A stretch of DNA of 39,202 nt from a virus: the IMG/VR virus record IMGVR_UViG_3300008110_000144, positions 1 through 39,202 of that record. One strand, 5' to 3'. How positions within the stretch are numbered: position 1 is the first letter of the stretch; each line of letters begins with the position of its first letter. The notes beneath the pieces were generated by a model. The model did no database searches, had not been told where the DNA came from, and was given only the letters and a program-made list of their open reading frames with translations. Shown in pieces: positions 1-39,202 of this stretch. A program made the position numbers and the translations under genes.

Positions 1-114
1 GGCGGGCTATGATAAAAAACATATTGATGTTATTCGCAAAGCTATGTGGAGTCTTTTTGATTTTTCAATTTTAATAAACAAGGTAGGTTCAAATGACAAC
101 TCAAACACAACAAG
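1..114. repeat. terminal direct repeat, left copy
   Basis: Bases 1-114 are identical to 39089-39202. The sequence therefore closes into a 39,088-bp circle, or the linear molecule has a 114-bp direct terminal repeat. The repeat lies inside coding sequence (the end of a 61-aa gene and the start of the DUF1376 gene). That fits an arbitrary opening of a circular map better than a dedicated packaging end, but the sequence alone cannot settle it. Confidence 0.97.
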
Positions 115-118
115 ATAA
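2..118 (+). CDS. small phage protein, 3' part (gene crosses the window ends)
   Basis: This is the C-terminal 38 codons plus stop (TAA at 116-118) of a gene that starts at 39021 and continues through the terminal repeat. Joined, it encodes 61 aa: a Lys/Glu-rich helical N-terminus, then a short segment around Met-Trp-Ser-Leu-Phe-Asp-Phe. I recognise no family. Its last 26 bases overlap the start of the DUF1376 replication gene at 93, and its tail codons are formed by that gene's ribosome-binding region, so the two are probably translationally coupled. Confidence 0.75.
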   Translation, partial: AGYDKKHIDVIRKAMWSLFDFSILINKVGSNDNSNTTR

Positions 119-806
119 ATTTATATATTTTCCAATATATTTAACTGATTATGTATCGGATTCGAGAAAATTAACTATGCTTCAAAGAGGAGCATTAATT
201 GATTTATCGGTATTATATTTTCAAGAAGATTTAAAAATTAATTACACAAAAGAGCAAATTTATAGACTTGTTTTTGCATTTTCAAAGGAGGAGCAGGAGG
301 CGGTCGATTTTATTTTAAATAATTATTTTACTCAAAGCGAAAATAAACCTATGGGTTTTTATTGGGTTTCTAATCGATTAAATCAATTAGGCGATAAGAT
401 ATTGAAACGATTGAATTCAAGTAGGGAAAATGGAAAAAAAGGAGGCAGGGGAAATAAAAAAGAAAATAAACCTATGGGTTTAAATCCGCTTAACCCAGAC
501 CAAAACCCAGATGAAAACATACTAAATGAAACTAAACTAAATGAAACTAAACCTAAACCTAAATCTAAATTATTTATTAAACCAACAATTGATGAAATTA
601 AAGATTATTGTTTAGAAAGAAAAAATAACATCGATGCAGAACATTTTTTTAATTTTTACGAAGCTAGAGCTTGGAAAGACATAAAAAACTGGAAAGCCTG
701 CGTTATTACTTGGGAAAAAAACAAAAATAAATTTAGTAATAATAGCTTTAACAACAATCAAAACAAAACACAGGGGGTATCAGAATGGAAGCGTATAATC
801 AGTTAA
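93..806 (+). CDS. DUF1376-type replication initiator / helicase loader
   Basis: 237 aa. Residues about 10-90 carry the DUF1376 pattern seen in YdaU-like phage replication proteins (FIYFPIYLTDYVSDSRKLT, then LQRGALIDLSVLYF). A low-complexity Lys/Asn/Thr/Pro linker follows, and the C-terminus has the FYEARAWKDIKNWKACVITW signature typical of phage replisome organisers. It probably recognises the origin or delivers the DnaB-family helicase encoded immediately downstream. The ATG at 93 follows AAGGTAGG. The 3' end overlaps the helicase gene by 22 nt. The overall class is fairly clear; the exact role (origin binding or loading) is inferred from position. Confidence 0.8.
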   Translation: MTTQTQQDKFIYFPIYLTDYVSDSRKLTMLQRGALIDLSVLYFQEDLKINYTKEQIYRLVFAFSKEEQEAVDFILNNYFTQSENKPMGFYWVSNRLNQLGDKILKRLNSSRENGKKGGRGNKKENKPMGLNPLNPDQNPDENILNETKLNETKPKPKSKLFIKPTIDEIKDYCLERKNNIDAEHFFNFYEARAWKDIKNWKACVITWEKNKNKFSNNSFNNNQNKTQGVSEWKRIIS

Positions 807-2167
807 ATCAAGAAATTTGTAATGTTGATGCAGAGCAAGCATTACTAGGCGCTATAATCCTTAATAATTATTATTGTTATTCGATTCAAGATATTCTTAA
901 ACCTGAGCATTTCTATTATGCTCCGCATGAAAAAATTTACTCACATATTCTTAAATGCTTAGAATCTTCGGTAATCGCTGACAAAATAACACTAAAGCAA
1001 CTCTTTGAAACAGATGAGGATATTAAGAAAAATGGAGGTATTAAATATCTTTCAACTTTAATGTATTGTGCTTCGGGTATCTTTGAAATTAAAGATTATG
1101 CAAAAATAATAATTGATTGTTGGAAGCGTAGAGAATTAAAAGGACATGTTGAAGAGTTATTAAAAAATATTTCTAATCCATCGAATTCGTTTCATGATTT
1201 ATCAAGCAATCTTTACCAAAAAATAGAAAGTCTTGATATTGATGAGCAAACTCAACCGCAACCAATCGCTAATGTTGTTGCAGAAAAATTAAATGATTTA
1301 ATGCACAAAACTAACAATGAAATTGTTTCAACTGGTTTTAGTGGATTAGATGATAAAACAGGAGGATTTAATAAAGGTTATCTTGTTATTATCGCTGGTC
1401 GCCCTTCAATGGGTAAAACTACATTTAGCCTTTGTTTAGCAAAAGAAATTGCTAAAAATGACCATGTGTGTTATATTTCGATTGAAATGACTTCTAAGCA
1501 AATTGTTTCAAAGATTCTTGGAAATGAAGCTAGCATTAATCTTAAAAAAATTAAGATGAATGATGTTAGCATTGAAGAATTAAAAATTGCAGGCAATGCT
1601 GGTGAGAGAATCGGAGAGTTAAAATTTAATATCGATTATCCAACGAAGGGAATAACAATAAGAAGCCTAAGAGCAAAGATTAAAAGACAGGTTGATAAAT
1701 TTAAAACTAAGATTGTTTTTATCGACCATTTGGGAAAAATTAAATCAGAAGGCAAGACTTGGAGCAAAAACGAAGAGGTATCGCAAATAACCAATTCTTT
1801 AAAAGACATCGCAAACGAGCTAGGAATAGTTATAGTTGTGTTATCTCAGTTATCAAGGGCAGTTGAGCAAAGACAAGATAAAAGACCTCAATTAAGCGAT
1901 TTAAGAGATTCTGGAAGCATAGAGCAAGATGCAGATATTGTTATGTTTTGCTTTCGTGCTGAATATTATCTTGAAAGAGCTATGCCAAGCAAAGTTTATG
2001 AACCAAACGATTATGCTGAGTGGGAGCGTGAATTAAGCAAGGTTAGGGGATTATGCGAAATCATAATCGCAAAAGCTAGAGAAGGAGAACCACAAACCGC
2101 TAGATTTACTTTTAATGGTAGCTACGGAAGATTCACTGAAATACAGGAGCAAAATGATTCATATTAA
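785..2167 (+). CDS. dnaB: replicative DNA helicase, DnaB family
   Basis: 460 aa, normal length for DnaB. The N-terminal domain (about 10-150) contains DAEQALLGAIILNN and the HFYYAPHEKIY region. The RecA-type ATPase domain has Walker A GRPSMGKT at 205-212, Walker B IVFID at about 310-314, and the conserved LSQLSRAVEQR and LSDLRDSGSIEQDADIVMF blocks. It unwinds DNA at the phage fork; no DNA polymerase or primase gene is visible, so the helicase presumably recruits host enzymes. The start at 785 lies 9 nt after AGGGGG and inside the previous gene, as expected for coupled translation. Confidence 0.95.
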   Translation: MEAYNQLNQEICNVDAEQALLGAIILNNYYCYSIQDILKPEHFYYAPHEKIYSHILKCLESSVIADKITLKQLFETDEDIKKNGGIKYLSTLMYCASGIFEIKDYAKIIIDCWKRRELKGHVEELLKNISNPSNSFHDLSSNLYQKIESLDIDEQTQPQPIANVVAEKLNDLMHKTNNEIVSTGFSGLDDKTGGFNKGYLVIIAGRPSMGKTTFSLCLAKEIAKNDHVCYISIEMTSKQIVSKILGNEASINLKKIKMNDVSIEELKIAGNAGERIGELKFNIDYPTKGITIRSLRAKIKRQVDKFKTKIVFIDHLGKIKSEGKTWSKNEEVSQITNSLKDIANELGIVIVVLSQLSRAVEQRQDKRPQLSDLRDSGSIEQDADIVMFCFRAEYYLERAMPSKVYEPNDYAEWERELSKVRGLCEIIIAKAREGEPQTARFTFNGSYGRFTEIQEQNDSY

Positions 2168-2357
2168 AACTATACTTGCAAAAGCTATTGAAAATGCAAG
2201 TAATGCAAAATTTTATCATCACAATCGAGATATTTTTATTAAATATTTCGAGAGCATTGAGCAATATCAGAATTTAATTGAAGCTGGCAATTTCAAGAAA
2301 ATTCAAGAAATAATCAGGAAGCAAACTGATTTTAACTTTAACAACTTTAACAATTAA
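2154..2357 (+). CDS. hypothetical protein, 67 aa
   Basis: I chose the ATG at 2154, 5 nt after AGGAG, overlapping the end of the helicase gene by 14 nt. The frame is open further upstream, but that extension lies entirely inside dnaB and has no ribosome-binding site. The product is helical, rich in Lys, Glu and Asn, and ends in an Asn/Phe tract encoded by a tandem TTTAACAAC-type repeat (2331-2352). No recognised domain. Position suggests a replication-module accessory protein. Confidence 0.7.
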   Translation: MIHIKTILAKAIENASNAKFYHHNRDIFIKYFESIEQYQNLIEAGNFKKIQEIIRKQTDFNFNNFNN

Positions 2358-2362
2358 AAACT

Positions 2363-2782
2363 ATGAAAACAACATCTTACGAAATTTCAAAAAAACTAAA
2401 AGAAGCTGGGTTTGAGGCTGAAACTAATTTTTATTGGTATTGCTACGATAATGGACGGGAGATGAGGCATATTGCAGATGCTGATGGTAAAGGCGATGTT
2501 GAAGCTTATGACCTCGAAACGCTACTCGACGCTTTGCCTGAGTCTATTCAATATAAAAAATATAAAAGCAGTGATTGGTATTACCTTTTTTTACGAGCTC
2601 CTTCACGATTCTCAGAAACAAATAAAACATTGGGTTATTATTGTGAGTGTCATGAATATAGGGATAATTACAGTATGGGCAATGGTATTTTTGAAGTTTC
2701 TAAATTATCTCCAAACGAATCACTCGCTGATACCGCTGGCAGAATGTGGCTATTATTGAAAGAAAAGGGGTTAATATGCTAA
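2363..2782 (+). CDS. conserved phage protein, 139 aa, function unknown
   Basis: Soluble protein with an N-terminal YEISKKLKEAGFEAE segment, a central YDLETLLDALPES block and a C-terminal ESLADTAGRMWLLLKEKGL helix. This arrangement looks like small hypothetical proteins common in phages, but I cannot assign a function. Aromatic residues and the CEC pair at mid-length are notable; no full metal site is obvious. The ATG follows the AAAAACT context that recurs before many + arc genes. Its stop overlaps a tiny frame at 2776. Confidence 0.75.
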   Translation: MKTTSYEISKKLKEAGFEAETNFYWYCYDNGREMRHIADADGKGDVEAYDLETLLDALPESIQYKKYKSSDWYYLFLRAPSRFSETNKTLGYYCECHEYRDNYSMGNGIFEVSKLSPNESLADTAGRMWLLLKEKGLIC

Positions 2783-2838
2783 CAATTACTATAATTTACT
2801 GCACCATTTTATTATTGGGTATTATTTCAACCCTATGA
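2776..2838 (+). CDS. possible 20-aa hydrophobic micropeptide
   Basis: A short frame encoding MLTITIIYCTILLLGIISTL, almost entirely hydrophobic and long enough for one membrane pass. It starts inside the stop region of the previous gene after AAAGGGGTTAAT and ends with a TGA overlapping the ATG of the receiver-domain gene (ATGA). It could be a real micropeptide or merely a coupling frame that carries ribosomes into the receiver gene. Confidence 0.4.
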   Translation: MLTITIIYCTILLLGIISTL

Positions 2839-3146
2839 ACATCTTAATAATTGAAGATTGCCGAATCATGACCTTTCTATGGAAACTACAAGCCAAGGAA
2901 GCGGGACATATAACAACTTGTTGCGAATACAAGCATGAGGCACTCGAATTATTAAGAAGCAATGTTTATGACTTAATTATACTCGATAATAATTTAAGCG
3001 GTGAATTAGGACTAGAAATTGCGAAAGAAATAAAAGACATTACTAAAACTAAAATAATATTATCCAGTGCCGATGATGACCTTGTCGGCAATGAATTTAT
3101 CGATGATGTTATTGGTAAAAAACAACTTAATTTTAAAGATTTATAA
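2835..3146 (+). CDS. stand-alone response-regulator receiver (CheY-like) protein
   Basis: 103 aa, slightly shorter than a typical 120-aa receiver domain. The acidic pair is E7-D8 (ILIIEDCR), the predicted phospho-acceptor is D51 (DLIILDNNLSG), the hydroxyl position is S77/S78 (KIILSSAD), and a Lys occurs at 95/96 (GKKQL) where the conserved Lys is expected. There is no output domain and no sensor kinase in the window. It may accept phosphate from a host kinase, act as a decoy for host signalling, or bind a partner without phosphorylation. The start overlaps the stop of the 20-aa frame. Fold assignment is strong; role is unknown. Confidence 0.85.
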   Translation: MNILIIEDCRIMTFLWKLQAKEAGHITTCCEYKHEALELLRSNVYDLIILDNNLSGELGLEIAKEIKDITKTKIILSSADDDLVGNEFIDDVIGKKQLNFKDL

Positions 3147-3163
3147 AATAATTAAAATAATTC

Positions 3164-3192
3164 TTGACTATTAATCGAGGCTTGTTTATATT
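3164..3192 (+). promoter_or_regulatory. sigma70-like promoter for structured RNA locus 1
   Basis: TTGACT at 3164-3169, a 17-nt spacer, and TATATT at 3187-3192. Predicted transcription start is near 3199, between the receiver gene and the structured non-coding stretch. Confidence 0.8.
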
Positions 3193-3198
3193 GATTGG

Positions 3199-3460
3199 AA
3201 CACTACTAAAAAAACTAACAAAGTCAAGCTTTAAGACTTAATTTAAAATAGAAGCAAAATACGATTTATTTATAAGTCGGAGCGGGTAAGCGTCTGTATC
3301 GGAAGATAAGAATTAATAAACCTTACTAGTTTTTTAATTTACCAGCCGATGGACTTCGGCATGAGGGAATATAGAGGGCATAACAAAGCGGAATTGTGTA
3401 TAGCGGTTTCGTGAGGTGCAATAAAGCCGAGAGGCATGCGGGGCTTTGTTAATAAATCGT
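3199..3460 (+). ncRNA. structured RNA locus 1, domain I
   Basis: Non-coding and visibly richer in G and C than its flanks. A closing helix ACGATTTATT (3261-3270) pairs with AATAAATCGT (3451-3460). Inside it are AACAAAGC/GCTTTGTT (3382-3389/3443-3450), a GNRA hairpin TATC-GGAA-GATA (3297-3308), GCCGA/TCGGC (3345-3349/3356-3360) and GCC-GAGA-GGC (3426-3435). No credible gene is seen here. The RNA family is unknown to me; large phage ornate RNAs such as GOLLD and ROOL should be tested by covariance model. The true 3' end may lie beyond the tRNA-like elements that follow. Confidence 0.75.
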
Positions 3461-3618
3461 GAATATTTAAATGGCTAGTGTTGTGAGCCTTAGTTGGACA
3501 AGGCGGCGACCATAAAGATATATGGGTTCAAGTCCCATTTAATAGTTTAATGGCAAAACATCTTTCCACCGCAATTTGCAGGTTCGAGTCCTGCCAACAC
3601 TAGCTTTTTAAATATTTA
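3460..3618 (+). ncRNA. double tRNA-like element closed by a 24-position stem
   Basis: Bases 3460-3483 pair with 3595-3618 over 24 positions with one mismatch (3472/3606). Inside, in order: a D-arm-like hairpin with GG in the loop (GCCT/AGGC, 3487-3504), a T-arm with canonical loop (ATGGG-TTCAAGT-CCCAT, 3522-3538), a second D-arm-like hairpin (GTTT/AAAC, 3545-3559) and a second T-arm (GCAGG-TTCGAGT-CCTGC, 3578-3594). Neither unit has its own anticodon arm. Instead the two linkers pair with each other: AAAGAT (3514-3519) with ATCTTT (3560-3565), and GCG (3506-3508) with CGC (3570-3572). It therefore reads as two tRNA elbows joined through one anticodon-like stem. Not a conventional tRNA. Confidence 0.7.
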
Positions 3619-3688
3619 GCTGGCACGGTTAAAGATGGTGCGAAAATACTTTATTTACGGGCTTGGTCGCTCCTCTGAATAAAGGGTA

Positions 3689-3786
3689 GATTGTGTAGAG
3701 GAAGACTAGCCGTAGAAATACGCGTTATCAACGGTAGAAAGGGTTCTAGTGCCGTCTTAGTGTGGGTTCAAGTCCCGCCACAATTG
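3689..3786 (+). ncRNA. tRNA-like element with acceptor and T-arm but no normal D/anticodon arms
   Basis: GATTGTG (3689-3695) pairs with CACAATT (3779-3785) as a 7-bp acceptor stem with one G-U pair. It stacks on a canonical T-arm GTGGG-TTCAAGT-CCCGC (3762-3778). In place of D and anticodon arms there is a GNRA hairpin CGTA-GAAA-TACG (3711-3722) and a long hairpin ACGGTAGAA/TTCTA-GTG-CCGT (3731-3755). No CCA is encoded. It resembles the acceptor/T-arm domain of tmRNA in outline but lacks its conserved features. Bases 3619-3688 hold further possible pairing (CTTTATT with AATAAAG). Confidence 0.6.
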
Positions 3787-3814
3787 CAGTTAGCCTTCTT
3801 TAAAAAGACAATAT

Positions 3815-3826
3815 TATTAACTTAAA
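3815..3826 (+). promoter_or_regulatory. TATTAACTTAAA leader motif
   Basis: Ends 10 nt before the ATG at 3837; no Shine-Dalgarno sequence is present. One of eight similar sites. Confidence 0.6.
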
Positions 3827-3836
3827 TTTAAAAACT

Positions 3837-4217
3837 ATGAAAAAATATATTTTATTAGGAACTATTTTATTATTGTCAGCTTGCGGTTATTCTTCAATTG
3901 ATAACGAAGCGATTGGTCAAGTAAAAAAAACAATGACTATAACCCCTATTTTTTGCCCTCAATATAAAGTGGCAGATATTATAGTTGGATCTCAACAAGC
4001 TCTTGAACAAGCTTTTTATATTCAAAATGCAAATAAAACTAATAATTCAAATAGCATGAATCTTCATACAGCAATTATCGTATCTGTTGAACAAAATAAA
4101 ATTTTACAACAAGCTTTAGAGAAAGGTAAAACTATTAAATTTACTTACAATGAAGAAAGAATAACTTTTTGCACAACTTCACGCTTATTTATGAAATCTG
4201 TAGAAATTATTGAATAA
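3837..4217 (+). CDS. small lipoprotein, 126 aa
   Basis: A lipoprotein signal peptide is clear: MKKYILLGTILLLSAC, with lipobox LLSAC and Cys16 as the acylation site. The mature part (about 110 aa) is Asn/Lys-rich with two further cysteines and no recognised domain. Phage lipoproteins of this size sometimes exclude superinfecting phages or sit in the outer membrane, but nothing here proves that role. It directly follows structured RNA locus 1 and could be read from the same promoter. It starts the group of genes preceded by the TTAACTTAAA leader motif. Confidence 0.8.
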   Translation: MKKYILLGTILLLSACGYSSIDNEAIGQVKKTMTITPIFCPQYKVADIIVGSQQALEQAFYIQNANKTNNSNSMNLHTAIIVSVEQNKILQQALEKGKTIKFTYNEERITFCTTSRLFMKSVEIIE

Positions 4218-4236
4218 AATTAAATTATCTAAACAA

Positions 4237-4248
4237 TATTAACTTAAA
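4237..4248 (+). promoter_or_regulatory. TATTAACTTAAA leader motif
   Basis: Ends 9 nt before the ATG at 4258; no Shine-Dalgarno sequence. Confidence 0.6.
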
Positions 4249-4257
4249 ATAAAACTT

Positions 4258-4887
4258 ATGAAAAAACACATTTTAGTAAACAACAAAAAGGAAATTTTTG
4301 AAAGAAATCAAATTATTTCAATTCAATTGTCTTGGAATAAATTAAAACGTGAATATACTTACAAATGGCTTGATGTATTCCAAGCCTGCAATTATGACGA
4401 ACAAAGAAACATTTTAGGCGTTAATTATGTTGCTTATGCAATCGCTAAAACTAGACAATGGTTAAATTGCCCAGCCTTGCCTTATATCGAAGCTTTCACT
4501 GATGCGGAAAATCTTGAGATGCAACAAGAATTGCAAAAGCGTTTGTGCGTGTCGGAAATGAAAAGGCTAATAAAAGTAAATCAAGAAATTAGATTCCATA
4601 ATACAGAATACGGCATTGAGGGAGCTGGAAAGAATATTAGAGAAGCAATTAAATCATTTATCGATAATGCGGTTGAATCTTTTATTAAAGACGACATTGA
4701 CCCACGGGGCGACCATGAGGAATATCGAGAAATATGTTTCTATAATATGGAACATTGCGAAGTATATTTGCCTAAAAAATATGTCAATAAAATTTGGGAC
4801 GAAATCGAAAATAGACTTGGTGAAGAAAAAGAAATAGATGAAGCAACGAAAGCCGAAAAGATTTGGGAAATGAAAGAGGAAAGATAA
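4258..4887 (+). CDS. hypothetical protein, 209 aa
   Basis: Soluble, charged protein with no signal peptide or membrane span. Visible features are a Trp-rich region (SWNKLKREYTYKWLDVF; TRQWLNCPALPY), a central segment beginning GIEGAGKNIREAIKSFIDNA, and an acidic C-terminal helix. I recognise no family. The gene follows the TTAACTTAAA leader and its stop is followed one base later by the ATG of the next gene, so the block to 5412 looks like one unit. Confidence 0.75.
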   Translation: MKKHILVNNKKEIFERNQIISIQLSWNKLKREYTYKWLDVFQACNYDEQRNILGVNYVAYAIAKTRQWLNCPALPYIEAFTDAENLEMQQELQKRLCVSEMKRLIKVNQEIRFHNTEYGIEGAGKNIREAIKSFIDNAVESFIKDDIDPRGDHEEYREICFYNMEHCEVYLPKKYVNKIWDEIENRLGEEKEIDEATKAEKIWEMKEER

Positions 4888-4888
4888 T

Positions 4889-5092
4889 ATGTTAAACTTT
4901 TTTAAAAGAGAACGGCGGGAACAAGAGCTTAAAGATAAGCTTTTTATAGAATCCATGTCGGCAATTAACAAAGTTCAAACTATGGCAATTGTCGCACAAA
5001 CTACTTTAAAAATATACGAAGACCACCTTATTGCTAAAGCTAAAATTGCAAAATTACGCAATGAAGCCGAACAACTTTTTAAAAATTTATGA
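4889..5092 (+). CDS. hypothetical protein, 67 aa, helical
   Basis: Small, strongly helical Lys/Glu/Ala-rich protein (IAKAKIAKLRNEAEQLFKNL at the C-terminus) with likely coiled-coil character. The ATG sits one base after the previous stop, and the stop overlaps the next ATG (TTATGA context). No recognised function. Confidence 0.65.
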   Translation: MLNFFKRERREQELKDKLFIESMSAINKVQTMAIVAQTTLKIYEDHLIAKAKIAKLRNEAEQLFKNL

Positions 5093-5412
5093 ACAACGAA
5101 GCACAAACCCAGCACTTTATTATTCTCCAAAAAATCAAAGAACTTGATTTTGTTGAAGGTAAAACATTAACTGAGATTGCTAAAAAGCTTGGGACGAATA
5201 GAGCGATAATTTGGTCTATTAAAACTAAGATTGAAGCTCATCAAGATTGTATCGAGGGTAATTTTAAAAAGCTTATAACAACTTATAAAAAATCACATTA
5301 CAAAAAGATTAATCTAAAAAAATATAAAGATTATTATGTTTTTTCTGAGCCTAAGCTTTATGTAATTTGTTATAAGAAATCGGATAAATTTAAAGAACTA
5401 ATGGGGATATAA
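5089..5412 (+). CDS. helix-turn-helix DNA-binding protein, 107 aa
   Basis: Residues about 23-46 form a plausible HTH: LTEIAKKLGTNRAIIWSIKT, where the EIAKKLGTNRA core matches a recognition-helix layout. The remainder is basic (Lys-rich) with a YVFSEPKLYVICYK strand-like segment. It could regulate the promoter just downstream (5431) or bind elsewhere in the control regions. It overlaps the preceding gene by 4 nt. Confidence 0.65.
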   Translation: MNNEAQTQHFIILQKIKELDFVEGKTLTEIAKKLGTNRAIIWSIKTKIEAHQDCIEGNFKKLITTYKKSHYKKINLKKYKDYYVFSEPKLYVICYKKSDKFKELMGI

Positions 5413-5430
5413 AAAAATAAATAATAGGAT

Positions 5431-5459
5431 TTGACAACTAATAAACACTTGATTAATAT
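5431..5459 (+). promoter_or_regulatory. sigma70-like promoter for the recombination operon
   Basis: TTGACA at 5431-5436, 17-nt spacer, TAATAT at 5454-5459. Predicted start near 5466, leaving a leader of about 40 nt before recT. Confidence 0.8.
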
Positions 5460-5479
5460 AGGGCTACACCATAAAAAAA

Positions 5480-5491
5480 TATTAACTTAAA
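5480..5491 (+). promoter_or_regulatory. TATTAACTTAAA leader motif
   Basis: Lies between the promoter and recT. Its end is 15 nt before the ATG at 5507, longer than the 9-10 nt seen at the other copies. Confidence 0.55.
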
Positions 5492-5506
5492 ATAAAAAAC
5501 AAAACT

Positions 5507-6355
5507 ATGAAAAATGAAACTAAAGGATTATCAGTAATTCAAAAAATCGAAACAACATTATTAGATAAATTGCCTCAATTTTATAATGGCGATGCTAATA
5601 AATATATTAAATCAGTATTGCTTGAAATTGCTAAAAGCAAATCAGACTCAAAAAAAGATTTATCAGTTTGCACCCCGCTTTCAATTTTAACGGCAGTAAA
5701 ACAAGCGGTTGATTTAGGACTTGAAATTGATTCAAGGCAACATTGCCACTTAATCAAATATGGAGATAATGCTCAATTGCAAATTGGTTATCGTGGTTTT
5801 ATTTATGCTATTAAAAGAGCCTATCCCGATGCAAATATTGTTGTAAATCTTGTAAAAGAAGGCGATATATTTTCAATTAAAAAAGATGGCGATATTGAAG
5901 AGTATAACCACACAATAAAAGACCCGTTCGCAGGACAAGATAAAATCATTGGCGGTTATTGCTATATTTCTTTTACTCTTGGAAATAGAAAAATTGCTAA
6001 AGTTGAAACTGTATCAAAAGAAGAAATAAATAGAATCAAAGGAAGTGCTAAACAAGATTTTATTTGGAAAGCTTGGTTTGAAGAGAAAGCGAAGGTAGCA
6101 ATAATTAGAAGAGGTTGCAAAGTAATATTTGCGGGCTTAAGCAATGATTTATTAGATAATCTTGTAAATAAAGATAATGAGAATTTTGATTTAAACCAAG
6201 AAACTAAATCAGAACCAAAAATTATTAACGATTTACCAAAAGTTGATTTTGAAGCGGAAGACGAAGTTGTTGAAAAACAAGAAACGGCTTTGACTCAAGA
6301 AGAAATTGACGCTATCAAAGCAGAAGAATTTAGAGTTGCTAAGGAGGGTGAATAA
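5507..6355 (+). CDS. recT: RecT family single-strand DNA annealing protein
   Basis: 282 aa, normal for RecT. The family core is visible: CTPLSILTAVKQAVDLGLEI (about 60-79), then HCHLIKYGDNAQLQIGYRGF, then the SKEEINRIKGSAKQDFIWKA region and KVAIIRRGCKVI. It anneals complementary single strands during phage recombination and genome concatemer processing. It is paired with the exonuclease that begins at its stop codon (TAATG overlap). The C-terminal tail is acidic. It has its own promoter upstream. Confidence 0.93.
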   Translation: MKNETKGLSVIQKIETTLLDKLPQFYNGDANKYIKSVLLEIAKSKSDSKKDLSVCTPLSILTAVKQAVDLGLEIDSRQHCHLIKYGDNAQLQIGYRGFIYAIKRAYPDANIVVNLVKEGDIFSIKKDGDIEEYNHTIKDPFAGQDKIIGGYCYISFTLGNRKIAKVETVSKEEINRIKGSAKQDFIWKAWFEEKAKVAIIRRGCKVIFAGLSNDLLDNLVNKDNENFDLNQETKSEPKIINDLPKVDFEAEDEVVEKQETALTQEEIDAIKAEEFRVAKEGE

Positions 6356-7377
6356 TGAAAGATAGATTTCAAATTATCGGTGCCAGTGAAATTGCTGGCA
6401 TCATAAAAGAATATTCGGCTAACTTATTTGCTGAAAATTTAATTAGCGAAACAATAAACGAGAAATTGCAGGCAATGCCTAATTATCTTGAAACAAGATA
6501 TTCGCTAGGTAAAAAGTTAATGCTTACTAGAGAGCAATTTAAGCGATTTAACGAGTTTACGAGCAACAAAGCTATGTCTCGTGGCAAAGAAATGGAGGAG
6601 GATGTAAAAGTTGATTATACCCGTCAACATTTAGAATTAAAAGTTATTGAAGACGAAACTCAAGCAGTCAAAGATAAAATAATCAAAGGTTGCAAATTCC
6701 CGTTTAGAGCAACAATTGATTATATTTTAAGCGATAACAAAATTTTAGAATGTAAAACAACTGATATAAACCAATGGTTTAAAATTGAAAATGACGGCTT
6801 GCCTTTTAATTATTATATTCAAGCTCAAGCTCAATTATGGCTTCATGAAAAAGAAATTTGCGAAGTTCATATTGCGGGAGTTAATACAGTTAATAAAAAT
6901 CATCAAATATTAGAATCCAAAACTTTTAAGGTTGGCTTAGACCCAAAAATGGTTAGAGCAATTACCGCTAGTTTAGTTTGGTTTAGTGCTGAATTTGAAA
7001 AAGGCACTTTGTTTAACAAAGACGAAGCGGATAAAACTAAAAAAGATAAGCAAATTGATGAGTTTTTAGCACTTGAGAAAGGAACTCTTGAATTGCCACT
7101 TGAAAGCGATTTGTCGGCTAAATTAGCTCGATTAAAAGAGCTTGACGAGGCAAAGAAAGAATACGAAAAACTTGATAAAGAAATTCGAGAGCAAATCAAA
7201 CAATCAATGCAAGATTATAAATTTGCTAGGTTTAAATCTAATCAATTTGAGATTGAGGCTAAATATAGCAATGAAAGCTATCATGATGAGGCAAGTATTA
7301 ATGAAGCAATTGAGAAAGCTAAATCAATGAGTGTCGGCGATGTGAAAGCGGGCAAGAAATTAACAATTAAATATTAA
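6355..7377 (+). CDS. YqaJ-type recombination exonuclease
   Basis: 340 aa. A PD-(D/E)xK nuclease core is readable: RGKEMEE (about 76-82), D122 in ATIDYIL, E132-x-K134 in ILECKTT, and the QAQAQLWLHEK motif (156-165). These are the expected acid, ExK and Gln positions of YqaJ/lambda-exonuclease-like proteins. It resects DNA ends 5' to 3' to feed the RecT annealase. The C-terminal third is a Lys/Glu coiled coil. AAGGAGGGTGA precedes the start, the best Shine-Dalgarno sequence in this arc. Confidence 0.88.
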   Translation: MKDRFQIIGASEIAGIIKEYSANLFAENLISETINEKLQAMPNYLETRYSLGKKLMLTREQFKRFNEFTSNKAMSRGKEMEEDVKVDYTRQHLELKVIEDETQAVKDKIIKGCKFPFRATIDYILSDNKILECKTTDINQWFKIENDGLPFNYYIQAQAQLWLHEKEICEVHIAGVNTVNKNHQILESKTFKVGLDPKMVRAITASLVWFSAEFEKGTLFNKDEADKTKKDKQIDEFLALEKGTLELPLESDLSAKLARLKELDEAKKEYEKLDKEIREQIKQSMQDYKFARFKSNQFEIEAKYSNESYHDEASINEAIEKAKSMSVGDVKAGKKLTIKY

Positions 7378-7382
7378 TAACA

Positions 7383-8054
7383 ATGACAAAAATAACTATA
7401 CTAAGCGGTTTCGGGCAAGAGCCTCAAACTTTTAAAAATGTCTTTAGCAATAAAGATGTAATTACACTAGACTATCTTCAAAATAAAAACTTTGAGGATT
7501 TATTGACGCAGGATTTAAAAGCTTATGATAACGAGGTTGTTATCGGTTGGAGTCTTGGCGGGCAAGTTGCGATTCGATTAATTGAAAAACAAATATTAAA
7601 ACCAAAGTTATTAATTCTAATAGCTACGCCGTTTCAGTTTGTTGAAGATGATAAAAACGAGGTAGGAATGCCATTAGAATTGTTTAATCAATTCCAAAAT
7701 GTTTTAGATGAAAATCCAGCACAAGCATTGGCATATTTAGGGCATTTAACATCTTTAGGAGATAAAAACCCTGAAGATGTTTTGAATTATATGGTTGCCG
7801 TTCAGGACACTGATAATCTAAATTCTTGGCTTAAAGAGTTAAAAGATTTTAATTGTTTTAATGTCGATTTTAAAAACTTTCCAAAAACAATTTATATTTG
7901 TGGTGATGGCGATGCAGTCGTTAATTCTAAGCAATATGAATACTTTAACGAAAGACTTAATGATTTTGAAATGAAACTAATTTTTAGTTGTGGACATGCC
8001 CCGCATTTCTCACATAAAAACGAGTTTTTGCATATAATCAATGAAAAAATATAA
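7383..8054 (+). CDS. alpha/beta hydrolase resembling BioH (pimeloyl-ACP methyl ester esterase)
   Basis: 223 aa alpha/beta hydrolase. The nucleophile elbow is GWSLGGQVA with S57; the acid is in YICGDGDAVV (D175 or D177); the histidine is in FSCGHAPHFSH (H205). GWSLGG together with GHAP.FSH is characteristic of BioH, which releases pimeloyl-ACP from its methyl ester in biotin synthesis. The protein is shorter than E. coli BioH (256 aa) and begins ILSGFGQEP where BioH has a GWG oxyanion segment. Alternatives are BioG-like or other small esterases. It sits between phage nucleases and abuts a GNAT gene, so it looks like an acquired accessory gene. Substrate is inferred, not shown. Confidence 0.7.
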   Translation: MTKITILSGFGQEPQTFKNVFSNKDVITLDYLQNKNFEDLLTQDLKAYDNEVVIGWSLGGQVAIRLIEKQILKPKLLILIATPFQFVEDDKNEVGMPLELFNQFQNVLDENPAQALAYLGHLTSLGDKNPEDVLNYMVAVQDTDNLNSWLKELKDFNCFNVDFKNFPKTIYICGDGDAVVNSKQYEYFNERLNDFEMKLIFSCGHAPHFSHKNEFLHIINEKI

Positions 8055-8372
8055 ATGACAACGGCTAGGCTTGCAAATTATCACAAAATAATTAGAGACG
8101 GCAAAGAAGTTGGTAAAATACAAATACTCAATTATTATAGTTCAGGCGTGCCACAGCTTGAATATGATTTAGAAAAGGAATATTGGGGCAAAGGAATAAT
8201 GACTCAGGAGCTAAAAGATTATATTGAGAGAATTAAGGATAATTATAAATTTTTAATTGCTATTGTTAAAAAAGATAATCTTGCAAGCATGCGGGTTTTG
8301 GAGAAAGTCGGGTTTAGTGATTTTTTTCTTTTTAAAAAAACTGGATATAAATTTTATATAAAAATGTTATGA
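8055..8372 (+). CDS. GNAT family N-acetyltransferase, short
   Basis: 105 aa. The acetyl-CoA loop is EYWGKGIMTQEL (R/Q-x-x-G-x-G/A type), followed by the VKKDNLASMRVLEKVGF segment that marks GNAT motif B. At about 105 aa it is compact and lacks the usual N-terminal strand-helix extension. The ATG follows the BioH-like stop directly and the gene overlaps the next by 4 nt, so the three are co-translated. The substrate is unknown; it may modify a host protein or small molecule. Confidence 0.78.
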   Translation: MTTARLANYHKIIRDGKEVGKIQILNYYSSGVPQLEYDLEKEYWGKGIMTQELKDYIERIKDNYKFLIAIVKKDNLASMRVLEKVGFSDFFLFKKTGYKFYIKML

Positions 8373-8944
8373 ACGATTATCATAAAAAAACAATAGATGT
8401 AAAAAATCTAAAAAACTTGGTGGACGCTGATTATTTGCCAAAAATAAACTTGTTGTTTAATAAGGATATTCCAAAAGAGCCAAAAACTCCCGATGAATTG
8501 ATGTTATTTCGATTTGCTGGCTTTAAAGAAAGTGAGATACAAAAATACTTTTACAGTCAGATCCGAAACCTAGGAATTGAAATTAGGAGTAAAAATAATC
8601 CTAATTTCATGGAAGCGGTTAAGAATGATAATGGCGATGCGGTAGTATCAAAATTAACTGATAACCAAAGAATGGCGTTTTATGCAAGAAAAAAAGCGGA
8701 AGGGTTTAAAGGTGGCTTTCCTGATTTAACCATACTTCTTTTTAATTCTAGGATATGTCTAAGAGATACAATGTATCTTGAGTTAAAAAGAATAGATGCA
8801 CCAAGCGGAATACATTTAACGGAAGAACAATTAGATTGGTTTAAGAAGTTAAACAATATGGGCTATAATTCCTATATTACAAACAATCCGATTTTCTTTC
8901 GAGATGTTGTTTTAAAAGAGATTAGAAATTTTTTTGAGGTTTAA
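8369..8944 (+). CDS. VRR-NUC domain endonuclease
   Basis: 191 aa. The C-terminal half carries the VRR-NUC pattern of the PD-(D/E)xK superfamily: GGFPDLTILL (catalytic D in PDL), MYLELKR (E-x-K) and LTEEQLDWFKKLNNMGY (conserved Q and W). The N-terminal 100 residues are basic and unrecognised. Such phage nucleases are usually structure-specific and may resolve replication or recombination intermediates made by the RecT/exonuclease pair upstream. It overlaps the GNAT gene (ATGA). Confidence 0.85.
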   Translation: MNDYHKKTIDVKNLKNLVDADYLPKINLLFNKDIPKEPKTPDELMLFRFAGFKESEIQKYFYSQIRNLGIEIRSKNNPNFMEAVKNDNGDAVVSKLTDNQRMAFYARKKAEGFKGGFPDLTILLFNSRICLRDTMYLELKRIDAPSGIHLTEEQLDWFKKLNNMGYNSYITNNPIFFRDVVLKEIRNFFEV

Positions 8945-8946
8945 AC

Positions 8947-9105
8947 ATGATTTTAGATATTTTTCAGGATATAGCAATTATTCTTTTTTTTCTTGGCTCA
9001 AAAATAACTAATAAAATTGGTGCAAGTGGGGCGGTTTTGTATTTGATTTATGCAATTTTAAAAATATTAGTGCGTTTTAATTTAATAACAATTGTAGGGG
9101 TTTAA
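8947..9105 (+). CDS. small membrane protein, 52 aa
   Basis: ATG at 8947, two bases after the VRR-NUC stop; TAA at 9103-9105 overlaps the next ATG. It has a hydrophobic stretch near the N-terminus (DIAIILFFLGSKI) and a second one (GAVLYLIYAILKILV), so two possible membrane spans. It is the first of five consecutive tiny membrane-protein genes. Roles such as holin, antiholin or superinfection exclusion are possible but untested. Confidence 0.65.
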   Translation: MILDIFQDIAIILFFLGSKITNKIGASGAVLYLIYAILKILVRFNLITIVGV

Positions 9106-9371
9106 TGGAAAAATTAAAATATTATTTAAAAGAAATAAAGGAAAATGCAAAATTTCTTTACAATGAAGAAACTTATATAAAAGAATTTAGCAATTGTAGC
9201 ACCTATAGTCTGGTTGCTCTTGCACCCTTGGTTTGTGCAACAATTGCGGTAATCACGCCATTAACAATTATTGCATTTGCTTTTCATGGTTGGCAATTAA
9301 TGTTTGTTTGTTGTCTATTTTGGGCTTTGGTGTTATGTTATATATTAGCAATACTTTTTCGCAATTTATAG
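9105..9371 (+). CDS. membrane protein, 88 aa, two spans
   Basis: A charged N-terminal 35 residues is followed by two hydrophobic segments (LVALAPLVCATIAVITPL and LMFVCCLFWALVLCYILAIL) separated by a short turn with FHGW. The hairpin topology resembles small holins, but no family is recognised. GTAGGGG precedes the start, and the TAATG overlap couples it to the preceding gene. Confidence 0.7.
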   Translation: MEKLKYYLKEIKENAKFLYNEETYIKEFSNCSTYSLVALAPLVCATIAVITPLTIIAFAFHGWQLMFVCCLFWALVLCYILAILFRNL

Positions 9372-9378
9372 GGGTTTT

Positions 9379-9549
9379 ATGATTTTTATTTTTACTTTTC
9401 TTTTTATATATTTTCACTCTTTCATGTATGATAAATCTTTCATGTATGATAAATCTTTACAATTATATTGGAAAGAAAAAAGAATTGATTATGCTTTTGG
9501 CTATATAGTCAGCGTGATTGCATTGGTTTATTTAATTTGGAGGTTTTAA
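9379..9549 (+). CDS. small membrane protein, 56 aa, with internal duplication
   Basis: Starts after ATAGGGGTTTT. It has an N-terminal hydrophobic segment (MIFIFTFLFIYF), a duplicated SFMYDK block, and a C-terminal hydrophobic segment (GYIVSVIALVYLIW). The duplication is exact at DNA level and keeps the frame, which supports selection for an open frame. Function unknown. Confidence 0.65.
   Translation: MIFIFTFLFIYFHSFMYDKSFMYDKSLQLYWKEKRIDYAFGYIVSVIALVYLIWRF
9418..9453. repeat. 18-bp in-frame tandem duplication
   Basis: TCTTTCATGTATGATAAA occurs twice without a gap (9418-9435 and 9436-9453), followed by a third TCTTT. It lies inside the 56-aa gene and adds six residues. Confidence 0.95.
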
Positions 9550-9550
9550 T

Positions 9551-9775
9551 ATGAATAAAAATTCATTTTGTGAAGTGTTTAAGATAATATTTTTATTTTT
9601 TTTGTTTTTCCTTTTCATGACTTTTATTGTAAAGTTCATTAAACACAAAGACCCTATTTGCGATATTGAAAAGAAAAGCAAGTTTATTCTTGAGTGCATA
9701 AAAGCAGATACAACAAAAGACTTGCGGGCGATTGGTGCTTGCGAGCAAATGTCTATAAAATTATATTGTAAATAA
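9551..9775 (+). CDS. membrane-anchored small protein with four cysteines, 74 aa
   Basis: One N-terminal membrane span (IIFLFFLFFLFMTFIVKFI), then a short domain with Cys residues in CDIEKKSKFILEC and CEQMSIKLYC. Four cysteines downstream of a span suggest disulfide bonds in the periplasm. GGAGG precedes the ATG by 9 nt. No family is recognised with certainty. Confidence 0.7.
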   Translation: MNKNSFCEVFKIIFLFFLFFLFMTFIVKFIKHKDPICDIEKKSKFILECIKADTTKDLRAIGACEQMSIKLYCK

Positions 9776-9776
9776 T

Positions 9777-9962
9777 ATGAAATTACTTAAAACTTTTTTA
9801 ATATTTTTTATTGCATTTGGAGTAATGTATTTTTTTACAGGATTTATTCTTGCTGATTTTAATTATGCAAATTGGAGTGAAACAAACAGAGGACTCATTA
9901 TTACGATATCTTTTTTTATCGCTCTTTTTAATCATATGTGGGACACCACTCCAATAGATTGA
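9777..9962 (+). CDS. small membrane protein, 61 aa
   Basis: Two hydrophobic segments (TFLIFFIAFGVMYFFTGFIL and GLIITISFFIALF), ending in HMWDTTPID. It is the last gene of the rightward arc. Its stop overlaps the -35 element of the promoter of structured RNA 2. Confidence 0.65.
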   Translation: MKLLKTFLIFFIAFGVMYFFTGFILADFNYANWSETNRGLIITISFFIALFNHMWDTTPID

Positions 9963-9987
9963 CTTTTAAATTCATGCAGTTTAAAAT
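9959..9987 (+). promoter_or_regulatory. sigma70-like promoter of structured RNA 2
   Basis: TTGACT at 9959-9964, 17-nt spacer, TAAAAT at 9982-9987. Predicted start at about 9993. There is no gene downstream before the convergent terminator. Confidence 0.8.
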
Positions 9988-9992
9988 AAAAA

Positions 9993-10328
9993 CATACTAG
10001 ACGCTTAAAAAACGAGCTAGTCAAATCGCTAGAAATGGCTTCACTAATCAAGCGGTTAAGTTTTGGAAAGGCTAATAGAGATGTTAGTTTTACGCAATAA
10101 CTCCAAGACCTCTGAAACGAGCAAGCCCTAGTAGGTTCATCGCTTACCTAAGTATCAAGCTAGGGCAAAATAAGGGAAGGGTAAAACACAGCGGTTGACT
10201 CCATGTCAATCGTGATAGCTTAAGAATAATAAATCATATCTTCGGAGTGCCTGTAAAGTTCTTTGTGAAAGCAGGTAAACTAATTGCAATTGTGGTTAGT
10301 GGTAAATTCTTGTAGGGGGCTGTGTTTT
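9993..10328 (+). ncRNA. structured RNA 2, about 340 nt, autonomous transcription unit
   Basis: Non-coding on both strands and richer in G and C than its neighbourhood. Supported helices: AAAACACAGC (10183-10192) with GCTGTGTTTT (10319-10328); GCCCTAG/CTAGGGC (10125-10131/10160-10166), stacking on TAGGT/ACCTA (10132-10136/10146-10150); GGTTGAC/GTCAATC (10193-10199/10205-10211); ACTAG/CTAGT (9996-10000/10017-10021). It has a promoter directly upstream and a strong terminator palindrome at its 3' end. I do not recognise the family. It lies at the end of the rightward arc. Confidence 0.75.
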
Positions 10329-10355
10329 TAAAGGTGTCGAATTCGACACCTTTAA
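10328..10355. terminator. bidirectional terminator, perfect 28-nt palindrome
   Basis: Two perfect 14-base half sites centred on GAATTC at 10339-10344 (half: AAGGTGTCGAA with flanking TTA). A-rich and T-rich flanks on both sides fit termination in either direction. It lies where rightward and leftward transcription meet. Its left edge touches the closing helix of structured RNA 2. Confidence 0.8.
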
Positions 10356-10765
10356 GATTTTCTAATTTTCCTTTATCCTCTTTTTCTTTATCTTTCTTTA
10401 TCTTCTTTTATTTTTTTTTATTCCTTAATCCGTAAATTTTATAACCGCTATTTTGTAGGCTTCAAGGGGGTTTATTCTCCTTTTATTCTCCTTTTATTCT
10501 CTAATTTCGATTTCACAATCAAATAAAGAATCTAGTATTATCAATGCTTCAGGTCAATTTTATCAAATAACCATCAAATAAAATTAAGTTCTCTTTAGTT
10601 GAAATAAATCCGATTTTTTTAAATGCAATGTTTGAGCGGGTTGAAGGCACTTTTACTACTAATTTACAGATAATTTACTAATTTTAAGTAGAAAAAACTT
10701 TTGCCTTTGTTTTGTAGGTTTGGAAAGGGTTTTATCTTTAATTCTTTCTTTTATTTATCTTTAAA
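10356..10765. other. gene-free AT-rich stretch at the convergence point
   Basis: No credible gene. It contains a polypyrimidine tract (about 10360-10435 on +) and an 11-bp tandem repeat TTTATTCTCCT at 10471-10492 with a partial third unit to 10501. Two similar segments, TTTTGTAGGCTTCAAGGGGG (from 10451) and TTTTGTAGGTTTGGAAAGGG (from 10711), form an imperfect direct repeat. It probably serves as the 3' untranslated region of the leftward late transcript. Confidence 0.6.
10471..10501. repeat. 11-bp tandem repeat
   Basis: TTTATTCTCCT twice, then a third diverged unit TTTATTCTC. Confidence 0.9.
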
Positions 10766-11209
10766 TTATTTGCACCAATTAGGTTTTTGCCCTTCGCCAG
10801 TATAAGGCACTGCTAAACCTCTATTTAACAAAGCCTTAGCAATATCAACACCGCCAACTTTAACAACAGCAACGATTCTACCGCCGTATTTATCATTTTT
10901 AACTTCTGATAAAAGCAATTCTTTTTCTCCTATAACGCCAATAAGTTCATTGACGAATTTTTGTGCTTCTTCTGCTTTAATTTTTTCCTTTTCACATTTA
11001 GCTTTTGAGCCTCTTTCTGGTGCGTCAATGCCTTTAATACGAACGATTAAACCAAGCTTTTGGATTAGTGGGGATTCTTTTTGAATGTTAATTGCTATAG
11101 TGTCCCCGTCAATTATTCTTAAAGCTTTATAAACATACATTTGCTCTTGTGCATGTGCTTGTGCTTGTGCTGGTGAGGCTAGTAAGATTAGTATTAAAAA
11201 AATTATCAT
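10766..11209 (-). CDS. secreted thermonuclease (staphylococcal nuclease family)
   Basis: 147 aa. The N-terminal signal peptide MIIFLILILLASPAQAQA fits export with AxA cleavage. The SNase core is intact: the DGDT calcium-binding Asp, RIKGIDAPE (catalytic Arg, Asp and Glu equivalent to R35, D40, E43) and KYGGR (Arg equivalent to R87). It cleaves DNA and RNA in the presence of calcium outside the cytoplasm. It is the last gene of the late leftward unit, four bases after the endolysin. It may degrade extracellular or periplasmic DNA at lysis, or incoming competitor phage DNA. Confidence 0.9.
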   Translation of the reverse strand: MIIFLILILLASPAQAQAHAQEQMYVYKALRIIDGDTIAINIQKESPLIQKLGLIVRIKGIDAPERGSKAKCEKEKIKAEEAQKFVNELIGVIGEKELLLSEVKNDKYGGRIVAVVKVGGVDIAKALLNRGLAVPYTGEGQKPNWCK

Positions 11210-11213
11210 ATAT

Positions 11214-11720
11214 TTATGCTTTGTTTACGATCCATTTACCATTTACTAATTTTGCGAATCCTACAAAATTTTGGTTTAGTTTTTCTGTCAATTGAAATTG
11301 AATGTGAATGCACCCTTTTTCAATAAGTATTTTATCAAAACTAATCTCATTTTTTTTACAAGCTTTTAAAACTATTTTTGCCCCTTCTTCTGGTGATTTA
11401 TTTATTACATTGAAATCACAAGCTAATCCTTGCATATGTTTTGATGTTGGACTTCCATTAACTTTTAAATTAACAAGTTTTGAACGATAACCGCTAGTAA
11501 TTTCAATTGGTAAATTAATAGCATCTCTTATTTGTTGCATTTTGCGAGAAGTGTGCAATAAACAATTTAAAACACCAAGTGCAGGGGTATTATCTAATCC
11601 AGTATTTGTTTTAAGCCACTCTTCTTTTTTAAAATTTTTAGTTTCTAAATCATCAAGAGTAATTATTGAAGTATTAATTTCGACTTCTTTTTTCTTTTTA
11701 AAATTTAAAAAATTAAACAT
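11214..11720 (-). CDS. M15 family peptidase endolysin
   Basis: 168 aa. The C-terminal domain (about 50-165) matches the M15 (DD-/LD-carboxypeptidase-like) pattern: EITSGYRSKLVN, then SKHMQGLACDFNV (zinc ligands H and D) and GCIHIQFQL (final H). This is the Peptidase_M15_3 class, common as phage endolysin in Gram-negative hosts. It cleaves peptide cross-links in the peptidoglycan. No signal peptide, so it needs a holin. It is located directly after the spanin pair. Confidence 0.9.
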   Translation of the reverse strand: MFNFLNFKKKKEVEINTSIITLDDLETKNFKKEEWLKTNTGLDNTPALGVLNCLLHTSRKMQQIRDAINLPIEITSGYRSKLVNLKVNGSPTSKHMQGLACDFNVINKSPEEGAKIVLKACKKNEISFDKILIEKGCIHIQFQLTEKLNQNFVGFAKLVNGKWIVNKA

Positions 11721-11722
11721 AT

Positions 11723-11998
11723 TTATTCATTATTATTTTTAGTGTTGCAAATTGAGTATTTAACGCAATTGGAATATTTAACTACTTCAACTAACCAATC
11801 TTTTAATCGTTTTGGTATCATGGCAATTCTTTTTTGCTCTTGTTTTGTAAAAGTATCTCTTTTGGGATAATCAGGCAATAACTTAACATATTCTTGAAGC
11901 TGTGCTTGTGATAAACTTTTATTCGAGGGCTTCGAGCAAGTAGTCGTCATCAAGATTACCAGTATCATTAAAATCACTTTTCTTGGCATTTTTAGCAT
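11723..11998 (-). CDS. candidate o-spanin lipoprotein (Rz1-like)
   Basis: 91 aa. The N-terminus MLKMPRKVILMILVILMTTTC is a lipoprotein signal with the acylated Cys after TTT; starts at 11998 or 11989 are both possible. The mature part is short, Lys/Gln-rich and ends with two more cysteines. The first 80 bases overlap the 101-aa membrane/coiled-coil gene in another frame, the classical Rz/Rz1 architecture. It would sit in the outer membrane and join the i-spanin to fuse membranes at lysis. Confidence 0.72.
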   Translation of the reverse strand: MLKMPRKVILMILVILMTTTCSKPSNKSLSQAQLQEYVKLLPDYPKRDTFTKQEQKRIAMIPKRLKDWLVEVVKYSNCVKYSICNTKNNNE

Positions 11999-12224
11999 TA
12001 TTTAAGGTTGTTTTTAGTTTTTGGATATTTTCCTCGTGAAAGACTTTTGTCTCTTGCTCGATTCTTTTATATTCTTCAATTTTTTGTTTTTTACCAATGT
12101 AAGAAATATAAAAAATAAAGATCCAAAATATTGTAAGTCCAACAATTAAATAAATTATAAATTTTTTTGGGGACATGTTATCAGGTACGCTCATTTTTAT
12201 AAAAAATTTTATAAAACTAATCAT
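11919..12224 (-). CDS. candidate i-spanin (Rz-like)
   Basis: 101 aa. An N-terminal membrane span (FIIYLIVGLTIFWIFIFYI, about 22-40) is followed by a charged coiled coil (GKKQKIEEYKRIEQETKVFH...) and an acidic tail. This is the topology of an inner-membrane spanin. The o-spanin candidate overlaps its 3' end out of frame, and the endolysin lies just downstream. Sequence alone does not give a family; the call rests on topology and gene order. Confidence 0.7.
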   Translation of the reverse strand: MISFIKFFIKMSVPDNMSPKKFIIYLIVGLTIFWIFIFYISYIGKKQKIEEYKRIEQETKVFHEENIQKLKTTLNNAKNAKKSDFNDTGNLDDDYLLEALE

Positions 12225-12424
12225 TTTCTAAATAAAGTTAAATTTCCAAATCCAATTATCGCAAAGAAACCACCGCCAGCATAAAACAAGAACTTTCCTA
12301 ATAAGTCAAATGTTTTATCTGGTAGTGGTGTAAAAATGTCGATTCCAATAAAAATTAAATAAAAGAAAAAAGCAATTAAATAAATAATTCCGTAAATTTT
12401 GGCTCCCCATTCTTTTGTCAACAT
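12221..12424 (-). CDS. candidate holin, 67 aa, two membrane spans
   Basis: Short N-terminus with positive charge, then two hydrophobic spans (IIYLIAFFFYLIFIGIDIF and LFYAGGGFFAIIGFGNLTLF) joined by a short loop containing a proline. Size and topology fit a class II holin. It overlaps the i-spanin gene by 4 nt and precedes the spanins and endolysin. Other small membrane roles cannot be excluded. Confidence 0.65.
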   Translation of the reverse strand: MLTKEWGAKIYGIIYLIAFFFYLIFIGIDIFTPLPDKTFDLLGKFLFYAGGGFFAIIGFGNLTLFRK

Positions 12425-12427
12425 AAG

Positions 12428-12784
12428 TTATAATTTATTGTTTAGTTTTTCCATTAAATCATTGCTTCTTTCTATTATTTTTATATTTGCAATATCCTGA
12501 CTTTCTATCTTATGAGTTCGCTTTTTATAAGCATTTAAATCAATTCCAAATGCTTCAAGTTTTTCATTTGTTTTTTTTTGCTCTATCTTAAAATCAGCAA
12601 CATCTTTTTTTAATTCGATATATTCTTTTCGTCTTTCTTTTTCTTTATACGCAATATTAAATCCCGAAATAAGAAATTCAATAAACTTTTTACCCAAATA
12701 AAAAGCAATGGCAAGCTTAGCAATGCTTGCATAAAGCGCATCGTCAATTATTTCTTTTAAGAATTCTATAAATTTAAAGTCCAT
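12428..12784 (-). CDS. membrane-anchored coiled-coil protein, 118 aa
   Basis: An N-terminal hydrophobic segment (YASIAKLAIAFYLGKKFIEFLI) is followed by a long Lys/Glu coiled coil. The layout resembles that of the neighbouring 100-aa protein, and the two may be related accessory lysis proteins, for example holin-like partners. No recognised family. Confidence 0.6.
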   Translation of the reverse strand: MDFKFIEFLKEIIDDALYASIAKLAIAFYLGKKFIEFLISGFNIAYKEKERRKEYIELKKDVADFKIEQKKTNEKLEAFGIDLNAYKKRTHKIESQDIANIKIIERSNDLMEKLNNKL

Positions 12785-13076
12785 TTTTTGGGCAAATATT
12801 TGAAATTAACAAATAAACATTTTTTTCTATATTTTCAACTTTTTTTTCCATTGGTTTCAATCTTTCGTCCATGTTGTTGTTAAAATCTTTTTTAAACTCA
12901 TTTTTAAATTCATTCATGCTATTTTTAACTTTTTCATCAACTTGCTCTTTTGCAAAACTTTTAATAGTTTTAAATGCACAATAAGCAAACACGGCAAATG
13001 CTACTGTAGAGAAATTAGGAGCTTGCTCCATTAATTTCATAATCTGAATTATTTCATTCATTTCTTTTTCCTCCAT
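12774..13076 (-). CDS. membrane / coiled-coil protein, 100 aa
   Basis: One hydrophobic segment at about 22-38 (FSTVAFAVFAYCAFKTI), then a Lys/Glu/Asn-rich coiled coil (MERLKPMEKKVENIEKN-like region near the C-terminus) and a final CPKNGL. The 3' end overlaps the 118-aa gene by 11 nt. Probably part of the lysis cassette; role unknown. Confidence 0.6.
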   Translation of the reverse strand: MEEKEMNEIIQIMKLMEQAPNFSTVAFAVFAYCAFKTIKSFAKEQVDEKVKNSMNEFKNEFKKDFNNNMDERLKPMEKKVENIEKNVYLLISNICPKNGL

Positions 13077-13456
13077 TTGCTACCGCCCCAAAGTAGAACA
13101 GCGACATAGAAAGCCTTAGCTTTCCACACTTCTAAACTACTATTGCGTAAGCCGTTATAAAAAGCCATATCAGCATCTCGGCGAAACATATCAAAAGTTC
13201 TTAACTCTGAATATAAAAAATCATGCGCAATTGCATTTTCAACGCCAACATCGAAGTTGCTAAATAAAGGCTTGAATAAAGTCGGGATAGTGAAACCATT
13301 AGATTCAAAGCCTGCTGGGATAATATACATATCTGGCAATCTTTGACCCGCAAAATTGATATAAAATCTTAAATCTTCTTTAAGAACGATTTTATCTTTT
13401 TTATCTTTTTTTGGCGTATAAACGGCTTCGTCTATAAATTCAAATCCTGATTTCAT
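13058..13456 (-). CDS. DUF1353 family protein, 132 aa
   Basis: The DUF1353 layout is visible: IIPAGFESNGFTIP (matching the usual IPAGF.TD.ASIP block), NAIAHDFLYSELR (AAxxHDxLY type) and FRRDADMAFYNGLR. This family occurs often next to phage lysis genes; its biochemical role is not established. It overlaps the 100-aa gene by 19 nt. Confidence 0.82.
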   Translation of the reverse strand: MKSGFEFIDEAVYTPKKDKKDKIVLKEDLRFYINFAGQRLPDMYIIPAGFESNGFTIPTLFKPLFSNFDVGVENAIAHDFLYSELRTFDMFRRDADMAFYNGLRNSSLEVWKAKAFYVAVLLWGGSKWRKKK

Positions 13457-13457
13457 A

Positions 13458-14102
13458 TTATTTTAATCGTTTATTAATATCTATGTCAACAGCTTCAAGC
13501 TCTTCAATAGTTGAAGCTTTTTTAATTTGCTCTTCAATAATATTATAAAAATATGCTACATTAGCAACTCTAAGAAAAATATGAGCAAATATTTCTTCAA
13601 TTTTAGCAAAGCTTAAAAAAACCCTAATTTCATTGCCTTTAGTGTCTTTTGTAGTATAAGGTATATTTGCCACATTTGTAGTTGCTGGATTATCAGAAAG
13701 AGCGTTAACTTGCGTTAAAATAGCATTATAATCTATTTTGAGATTTGCACACAAAACTTTTAAGAAAGCTTGCATTTTAATAAAAGTTCCCGCAAAAATG
13801 ATATTTACGGAATCATTTAAAGAATTAACATCAGCGATATTATAATAAGCATCAACAGTGCCAATAACTTTACCATTTTTATCAATTTGTTTTACGCCTT
13901 TTAATTCGTGAGGCTTTTTTGAAGCAATTTCAAAATTAGCTTTTAACTCATTTATTTTTTGTGATTTTGCTTGAGATAAAAGATACTCTACGCCTTCGGG
14001 TTTATTTGTAATATCTTCCCAATCAGCGAAGCCCATTCCGATTTCAGAAATATTGTCAAATTTTTTAATATTTCCATCTTTGTTGTTTTTTAAAAGAATC
14101 AT
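13458..14102 (-). CDS. probable tail-fibre-associated protein (DUF4376-like)
   Basis: 214 aa. The N-terminal part refers to a typical fibre-assembly layout (NISEIGMGFADWEDITNKP), followed by LLSQAKSQKINELKANFEIA, which resembles the start of DUF4376 domains. The C-terminus is helical. It is the next substantial gene after the tail fibre, the usual place for a fibre assembly or chaperone protein. Moderate confidence in the family. Confidence 0.6.
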   Translation of the reverse strand: MILLKNNKDGNIKKFDNISEIGMGFADWEDITNKPEGVEYLLSQAKSQKINELKANFEIASKKPHELKGVKQIDKNGKVIGTVDAYYNIADVNSLNDSVNIIFAGTFIKMQAFLKVLCANLKIDYNAILTQVNALSDNPATTNVANIPYTTKDTKGNEIRVFLSFAKIEEIFAHIFLRVANVAYFYNIIEEQIKKASTIEELEAVDIDINKRLK

Positions 14103-14135
14103 AAATTTAATTTTTAATGTTTGTATCGAAAAATC

Positions 14136-14213
14136 CTAAAGTAAAAATTTCATAACTTCCACATCAAAAACTTTTATTTCAGTTTTTTCAGGGTTTTGTA
14201 AGTATATTTTCAT
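14136..14213 (-). CDS. possible 25-aa peptide
   Basis: A short frame (MKIYLQNPEKTEIKVFDVEV plus five residues) beginning two bases after the tail-fibre stop. No Shine-Dalgarno sequence. Without it there would be a 113-bp gap in an otherwise tightly packed arc. It may be a remnant or a real micropeptide. Confidence 0.3.
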   Translation of the reverse strand: MKIYLQNPEKTEIKVFDVEVMKFLL

Positions 14214-14215
14214 AA

Positions 14216-15694
14216 TTATAAGGATAAATTGTGATAACCGTTTGTATAACAAAAGCCCGTTCCGCCAGCACCGCCAACAGTTGCTTTATAAAGTATATTT
14301 TTATTATTAATAATCATTTTATTAATTACAGTGTCGAAATAATGAGGAAAAGCAGTGTTACTCCCAAAGGTTATGGCTTGCATATAATATACTCCAGTTA
14401 AATTTGAAGTAAATTCTAATCTTTCTACCCTAGTTCCAACACTTCCTCCTTGCCAATAGCAAGATACATTTGGTTTTATCAAGACGGGCGGGACAGTTAA
14501 TGTTAATGTTTTATTTGAAGTTGTTATAGTGGCATCAAAATTTTCACTAAATGGAACGGTCCATTTAAATTCATTATTATTTTGAGTAAAAGCAATTATA
14601 TTGCCACTTACATTCGTTAAAACAGAGCCTAAATATTTGTATTTTGTATAACCACTAGGCAAAGTTGGAGTTGTAGCATTTGCAGAAAATATTGCATCGC
14701 TTACACCGCTAGTAAGGTTGTGAATAGCATAGCAATGATACCAAGTGCTATTAGCTATAGTGCCAGTATCTAGCCCACCTTGATTATTGCCAGCAGTCCA
14801 CGAAGCATCAAGTCTTTTAGTCAATGCGGTTGCTACGGCTTGACCCGAGCCATCGCTAAATTGGAAATTCCCTGCACTAAAATCAATGTCATTATTTGCA
14901 TCTGTTGCATTGTTGGAAATAGTGATTGGATTCGATAAAAATGCTATGCCTTGAGTTGTGGTGGTGGCTAACAAATCTCTTAAAGCCATTGCCCCAGACC
15001 CAGTAAAATAAGGCAATTTATTGCTAGCTCCCAATAAACCTGCTAAGGCAGTTAAGTTAGCGTTTAATTGTTGTGCATCAAGAGTAGTTCGGGCTTCGGA
15101 AGCTGTCGTATCGTCAAGTAATGTTTTAGCGAAAGTAGAAACTGGAGCTAATCCAACATCAGCTAAATCTTTGGTAGTCAGGTTATCGCCAGCGTTATTA
15201 ACTGCGATTACTTGATTAGCTTGATTTGCACCAATAGGAAATTCGATATTACTTAATGATGATGATTTAGGCAATTTAAAAACCCGGTTTAGGTTTTCTT
15301 TTTGCTCTAACAACATTAAAGTTAATTTGTCTAAAGAACCTTCTAAAGCCGTCCCTGGTAAAGCATCACTTCCTGAGGTTGTAATATCGTTATTTTGTGT
15401 GAAATTAACTTTTCTTAATAAACTAACCTTATAATTATTTAATGGAGCGGTGCCAAATACAACATTACCTTGATTTATTACGCCGTTTACATAATCCGTT
15501 GTGTTGTAAGTTATTGTATAGTCAGTTGTTTCAATTTTGATACTTTCTGCACCAGTAGTATCGGCAACAATAACTTCTAAAGAGAATTTGGGAGTTGTAT
15601 TTGATTCGTAAAAAATAGGGAAATCGAAAGCATAGGTAGTATTTACCCCATTTGCTGTATAATCTCTCCTTAAAATATTTGATGTTATTGTCAT
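14216..15694 (-). CDS. tail fibre with T7-type N-terminal domain
   Basis: 492 aa. Residues about 1-150 resemble the virion-binding N-terminal domain of T7 gp17-type fibres: NILRRDYTANGVNTTYAFDF, FGTAPLNNYKVSLLRKVNF and LDKLTLMLLEQKENLNRVF. A Thr/Asn/Ala-rich repetitive shaft follows (DLADVGLAPVSTFAKTLLDD, then TLDAQQLNANLTALAGL). The C-terminal third is beta-rich, ends GGAGGTGFCYTNGYHNLSL, and is presumably the receptor-binding part. No enzymatic motif is seen. Confidence 0.85.
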   Translation of the reverse strand: MTITSNILRRDYTANGVNTTYAFDFPIFYESNTTPKFSLEVIVADTTGAESIKIETTDYTITYNTTDYVNGVINQGNVVFGTAPLNNYKVSLLRKVNFTQNNDITTSGSDALPGTALEGSLDKLTLMLLEQKENLNRVFKLPKSSSLSNIEFPIGANQANQVIAVNNAGDNLTTKDLADVGLAPVSTFAKTLLDDTTASEARTTLDAQQLNANLTALAGLLGASNKLPYFTGSGAMALRDLLATTTTQGIAFLSNPITISNNATDANNDIDFSAGNFQFSDGSGQAVATALTKRLDASWTAGNNQGGLDTGTIANSTWYHCYAIHNLTSGVSDAIFSANATTPTLPSGYTKYKYLGSVLTNVSGNIIAFTQNNNEFKWTVPFSENFDATITTSNKTLTLTVPPVLIKPNVSCYWQGGSVGTRVERLEFTSNLTGVYYMQAITFGSNTAFPHYFDTVINKMIINNKNILYKATVGGAGGTGFCYTNGYHNLSL

Positions 15695-15729
15695 TTTTTT
15701 AAATTTTTTTTGTTAAAAATACCTATATT

Positions 15730-18700
15730 TTATTGATTTGCAATAGCTTTTTCAAAATTATCCATTGCCTTAGTCAAAAGAAAATGGTTATTAAACCAAA
15801 TCATTCTTCTTATAGCTTTTGCATCAGCTTCGCTTATCTCGCCTGATTTTAAAGCTCCTATTGAAATAGCGGCATCTCCAAGAAGTCCAACACTAGGACC
15901 TAATAAAGAAGCTCCAATATTTCTTGATTGATATCTTGATAACTGACCCGTCCCAAGAAGACTAGAAGCTCCTAAACCAACTTTGTCGGCAATGTGTGAA
16001 AAATCGGCTAATACAGCAAAATATCCGCTTCTATCTATACCTTCCGCTATCCAAACACTAGGGTCTTTTGATACTTCTCTTCCAGCTAGTTTAGCTTTAA
16101 AATAATAAGCCATCATTCCCAAACCTACTGCGGAAATTAAGCCATTTAAAGCCGCCATATCTTTTTGCTGTAAACTTGAAACTAAAACTTGTTGCGTTGC
16201 TCCAAAAACAAATGATTTAAATTGTCCAACAACTTTGCCCGCTTCGGTTTGCATCCATAAAGGTAAATCGCCAGCACCAACGGTTACTATTGTGCTATCA
16301 ATATCAGTATTTAAAGCATTTCTATATATTCTAACCGCCTCAGGATTATTCCATTTTTCAGTATTAGCAATTAATAATCTACCTTCTTTATATGCGTGTT
16401 GACTTAATTCATCAGCAATAATTTTATAATTATCTCTACCTATTCCTAAATAACCTAAATAAGCGGTTTCTTTTTCATTAATTTTATCAAATTTTTTAAT
16501 TGCATCAATCATTCTTTGTTGACTTAATACAGAACTCCAACCTTTTTGTGCATCATTCCAAACTGGCATTAAGTTTGTTTTTGATAATGCTTTTGAAATA
16601 TTCTCTAGATATTTTTCAAAACTAGAAAGATTGCTTGCAAATGGATCGTTTAAACCTGAGAAACTAGCCATCCTTTCAGGTAAAACAATATCAGTTATAT
16701 TTCCTGCCAACTTAGCTTCTTTAACATTTAATTTTATACCTTCTAAATTTGTGATTAAATTTGGTAATGTTTTTGCCCAAGTTTTTAAACCATGTTTTCT
16801 GATGGGATTTGAAATATCAGTAATCGAAGCTATAGCAACTTGCCCCATTTTAGTTACATAGTTATATTGTCTTGCTATTCTGCCACCTCTAACAATCATT
16901 GAATCAGGATTATCGGGGCGGGCATACATTCCACGCATTATCTTAGCAACTGAGGTAAGGTCATTAATTGCAGTCTTTTTTTCTTTATCAATTTGTTTTA
17001 GTATTTTAGGGTCGGTTGTTTTTGCTATAACTTCCGCATACTCTTCTTGAATTGTTGTAATTGCATCATCTAAAGTTAAATCACCATCAAAAGCCCTAGA
17101 AATTTCAATATCAGTTGATAAAGTATTTTGATAATAATTTAAAACTTTTCTTGCGTCATTTTCTAACCATGGCTCTAATTCATTATCTTGCACAAAATTT
17201 AGCGTTCTTTCTTTTAATGGTCCTCTTTTTGCAACTTTAATCCCCAAATCATCAATCAAACCTAATCTATCATCACCTTTCAATTGGTTGATTATGTCAG
17301 ATGTAATTTCGTTAACATAAGAATCTTCATCGCCCATTTCTTCAAATTTAGAACGGAAATTAACCTGATTTTCATTATATTTGTTTTTTAGTTTATTAAC
17401 TTTTTTTTCTAATAAATCAATTTCGGATTTAGCTAAAACTTTATCCATTTTGCTAATTGTCTTTTTATCAACATTTTCACCGCTTAAATATTTAAATTTT
17501 TTCTTAATTTTTCCTTTTTCTAATAAAACTGCTTCATTAATTTTGTCAATATCAATACCCATTTCGTTTAATTCTTCAATTAATCTTTCAGCGTTATTTT
17601 TTATTTCTATTTTATCAACGTCTTCCAATGAATATATTTTCTCGCCCCCGACTTCTCTTCTCATTAAATCTAACAAATCATTAATGCTAGGTTGCCCCCC
17701 ACTTCCATCTTGAGGAAAATCACTAAAATATCCTTGCTCCTGTGCAACAAATCTTGCATCATCAAGGTCAATATATTCTTTTTTACCCGCTCCGAATAAA
17801 TTACCAGATTCTTTACCTTTTCTTATCAACCCTGGTAAAGTTTTATTTGTAATTCCCATTGCTTTTAAATTTCCGCCAAAATCAACAACACCACCTCTAT
17901 CTCTTAAAAAAATTAACAAAGATTTAGGTTTAATAGATTTTACAGTTTTAATAGCATTTTTATATTTATCTAAAATTTCAGCTAACTCTTCATTTGTATA
18001 AATTAAATTATCATTCTTTACATATTTATTATAAACTTTTTCAATTTTATCTGCTGGAAAATCTAAACTATCGGGTAAATCTTCCGCCATTTTTTCTAAA
18101 AACTCATCAAAACTTTTTTCACCACCCTTTGCCCAAGATATATTTCTTTGAAAAATAAACTTATTTTCAGTAGAAATATCGGCTTCATTTATTACAATAT
18201 CCGATGTATTTATATTTGTATTTTTAGGTTTATATATATATTCTTCTCCAAGAGGCTCATTTATATCATCTAAAATTTCACTTGCTTTAACCTTTTCAGA
18301 TAAAACAACTCCATCTCCTGCATAATCTTTGGCAAGTTGTTTGTTTGTTGTAATAAAATCTCCAGCAACAATTTCTTTTTGATTTTTAGGTGCTCCTCTA
18401 TAAATAGTTATTATTTTATCTGGAGAAACTTCCATAGTTTTATCTAAGGTAGTTATATTGTTTGCTAAATTTGCATTTGCTCTAACTTCAGGAGTGTAAT
18501 TATCGAAAATTGTCCCAGTCGGGTTTAAATTATTAAGAGTTATTTGTGTATTAGATATATTTTCTTTATTAAAAACCGCATCGACTTGTGCTTTTTGAAA
18601 TTTTTCGTTTGCAGCTTTATCAAGATTGGCTTGTAATTCAGCTTTGCGAGTTTGTAAATCTAGGATTTGTGAATTTAAATTTAATTCTTTTTGTGCTTCG

Positions 18701-20277
18701 GCTTTTTTAATATTCGGCAATAATCTTTCTTTTATTGCTGTATTTAAAAATTGCCTTAATTCATTTTCTCTAGCTATTACTTTTAATCTATTAAACAATC
18801 TAGGAAAATAAGACTCTGATGTTTTAGGTTTAGTAGTTAAAACTTTTTCACTTAATAAGCCAACATTTACGGCTTCTCTCCCAAGATGGTTTAAAACATC
18901 ATTTCTAGAGGATTTTGCCAATTCGTTTATTTCTGGAATAGTGCTTTTATCGCCGTTTCTATTCGCCCTAGATAACTCTTCAAAAAACTGGATATCATTT
19001 TTAATATTATTTTCTGTTTCGTTTAAAGCGCCTTCCTTTTTTATTCTTTTTTTAAAATTATAATAGGCTTTATTTTCAATTGGTTTATAATTGTTAAAAT
19101 ATGGAGCTTGTAAGGTTTTTTTAGCTATTTCGGCACTTTGAGCAGAAGCAATTCCAATTTTGTTTTTTTGCCACATTAAGCCCGTTTTCATAAGCTTTTC
19201 AGCAGTTTCTCTAGGCGATACAGCAAATTGAGTTTGTGTTAATCTTTGTATCGGGTTTAGATTATCAATTAAATTTATTTTTTTTAGTAATTTTTGCCCT
19301 TGAATTACATTGCCAACATTTACCGCTCCAGCTATATCTTGCGTTATAGTCGATGCTAAACTTTGTTGTTGTTTTTTAAAATCCGCAAAGGCAGGAATTT
19401 CTTTACCTTCAGCTTTTAATTGTGGTGTTAAAACATCATCATAATATTTTCTTATAGCTTGAAATTCAGCAACATTAGCGGCACTTGCAGAATCTGGTCT
19501 TATTTCCATTTTTTGCGTGTCGGGATTTATAAAAACATCAGCATTTTCAGTTTCTAAATCTTTTTTAAATTTATCGGCTAAATTATTAAATTGTTTTTTT
19601 GAAATCATTGCCCCTACGCCACCCAAAGCCCCAGCCAAAAGCGTTCCAGCACCAATATTTATAGCACTTTCTTCTAATGTTCTAGTTTCTTGAGTTGCTT
19701 GTAAAATTCCTTCGCTAGCGGTCATACCAAGCGCACCAGCGCCAGCAGTTAAACCAATGCCTTTGGCATATTTACCAGCTTTGTAAGCTTTTGAAACTCC
19801 ACCAAGAATAGGAAAAAGATTAATAGGGTCTAATATTCCAGCGGCTAAACTCCATGCTATACCAGCACCGCCACCTTCGCTAATGATTCTTTCATTTTCA
19901 TTTTGCCTATCAATTTTGGCTTTTAAAGCGTTAGCTTGTCTATAATTTTTTACTTCCACAAAATCTTGCCAGTAAGGAGCATAATCACTATTCTTTATGT
20001 CAGTGTCAACATAATCAACAACATCAAATTCAGGATCGGAAGCGTCATCAATATTTGCTTGAAATGAACCTTCCATAATTGACGAAACAATAGTGTTTTC
20101 TCTTTCAAATGCTGATAATGCTATTTCGCCTTGACTATATTGCGGAGCTTTATAATTAAAATCCATGCCTTGTATATTTGCAATAGCTTTAGAACTTTCA
20201 ATTATTTTTTCCCCAAATAATGGGTCAATTGGCTTTGGATTTATTAAGTCTTTTGATACAGGCATTTTTATTTCCAA
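15730..20277 (-). CDS. giant internal virion / ejection protein, multidomain
   Basis: 1515 aa, the largest gene, in the T7 gp16 position. Residues 138-225 hold Gly/Ala-rich hydrophobic segments suited to membrane insertion. A coiled coil lies around 520-565. Residues about 620-690 resemble an ADP-ribosyltransferase-like module (IYRGAP at 625-630, GDFITT at 639-644, GEEYIY at 677-682). Residues about 785-850 (FLRDRGGVVDFGG ... DLDDARFVAQEQGY) look like a large polyvalent phage protein domain. The C-terminus has a hydrophobic region near 1390-1420. It likely enters the cell with the genome. There is no visible lytic transglycosylase motif. Confidence 0.75.
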   Translation of the reverse strand: MEIKMPVSKDLINPKPIDPLFGEKIIESSKAIANIQGMDFNYKAPQYSQGEIALSAFERENTIVSSIMEGSFQANIDDASDPEFDVVDYVDTDIKNSDYAPYWQDFVEVKNYRQANALKAKIDRQNENERIISEGGGAGIAWSLAAGILDPINLFPILGGVSKAYKAGKYAKGIGLTAGAGALGMTASEGILQATQETRTLEESAINIGAGTLLAGALGGVGAMISKKQFNNLADKFKKDLETENADVFINPDTQKMEIRPDSASAANVAEFQAIRKYYDDVLTPQLKAEGKEIPAFADFKKQQQSLASTITQDIAGAVNVGNVIQGQKLLKKINLIDNLNPIQRLTQTQFAVSPRETAEKLMKTGLMWQKNKIGIASAQSAEIAKKTLQAPYFNNYKPIENKAYYNFKKRIKKEGALNETENNIKNDIQFFEELSRANRNGDKSTIPEINELAKSSRNDVLNHLGREAVNVGLLSEKVLTTKPKTSESYFPRLFNRLKVIARENELRQFLNTAIKERLLPNIKKAEAQKELNLNSQILDLQTRKAELQANLDKAANEKFQKAQVDAVFNKENISNTQITLNNLNPTGTIFDNYTPEVRANANLANNITTLDKTMEVSPDKIITIYRGAPKNQKEIVAGDFITTNKQLAKDYAGDGVVLSEKVKASEILDDINEPLGEEYIYKPKNTNINTSDIVINEADISTENKFIFQRNISWAKGGEKSFDEFLEKMAEDLPDSLDFPADKIEKVYNKYVKNDNLIYTNEELAEILDKYKNAIKTVKSIKPKSLLIFLRDRGGVVDFGGNLKAMGITNKTLPGLIRKGKESGNLFGAGKKEYIDLDDARFVAQEQGYFSDFPQDGSGGQPSINDLLDLMRREVGGEKIYSLEDVDKIEIKNNAERLIEELNEMGIDIDKINEAVLLEKGKIKKKFKYLSGENVDKKTISKMDKVLAKSEIDLLEKKVNKLKNKYNENQVNFRSKFEEMGDEDSYVNEITSDIINQLKGDDRLGLIDDLGIKVAKRGPLKERTLNFVQDNELEPWLENDARKVLNYYQNTLSTDIEISRAFDGDLTLDDAITTIQEEYAEVIAKTTDPKILKQIDKEKKTAINDLTSVAKIMRGMYARPDNPDSMIVRGGRIARQYNYVTKMGQVAIASITDISNPIRKHGLKTWAKTLPNLITNLEGIKLNVKEAKLAGNITDIVLPERMASFSGLNDPFASNLSSFEKYLENISKALSKTNLMPVWNDAQKGWSSVLSQQRMIDAIKKFDKINEKETAYLGYLGIGRDNYKIIADELSQHAYKEGRLLIANTEKWNNPEAVRIYRNALNTDIDSTIVTVGAGDLPLWMQTEAGKVVGQFKSFVFGATQQVLVSSLQQKDMAALNGLISAVGLGMMAYYFKAKLAGREVSKDPSVWIAEGIDRSGYFAVLADFSHIADKVGLGASSLLGTGQLSRYQSRNIGASLLGPSVGLLGDAAISIGALKSGEISEADAKAIRRMIWFNNHFLLTKAMDNFEKAIANQ

Positions 20278-22007
20278 TTACGATATTTTTTGTTTTTTTC
20301 AGCGACTACTTTATCATTTAAAAGATTAAGTATATCCTCTTTTGTATATTGACGCTCTTTATTATATTCTTTTTGAGCCTCTTTGTAAAAATCAGTTTTT
20401 TCAATTTCGGGTTTAAAAACAACAGGTTGATTTTGGTTATCTAATAATAAAGAATAGCCTCCGTAATTGTCTATATTGACAATGTTGTAGCTGGGTTTTT
20501 TGCCTTTTATTGTTTCCTGTGTTGCTTGTAAAATATATTGATTTTCTAAATTATCTAAGCTTGGAACTAAAGTATGTTTAGAAATTTCAACTTTAAGTTG
20601 TTTGTTAATCCAAGAAGTATCTCCATTATTATATTTATCATAAAAAACTTCAGGAGCATATTGCATTACCCTTGGTTTTCCAACTGTGCTAACTCGATAT
20701 TCGCTTTGCAATTTAGTTTTTGCAAATTCAACAGCACTTTCAGGAGTTGTATTACCATTTAAGAAAGCATCTTTTACTAAAGTTTCGTATTTGGTTTTTA
20801 TTCCCTCTTCGATAATTGGATCGGATTTAAATATAGAAAAAAACCCCCTATCAGTCAAACTTTCTTTTAAATCATCAAAAGAATTATCTATAATTTTTTT
20901 TGTATCTTTATTGTTAATAATTTGCCCTTTTGCAATTCTATCCATTGATTGATATTTGCTAATTTCTTTTTCGGCATAAGTTAATATTTGCTCAGGTGGC
21001 AAACCTAATCCAACTCTTGTTTTAATTGAATTTACAAAATTTATATCATCAGAATTAAATTGATTTTGCAATCTTGGATTTGATTCTATGATTTGCGTTA
21101 TTTGTTCAGCGGCTTCGATTTTTTGTTTTGGATTTCCCATGTTAAGTTGAGAACTCCAAATTGATTTAACTTGTTGAGGTAAAAAGCCCGTTTTATTTAC
21201 AAAGTTTAATGTTGCGGCGTTCGCATCTCCGCCTTTTTTTAAAGTTTCTTGAAGTTGATTTTGATAAGCTAACTCACCAATTTTTTTATCATCAGAATTG
21301 CTAGCGTCTAAAAATACTTGTCCACTTGCAACTAAGTTTGCTTGCCTAGTTTTCTCATATTGTTTTTGTAGCTCTTCAATAATGGATTTTTGTTTATCCT
21401 TTTCTCTATTAATGTCATTTTGGTCAATTAAACCTGATTTTAAACCAGTTTGTAAAATTGTATTTAATTCATTTGATAATTTTGTAGGATTACCGCCTTT
21501 TCCAAGCCTTTCATTTACGGAATAAATACCTTCATAGATTTTATTTGTTCCATATTCTCTTTTTTTACTAGAAAGTGTTCTATCAACATCAAAATTAAAA
21601 TCTACCGCCTCAACATCAGCTTGCCTTTTTATTAAGCTTGATAATCGTTGATTGTCTTTGTATTGGCTAGCATAATTATTAATAAATGAATCCCTTTCGG
21701 ATTGGAAAGTTTTTTTTGTTTTATCAAAAAGCAAAGGGTCATTTGCTGGCAATTCGCTAATTGCAATTCTTTTATCATTCTCAAAAGTTGCAAGTTTTGT
21801 CTTAAAATCAATAACTTGAGCGGCGTTAAAAGCCTCATCTTCTTTAATAGATTGATATTGCATTTGTCCAGCAATATTAATTAAATTACCTGATAATTGA
21901 TTACCAAGATTAGCAAGCATTTGTGATGATTGCGTGTCTGGCATAGCAATATCAGTTTTTGCCGATGGTGCTGTTATAATTCCGTATGAATCAGGTATTT
22001 TTGGCAT
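20268..22007 (-). CDS. internal virion protein, T7 gp15 position
   Basis: 579 aa, soluble and strongly helical, rich in Lys, Asn and Gln. Its start (MPKIPDSYGIITAPSAKTDI) and long helical body fit internal core proteins encoded between the gp14- and gp16-like genes in T7-like phages. It overlaps the 1515-aa gene by 10 nt. Assignment rests on gene order and composition rather than a decisive motif. Confidence 0.7.
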   Translation of the reverse strand: MPKIPDSYGIITAPSAKTDIAMPDTQSSQMLANLGNQLSGNLINIAGQMQYQSIKEDEAFNAAQVIDFKTKLATFENDKRIAISELPANDPLLFDKTKKTFQSERDSFINNYASQYKDNQRLSSLIKRQADVEAVDFNFDVDRTLSSKKREYGTNKIYEGIYSVNERLGKGGNPTKLSNELNTILQTGLKSGLIDQNDINREKDKQKSIIEELQKQYEKTRQANLVASGQVFLDASNSDDKKIGELAYQNQLQETLKKGGDANAATLNFVNKTGFLPQQVKSIWSSQLNMGNPKQKIEAAEQITQIIESNPRLQNQFNSDDINFVNSIKTRVGLGLPPEQILTYAEKEISKYQSMDRIAKGQIINNKDTKKIIDNSFDDLKESLTDRGFFSIFKSDPIIEEGIKTKYETLVKDAFLNGNTTPESAVEFAKTKLQSEYRVSTVGKPRVMQYAPEVFYDKYNNGDTSWINKQLKVEISKHTLVPSLDNLENQYILQATQETIKGKKPSYNIVNIDNYGGYSLLLDNQNQPVVFKPEIEKTDFYKEAQKEYNKERQYTKEDILNLLNDKVVAEKNKKYRNWK

Positions 22008-22009
22008 AA

Positions 22010-22483
22010 TTATTGTTGTGTCTTAGTTTTATTATCATTTTTATTATCTATATTCATAAAATTAGCAGAAGATTGTGCAATATTTCCAAGACTTGAAGCT
22101 ATAGCCATAGGCAGTAATCTTTTTCTTTGTTTTCTAGCTTGTTGTGCTTGTTGTCTTAAAACATTTGCTTCCATTTGAGCATTTCTTTTTATAATTGCAA
22201 TATTTTGTTCTTTGTCGGCAATAGTTTTATCAAAAATATTTAAAACTGAACCTTCCATTTCCGCCCCACTTGTAGCTACAGAAAGTTTTTGTTCGCCGAG
22301 TAATCCTTCAAATTGTTTTGCGGTTTGTATAGCTTGAAATTGCCCTTGCTCTTCAACTAATCTAGCTTGGTCTTCTAAAGCCATTGCTTGGCGTTTTAAA
22401 TCTTTTTTAGCCATATTAGCACCATAAATGCTACTAGCCATGTTTAAAACCGCTCCTGCTGCAAAAATATAAGGTGCTACCAT
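22010..22483 (-). CDS. internal virion protein, T7 gp14-like
   Basis: 157 aa. A hydrophobic N-terminus (PYIFAAGAVLNMASSIYGA) is followed by a long Gln/Lys coiled coil, the SVATSGAEMEGSVLNIF block typical of gp14-like internal proteins, and a second weakly hydrophobic stretch near 127-140. It probably forms the outer-membrane end of the ejection channel. Its start abuts the tail tubular B stop. Confidence 0.75.
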   Translation of the reverse strand: MVAPYIFAAGAVLNMASSIYGANMAKKDLKRQAMALEDQARLVEEQGQFQAIQTAKQFEGLLGEQKLSVATSGAEMEGSVLNIFDKTIADKEQNIAIIKRNAQMEANVLRQQAQQARKQRKRLLPMAIASSLGNIAQSSANFMNIDNKNDNKTKTQQ

Positions 22484-24696
22484 TAGATATTTACCTCGTA
22501 AGTTATATTTTTAATATTCATGGCTTGTGGCTCTTCTTGTATAATCGAATATTTTCTATCATAACCCCAATCGCCTGCAACACTTATTAATTTTACTCCA
22601 TCTTTAAAAGTCGGGGCTTCATTCATATTGTCGTTTAAATCTCTTGAAATTATTGGCAATGTTTTTCCATCAATTACAATAGAACCCGCCCTTGATGTAA
22701 AAAACTTTATAGCTAATTCAGTAATTCGCAACTGTTTATTTTGTTGTGATCCGATTGTTTGTAATAATTTTTTACTTTCGATTGGATAAGTAGTAAAAGT
22801 TGATTTATATTTTAATCCAACATGAATTATTGAGGCAAAATTTTCAAGTGTAATTTTACCTTCTGCATTTACAGTTTTACTTTTAGGGTCAGTTGCTCCA
22901 TCGCCGTTAGCTTCTACACTTGCCCCAATTAAATGAGTCAGCCCGCTTACTTCTTGAATTGCAATTGCCCAATTATTGGCGGTCAAGGAATTTGTGCTAA
23001 AATCTCTAATTATTGTTATAGAGACTTGAGTTGAGGAAGTATAGGCGGTAATTTTAGCTTTACCCGTGCCGTTTAAATTTCTTATTTCTTTACCAACACT
23101 TGAAGCGGAAAATATTGCACTGCCTGCGGTTGCTATACCACTTCCAATAGTTAAAGTTGTGTTTTGTGTTCCATTGTAAGTCAAGCAAGAATCAACATAG
23201 ATATAATTTAAGTTGTCATAACTAAAATTAGGCTCTAAAACTTCAATAAATCGTTTTACGGTGCCGTTAATTGTCCTTTTAACTAAAACATAAACTTCGT
23301 CATATTCTTTGCTTGATGGGATAATTGCTAAATCCTCGACAATTCCATTTGTTGTGAATCTAGTCCAGCAATTAACTTCTTGGTCGCTTTCAAAAACAAA
23401 TTTTGCAACTTGCCCGTCTTCACGGATAGCCCAAATTGTTGAAACTGGATTTTGTTGGTAATCAAATCTTTTTAAACCCGTTCCCGTGATATGATTACTT
23501 CTAATTGAAACATCTTGAGCTTTAAATTTTGCTTCGGTATTTGTATAATTTATTGCCCTTACTTTTTGTTTTCCTCTTTGCAAATAAAAAGGCGTAGAGT
23601 CGCAATAAACAGGGTCAACCCATTCAGAACCAAAAGCAATTTGTCTTTTTAAATCAATGTCAGTATTTGACATACCAGCAGAATTATTCGATGGTTTTGC
23701 TCGCCAAATACTATCACTACAGCCAATAAATAATACTTCATCGCTAAATAACCATAAAATAGAATCATTTGTTGAGCTGGCAATTGTTCTATTAAAGCTA
23801 TCATCAGCGGTTTGACTTGTATAATCTATATCAAAATTTTCGTAGTCAGCGGATTTACTAAACCATATTTTTTGAGTTTCATTGATTGAACCAGCTAAAA
23901 CAAGTCTTTGTTCGTGAAAAGATATTGCTCTTGGAAAGCTTCTATTTAATCCAAATTCTCCTTCGGACCAAGTGTATACATTTTTATTTACCATTCCCGA
24001 TACAATAATATTTTGCGATACATAGCTTACAGAAGTTGAAGAAGCAAAGGCTGTAATTTTAAGATAAGCGTAATTAGTTCCATCTCTAACAAGCCATAAG
24101 CTACCAACATGATTTGCGGTAAATGGAGTGTGTCCACTTGCGGTCAGCGTGCCTGTTGTTCCTATTGCACCATGAGTGCTTATTGCAACTGTTCTAGTTT
24201 GTAAAATATTTTCTTTTTGATATGGTCCAGCAATTAAATCAAATGTATTAAAAGTCCAATCAGAATTGCTAAATCGAATTAATTTATAAAATCCTTTCAA
24301 TGGGTGCACTATCCAAATAACATCATCTTTTTGCACATAACGAATATAATCTAAATCGCTTTCGGTAAAACTATTTGCTATTTCATAAGCACTTCCACCG
24401 CTTAGAACTAAGGCTTGTTGTGAATAAAATCTAAAATAACCAGCTCCTAATTCTATAATCAAAACTTGGTCAACATTATACTTAAATCTAATAATTCTAG
24501 TTTTTTTGGTTGAGTCTTTAACTTCGTTTACAAATCTAGTGCCTTTTCTTCTAAATAACCAGCCTTGAGGGTGAATATCGAAATTTTCAACAATAGAACC
24601 ACCATTAAAAAAAGGCTCAAAATCAACTAAGCCGTCAATAGTAGGCGATAGCTCGCCAGCATTAAATCGTGTTTGTATTTCATTAACACTAGCCAT
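22483..24696 (-). CDS. tail tubular protein B (T7 gp12-like nozzle)
   Basis: 737 aa, close to the 794 aa of T7 gp12. The N-terminus has the family pattern FNAGELSPTIDGLVDFEPF, then NFDIHPQGWLFRRKGTRFV. The rest is beta-rich with repeated Thr/Ser segments. It forms the tail nozzle beneath the gp11-like ring. It overlaps the tubular A gene by 8 nt. Confidence 0.88.
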   Translation of the reverse strand: MASVNEIQTRFNAGELSPTIDGLVDFEPFFNGGSIVENFDIHPQGWLFRRKGTRFVNEVKDSTKKTRIIRFKYNVDQVLIIELGAGYFRFYSQQALVLSGGSAYEIANSFTESDLDYIRYVQKDDVIWIVHPLKGFYKLIRFSNSDWTFNTFDLIAGPYQKENILQTRTVAISTHGAIGTTGTLTASGHTPFTANHVGSLWLVRDGTNYAYLKITAFASSTSVSYVSQNIIVSGMVNKNVYTWSEGEFGLNRSFPRAISFHEQRLVLAGSINETQKIWFSKSADYENFDIDYTSQTADDSFNRTIASSTNDSILWLFSDEVLFIGCSDSIWRAKPSNNSAGMSNTDIDLKRQIAFGSEWVDPVYCDSTPFYLQRGKQKVRAINYTNTEAKFKAQDVSIRSNHITGTGLKRFDYQQNPVSTIWAIREDGQVAKFVFESDQEVNCWTRFTTNGIVEDLAIIPSSKEYDEVYVLVKRTINGTVKRFIEVLEPNFSYDNLNYIYVDSCLTYNGTQNTTLTIGSGIATAGSAIFSASSVGKEIRNLNGTGKAKITAYTSSTQVSITIIRDFSTNSLTANNWAIAIQEVSGLTHLIGASVEANGDGATDPKSKTVNAEGKITLENFASIIHVGLKYKSTFTTYPIESKKLLQTIGSQQNKQLRITELAIKFFTSRAGSIVIDGKTLPIISRDLNDNMNEAPTFKDGVKLISVAGDWGYDRKYSIIQEEPQAMNIKNITYEVNI

Positions 24697-25258
24697 TTTG
24701 TCTTATATCAATCCATTCGTTAGATGTTAAAGGTGTTTCGTTTCTTATTGCTTTAAATTGTGTCATAGCTTGATACAAAGCATTTTCGTATTCTGATAAT
24801 AATGTTTTTTCTCGACTGTCCGAGCCAGTCAAATTATAACATATTTTTGTAGCAAGCAATAATACAAAAGCATTTTTAAAACCCATAGTATATTCGCTAG
24901 GGTCAGTAATTCTAGCAACATAAGTGATATTTAAAGCACTTGCATTTGTTAATATATATTTTCCTTCTATTGTGTAATCTGGGTCATTTTCAATAGATAT
25001 TAATTTTAAATATTCGGGGTTAGTTGGTAATGCAAATTTATAACTCCACTGATAAAGCGGTGTTTCGGTAAGCTTGTTTAAGGCTTGCCTACGCACCGCA
25101 AAACTCCATTCGGCTTCGTTCAAAATCTGATTTAATGCAAAATCATAAGCAAGTTTTAAGTCAGTAGCTTGTTGGCTTGGGTCAGTGTCAATATCTTGAA
25201 CACGACTTTTACCTAACTTTAACAATGCAAGATTACATAATTCAGTTTTTGAAGTCAT
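24689..25258 (-). CDS. tail tubular protein A (T7 gp11-like)
   Basis: 189 aa, normal length. The N-terminus shows LCNLALLKLGKSRVQDIDTD and LAYDFALNQILNEAEWSFA, the usual start of this family. It forms the ring between portal and nozzle. Translationally coupled at both ends by short overlaps. Confidence 0.88.
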   Translation of the reverse strand: MTSKTELCNLALLKLGKSRVQDIDTDPSQQATDLKLAYDFALNQILNEAEWSFAVRRQALNKLTETPLYQWSYKFALPTNPEYLKLISIENDPDYTIEGKYILTNASALNITYVARITDPSEYTMGFKNAFVLLLATKICYNLTGSDSREKTLLSEYENALYQAMTQFKAIRNETPLTSNEWIDIRQNG

Positions 25259-25722
25259 TACAATATAGAATATTCAATTAAAATTCTAATATCTCCGACA
25301 GAAGCGCCAGCGGTATTAAGAGTAAGAGCAGTTTGCATAAGTTTTTTTGGATCAGCTGTTAAGCCTGCAATTTCATAAATTGGTTTATGTTTGTTTTCGA
25401 TAGCAGGTTTAATGTAAGCGTCAACTCCTTTTGATGCAGTTGCTAAACTTTGTCCATCTAGTAAACAATCTTTAACAATTACCGCTGCACCAGCTGAAAC
25501 GGTTTCATAAAAACCTAAGTCAACATCAGTTGCACTAGTAATAGCATCAAAATCTAAGTCAATGCGATGAATAACTGCATTGCTTGGAAGTGGATCGCCT
25601 AAATAAAATACTGAGCCGTTGCCGTCAGCAGCTTCTTTTGCAATAGTATCGACAATAATTCGACTTTTAGCTCCGTTGAGCTGAAAGTTATTTTTGTCAA
25701 GAGTTCCTGTTTTATTAGCCAT
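25258..25722 (-). CDS. head-associated structural protein, 154 aa
   Basis: Beta-rich, Ala/Thr-rich protein without cysteine clusters or membrane spans. GSVFYLGDPLPSNAVIHRID and VDLGFYE are recurrent patterns in small phage head proteins encoded between capsid and tail genes. It may be a decoration or stabilising protein. The single-base stop/start overlap with tail tubular A suggests stoichiometric co-expression. Confidence 0.6.
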   Translation of the reverse strand: MANKTGTLDKNNFQLNGAKSRIIVDTIAKEAADGNGSVFYLGDPLPSNAVIHRIDLDFDAITSATDVDLGFYETVSAGAAVIVKDCLLDGQSLATASKGVDAYIKPAIENKHKPIYEIAGLTADPKKLMQTALTLNTAGASVGDIRILIEYSIL

Positions 25723-25747
25723 AAAATATTATATATTAAAATTAAAA

Positions 25748-26653
25748 TTAAGAAGTTGGTAAATCAGTTGTTAAGCAATCAATAGCTACAACCAATTTTT
25801 CTTCCATACGAGTTGCTCCATAAGAAGCAGAAGCTGATAATTGAATGTTTTGTTTTTGAACATTTTTCTCAGCAATAGTTGTAATATCTTTATGTTTAGC
25901 AAAAAGACCAGCTTTTTTAACATAAAGAAATGCTCTTTTAGTATCTGAAGCAGCTCCAGCAGGAAGATAAGAAGGATTAAATCTTAAAAATTTAATACCA
26001 TAAAACTCTTCAGCTTTAGCATATTTCATTTCAGCATTTGCACTAAGTTTATAATCTTTGTTAATAAATTCAGTTTGACCCAATAAATATCTATAAGAAG
26101 CTGTTGATAACACGCAATAAACTTCTTCAGTTGCTAAATCAACATCATTGTCTTCAAAGATTTTAATTGCATCTTTAAGTTTTTTAGTTGTTAAATCTTT
26201 TGAACCGTGAGCAATTAATTGATTAGCAGTATCAAAAGGCACATCGGTTAAAGTTCCTGATTTATCTACAGATTTAGAAGCACCAAGTAAACTATTAATA
26301 ATAATTTGGTCTTTTTTTCTGTTAGCAGCTTTAACAAAATTAGCTAATTGTGCAGATTGAGGATTTACCATTTGTCTTTGCAAATCTTGCGGGTCAATAT
26401 AATCCATACCTTCGTAATCAACGCAAGTGATAGAGCGTCTAGAAAATTCAGTAGGTGTGTATTGAACATCAGAATGTCTTCCTTGTCTAACTAACAATTC
26501 AACGCTTCCAATTCTGTCAAAATATTCAAAATTGGTGTTCATTGTAGTATTATCAAGGGTACTTTCAAGAAGAGAAGTAGTTTTTTGGGTAAGCTCGCGT
26601 AAATTAGTATTAAACGCAATTGTTGCTGCCAAAAGATCGGCTGTTTGAGTCAT
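25748..26653 (-). CDS. major capsid protein
   Basis: 301 aa, an HK97-fold capsid of the short-tailed phage type. Characteristic segments are GRHSDVQYTPTEFSRRSITC (about 58-77), VDYEGMDYIDPQDL and KAGLFAKHKDITTIAEKN, with a C-terminal ASYGATRMEEKLVVAIDC. It follows the scaffold gene (with two small genes between) and precedes the head-tail genes. It has its own predicted promoter and a 118-nt leader, consistent with high expression. Confidence 0.9.
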   Translation of the reverse strand: MTQTADLLAATIAFNTNLRELTQKTTSLLESTLDNTTMNTNFEYFDRIGSVELLVRQGRHSDVQYTPTEFSRRSITCVDYEGMDYIDPQDLQRQMVNPQSAQLANFVKAANRKKDQIIINSLLGASKSVDKSGTLTDVPFDTANQLIAHGSKDLTTKKLKDAIKIFEDNDVDLATEEVYCVLSTASYRYLLGQTEFINKDYKLSANAEMKYAKAEEFYGIKFLRFNPSYLPAGAASDTKRAFLYVKKAGLFAKHKDITTIAEKNVQKQNIQLSASASYGATRMEEKLVVAIDCLTTDLPTS

Positions 26654-26771
26654 AAAATAAATATTTGAATTAAAAAATAATAAAAATCGGGGATAATTCC
26701 CTCCTAATTGCTACCCTTAATTTCAAAGACTTATATATAAGCTCCCTTTTACTTTACATCGGACAATGTTA
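26654..26771 (-). promoter_or_regulatory. untranslated leader of the capsid mRNA
   Basis: On the - strand the leader contains ACAT/ATGT, the perfect palindrome CTTATATATAAG (26730-26741), an AGGAGG with no start codon nearby (about 50 nt before the capsid ATG), and a short GGG/CCC hairpin (26690-26692/26699-26701) followed by a T-rich run. It could act as a stabilising or standby element, or a weak attenuator. Confidence 0.5.
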
Positions 26772-26777
26772 AACTAT

Positions 26778-26805
26778 AAAATACAAAAGTAAAATTATAA
26801 GTCAA
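26778..26805 (-). promoter_or_regulatory. sigma70-like promoter for the capsid gene
   Basis: On the - strand, TTGACT (26800-26805), 16-nt spacer, TATTTT (26778-26783). It overlaps the end of the upstream 97-aa gene. Confidence 0.65.
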
Positions 26806-27088
26806 CAAAAAAATTTAATTTAGTTTTAAAAGTAATAATCTTTTTTTCTTTATCGCAATTTTCAAAGACTGAAAAATCCGCATGGGCATAAACTTTATTT
26901 TTATCTATATTGACTATTTTTTTTATAACTCTTTCTATAGCGCCGTTTATTTTATCAGTTATTTTATTACAATTTGAATATTCTTGATGCAAATTTTCAA
27001 AATCTTTTGTTTCTATTTCAAAAGAATTAATATTTTTGTTTTTGGCAAGATTTTGGAAATCTGCTATTGATGGAATAAAAATTAACAT
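26795..27088 (-). CDS. hypothetical protein, 97 aa
   Basis: Small soluble Lys/Asn/Ile-rich protein with no recognised motif, between scaffold and capsid genes, where T7-like phages usually have none. It overlaps the 111-aa gene by 7 nt. Its stop region overlaps the capsid promoter. Confidence 0.65.
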   Translation of the reverse strand: MLIFIPSIADFQNLAKNKNINSFEIETKDFENLHQEYSNCNKITDKINGAIERVIKKIVNIDKNKVYAHADFSVFENCDKEKKIITFKTKLNFFVDL

Positions 27089-27417
27089 TTAGTTTTAAGT
27101 ATTTTTAATTTATGTTCTGCTTTTTCCAATTCTTGTAAATAATAATTATTAGATATGTTTAACTTACAATTAAGTTTTGCAATTTTAACTGACAATTTAG
27201 CTTCTTCTATTTCGTGTTGAGAATCATTAACAAATCTTGCTCCCTTTAAAATTTGTTCTTTATTTTTAAAAACAGCATTGCTAAGACTATATTTGTTTTG
27301 TTGTAATAATTCAAAAAAAGAAAAATTTTTTAAATCTTTTTTATTAAATATACAAGCTTTAGCATTAAGATAATCATTATCAACAATTATCCCTAAATTA
27401 TCATTTATTGCAAGCAT
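27082..27417 (-). CDS. hypothetical protein, 111 aa
   Basis: Soluble protein with a Lys/Glu/Leu-rich helical C-terminal half (LNISNNYYLQELEKAEHKLK). No recognised family. Inserted, with the 97-aa gene, between scaffold and capsid, so a head-assembly role or an accessory insertion are both possible. Confidence 0.65.
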   Translation of the reverse strand: MLAINDNLGIIVDNDYLNAKACIFNKKDLKNFSFFELLQQNKYSLSNAVFKNKEQILKGARFVNDSQHEIEEAKLSVKIAKLNCKLNISNNYYLQELEKAEHKLKILKTKC

Positions 27418-27420
27418 TTA

Positions 27421-28236
27421 TTATAAATATGGTTTTTTTAACATTTCAAAAATTTCATTAACCGCTTTTGTGTCTCCTCTATGATAAGGGTGAGTTTTAT
27501 CTTTTAAAATATCATTGAAAGTTTCCTCGGGTGATTTTGCTACAATTGGCTTTAAATTATTACCAATCGAACCTTCGCTAACTTTAGAAGCTACTTTATC
27601 CATAATTTTAGATAAAAGCACTTTTTGATCTAGTGGTAATTTATGAATATTTTCCATTTCGTCGGGAGAAACATAATTCATTAGAGTTTTTTCGGCAATA
27701 TCTGCTCTTCTTTCGTAGTCAAAACCCCATTCTTTTTTAATATTTTCCAATGATTGCTTGTTTGCTTCGTAAGCTTGTCTTTCTAATTCAATTTCTTGCG
27801 TTCTATCGGCTTCAAAAATGCTATTAAGAAATTGTTGGGCTACTTCTGGCTTAATTCCAAGTTCTAAAGCTTTGGTTTTAGCTGTATTAACGATATTATC
27901 TTCAATAGAATAGCCTTCGGGTAGATTAATTTGATAATCTTCTGCTTTAAAAGATGCTGGCTCACTCACTTGTGCTTTTAATTCTGCCTCTACAACATCA
28001 CGAGCTTTGCCAAAATGTTTATTTTTATGGTAATAATCCTTAGCAATTGCGGATAAATCTTTAGGAAAGTTTTTTGATAACCTTTCATAATCCGCATCTT
28101 TTCTAATATCCTCAGGAAAAAATGAATTAAAATCAAAACTTGGCGTTGTTGGTGCCGTATTTTGAGAAATATTAGTTTCATTAACTGGGGTTGCTTGTGT
28201 TGGTGCGGTTGGTGCGACTTGATTTTCTATTGTCAT
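27421..28236 (-). CDS. capsid scaffolding protein
   Basis: 271 aa, with a Pro/Thr/Ala-rich disordered N-terminus (about 1-35), a helical acidic middle (PEVAQQFLNSIFEADRTQEI, then a charged coiled coil) and a C-terminal helix-turn region (HPYHRGDTKAVNEIFEMLKK). This composition and the position between portal and capsid fit the scaffold that templates procapsid assembly. Confidence 0.82.
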   Translation of the reverse strand: MTIENQVAPTAPTQATPVNETNISQNTAPTTPSFDFNSFFPEDIRKDADYERLSKNFPKDLSAIAKDYYHKNKHFGKARDVVEAELKAQVSEPASFKAEDYQINLPEGYSIEDNIVNTAKTKALELGIKPEVAQQFLNSIFEADRTQEIELERQAYEANKQSLENIKKEWGFDYERRADIAEKTLMNYVSPDEMENIHKLPLDQKVLLSKIMDKVASKVSEGSIGNNLKPIVAKSPEETFNDILKDKTHPYHRGDTKAVNEIFEMLKKPYL

Positions 28237-28243
28237 ATTTTTT

Positions 28244-28489
28244 TTATTTGTTAATAGTGTTTAAATCTAAGAAATCATCAATATATTGAAATGCTAATCT
28301 CATTCCCACTTGTATATGTGAGGATAAAACATCATCGCTAGTATATTCTCTAGAAATCAATTCAGGATTAATAACTAAAGCGTTTCTTAAATCTTTGTAA
28401 ACTACTAAACCATCTGCCGTGCCAAATACATTATTAAAAATTTGCTTTCTTTCTAAAAGCTTTTCTTGTAATTTTTTTTCTAACTCCAT
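28244..28489 (-). CDS. hypothetical protein, 81 aa, in head module
   Basis: Charged N-terminal helix (LEKKLQEKLLERKQIFNNVF) followed by a compact alpha/beta segment (GTADGLVVYKDLRNAL). The start overlaps the portal stop by one base. Likely a minor head assembly protein; family not recognised. Confidence 0.65.
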   Translation of the reverse strand: MELEKKLQEKLLERKQIFNNVFGTADGLVVYKDLRNALVINPELISREYTSDDVLSSHIQVGMRLAFQYIDDFLDLNTINK

Positions 28490-30174
28490 TAAACTCCCGC
28501 TTGTTTCATTGTTGCTAATGTATTTGCCTCAGTGTTGGCATCAATCATTTCTTGTTGTTGCGCCATTTGTTGCTGTCTTGCTTGTCGCTCTTCATCAACT
28601 CTACTAGCATCTTTAATTAATTTAGGGTCAATTTGTAAAATATCCGCTTTGTATCGGGCTATTTCATCAAAATCTATTGTGTCTAAAATTGAAGGGTTGG
28701 CTTGTGCTAAATTCATAACTGACATTAAGAAAACATCAACCGAGTTATTTTTGCCTAATTGATTGGCTTGATTAACTGGATTGATAAACTCGATTTTCAT
28801 TTTAGGAAAAGTTTTTTTCCCTGTAATTTCGTCAGTTGTTCCCATCATTTTATCGGGCATCTTAGGAAATGGAGCATCGGGTAATAATGTAAAATTTCCA
28901 TCTTGAGCGTAAGATAATTTAAAAAGAATATCATAAACTCTATCAAGGATTGCTTCAAGATATTGTTGTAATGATGAGGCTAAACTTCCCATAATTCTAT
29001 AGCTTTCAGCTCTTAACTCTAATATTTGCGTTGCGGTGGCTCTTGGGTCGTCTAAAACTGATAATTTATCTAAGAAAAATATTTTTCTAATTGATTCTTG
29101 CTTTTGCGTTATCAATTCAACTGCTGGATTAATTCCTTTGCTATCGTTTATTGGCTCTACTGCTCTACCATTGCCGACAGGTGATTTAACCATATTTAAG
29201 GCTCTAGGTTGCAAGTTCAATTGTTTTTCAAATTGAGCATTAACGATAAGAGGGGGATTTAATATTTTTTGTATTGATTCAAAGTAATCATACCACATAC
29301 GATTCAAACTTCTTGCATCAGCTAGGGCATACATTGCTTGACCCGTTCCGTAAACTTCGCCCGTGCCTTTTGCTCCCCTTCCGACAGGAACAGGAAAACT
29401 ATTAAAGCCAGTTTCAGCAATAATTTTGCCATGTGTTGGATCTAACCAAATACCTTGAAATGGCATATTTATAGCGTCAATTTTGCTTGCGTCCCTTTCA
29501 GTTCGTGGCATTATGTATAATCTAATATCAAAACTAGTGTTAGGCTTCTCAATTGAAGCTTTTTTTATTTTCTCATCAATGTTGCCTTTCTGTTTATTAT
29601 CATTGCCAGCAAACTTATTTACAATATCTTTAGCGGTCATTTTCATTAATAAAATGCAAGTGTCAACTTTGCCCTCGTCATTTTCAGTAATTAAAATGTT
29701 TTTAATGTGAATTGCTTTAAAGTTGATTAGCGATGATTTTCCCTCTTCAATCTTCATTGCGATTGTTCCAAATGTAGCAAAGTCTTTTAGATTTTCATGA
29801 TGGGCATCTTCAAAATTGCCTTTAGTGTCATAGAGAACATTCCACATCTTATCAGCTACAGCTTTAAGATATTCTAAAACTTTATCATCGGTTTTTAACT
29901 CTTCATCTTCAATTTTTATTGTAAACCATGGGGTTGCTTTGTTTGTAAGAGTCCCGTTGAGAATTGATGCAAAGTTTTCTAATGCAATAACCATAGTTGA
30001 ATCATTAGCAACAAATAAATCTTTTTTATCACCTTGAGTCTTTTCGCTTGTTATATCAGTTTTAATTGGTCGAAAATACTTTGCGGTATCTTGCCAGTTA
30101 GTTTCGTAGTTTTTGCGAGTTAATTGCAAATCACCATAAAGATTGTTAAGCTCTTCAATTCTTTTATCAGCCAT
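28489..30174 (-). CDS. portal (head-to-tail connector) protein
   Basis: 561 aa, within the usual size for T7-like portals. Distinctive blocks: RPIKTDITSEKTQGDKKDLF near the N-terminus, NGTLTNKATPWFTIKIEDEE, GEVYGTGQAMYALADARSLN and NRMWYDYFESIQKILNPPLI, and a Gln/Ala-rich C-terminal tail. It forms the dodecameric ring for packaging and ejection. Located after the terminases and a 126-aa gene. Confidence 0.9.
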   Translation of the reverse strand: MADKRIEELNNLYGDLQLTRKNYETNWQDTAKYFRPIKTDITSEKTQGDKKDLFVANDSTMVIALENFASILNGTLTNKATPWFTIKIEDEELKTDDKVLEYLKAVADKMWNVLYDTKGNFEDAHHENLKDFATFGTIAMKIEEGKSSLINFKAIHIKNILITENDEGKVDTCILLMKMTAKDIVNKFAGNDNKQKGNIDEKIKKASIEKPNTSFDIRLYIMPRTERDASKIDAINMPFQGIWLDPTHGKIIAETGFNSFPVPVGRGAKGTGEVYGTGQAMYALADARSLNRMWYDYFESIQKILNPPLIVNAQFEKQLNLQPRALNMVKSPVGNGRAVEPINDSKGINPAVELITQKQESIRKIFFLDKLSVLDDPRATATQILELRAESYRIMGSLASSLQQYLEAILDRVYDILFKLSYAQDGNFTLLPDAPFPKMPDKMMGTTDEITGKKTFPKMKIEFINPVNQANQLGKNNSVDVFLMSVMNLAQANPSILDTIDFDEIARYKADILQIDPKLIKDASRVDEERQARQQQMAQQQEMIDANTEANTLATMKQAGV

Positions 30175-30175
30175 T

Positions 30176-30556
30176 TTAAATACCTAATAGTTTTTTTCGT
30201 TCCATTACGCCTTGCATAGATGAACCCGCAAAAGTTGTTCGTTTCTTCAATTCCTCTTCTTGTGCTTTTAAATCAGCTTCACTGAGTAATTTAAGTCTTG
30301 TTTGTTCCGCAATTTGTGCATTTAATGCACCTGTTTGTTGTGCTTGCTGGTCAGCAATTGCTAGTGCGTTGTTCATGCCAGTTTGCTCTCTGTTAATATC
30401 AGAAAGCCCTTTTGCTCCTGCTATTGCCCCAATAGGACCAGCTCCCGCACCCATTCCTATTGCTACTGCCTTACCAACTGTTTTACTTCCTGTCAAATCT
30501 TGTGCTACTTTTGCGACTCCGCCTACTGCACGCTTAAATTTTTTACCAAGTCCCAT
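30176..30556 (-). CDS. small Gly/Ala-rich virion-module protein, 126 aa
   Basis: Basic N-terminus (MGLGKKFKRAVGGVAKVAQD), a glycine-zipper-like hydrophobic stretch (KAVAIGMGAGAGPIGAIAGA, about 28-47) and a Gln/Leu/Lys coiled coil. The design resembles small internal or membrane-active virion proteins of the gp14 type, but it lies between terminase and portal. Role uncertain. Confidence 0.6.
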   Translation of the reverse strand: MGLGKKFKRAVGGVAKVAQDLTGSKTVGKAVAIGMGAGAGPIGAIAGAKGLSDINREQTGMNNALAIADQQAQQTGALNAQIAEQTRLKLLSEADLKAQEEELKKRTTFAGSSMQGVMERKKLLGI

Positions 30557-30573
30557 AAAATAAATATTAAATG

Positions 30574-31896
30574 TTAATAAGTTATCGGGCTACTTAATGC
30601 AGTATCCCATCGTTGTTTTGTTTGCCCTATGTTCTCACGATAAGAGACGGCTAAATATCTAAAAGCGTCTGCTCCATGCGATGCCCAGTCGTGCTTTGGT
30701 TGCAATTTAAATGTATTATTTTTATTGTCAAACTCTTTTTTGTAATTCTTAATAGTTAATAATCCCCGTCTTGTTGTTGCTTCATTAAAGAAGCATTTTG
30801 GGAGAATAGCCCTAACCGCATCAATACCATCCTCAATTGATAGCTTAGGGGCAATCATAAACCTCAAGCCTAGTTCTAATGCCGTTTCTAGTCTTGATTT
30901 GCCGTTAGTAAATTCTCTTATTTGGATATCATGGGGGGCGTAATGTTGTTCGTAGATATAAGGCTTGTCTTTTACTTCTTTAATGTAAGTATTCATGCCC
31001 CTATTGTTGTCCTCAATGTAATCAATGATTCTAACTTCATTACCTATGAACTGAGCAAACCAAATTGTTGTTGCGTCGCCTACTCCCAAGTCCCAAAAAG
31101 TATAAACGGGCAAAGCTGGATTATAGGGATAATTGCCAATGCGTCCCTGCTTGTCAATATCATCAATGATTTTAGAGTAATAAGCCCCCTCGATTGGGTT
31201 ATTAAATGAACAAAGAAACTCTTGATTGAAGAAATCTAATGTTTTACCTTCGCTTAATATCTCAGCTTTCACCTGCTCTAATTGCTCTTGCGTAAATACT
31301 CCCGTTTCTTCTGCCGTTTTAATCTCACTGTGCCAAACTTCGGGCATCTTTTGAGCCATCTTATAAAGCTCGTAGGCGTGATTTTGCCCTTTTGGCGTAA
31401 AGTTAAACATTGCCCAGCCGTTATTTTCCAAAAGCATTGGTTGAATTGTGCCCCAAGCTCTTGGGTCTTGTTCTGCATATTCCGAGAATACAGCCCCTTT
31501 AATTCCTGCACCCCTTAAACTGTCGGGATTATCCGAGCCTACAATCTGATAAATAGAGCCGTTTTTTAATGTTATCTTAAGTTCTTTCTCATTTTTTTTA
31601 GCAATCAATTCTTGAGGTATGTAATCAATATATTTCCTCCCCTCGCTATTCGTTTCTTGCCAAACTGATTTTGCCCCTTGTGCATAGCTCGGGAATATGT
31701 GCCAATATGTGCCGACAGCTTCGAACATTGCACTGTAGAGAATGCGATTCAATGCTAATAAATCTTTACCAGCGCGACGATGCCAGACGTAAATAGCACG
31801 CTTCTTTTTACTTTCAATCATAGCATCCCAGAGGCCCATTTGATAAGGTCGGGGCTTGTAATTGTGTGGAATTATTATCTCTTGTTTATTTATCAT
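30574..31896 (-). CDS. terL: terminase large subunit
   Basis: 440 aa. ATPase: Walker A-like WHRRAGKD at 38-45 and Walker B AVFSEYAE at 135-142, with FNFTPKGQNHAYELY as the coupling region. Nuclease: D269 in YTFWDLGVGD, D292 in IIDYIEDN, and D403/D410 in KHDWASHGADAFRYLAV. It powers DNA translocation into the head and cuts the concatemer. It overlaps the small subunit by 11 nt. Confidence 0.95.
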   Translation of the reverse strand: MINKQEIIIPHNYKPRPYQMGLWDAMIESKKKRAIYVWHRRAGKDLLALNRILYSAMFEAVGTYWHIFPSYAQGAKSVWQETNSEGRKYIDYIPQELIAKKNEKELKITLKNGSIYQIVGSDNPDSLRGAGIKGAVFSEYAEQDPRAWGTIQPMLLENNGWAMFNFTPKGQNHAYELYKMAQKMPEVWHSEIKTAEETGVFTQEQLEQVKAEILSEGKTLDFFNQEFLCSFNNPIEGAYYSKIIDDIDKQGRIGNYPYNPALPVYTFWDLGVGDATTIWFAQFIGNEVRIIDYIEDNNRGMNTYIKEVKDKPYIYEQHYAPHDIQIREFTNGKSRLETALELGLRFMIAPKLSIEDGIDAVRAILPKCFFNEATTRRGLLTIKNYKKEFDNKNNTFKLQPKHDWASHGADAFRYLAVSYRENIGQTKQRWDTALSSPITY

Positions 31897-32323
31897 TATT
31901 GTTAAAAGTGGCGGGAATAACTATAATTTGTTGATTGTTATTTGTTTCGTTTTGCTTGTAGTTTAAATCAAACTCTTTACGATTCTTTACTTTCGCAAGA
32001 TATGTTGCGAATTGTGAAAGCTCGCACTTTTTTCGCAGACTTGCGTTTGTGTCATCAGCTTCTATAGATTCAAGATGATTTCTTGCTTCTTCTATTTGCA
32101 TGTAAGACGCTAATTGTAAAGCGACCTCTTTTTTTTCTTTGATAGATTCTTGATTGAGAAAGAAACAAAGATTAGCAATATTTACATTAAATTCTTTAGC
32201 TATTGTTGCGTAGCTTGTATTATTGCTTATTTTGTTTAATACATAATCTAGATTGTTTTGAAGTAATTCAAATGAATCTTGTTTAGATAATTCTTTTTTC
32301 TTTATTTCTTTTAAATCGTGCAT
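31886..32323 (-). CDS. terS: terminase small subunit
   Basis: 145 aa. An HTH-like N-terminal region (NTSYATIAKEFNVNIANLCF, about 35-54), a central helical oligomerisation segment and a C-terminal tail ending IIVIPATFNNNDK. It is the first gene of the leftward arc and overlaps terL. It would recognise the packaging site and load TerL. The sequence is divergent, so the call also rests on context. Confidence 0.78.
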   Translation of the reverse strand: MHDLKEIKKKELSKQDSFELLQNNLDYVLNKISNNTSYATIAKEFNVNIANLCFFLNQESIKEKKEVALQLASYMQIEEARNHLESIEADDTNASLRKKCELSQFATYLAKVKNRKEFDLNYKQNETNNNQQIIVIPATFNNNDK

Positions 32324-32341
32324 TTTTTTTACATTATTTGA

Positions 32342-32353
32342 ACGCGTGCGCGT
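32342..32353. promoter_or_regulatory. GC-rich inverted repeat upstream of terS
   Basis: ACGCG-TG-CGCGT, a perfect 5-base inverted repeat in a strongly AT-rich stretch, 19 bases upstream of the terS start. It may be an operator or an RNA hairpin in the late leader. Confidence 0.5.
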
Positions 32354-32396
32354 GATATTTAGACGATGATTGAACTTTTAATTATTCTCTCATATT

Positions 32397-32440
32397 TATC
32401 AATCAATCATAAATCAATCTAATCTAATCAATCAAATCAT
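32397..32440. repeat. iteron-like ATCAATC / AATCTAATC repeats
   Basis: ATCAATC or AATCA-type units recur at least five times in 44 bases: TATCAATCAATCATAAATCA, then TCTAATCTAATCAATCAAATC. Candidate binding sites for an initiator protein. Confidence 0.55.
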
Positions 32441-32459
32441 TTCGAACACAATAATTTTT

Positions 32460-32488
32460 AAATTAATTTTGTAAACTTATTTTGTCAA
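32460..32488 (-). promoter_or_regulatory. possible leftward late promoter, proximal
   Basis: On the - strand, TTGACA (32483-32488), 17-nt spacer and a poor TAATTT (32460-32465). The -35 is perfect but the -10 is weak. Confidence 0.4.
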
Positions 32489-32688
32489 TAGATTATTTTT
32501 ATAAAAAGATTATGTAAACTTAATTTTATAGCAAATGCTAATATTGCTAAAATATATTGATTTAAAGAAAAAAAAGTAAGCAAAAAAAAGAAACACTATC
32601 ACTATTTAAGAAAGAGCTTTTTATTTTTTTCTTTTGTTTAACTAACTTGTTTTAGTTAGTTTATTTATTTTGTTTTTTGTTTTTTTGT

Positions 32689-32716
32689 ATCCTACCACAT
32701 GATTTCACTTTGTCAA
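32689..32716 (-). promoter_or_regulatory. leftward late promoter with extended -10
   Basis: On the - strand, TTGACA (32711-32716), 16-nt spacer, TAGGAT (32689-32694) preceded by TGG, an extended -10 element. Transcription would begin near 32682, giving a leader of about 360 nt before terS. Confidence 0.65.
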
Positions 32717-33024
32717 GTTATTTTTTTCTCTTACTCTTTGTTGACTTCATAAGCATTTATATCAATTTGAATCAACATTATCAACACTTTATTTTTTTTA
32801 TTATTTCTCTTGACATAATTATTTCCTATTTTCTTAGCTTATATATATTTTATTAACTCCTAATAATCCATCAATTCAATCACTTTCTAAATCATTTTAT
32901 TCACAAATTATTTTCAATTATTTTTAATCTTTTTTTTGTTATTATTTCTTAATATACTTTTTAACCCTTGAGTTTCTAAGCTTATCCCATTTTGAATAAT
33001 CTTTAAAATAAATTAAAATAGTGC

Positions 33025-33053
33025 TTGACATTGATAATTATATGATTCATAAT
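33025..33053 (+). promoter_or_regulatory. rightward early promoter
   Basis: TTGACA at 33025-33030, 17-nt spacer, CATAAT at 33048-33053. Predicted start near 33060, just before the first gene of the rightward arc. Confidence 0.82.
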
Positions 33054-33092
33054 GTGTTTAACAAAGTGATTTATTAAATTACTTAATTTAAC

Positions 33093-33102
33093 TTAACTTA
33101 AA
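33093..33102 (+). promoter_or_regulatory. TTAACTTAAA leader motif
   Basis: Ends 10 nt before the ATG at 33113; part of the longer TTTAACTTAACTTAAAAA run. Confidence 0.6.
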
Positions 33103-33112
33103 AAATAACTCT

Positions 33113-33343
33113 ATGAAATACGCACACACACAAATTTTATTTAATAAAAACGAGAATTTAATTTTAGTTAAAAGTTTTAAAAAATCTAAAAATATAACTC
33201 TCGACATCAACAACAAATTAGTAAAAACAACTCAAGCAAAACTTGATAAATTTTTAGAAAATTGCGACTCTTATTTTGAGTCGCTTGGAATATTCAACGA
33301 AATGAGAGACTTTGTTAAATTCAGAGAATTTTTTAATAATTAA
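33113..33343 (+). CDS. hypothetical early protein, 76 aa
   Basis: First gene after the rightward promoter. Basic, Lys/Asn-rich, with an N-terminal strand-rich half and a helical C-terminus (DRLENC-like charged helix then EMRDFVKFREFFNN). No recognised family. First-transcribed small proteins in phages often act on host functions, which is the only hint of role. Confidence 0.7.
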   Translation: MKYAHTQILFNKNENLILVKSFKKSKNITLDINNKLVKTTQAKLDKFLENCDSYFESLGIFNEMRDFVKFREFFNN

Positions 33344-33355
33344 TATTAACTTAAA
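33344..33355 (+). promoter_or_regulatory. TATTAACTTAAA leader motif
   Basis: Ends 9 nt before the ATG at 33365; no Shine-Dalgarno sequence. Confidence 0.6.
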
Positions 33356-33364
33356 AAACTAACT

Positions 33365-33655
33365 ATGAAAACTATTATTGAAAATACATGCTACGGCAAA
33401 ACCGCAAAAACTGAAATTAATTTAGAAAATGATTCTTATTTATTAATTACGACTTGCAAAAGATACGATAAAAGCGTAAAAAGTTCTTTTGCTATTTACA
33501 AAAGAATTAATAAAAATTTAAGTTCACTTAATCAAGATGAATCAAAAAAATTTAGTTCTATAAATCACGGAATAGTAAGATTGACCGAAAAAAAATTAAT
33601 TGAGTTTCACGCTATCGCGCAAAGACTTGGTGCCTTTCAATTTTTATCGCTTTAA
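33365..33655 (+). CDS. hypothetical early protein, 96 aa
   Basis: Soluble protein with an N-terminal beta-rich half and a C-terminal helix (RLTEKKLIEFHAIAQRLGAF). The pattern of Lys-rich loops and a final helix resembles the 76-aa neighbour in outline; they may be distantly related, but this is not demonstrated. Function unknown. Confidence 0.7.
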   Translation: MKTIIENTCYGKTAKTEINLENDSYLLITTCKRYDKSVKSSFAIYKRINKNLSSLNQDESKKFSSINHGIVRLTEKKLIEFHAIAQRLGAFQFLSL

Positions 33656-33678
33656 AAAAAAAATTTCTAAATAATTAA

Positions 33679-33691
33679 TATTAACTTTAAA
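33679..33691 (+). promoter_or_regulatory. TATTAACTTTAAA leader motif
   Basis: Ends 9 nt before the ATG at 33701; variant with an extra T. Confidence 0.6.
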
Positions 33692-33700
33692 AAAAACTCT

Positions 33701-34075
33701 ATGAAAAACGAAAATTTAAAAACAGAACTTAAAAAAGATCAAGCTTATTCAAATTTATTAAGAATAGCGTCGCAAGCAAGATCAATGAGACAAGCCGAAT
33801 CCGAAAAAGATATTTTGGCGGCATCATTACCGCTAAATCATTTTATTAAAAAAATCTATGGTTTAGAAAATGAAGAGTTATCAACTTTTAACGATTGGAA
33901 AAAAAGGGGTTTTGTTGTTAAAAAAGGCGAAAAAGCATTTATTTTCTTTTCGTCTCCGAAATCTATAAAAATAAAAGGTAAAGATATTGCGGGCGAAGAG
34001 GTAGACACTGCTTTTAATCGTTTTTGTAAGTGTTATTTATTTACAAAAAATCAAGTTGAGCCGTTAAAAGCTTAA
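33701..34075 (+). CDS. ArdC N-terminal-like protein (single-strand DNA binding, antirestriction candidate)
   Basis: 124 aa. The C-terminal two thirds match the ArdC N-terminal domain pattern: LSTFNDWKKRGFVVKKGEKA (about 60-79), then FFSSPKS, and FCKCYLFTKNQVEPL. In full-length ArdC this domain binds single-stranded DNA and is followed by a zinc metalloprotease domain; that second domain is absent here. A stand-alone copy in the first-transcribed genes could protect incoming DNA from restriction. Family is fairly convincing, function inferred. Confidence 0.72.
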   Translation: MKNENLKTELKKDQAYSNLLRIASQARSMRQAESEKDILAASLPLNHFIKKIYGLENEELSTFNDWKKRGFVVKKGEKAFIFFSSPKSIKIKGKDIAGEEVDTAFNRFCKCYLFTKNQVEPLKA

Positions 34076-34102
34076 TTAAATATCACCAAAAAAAACCCGC
34101 TT

Positions 34103-34115
34103 TATTAACTTTAAA
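34103..34115 (+). promoter_or_regulatory. TATTAACTTTAAA leader motif
   Basis: Ends 10 nt before the ATG at 34126. Confidence 0.6.
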
Positions 34116-34125
34116 AACTTAAACT

Positions 34126-34512
34126 ATGAAAACTTTATCAACATACACCGAAGAAAAAATTAATCATTTATTCGCAAAATATAACGGGTTTTTTGCATTT
34201 TCTCAAAAGCAATTTGAGGAAGCGAAAAAAGAAAATATAAACTATGTTTCACGCGGGGGCGGGTTATATCATGAAGCGGGCAAATCAAAAGAATTTGATG
34301 CAGATTATGAATTGATGGTTAAAGAAGCCATTGAACAAGATTTAAAAGAGAATGGCAAAGAGGCAATAATTGAAAGGGAATTAATGAATTATGAATGTTA
34401 TTATACATACGACATAAGCGACGCAGTCGCTAAATTAAGCGGTTATGGTATTACGCACGACGACATAAAAGCGGAATTTAACAAAAATAAAAGTAAACAT
34501 TACGACGATTAA
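34126..34512 (+). CDS. conserved phage protein, 128 aa
   Basis: Acidic soluble protein. Recognisable layout: NGFFAFSQKQFEEAKKENIN, a YVSRGGGLYHEAGKS glycine-rich loop, then helical IIERELMNYECYYTYDISDA. I have a sense of similar hypothetical proteins in other phages but cannot name a function. The conserved FFAFS and ELxNYEC blocks suggest a defined fold. Confidence 0.7.
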   Translation: MKTLSTYTEEKINHLFAKYNGFFAFSQKQFEEAKKENINYVSRGGGLYHEAGKSKEFDADYELMVKEAIEQDLKENGKEAIIERELMNYECYYTYDISDAVAKLSGYGITHDDIKAEFNKNKSKHYDD

Positions 34513-34553
34513 AAAGATTTATAATTACTAACGGCGACACCACAAAGCCTAAT

Positions 34554-34565
34554 TATTAACTTAAA
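34554..34565 (+). promoter_or_regulatory. TATTAACTTAAA leader motif
   Basis: Ends 9 nt before the ATG at 34575. Confidence 0.6.
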
Positions 34566-34574
34566 ATAAAACAT

Positions 34575-34877
34575 ATGAAAAAAACAAAATTACAAAAACT
34601 AACGGCAATCGAGAAAATTCTTGAAAATCGCATTACAAAAATAAATGAGGAAAAATTTAGAATCCAAGGAATTTTAATCAAGCACGGAGCTTTTTTTAAA
34701 GCCGTTGAAAATGCTTTAAATAATGATTGGGCTAGTAATGAAGAAGAAAAAGAAATCTGGTTTAACTTACTCTTTGATGCAAGAGATGGCAACGAAAATG
34801 CTTTAATTAAATTAAGAGCTGAATTTAAATTTAATGATGCATTCAAAAAACAAACGGGGGCTTTCCAAAATGTATAA
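34575..34877 (+). CDS. hypothetical protein, 100 aa, helical
   Basis: Almost entirely helical and charged (KLTAIEKILENRITKINEEK at the start). No membrane span or known motif. Its 3' end overlaps a small membrane-anchored gene by 8 nt. Confidence 0.65.
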   Translation: MKKTKLQKLTAIEKILENRITKINEEKFRIQGILIKHGAFFKAVENALNNDWASNEEEKEIWFNLLFDARDGNENALIKLRAEFKFNDAFKKQTGAFQNV

Positions 34878-35028
34878 AATATTTTTAACAATTGCTTTAA
34901 TAGCAATCTTTTTGTTCAAGCAATCGCATGATTCAAAAACTTACAAAGTTAAACTAGAAAATAAACTAGAGTTTAACGCTCACAAGCTTCAAGCGGTAAT
35001 CGCTGATGTTTGGAATATTAACAATTAA
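34870..35028 (+). CDS. membrane-anchored small protein, 52 aa
   Basis: I chose the ATG at 34870, which gives an N-terminal MYKIFLTIALIAIFLFKQS span. The longer upstream frame would lie inside the previous gene and would bury the span. The remainder is a short polar tail. One of many single-span small proteins in this arc; function unknown. Confidence 0.6.
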   Translation: MYKIFLTIALIAIFLFKQSHDSKTYKVKLENKLEFNAHKLQAVIADVWNINN

Positions 35029-35039
35029 ATAAAAATATT

Positions 35040-35315
35040 ATGGAAATTTTAAAAATAATTCAGATCAGCTCAAGAAGTGGAGATGACGAATCAATAAACA
35101 TTAAAAAAGAAATCAATCATTATCGCAATATTGTAGTTCAAAAAGGGGAAGGAAATCAATTTAACGAAGCTTTTTATTTGCTTGAAAATGAAAATGGCGG
35201 TCGTTTTATAATTAGTAAAGATCAGGCTTCTTGGAATCCTTATTTTGAAGCTATTTCCAACGCTTTAAAAAAACACGGAGCGGACGAATTGCATTATTAT
35301 TTTCACAAAAATTAA
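35040..35315 (+). CDS. hypothetical protein, 91 aa
   Basis: Soluble mixed alpha/beta protein with a central RNIVVQKGEGNQFNEAFYLL segment and a C-terminal helix (EAISNALKKHGADELHYYFH). No recognised family. The start lies after AAATAAAAATATT with no Shine-Dalgarno sequence. Confidence 0.65.
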   Translation: MEILKIIQISSRSGDDESINIKKEINHYRNIVVQKGEGNQFNEAFYLLENENGGRFIISKDQASWNPYFEAISNALKKHGADELHYYFHKN

Positions 35316-35332
35316 CAATTAATTTAAAAACT

Positions 35333-35545
35333 ATGAAAATTAAAAAAACTAAACAAGAAATCAAACAAAAACAAAAGGAATATTACCAAAAAAACCAGCT
35401 TAAAATAAAAGAAAATAACAAATGCAAGCGGGAGTTGGACAAACGCCAAAAAGAGCGGGACCAAACCGAACAAAAACTTTATAAATACGGCTTTTGGCTT
35501 TTACTAACGGCGGGCGTGGTCAATTTAATATTAACTAAAATTTAA
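35333..35545 (+). CDS. tail-anchored coiled-coil protein, 70 aa
   Basis: Residues 1-50 are an extremely Lys/Gln/Glu-rich helix (KKTKQEIKQKQKEYYQKNQL), and residues 51-68 form a C-terminal membrane span (FWLLLTAGVVNLILTKI). That places a basic helix in the cytoplasm, where it could touch nucleic acid or membrane. Preceded by TTAATTTAAAAACT. Confidence 0.65.
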   Translation: MKIKKTKQEIKQKQKEYYQKNQLKIKENNKCKRELDKRQKERDQTEQKLYKYGFWLLLTAGVVNLILTKI

Positions 35546-35550
35546 TAATC

Positions 35551-35880
35551 ATGGAACAAATTAAAGATTTGCAAGAAATACAAATCGAAATAAAGAAAGA
35601 ATTAGGCGGGGCGAGCTTGAATCATTTACTTCATTATAGCAGTTTTTTAAGAGTATCTGAAGCAATTACTTATGTCTATTACATAACAGATTCAAAAAGG
35701 AGTACATTAAAAACGCTTAAATTAAAATGGACAAAATCAACAAAATGTATCTTTGACCAACATTTTATTTTACTCAATGACCAACAACAAGCTTTGAAGA
35801 TTTTTGGACAATCTGAAGATTTTCAAAGAAAGCTTTACGACGCAATACAAATTATTAAAAATATTAACTTTAACCAATAA
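35551..35880 (+). CDS. hypothetical protein, 109 aa
   Basis: Soluble. N-terminal helix followed by strands around EAITYVYYITDSKRS and a C-terminal helical half (SEDFQRKLYDAIQIIKNI). No known motif seen. Confidence 0.65.
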   Translation: MEQIKDLQEIQIEIKKELGGASLNHLLHYSSFLRVSEAITYVYYITDSKRSTLKTLKLKWTKSTKCIFDQHFILLNDQQQALKIFGQSEDFQRKLYDAIQIIKNINFNQ

Positions 35881-35885
35881 ATAAC

Positions 35886-36098
35886 ATGAATATAATTATA
35901 AAAACAAAACCAAATTCAACACTAGAGCGACAAATTGCTTTTGAAGTAATCGAAGCCTTTAAATTACGAAAAACAATTGGTGGCACTAAGTCATACATTG
36001 ACGAACACAACCATAATTTTTTTATTACTTTAAAGCAAATACGCTTGATTTTAGAAAAAAATAATATCGAAACAAAAAAAGGGGGGAATCGTGAGTAA
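35886..36098 (+). CDS. hypothetical protein, 70 aa
   Basis: Small basic protein with a C-terminal helix (FITLKQIRLILEKNNIETKK). The middle GTKSYIDEHNHNF segment contains two His residues. The last 8 nt overlap the GTG start of the YopX-like gene, and its codons form that gene's GGGGGG ribosome-binding region. Confidence 0.6.
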   Translation: MNIIIKTKPNSTLERQIAFEVIEAFKLRKTIGGTKSYIDEHNHNFFITLKQIRLILEKNNIETKKGGNRE

Positions 36099-36480
36099 AG
36101 AAATTAAATTTAAATATATCTGGTCTAATCCAACAAAAACAAATTTTCTTACTGAAATTTTTACGCTTGATCAAATTGAACATGGCGACCAATTTATGGT
36201 TTTGGATAATCAACCATTTTTTAGAGACTATAGAGTTATTGCAAGATTGCAGTCAACGACTTTACTTGACAAAAACGACAAGGAAATTTTTGATGACCAT
36301 GTTTTAAAAATTTACTATGAAGGCAACCAAAGATCATATTTAAAGAAAGTAAAATGGCTAAATGACCGTGTTAACAAAGGCAGATGGGATGCTTTGGATA
36401 ATTGCGTTTTTACTTCTTGTGAAATTGTTGGCAACATTTACGAAAATCCAGAATTAATTACGGAGGTTAAAAATGGCTAA
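36091..36480 (+). CDS. YopX family protein
   Basis: 129 aa, starting with GTG after AAAGGGGGGAATC. The YopX layout is present: RLQSTTLLDKNDKEIFDDHV (usual ..GL.DKNGKEI..GD), KKVKWLND in the middle, and the hallmark EIVGNIYENPEL near the C-terminus. YopX proteins are widespread in phages but have no established activity. Overlaps the next gene by 8 nt. Confidence 0.85.
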   Translation: MSKEIKFKYIWSNPTKTNFLTEIFTLDQIEHGDQFMVLDNQPFFRDYRVIARLQSTTLLDKNDKEIFDDHVLKIYYEGNQRSYLKKVKWLNDRVNKGRWDALDNCVFTSCEIVGNIYENPELITEVKNG

Positions 36481-36664
36481 TATGTCATACTGTCGCTTTG
36501 AAAATACTTTTAAAGCTTTAAAAGATTGCATCGTGTCTTTAAAATACGACACGGATCTTAAAGATTTGTCCAAAATTGAAAAACACCATGCTTTATACTT
36601 GCGCGGTCTTTGTAAAAAATATCTTGAAATAACCGAAGGCGAAGAAGGGGAGGAAAATGTTTAA
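36473..36664 (+). CDS. small conserved phage protein, 63 aa
   Basis: The N-terminal NMSYCRFENTFKALKDC signature recurs in small phage proteins of unknown role, with two conserved cysteines. The C-terminus is acidic. It overlaps both neighbours by 8 nt. The ATG follows ACGGAGG. Confidence 0.7.
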   Translation: MANMSYCRFENTFKALKDCIVSLKYDTDLKDLSKIEKHHALYLRGLCKKYLEITEGEEGEENV

Positions 36665-36845
36665 AGACTTTAAAGAAGATCCGATTTTAATGGTTCCAAT
36701 TATAATTTTAATTGTTGCTTTTATAATCCTTTTTTCGCTTTGCGTCCACGAATTTAAGCGTGAAGAGCCTACAGAACAAGACTATTATGACAAATTCTGC
36801 ACGAAACATTTTGATGTTTCTTGCGATAAAATTAAAATTAAATAA
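36657..36845 (+). CDS. membrane protein, 62 aa, single span
   Basis: The span is ILMVPIIILIVAFIILFSLC (about 10-29), followed by a 30-residue acidic tail with two further cysteines (FCTKHFDVSC), possibly disulfide-bonded in the periplasm. Overlaps the 63-aa gene; AAGGGGAGGAAA gives a good ribosome-binding site. Confidence 0.65.
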   Translation: MFKDFKEDPILMVPIIILIVAFIILFSLCVHEFKREEPTEQDYYDKFCTKHFDVSCDKIKIK

Positions 36846-36848
36846 CTT

Positions 36849-36998
36849 ATGAAACTTAAAAAATATATATTACTTTTTACACTTGGATTAATAAACGGGG
36901 CAATTCTTAGCTTTTTTGATTTATCATTTTGGTTGTCTGTGCTAGAAGTGGGCATTATGTCAATCATAATAATGATTATTTTTCGCAACAAACTTTAA
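36849..36998 (+). CDS. small membrane protein, 49 aa
   Basis: ATG three bases after the preceding stop; TAA at 36996-36998. Two hydrophobic stretches (YILLFTLGLINGAIL and LEVGIMSIIIMIIF) with a basic end RNKL. No homology recognised. Confidence 0.6.
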   Translation: MKLKKYILLFTLGLINGAILSFFDLSFWLSVLEVGIMSIIIMIIFRNKL

Positions 36999-37008
36999 TT
37001 AAATAACT

Positions 37009-37308
37009 ATGAAAATATCACCTAATAATAAAAAATTAATAATCGCTTTAATAGCTTTCTTAGCACTTTTATTCGCTTTATATGTCTTTGACTTGCTAAA
37101 GTATAAAACACGCTTCAACGAGCTTAAAAACGATGAAATAATTGAACTTGAAATCCAAGTCGATAATTTGCAAAACAAAGTCGAGCAAATGGAAAGTCAA
37201 TTAATTCATAATGAGAACGCAATTAAAAACACTAGCACTGAGCTTAATCTATGCCGTGCGAAATGCAAAACTTGTACTTATCATTTATCGGGAAATTACG
37301 AAAATTAA
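37009..37308 (+). CDS. membrane-anchored coiled-coil protein, 99 aa
   Basis: An N-terminal span at about 9-29 (LIIALIAFLALLFALYVFDL), a coiled coil at about 38-80, then a cysteine-rich end LCRAKCKTCTYHL. The layout resembles i-spanins, but it lies far from the lysis genes and no partner lipoprotein overlaps it, so that call is not made. Confidence 0.65.
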   Translation: MKISPNNKKLIIALIAFLALLFALYVFDLLKYKTRFNELKNDEIIELEIQVDNLQNKVEQMESQLIHNENAIKNTSTELNLCRAKCKTCTYHLSGNYEN

Positions 37309-37325
37309 AATTTAAATTAAAACTT

Positions 37326-37583
37326 ATGAGCTTTATAAAGGAAACAAATCCGAAAGCAAGGAAAAATTATATTTGCGACGGTCGAGAACAACTGTTAACT
37401 TTTGTTGATTATGTTGATGATAATCTTGAAATTAAACAACAAATTCAACTTTGCAAAGGAATAATTAAAGGCGAGAATTATGTCAATCAAACTCAAGTAG
37501 AAGATGGGATAATTCAACATTGGAAATCTTGCAAAAATTGTCGTGAGACAATTGTAAAATTTAAACTTTATCCAACTTATTAA
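37326..37583 (+). CDS. small cysteine-containing protein, 85 aa
   Basis: I chose the ATG at 37326 because the longer frame runs back into the preceding gene. Cysteines occur at YICDG, QLCKG and in a SCKNC pair near the C-terminus, suggesting a small zinc-binding fold, common among tiny phage proteins. The start is preceded by TTAAAACTT. Confidence 0.65.
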   Translation: MSFIKETNPKARKNYICDGREQLLTFVDYVDDNLEIKQQIQLCKGIIKGENYVNQTQVEDGIIQHWKSCKNCRETIVKFKLYPTY

Positions 37584-37588
37584 AACTT

Positions 37589-37753
37589 ATGGAACAATTA
37601 TTTTTAACTGTCATTGTATTATTGATAAGCATTGCGATTACAATCACAAGTCCAATACTTGGCGGGCTTATTATTCTTGCTTTTTTAGTGCTTTATTTGA
37701 TTCCAACTTTGGTAAAAGAAATATTGGAAATTAAAAAGAATATTGACAACTAA
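37589..37753 (+). CDS. small membrane protein, 54 aa
   Basis: ATG at 37589, TAA at 37751-37753. Two hydrophobic segments (LFLTVIVLLISIAITIT and ILGGLIILAFLVLYLI) and a charged tail. The TTGACA of the promoter at 37743 overlaps its 3' end. Confidence 0.6.
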   Translation: MEQLFLTVIVLLISIAITITSPILGGLIILAFLVLYLIPTLVKEILEIKKNIDN

Positions 37754-37770
37754 AAAATAGGGATTAGATT
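37743..37770 (+). promoter_or_regulatory. probable promoter of structured region 3
   Basis: TTGACA at 37743-37748, 16-nt spacer, TAGATT at 37765-37770. Predicted start near 37777. Confidence 0.6.
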
Positions 37771-37827
37771 GAAACAAACTTTATTTTTTTTGGTAATATA
37801 TTTTAAATATTGTTTTTTTCATAGTTT

Positions 37828-37848
37828 GGGGGGAGTAGTTAACCCCCC
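37828..37848. terminator. GGGGGG/CCCCCC hairpin
   Basis: Six G-C pairs (37828-37833 with 37843-37848) around a 9-nt loop. The following GTTTACTCTCTT is only a weak T-run, so it may be a partial terminator or an RNA-protective hairpin rather than an efficient terminator. Confidence 0.45.
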
Positions 37849-37860
37849 GTTTACTCTCTT

Positions 37861-37995
37861 ATTCTATTAGTGTTTTTGGTTGCTACACTGATAGAATTGG
37901 ATAGTGAAAAGCCGAAGCGGTTCGATAAGATACAACTGCGATAAACGAAGTAAATTAGCGGAGAAATCCAGCTAACAGTCGCAAGACTGCTATCC
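37861..37995 (+). ncRNA. structured RNA region 3
   Basis: ATTCTATTAGTG (37861-37872) pairs with CACTGATAGAAT (37886-37897): 12 bp with one G-U. GGATAG (37899-37904) pairs with CTATCC (37990-37995) around GCGGTT/AACTGC (37917-37922/37934-37939), TTAGC-GGA-GAAA-TCC-A-GCTAA (37955-37975) and CAGTC-GCAA-GACTG (37976-37989). Two hairpins carry GNRA loops. No gene overlaps. It could be an independent RNA or the 5' part of the leader of the gene at 38113. Confidence 0.7.
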
Positions 37996-38000
37996 TTTTA

Positions 38001-38056
38001 TTTAAAACTCACCTCGCTCATGAGTTTAAAATTCTAAATCTGGTGGATCAGATTTA
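38001..38056 (+). promoter_or_regulatory. two consecutive leader hairpins
   Basis: TTTAAAACTCA (38001-38011) pairs with TGAGTTTAAA (38021-38030) with one bulge. TAAATCTG (38035-38042) pairs with CAGATTTA (38049-38056) around GTGGAT and is followed by TATTTTA, a possible weak terminator. Confidence 0.55.
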
Positions 38057-38064
38057 TATTTTAT

Positions 38065-38110
38065 GGGGTCAAGAATCCACGCTTGACCTCGCCAAAATCA
38101 AAGCGTGGAG
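38065..38110 (+). promoter_or_regulatory. possible H-type pseudoknot / switch sequestering a ribosome-binding site
   Basis: Stem 1: GGGGTCAAG (38065-38073) with CTTGACCTC (38082-38090), 9 bp including one G-U. Its loop plus 3' arm, TCCACGCTT (38076-38084), is also perfectly complementary to AAGCGTGGA (38101-38109). The two helices share only CTT, so either an H-type pseudoknot or two exclusive hairpins can form. The second helix covers the GGAG at 38107-38110 that precedes the ATG at 38113. Not recognised as a known riboswitch. Confidence 0.6.
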
Positions 38111-38112
38111 TT

Positions 38113-38523
38113 ATGACAAAACCATTACAACAAATACAAATAGAAAATAGAAAATTTATACTTGAGGCAATTCATGGCTGTAGTTATGAGGAGGCTTTAG
38201 AGAAAGAGTTGGGTGTCGGGTGCAAGATTATCCTTGAAGGTGCGTATGGCATAGAATATACAATAACAGACACGGACACTTTTAAAATAAGCCGAGACCA
38301 AATAATCGAAATCATCGGCAAACCCCTTACGCTTTCTAGGGTGCTTTTAGCTATTAGTAAACATGGTTATTATGATGATATTTGGTTTGGTGATTTATAT
38401 GGCGATTCATATGAAACCCTTGAATTTGACATAAAAGGAGTGTCATTCGATTTAACAAAAGAAACACTCGAAGAGCAAACTGAAGAGACTCAGAGAGGAC
38501 TTAACGAATTTTTTAACGATTAA
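38113..38523 (+). CDS. conserved phage protein, 136 aa, behind structured leader
   Basis: I chose the ATG at 38113. The frame is open from a TTG at 38083, but that lies inside the leader stem and has no ribosome-binding site. Spacing from GGAG is short (2 nt). The product is soluble and acidic, with LEKELGVGCKIILEG and IIGKPLTLSRVLLAI blocks of a type that recurs in phage hypothetical proteins. The TRV-like helix and acidic tail give no function. Confidence 0.7.
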   Translation: MTKPLQQIQIENRKFILEAIHGCSYEEALEKELGVGCKIILEGAYGIEYTITDTDTFKISRDQIIEIIGKPLTLSRVLLAISKHGYYDDIWFGDLYGDSYETLEFDIKGVSFDLTKETLEEQTEETQRGLNEFFND

Positions 38524-38534
38524 TAAATAAAACT

Positions 38535-38954
38535 ATGGGAAAAGATTTACATTACATCGTTGAAAAAACAATAAACAATAAATGGGTTGGCATAATGGCT
38601 ACGGATTGTTTATCTTCAACTGTAAAAAACAATATCAAAGCATTGAGAAGGAGGAGAGAATTTTTTAATAGAATAAATGATTTAACTGGCTTTCCAGATG
38701 ATGCAAGCGAGTTAGCTTTACATGAAAAAGCAAGAATTGAGGGACATAGCCATTCTTGGCTAAAAATTACAGATATTTATCATATTTGGCTTAGTCTTTA
38801 CCAGCCATCATTTATGCGTAAAATATCTTTAGATGAAACACTTATACTTCAAACGGAATTTTCGGAATTTATTGGCGTAAATTTTCTGGGAGAAGAAGAT
38901 AACGGCTTTTGGATTAACGATAATTTAAGAATCTTATTTTTTTTCGATAACTAA
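38535..38954 (+). CDS. conserved phage protein, 139 aa
   Basis: Recognisable pattern RRREFFNRINDLTGFPDDAS followed by GHSHSWLKITDIYHIWLS, similar to hypothetical phage proteins with an R.YxLF..L....G.P.D.S and HS.S.L layout. Function unknown. It follows the structured-leader gene by 11 bases; AAATAAAACT precedes the ATG. Confidence 0.72.
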   Translation: MGKDLHYIVEKTINNKWVGIMATDCLSSTVKNNIKALRRRREFFNRINDLTGFPDDASELALHEKARIEGHSHSWLKITDIYHIWLSLYQPSFMRKISLDETLILQTEFSEFIGVNFLGEEDNGFWINDNLRILFFFDN

Positions 38955-38955
38955 T

Positions 38956-38983
38956 TTGACAAATAAAAATTAAAATATAATAT
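38956..38983 (+). promoter_or_regulatory. sigma70-like promoter for the replication module
   Basis: TTGACA at 38956-38961, 16-nt spacer, TAATAT at 38978-38983. The predicted start at about 38990 lies after the ATG at 38982, which decides in favour of the ATG at 39021 for the next gene. Confidence 0.75.
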
Positions 38984-39020
38984 GAAAGGGCATTTTATGC
39001 AAAAACAGGTAGGTTCAACA

Positions 39021-39202
39021 ATGATAAATCAAGAAATACAAGACAAAGCAAGCAAGAAAATAGCCGAGACTCTAGAATTATTAGAGATGGCGGGCTATGA
39101 TAAAAAACATATTGATGTTATTCGCAAAGCTATGTGGAGTCTTTTTGATTTTTCAATTTTAATAAACAAGGTAGGTTCAAATGACAACTCAAACACAACA
39201 AG
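39021..39202 (+). CDS. small phage protein, 5' part (gene crosses the window ends)
   Basis: Start at 39021, 9 nt after AGGTAGG. The in-frame ATG at 38982 overlaps the -10 element and is rejected. Continues across the circular junction to 118, for 61 aa in total. Its leader AAACAGGTAGGTTCAACAATGA closely repeats the leader of the DUF1376 gene (AAACAAGGTAGGTTCAAATGA), suggesting a duplicated translation signal. It is the first gene after the replication-module promoter. Confidence 0.72.
   Translation, partial: MINQEIQDKASKKIAETLELLEMAGYDKKHIDVIRKAMWSLFDFSILINKVGSNDNSNTT
39089..39202. repeat. terminal direct repeat, right copy
   Basis: Identical to bases 1-114; see the left copy. Confidence 0.97.

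Follow-up and report, generated by a model that had tools for sequence, protein, structure and literature searches.

The window, that is, the whole stretch of 39,202 nucleotides that was analysed, is a 39.2 kb virus record (IMG/VR IMGVR_UViG_3300008110_000144) encoding a DnaB-like helicase, RecT-like and RecE-like proteins, a terminase and tail proteins. The element under study, at positions 3460-3618, lies within a 690-base noncoding stretch (3147-3836); directly upstream of the RNA region, at 2835-3146, a lone response-regulator receiver domain is encoded, and a similar gene is found upstream in L003, the closest relative (95% identical in DnaB; the viral contigs used for comparison are designated by L numbers). 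The canonical T-loop motif GGTTCRANTCC occurs three times in the 39 kb compared to 0.03 expected, all three copies being located in the noncoding stretch. The features of this region are the following.

3164-3192, plus strand: TTGACT-17-TATATT, a sigma-70-like promoter near the start of the noncoding region, from a consensus scan (10 of 12 matches).
3460-3483, plus strand: 5' strand of the outer helix, pairing with 3595-3618 over 24 positions with one T-T mismatch and covarying in the cassette family described below; its last seven bases, AGTGTTG, form the 5' strand of the acceptor.
3487-3504, plus strand: D1 arm GCCTTAGTTGGACAAGGC, pair probability 0.71-0.73, with a D stem that covaries in the cassette family.
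3505-3521, plus strand: linker 1, 17 nt, containing GCG and AAAGAT, weakly paired to linker 2 in the MFE structure.
3522-3538, plus strand: T2 arm ATGGGTTCAAGTCCCAT of the inner elbow, pair probability 0.76-0.88, a submatch to the tmRNA T-arm.
3539-3542, plus strand: TTAA, four bases where an inner acceptor stem would be, in size and place like TTCG in L116 and TTAG in L130, L158 and L164.
3543-3559, plus strand: TA and the D2 arm GTTTAATGGCAAAAC of the inner elbow (D2 at 3545-3559), with the A, GG and A positions of the D-loop kept.
3560-3577, plus strand: linker 2, 18 nt, containing ATCTTT and CGC.
3578-3594, plus strand: T1 arm GCAGGTTCGAGTCCTGC of the outer elbow, pair probability 0.86-0.87, with the letters of the T-arm of the L003 tRNA-Asn.
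3595-3618, plus strand: 3' strand that closes the outer helix, reading CAACACT and then AGCTTTTTAAATATTTA, without CCA.
3619-3809, plus strand: adjoining structured module, separate from the double element, opening with a hairpin GGCAC..GGTGC and closing with GCAGTTAGCCTTCTTTAAAAAGAC.
3689-3695/3779-3785, plus strand: acceptor GATTGTG/CACAATT of the adjoining module, for which L003 has GATTGTA/TACAATT instead.
3762-3778, plus strand: third T-arm, within the adjoining module.

The two D-arm/T-arm pairs nested in a 24-position stem with a single mismatch, as described in the first-pass annotation, were thus all recovered at these coordinates. The predicted fold is far more stable than those of shuffled sequences (-48.5 compared to -32.3 kcal/mol, z -4.3), and the outer stem (pair probability 0.55-1.0), D1, T1 and T2 are well determined in it. 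The pairing is weak for D2 (0.09 in isolation), for AAAGAT/ATCTTT (0.17-0.24) and for GCG/CGC (0.4). Regarding the idea that both elbows could form, the canonical T- and D-loop letters are indeed kept, but the D2 stem is weak, and formation of the inner elbow in the window can be proposed by analogy only. Taken alone, the complementarity of the window linkers does not exceed chance (p 0.095 against shuffles; p 0.50 in a constrained fold), nor does the inner half made of T2, the four bases and D2. As to transcription, promoter-like sites number five in the noncoding region compared to 3.0 +/- 1.4 in shuffled sequences, which is weak, and L003 and L022 carry TTGACA and a TATA-like hexamer at the position of the window promoter.

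The element does not correspond to a standard tRNA gene or to an Rfam family. ARAGORN called neither a tRNA nor a tmRNA in the window, Rfam at its cut-offs gave no match to the element, and the Rfam tRNA model (RF00005) reached 24.6 bits over D2-T1 only, for a cut-off of 29. At lax thresholds, the relevant Rfam matches in the window and its relatives were tRNA and tmRNA fragments only. That neither half possesses an anticodon arm is borne out by the lack of any cloverleaf above the Rfam cut-off and by the linkers of 17 and 18 nt, which are too short for one. Compared to a canonical tRNA, the window shares D- and T-arms with canonical loops and an acceptor-like helix, but this helix is three times too long, and there is neither a CCA nor a free acceptor end: CAACACT is followed by AGCTTT, which pairs with the 5' flank. 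Likewise, tmRNA (RF00023) has tRNA-like ends and a large insert at the anticodon place, whereas the window matches this model in the T-arm alone, at about 10 bits. ROOL and GOLLD, which are large phage RNAs of unknown function found near or around tRNA arrays (PMC12286853), are comparable as phage RNAs in a tRNA-array setting, but the window region matches neither Rfam model. The pseudo-tRNA tRNA-Other of Bacillus cereus (PMC3399842) also appears, as far as the cited account describes it, as a tRNA-like RNA with no function in translation, but with a single tRNA fold. Finally, a blastn search of GenBank phages with this region returned short chance matches only.

The outer half, comprising the 24-position stem, D1 and T1, is better documented. 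DNA-pattern scans place it in a family, defined in this analysis, of at least 16 anticodon-less tRNA-like cassettes from related phages, none of the 16 being called as a tRNA by ARAGORN. All follow the same plan: a closing helix of 23-26 positions, TG, a D-arm with a 3-bp D stem, a variable domain of about 50-190 nt, a T-arm with a G-C beside its 7-nt loop, and the closing strand. In the 15 cassettes that were aligned, 99.3% of the cells are paired in 19 core pairs, 15 of which show double changes, a result matched by none of 2000 shuffles; covariation is strong in the acceptor, D and T stems. A scan free of family letters retrieved the same 16 cassettes together with two ordinary tRNAs, and nothing in shuffled DNA. 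The possibility that the AT-rich outer stem is a mere repeated palindromic spacer (AAATATTT) was ruled out, since L056 and L059 replace the palindromic flank by the non-palindromic AAGTTTTTTT/AAAAAAACTT, which indicates that the long outer helix is real.

The apical domain of these cassettes differs in every subfamily and is generally no more stable than shuffles by MFE, so that stability gives no support there. In L003, the slot holds only a stub hairpin between unchanged flanks, from which it follows that the cassette interior is, judging by sequence, exchanged as a unit, and that the inner half is dispensable; the slot of L066 likewise holds a short hairpin only. In the corresponding region, relatives with 85-95% identity in DnaB carry real tRNA genes. 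Other anticodon-less tRNA-like units, some of them with CCA, were seen in L001 (about 9188-9258), L005 (near 4420), L013 (near 3790) and L081 (near 2206), where the anticodon arm gives way to a stem with a GAAA or GACG cap.

Arrays of structured RNA modules without Rfam match are present at 3619-3809 of the window and in L015, L018, L019, L022, L055, L057 and others, one array module having a hairpin around GGGTAAAGATGA at its start and CAGTTAGCCTTCTGTAAAAAGGC at its end. A 21-mer of the latter motif is found exactly in at least 34 viral contigs, and the end motif of the module lying 3' of the element occurs in three contigs from two Rickettsiales MAGs and in 4 of 263 Rickettsiales genomes. 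On these grounds, it seems that phages carry the RNAs and that their hosts are likely Rickettsiales, the phages bearing the cassettes being probably Rickettsiales phages. Near 6103-6773, L068 has the 21-base end motif, and the adjacent open frames give the impression of reading through TGA, suggesting a recoded host. Besides, short genes made almost entirely of simple repeats (GGAAACGGACACGG, GGAGCAGGAGCG) lie 3' of the RNA arrays in L015 (about 1020-1310) and L022 (about 5100-5240).

An exact 20-mer from the inner part of the window had no match in the viral contigs, and no close homologue of the inner half and linker stem was found. The inner arrangement was followed by its signature, in which a D-arm comes only 3-15 bases after a T-arm, too short a distance for two acceptors. 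This signature is present in at least 119 viral contigs; among the matches listed, it forms 77 sequence clusters, 55 of them outside ARAGORN tRNAs. In these 55 clusters, the bases 5' of the T-arm pair better with their cognates 3' of the D-arm than with those of other sites (-12.67 compared to -9.80 kcal/mol, p<1/5000), whereas the effect is missing at 22 control sites located within ordinary tRNAs (p 0.41). The 55 clusters are circularly permuted tRNA-like folds with a closed acceptor, often capped by UUCG or GAAA loops, and many of them fit the description of YrlA, a tRNA-mimicking bacterial Y RNA whose module links a T-arm to a D-arm via a closed stub (PMC8394870). The YrlA model (RF02553) gave E-values as low as 4e-13 on the permuted modules, all scores being under its cut-off of 69, and a Ro60 (TROVE) gene is present in 12 of 34 module records, mostly near the module.

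Several further occurrences deserve mention. YrlA-like phage modules below the Rfam cut-off accompany Ro60 (TROVE) genes in L092, L103, L104, L105, L140, L141, L147, L152, L168, L184 and L202, and in Gordonia phage Sixama (88124-91068) one YrlA-like module, and no double, lies close to a Ro-like gene. In L120 (7315-7418), two overlapping T-arm/closed stub/D-arm units stand in tandem like chained permuted tRNA mimics, a marginal case, while the contig of L096 (3148-3722) brings together a ROOL RNA, a large array of tRNAs, a group I intron and, at about 507, a permuted tRNA-like module.

The complete double, in the order acceptor, D1, linker 1, T2, short link, D2, linker 2, T1, acceptor, is present in the window and in at least six other sequence clusters. 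A structural scan gave nine matches (the window, L116, L131, L132, L149, L191, L177, L182 and L180) and none in shuffled DNA; L177 and L182 were rejected as tandem ordinary tRNAs, and L180 is marginal. L158/L164/L192 and L130 are further doubles, the clearest cases being these together with L149, L131, L132, L191 and L116. As an RNA form, the double recurs in phages, as its occurrence and covariation in contigs other than the window show. The contigs of L131, L149 and L191 carry terminase, portal or integrase genes, and the doubles of L116 and L164 sit among sugar-nucleotide genes of viral contigs. A blast search of the doubles against GenBank phages matched mostly single tRNAs.

The linkers of the doubles form two stacked stems, one per tRNA anticodon stem, with an internal loop between them, and the unaided fold of L149 is exactly the double structure. 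Linker pairing, which was not a criterion for detecting doubles, is stronger for cognate than for swapped linkers (-12.44 compared to -7.63, p 0.0004; p 0.0025 without the window), those of L130 and L191 being no better than their own shuffles. In the four GC-rich doubles (A7), 93.2% of the cells are paired and 16 of 41 pairs show double changes, six in the outer acceptor and five in the two linker stems, with none of 500 shuffles or slid versions coming near; the structure was taken from L149 with n=4 sequences and is biased towards it, but the size of the effect makes this bias unlikely as the whole explanation. The AT-rich trio (A6) has four double changes, two of them in linkers. Compensatory changes, proposed at the outset as a check on linkers and outer stem, are thus found in doubles elsewhere and in the family of the outer half, but not for the inner half of the window, which lacks a homologue. 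The same holds for the initial picture of two tRNAs fused head to head at their anticodons: the architecture recurs in unrelated phage contigs with covarying linkers and outer acceptor, but the linker stem and D2 of the window, taken alone, do not exceed chance. The case for the window linker stem therefore comes from analogous doubles elsewhere rather than from the window sequence itself, and the window, sole representative of its sequence type among the matches listed, is by analogy a probable, sequence-isolated member of this RNA form.

In the light of these data, we favour by a modest degree of confidence a noncoding RNA in which one tRNA-like fold carries on its anticodon stem a second one that is permuted and closed, and which is probably an elbow mimic docking or sequestering a host protein. 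The likeliest alternative would be that, in the window, the outer cassette alone is functional, for instance as a stable scaffold or processing element, T2-D2 being recent tRNA debris in the variable apical slot with the second elbow unformed. This is rather unlikely in our view, although the subfamily variation of the apical domain, the hairpin-only slots of L003 and L066, the weak and homologue-free inner pairing, and the resemblance of D2 to the tRNA-Trp D-arm and of T1 to the tRNA-Asn of relatives all point that way. Against it, a T-arm, a link of the same four-nucleotide length and a D-arm recur inside the complete doubles L116, L130, L158 and L164, and every canonical T- and D-loop letter is kept in the window.

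Two decayed tandem tRNA pseudogenes, joined by deletion of acceptor and anticodon arms, would account for the linear order of tandem tRNAs with shortened middles, for linkers too short for anticodon arms and for the tRNA genes of relatives in the corresponding region. However, the 5' acceptor of the first unit pairs with the 3' acceptor of the second over 24 positions with family covariation, which a simple deletion would not yield, the T-loops are intact and other doubles covary, making this origin quite improbable. Still less credible is a pre-tRNA whose inner fold would be an intron, excised at the anticodon to leave a working tRNA: the inner fold does sit exactly at the anticodon position, and the strand between the anticodon stems of L132, L131 and L149 is about 7 nt long, but their would-be loops (TGTCAGA in L132), as read from the sequences, lack U33 at the right place, and the window has no such loop, no CCA and no free acceptor end; an intron in a tRNA was ruled out, no proper anticodon loop being present. 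A true YrlA-type Y RNA acting with Ro60 (Rsr), suggested by the permuted T-arm/closed stub/D-arm module and by the single modules adjoining Ro60 genes in many phages, is largely refuted, as no TROVE domain was found in the window, in 15 records of doubles and relatives or in 55 sampled Rickettsiales genomes, and as the window fails RF02553 (11.3 bits, E 0.7, at T1 only) and has no closed acceptor stem, its TTAA link being unpaired.

The relationship with YrlA (RF02553; crystal structure cited in PMC8394870) nevertheless qualifies the first-pass statement that no described RNA has such a layout, since the inner half has a precedent in the YrlA module, though the window fails the YrlA model. Both share a permuted module of T-arm, short closed acceptor and D-arm, entered by a stem at the place of the anticodon stem, and the inner halves of L131, L132, L149 and L191 match RF02553 at E 3e-5 to 2.5e-8. 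In contrast, this place has no acceptor stem in the window or in the AT-rich doubles, which do not match the model, are without a Ro60 gene, and bear a second tRNA-like fold where YrlA has its Ro-binding stem. A Ro tether is thus unlikely for the doubles and the window, Ro60 being absent from them and from the sampled Rickettsiales genomes. The double is apparently a real and undescribed kind of tRNA mimic.

According to the favoured reading of an elbow mimic, the outer fold (acceptor helix, D1, T1) would be one member of an exchangeable cassette family of related phages, and the inner fold (T2, four-base link, D2), resembling the tRNA-like module of bacterial Y RNAs, would sit on its anticodon stem. 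Such an RNA could play no part in translation, since it has no anticodon, no CCA and no free end, the inner end being closed and the outer one paired. The 24-position closing helix, which leaves no free 3' end, would also fit poorly with a standard substrate of RNase P or of aminoacylation. Lacking anticodon, CCA and Ro60, the window most likely encodes a non-translational elbow mimic or decoy, which could be made as a stable RNA during infection and dock or sequester a host reader of the D/T elbow. Putative partners are RNase P, PNPase, an enzyme that modifies tRNAs or a nuclease that cleaves them. In YrlA, TruB and DusA modify the equivalent module, which also binds PNPase (PMC8394870) and for which competitive inhibition of an anticodon nuclease has been suggested (PMC7790460).

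Taken together, a bivalent elbow mimic or decoy would be the preferred reading. The doubles are located within tRNA arrays and on contigs that bear packaging genes, settings presumed to house phage tools against tRNA-targeting defence. At a more general level, the chances seem about even that several unrelated phage lineages encode conjoined tRNAs, an architecture distinct from tRNA, tmRNA and Y RNA that has arisen or been kept repeatedly and probably serves as a bivalent elbow decoy or tether against host factors. If the fold is real, phage tRNA mimicry includes double mimics that are overlooked by tRNA finders and Rfam, having no ARAGORN call and scoring below cut-offs. The doubles would then tie the Y RNA module to a setting without Ro60, and would offer a natural two-elbow RNA for asking which host proteins read the tRNA elbow in infection.
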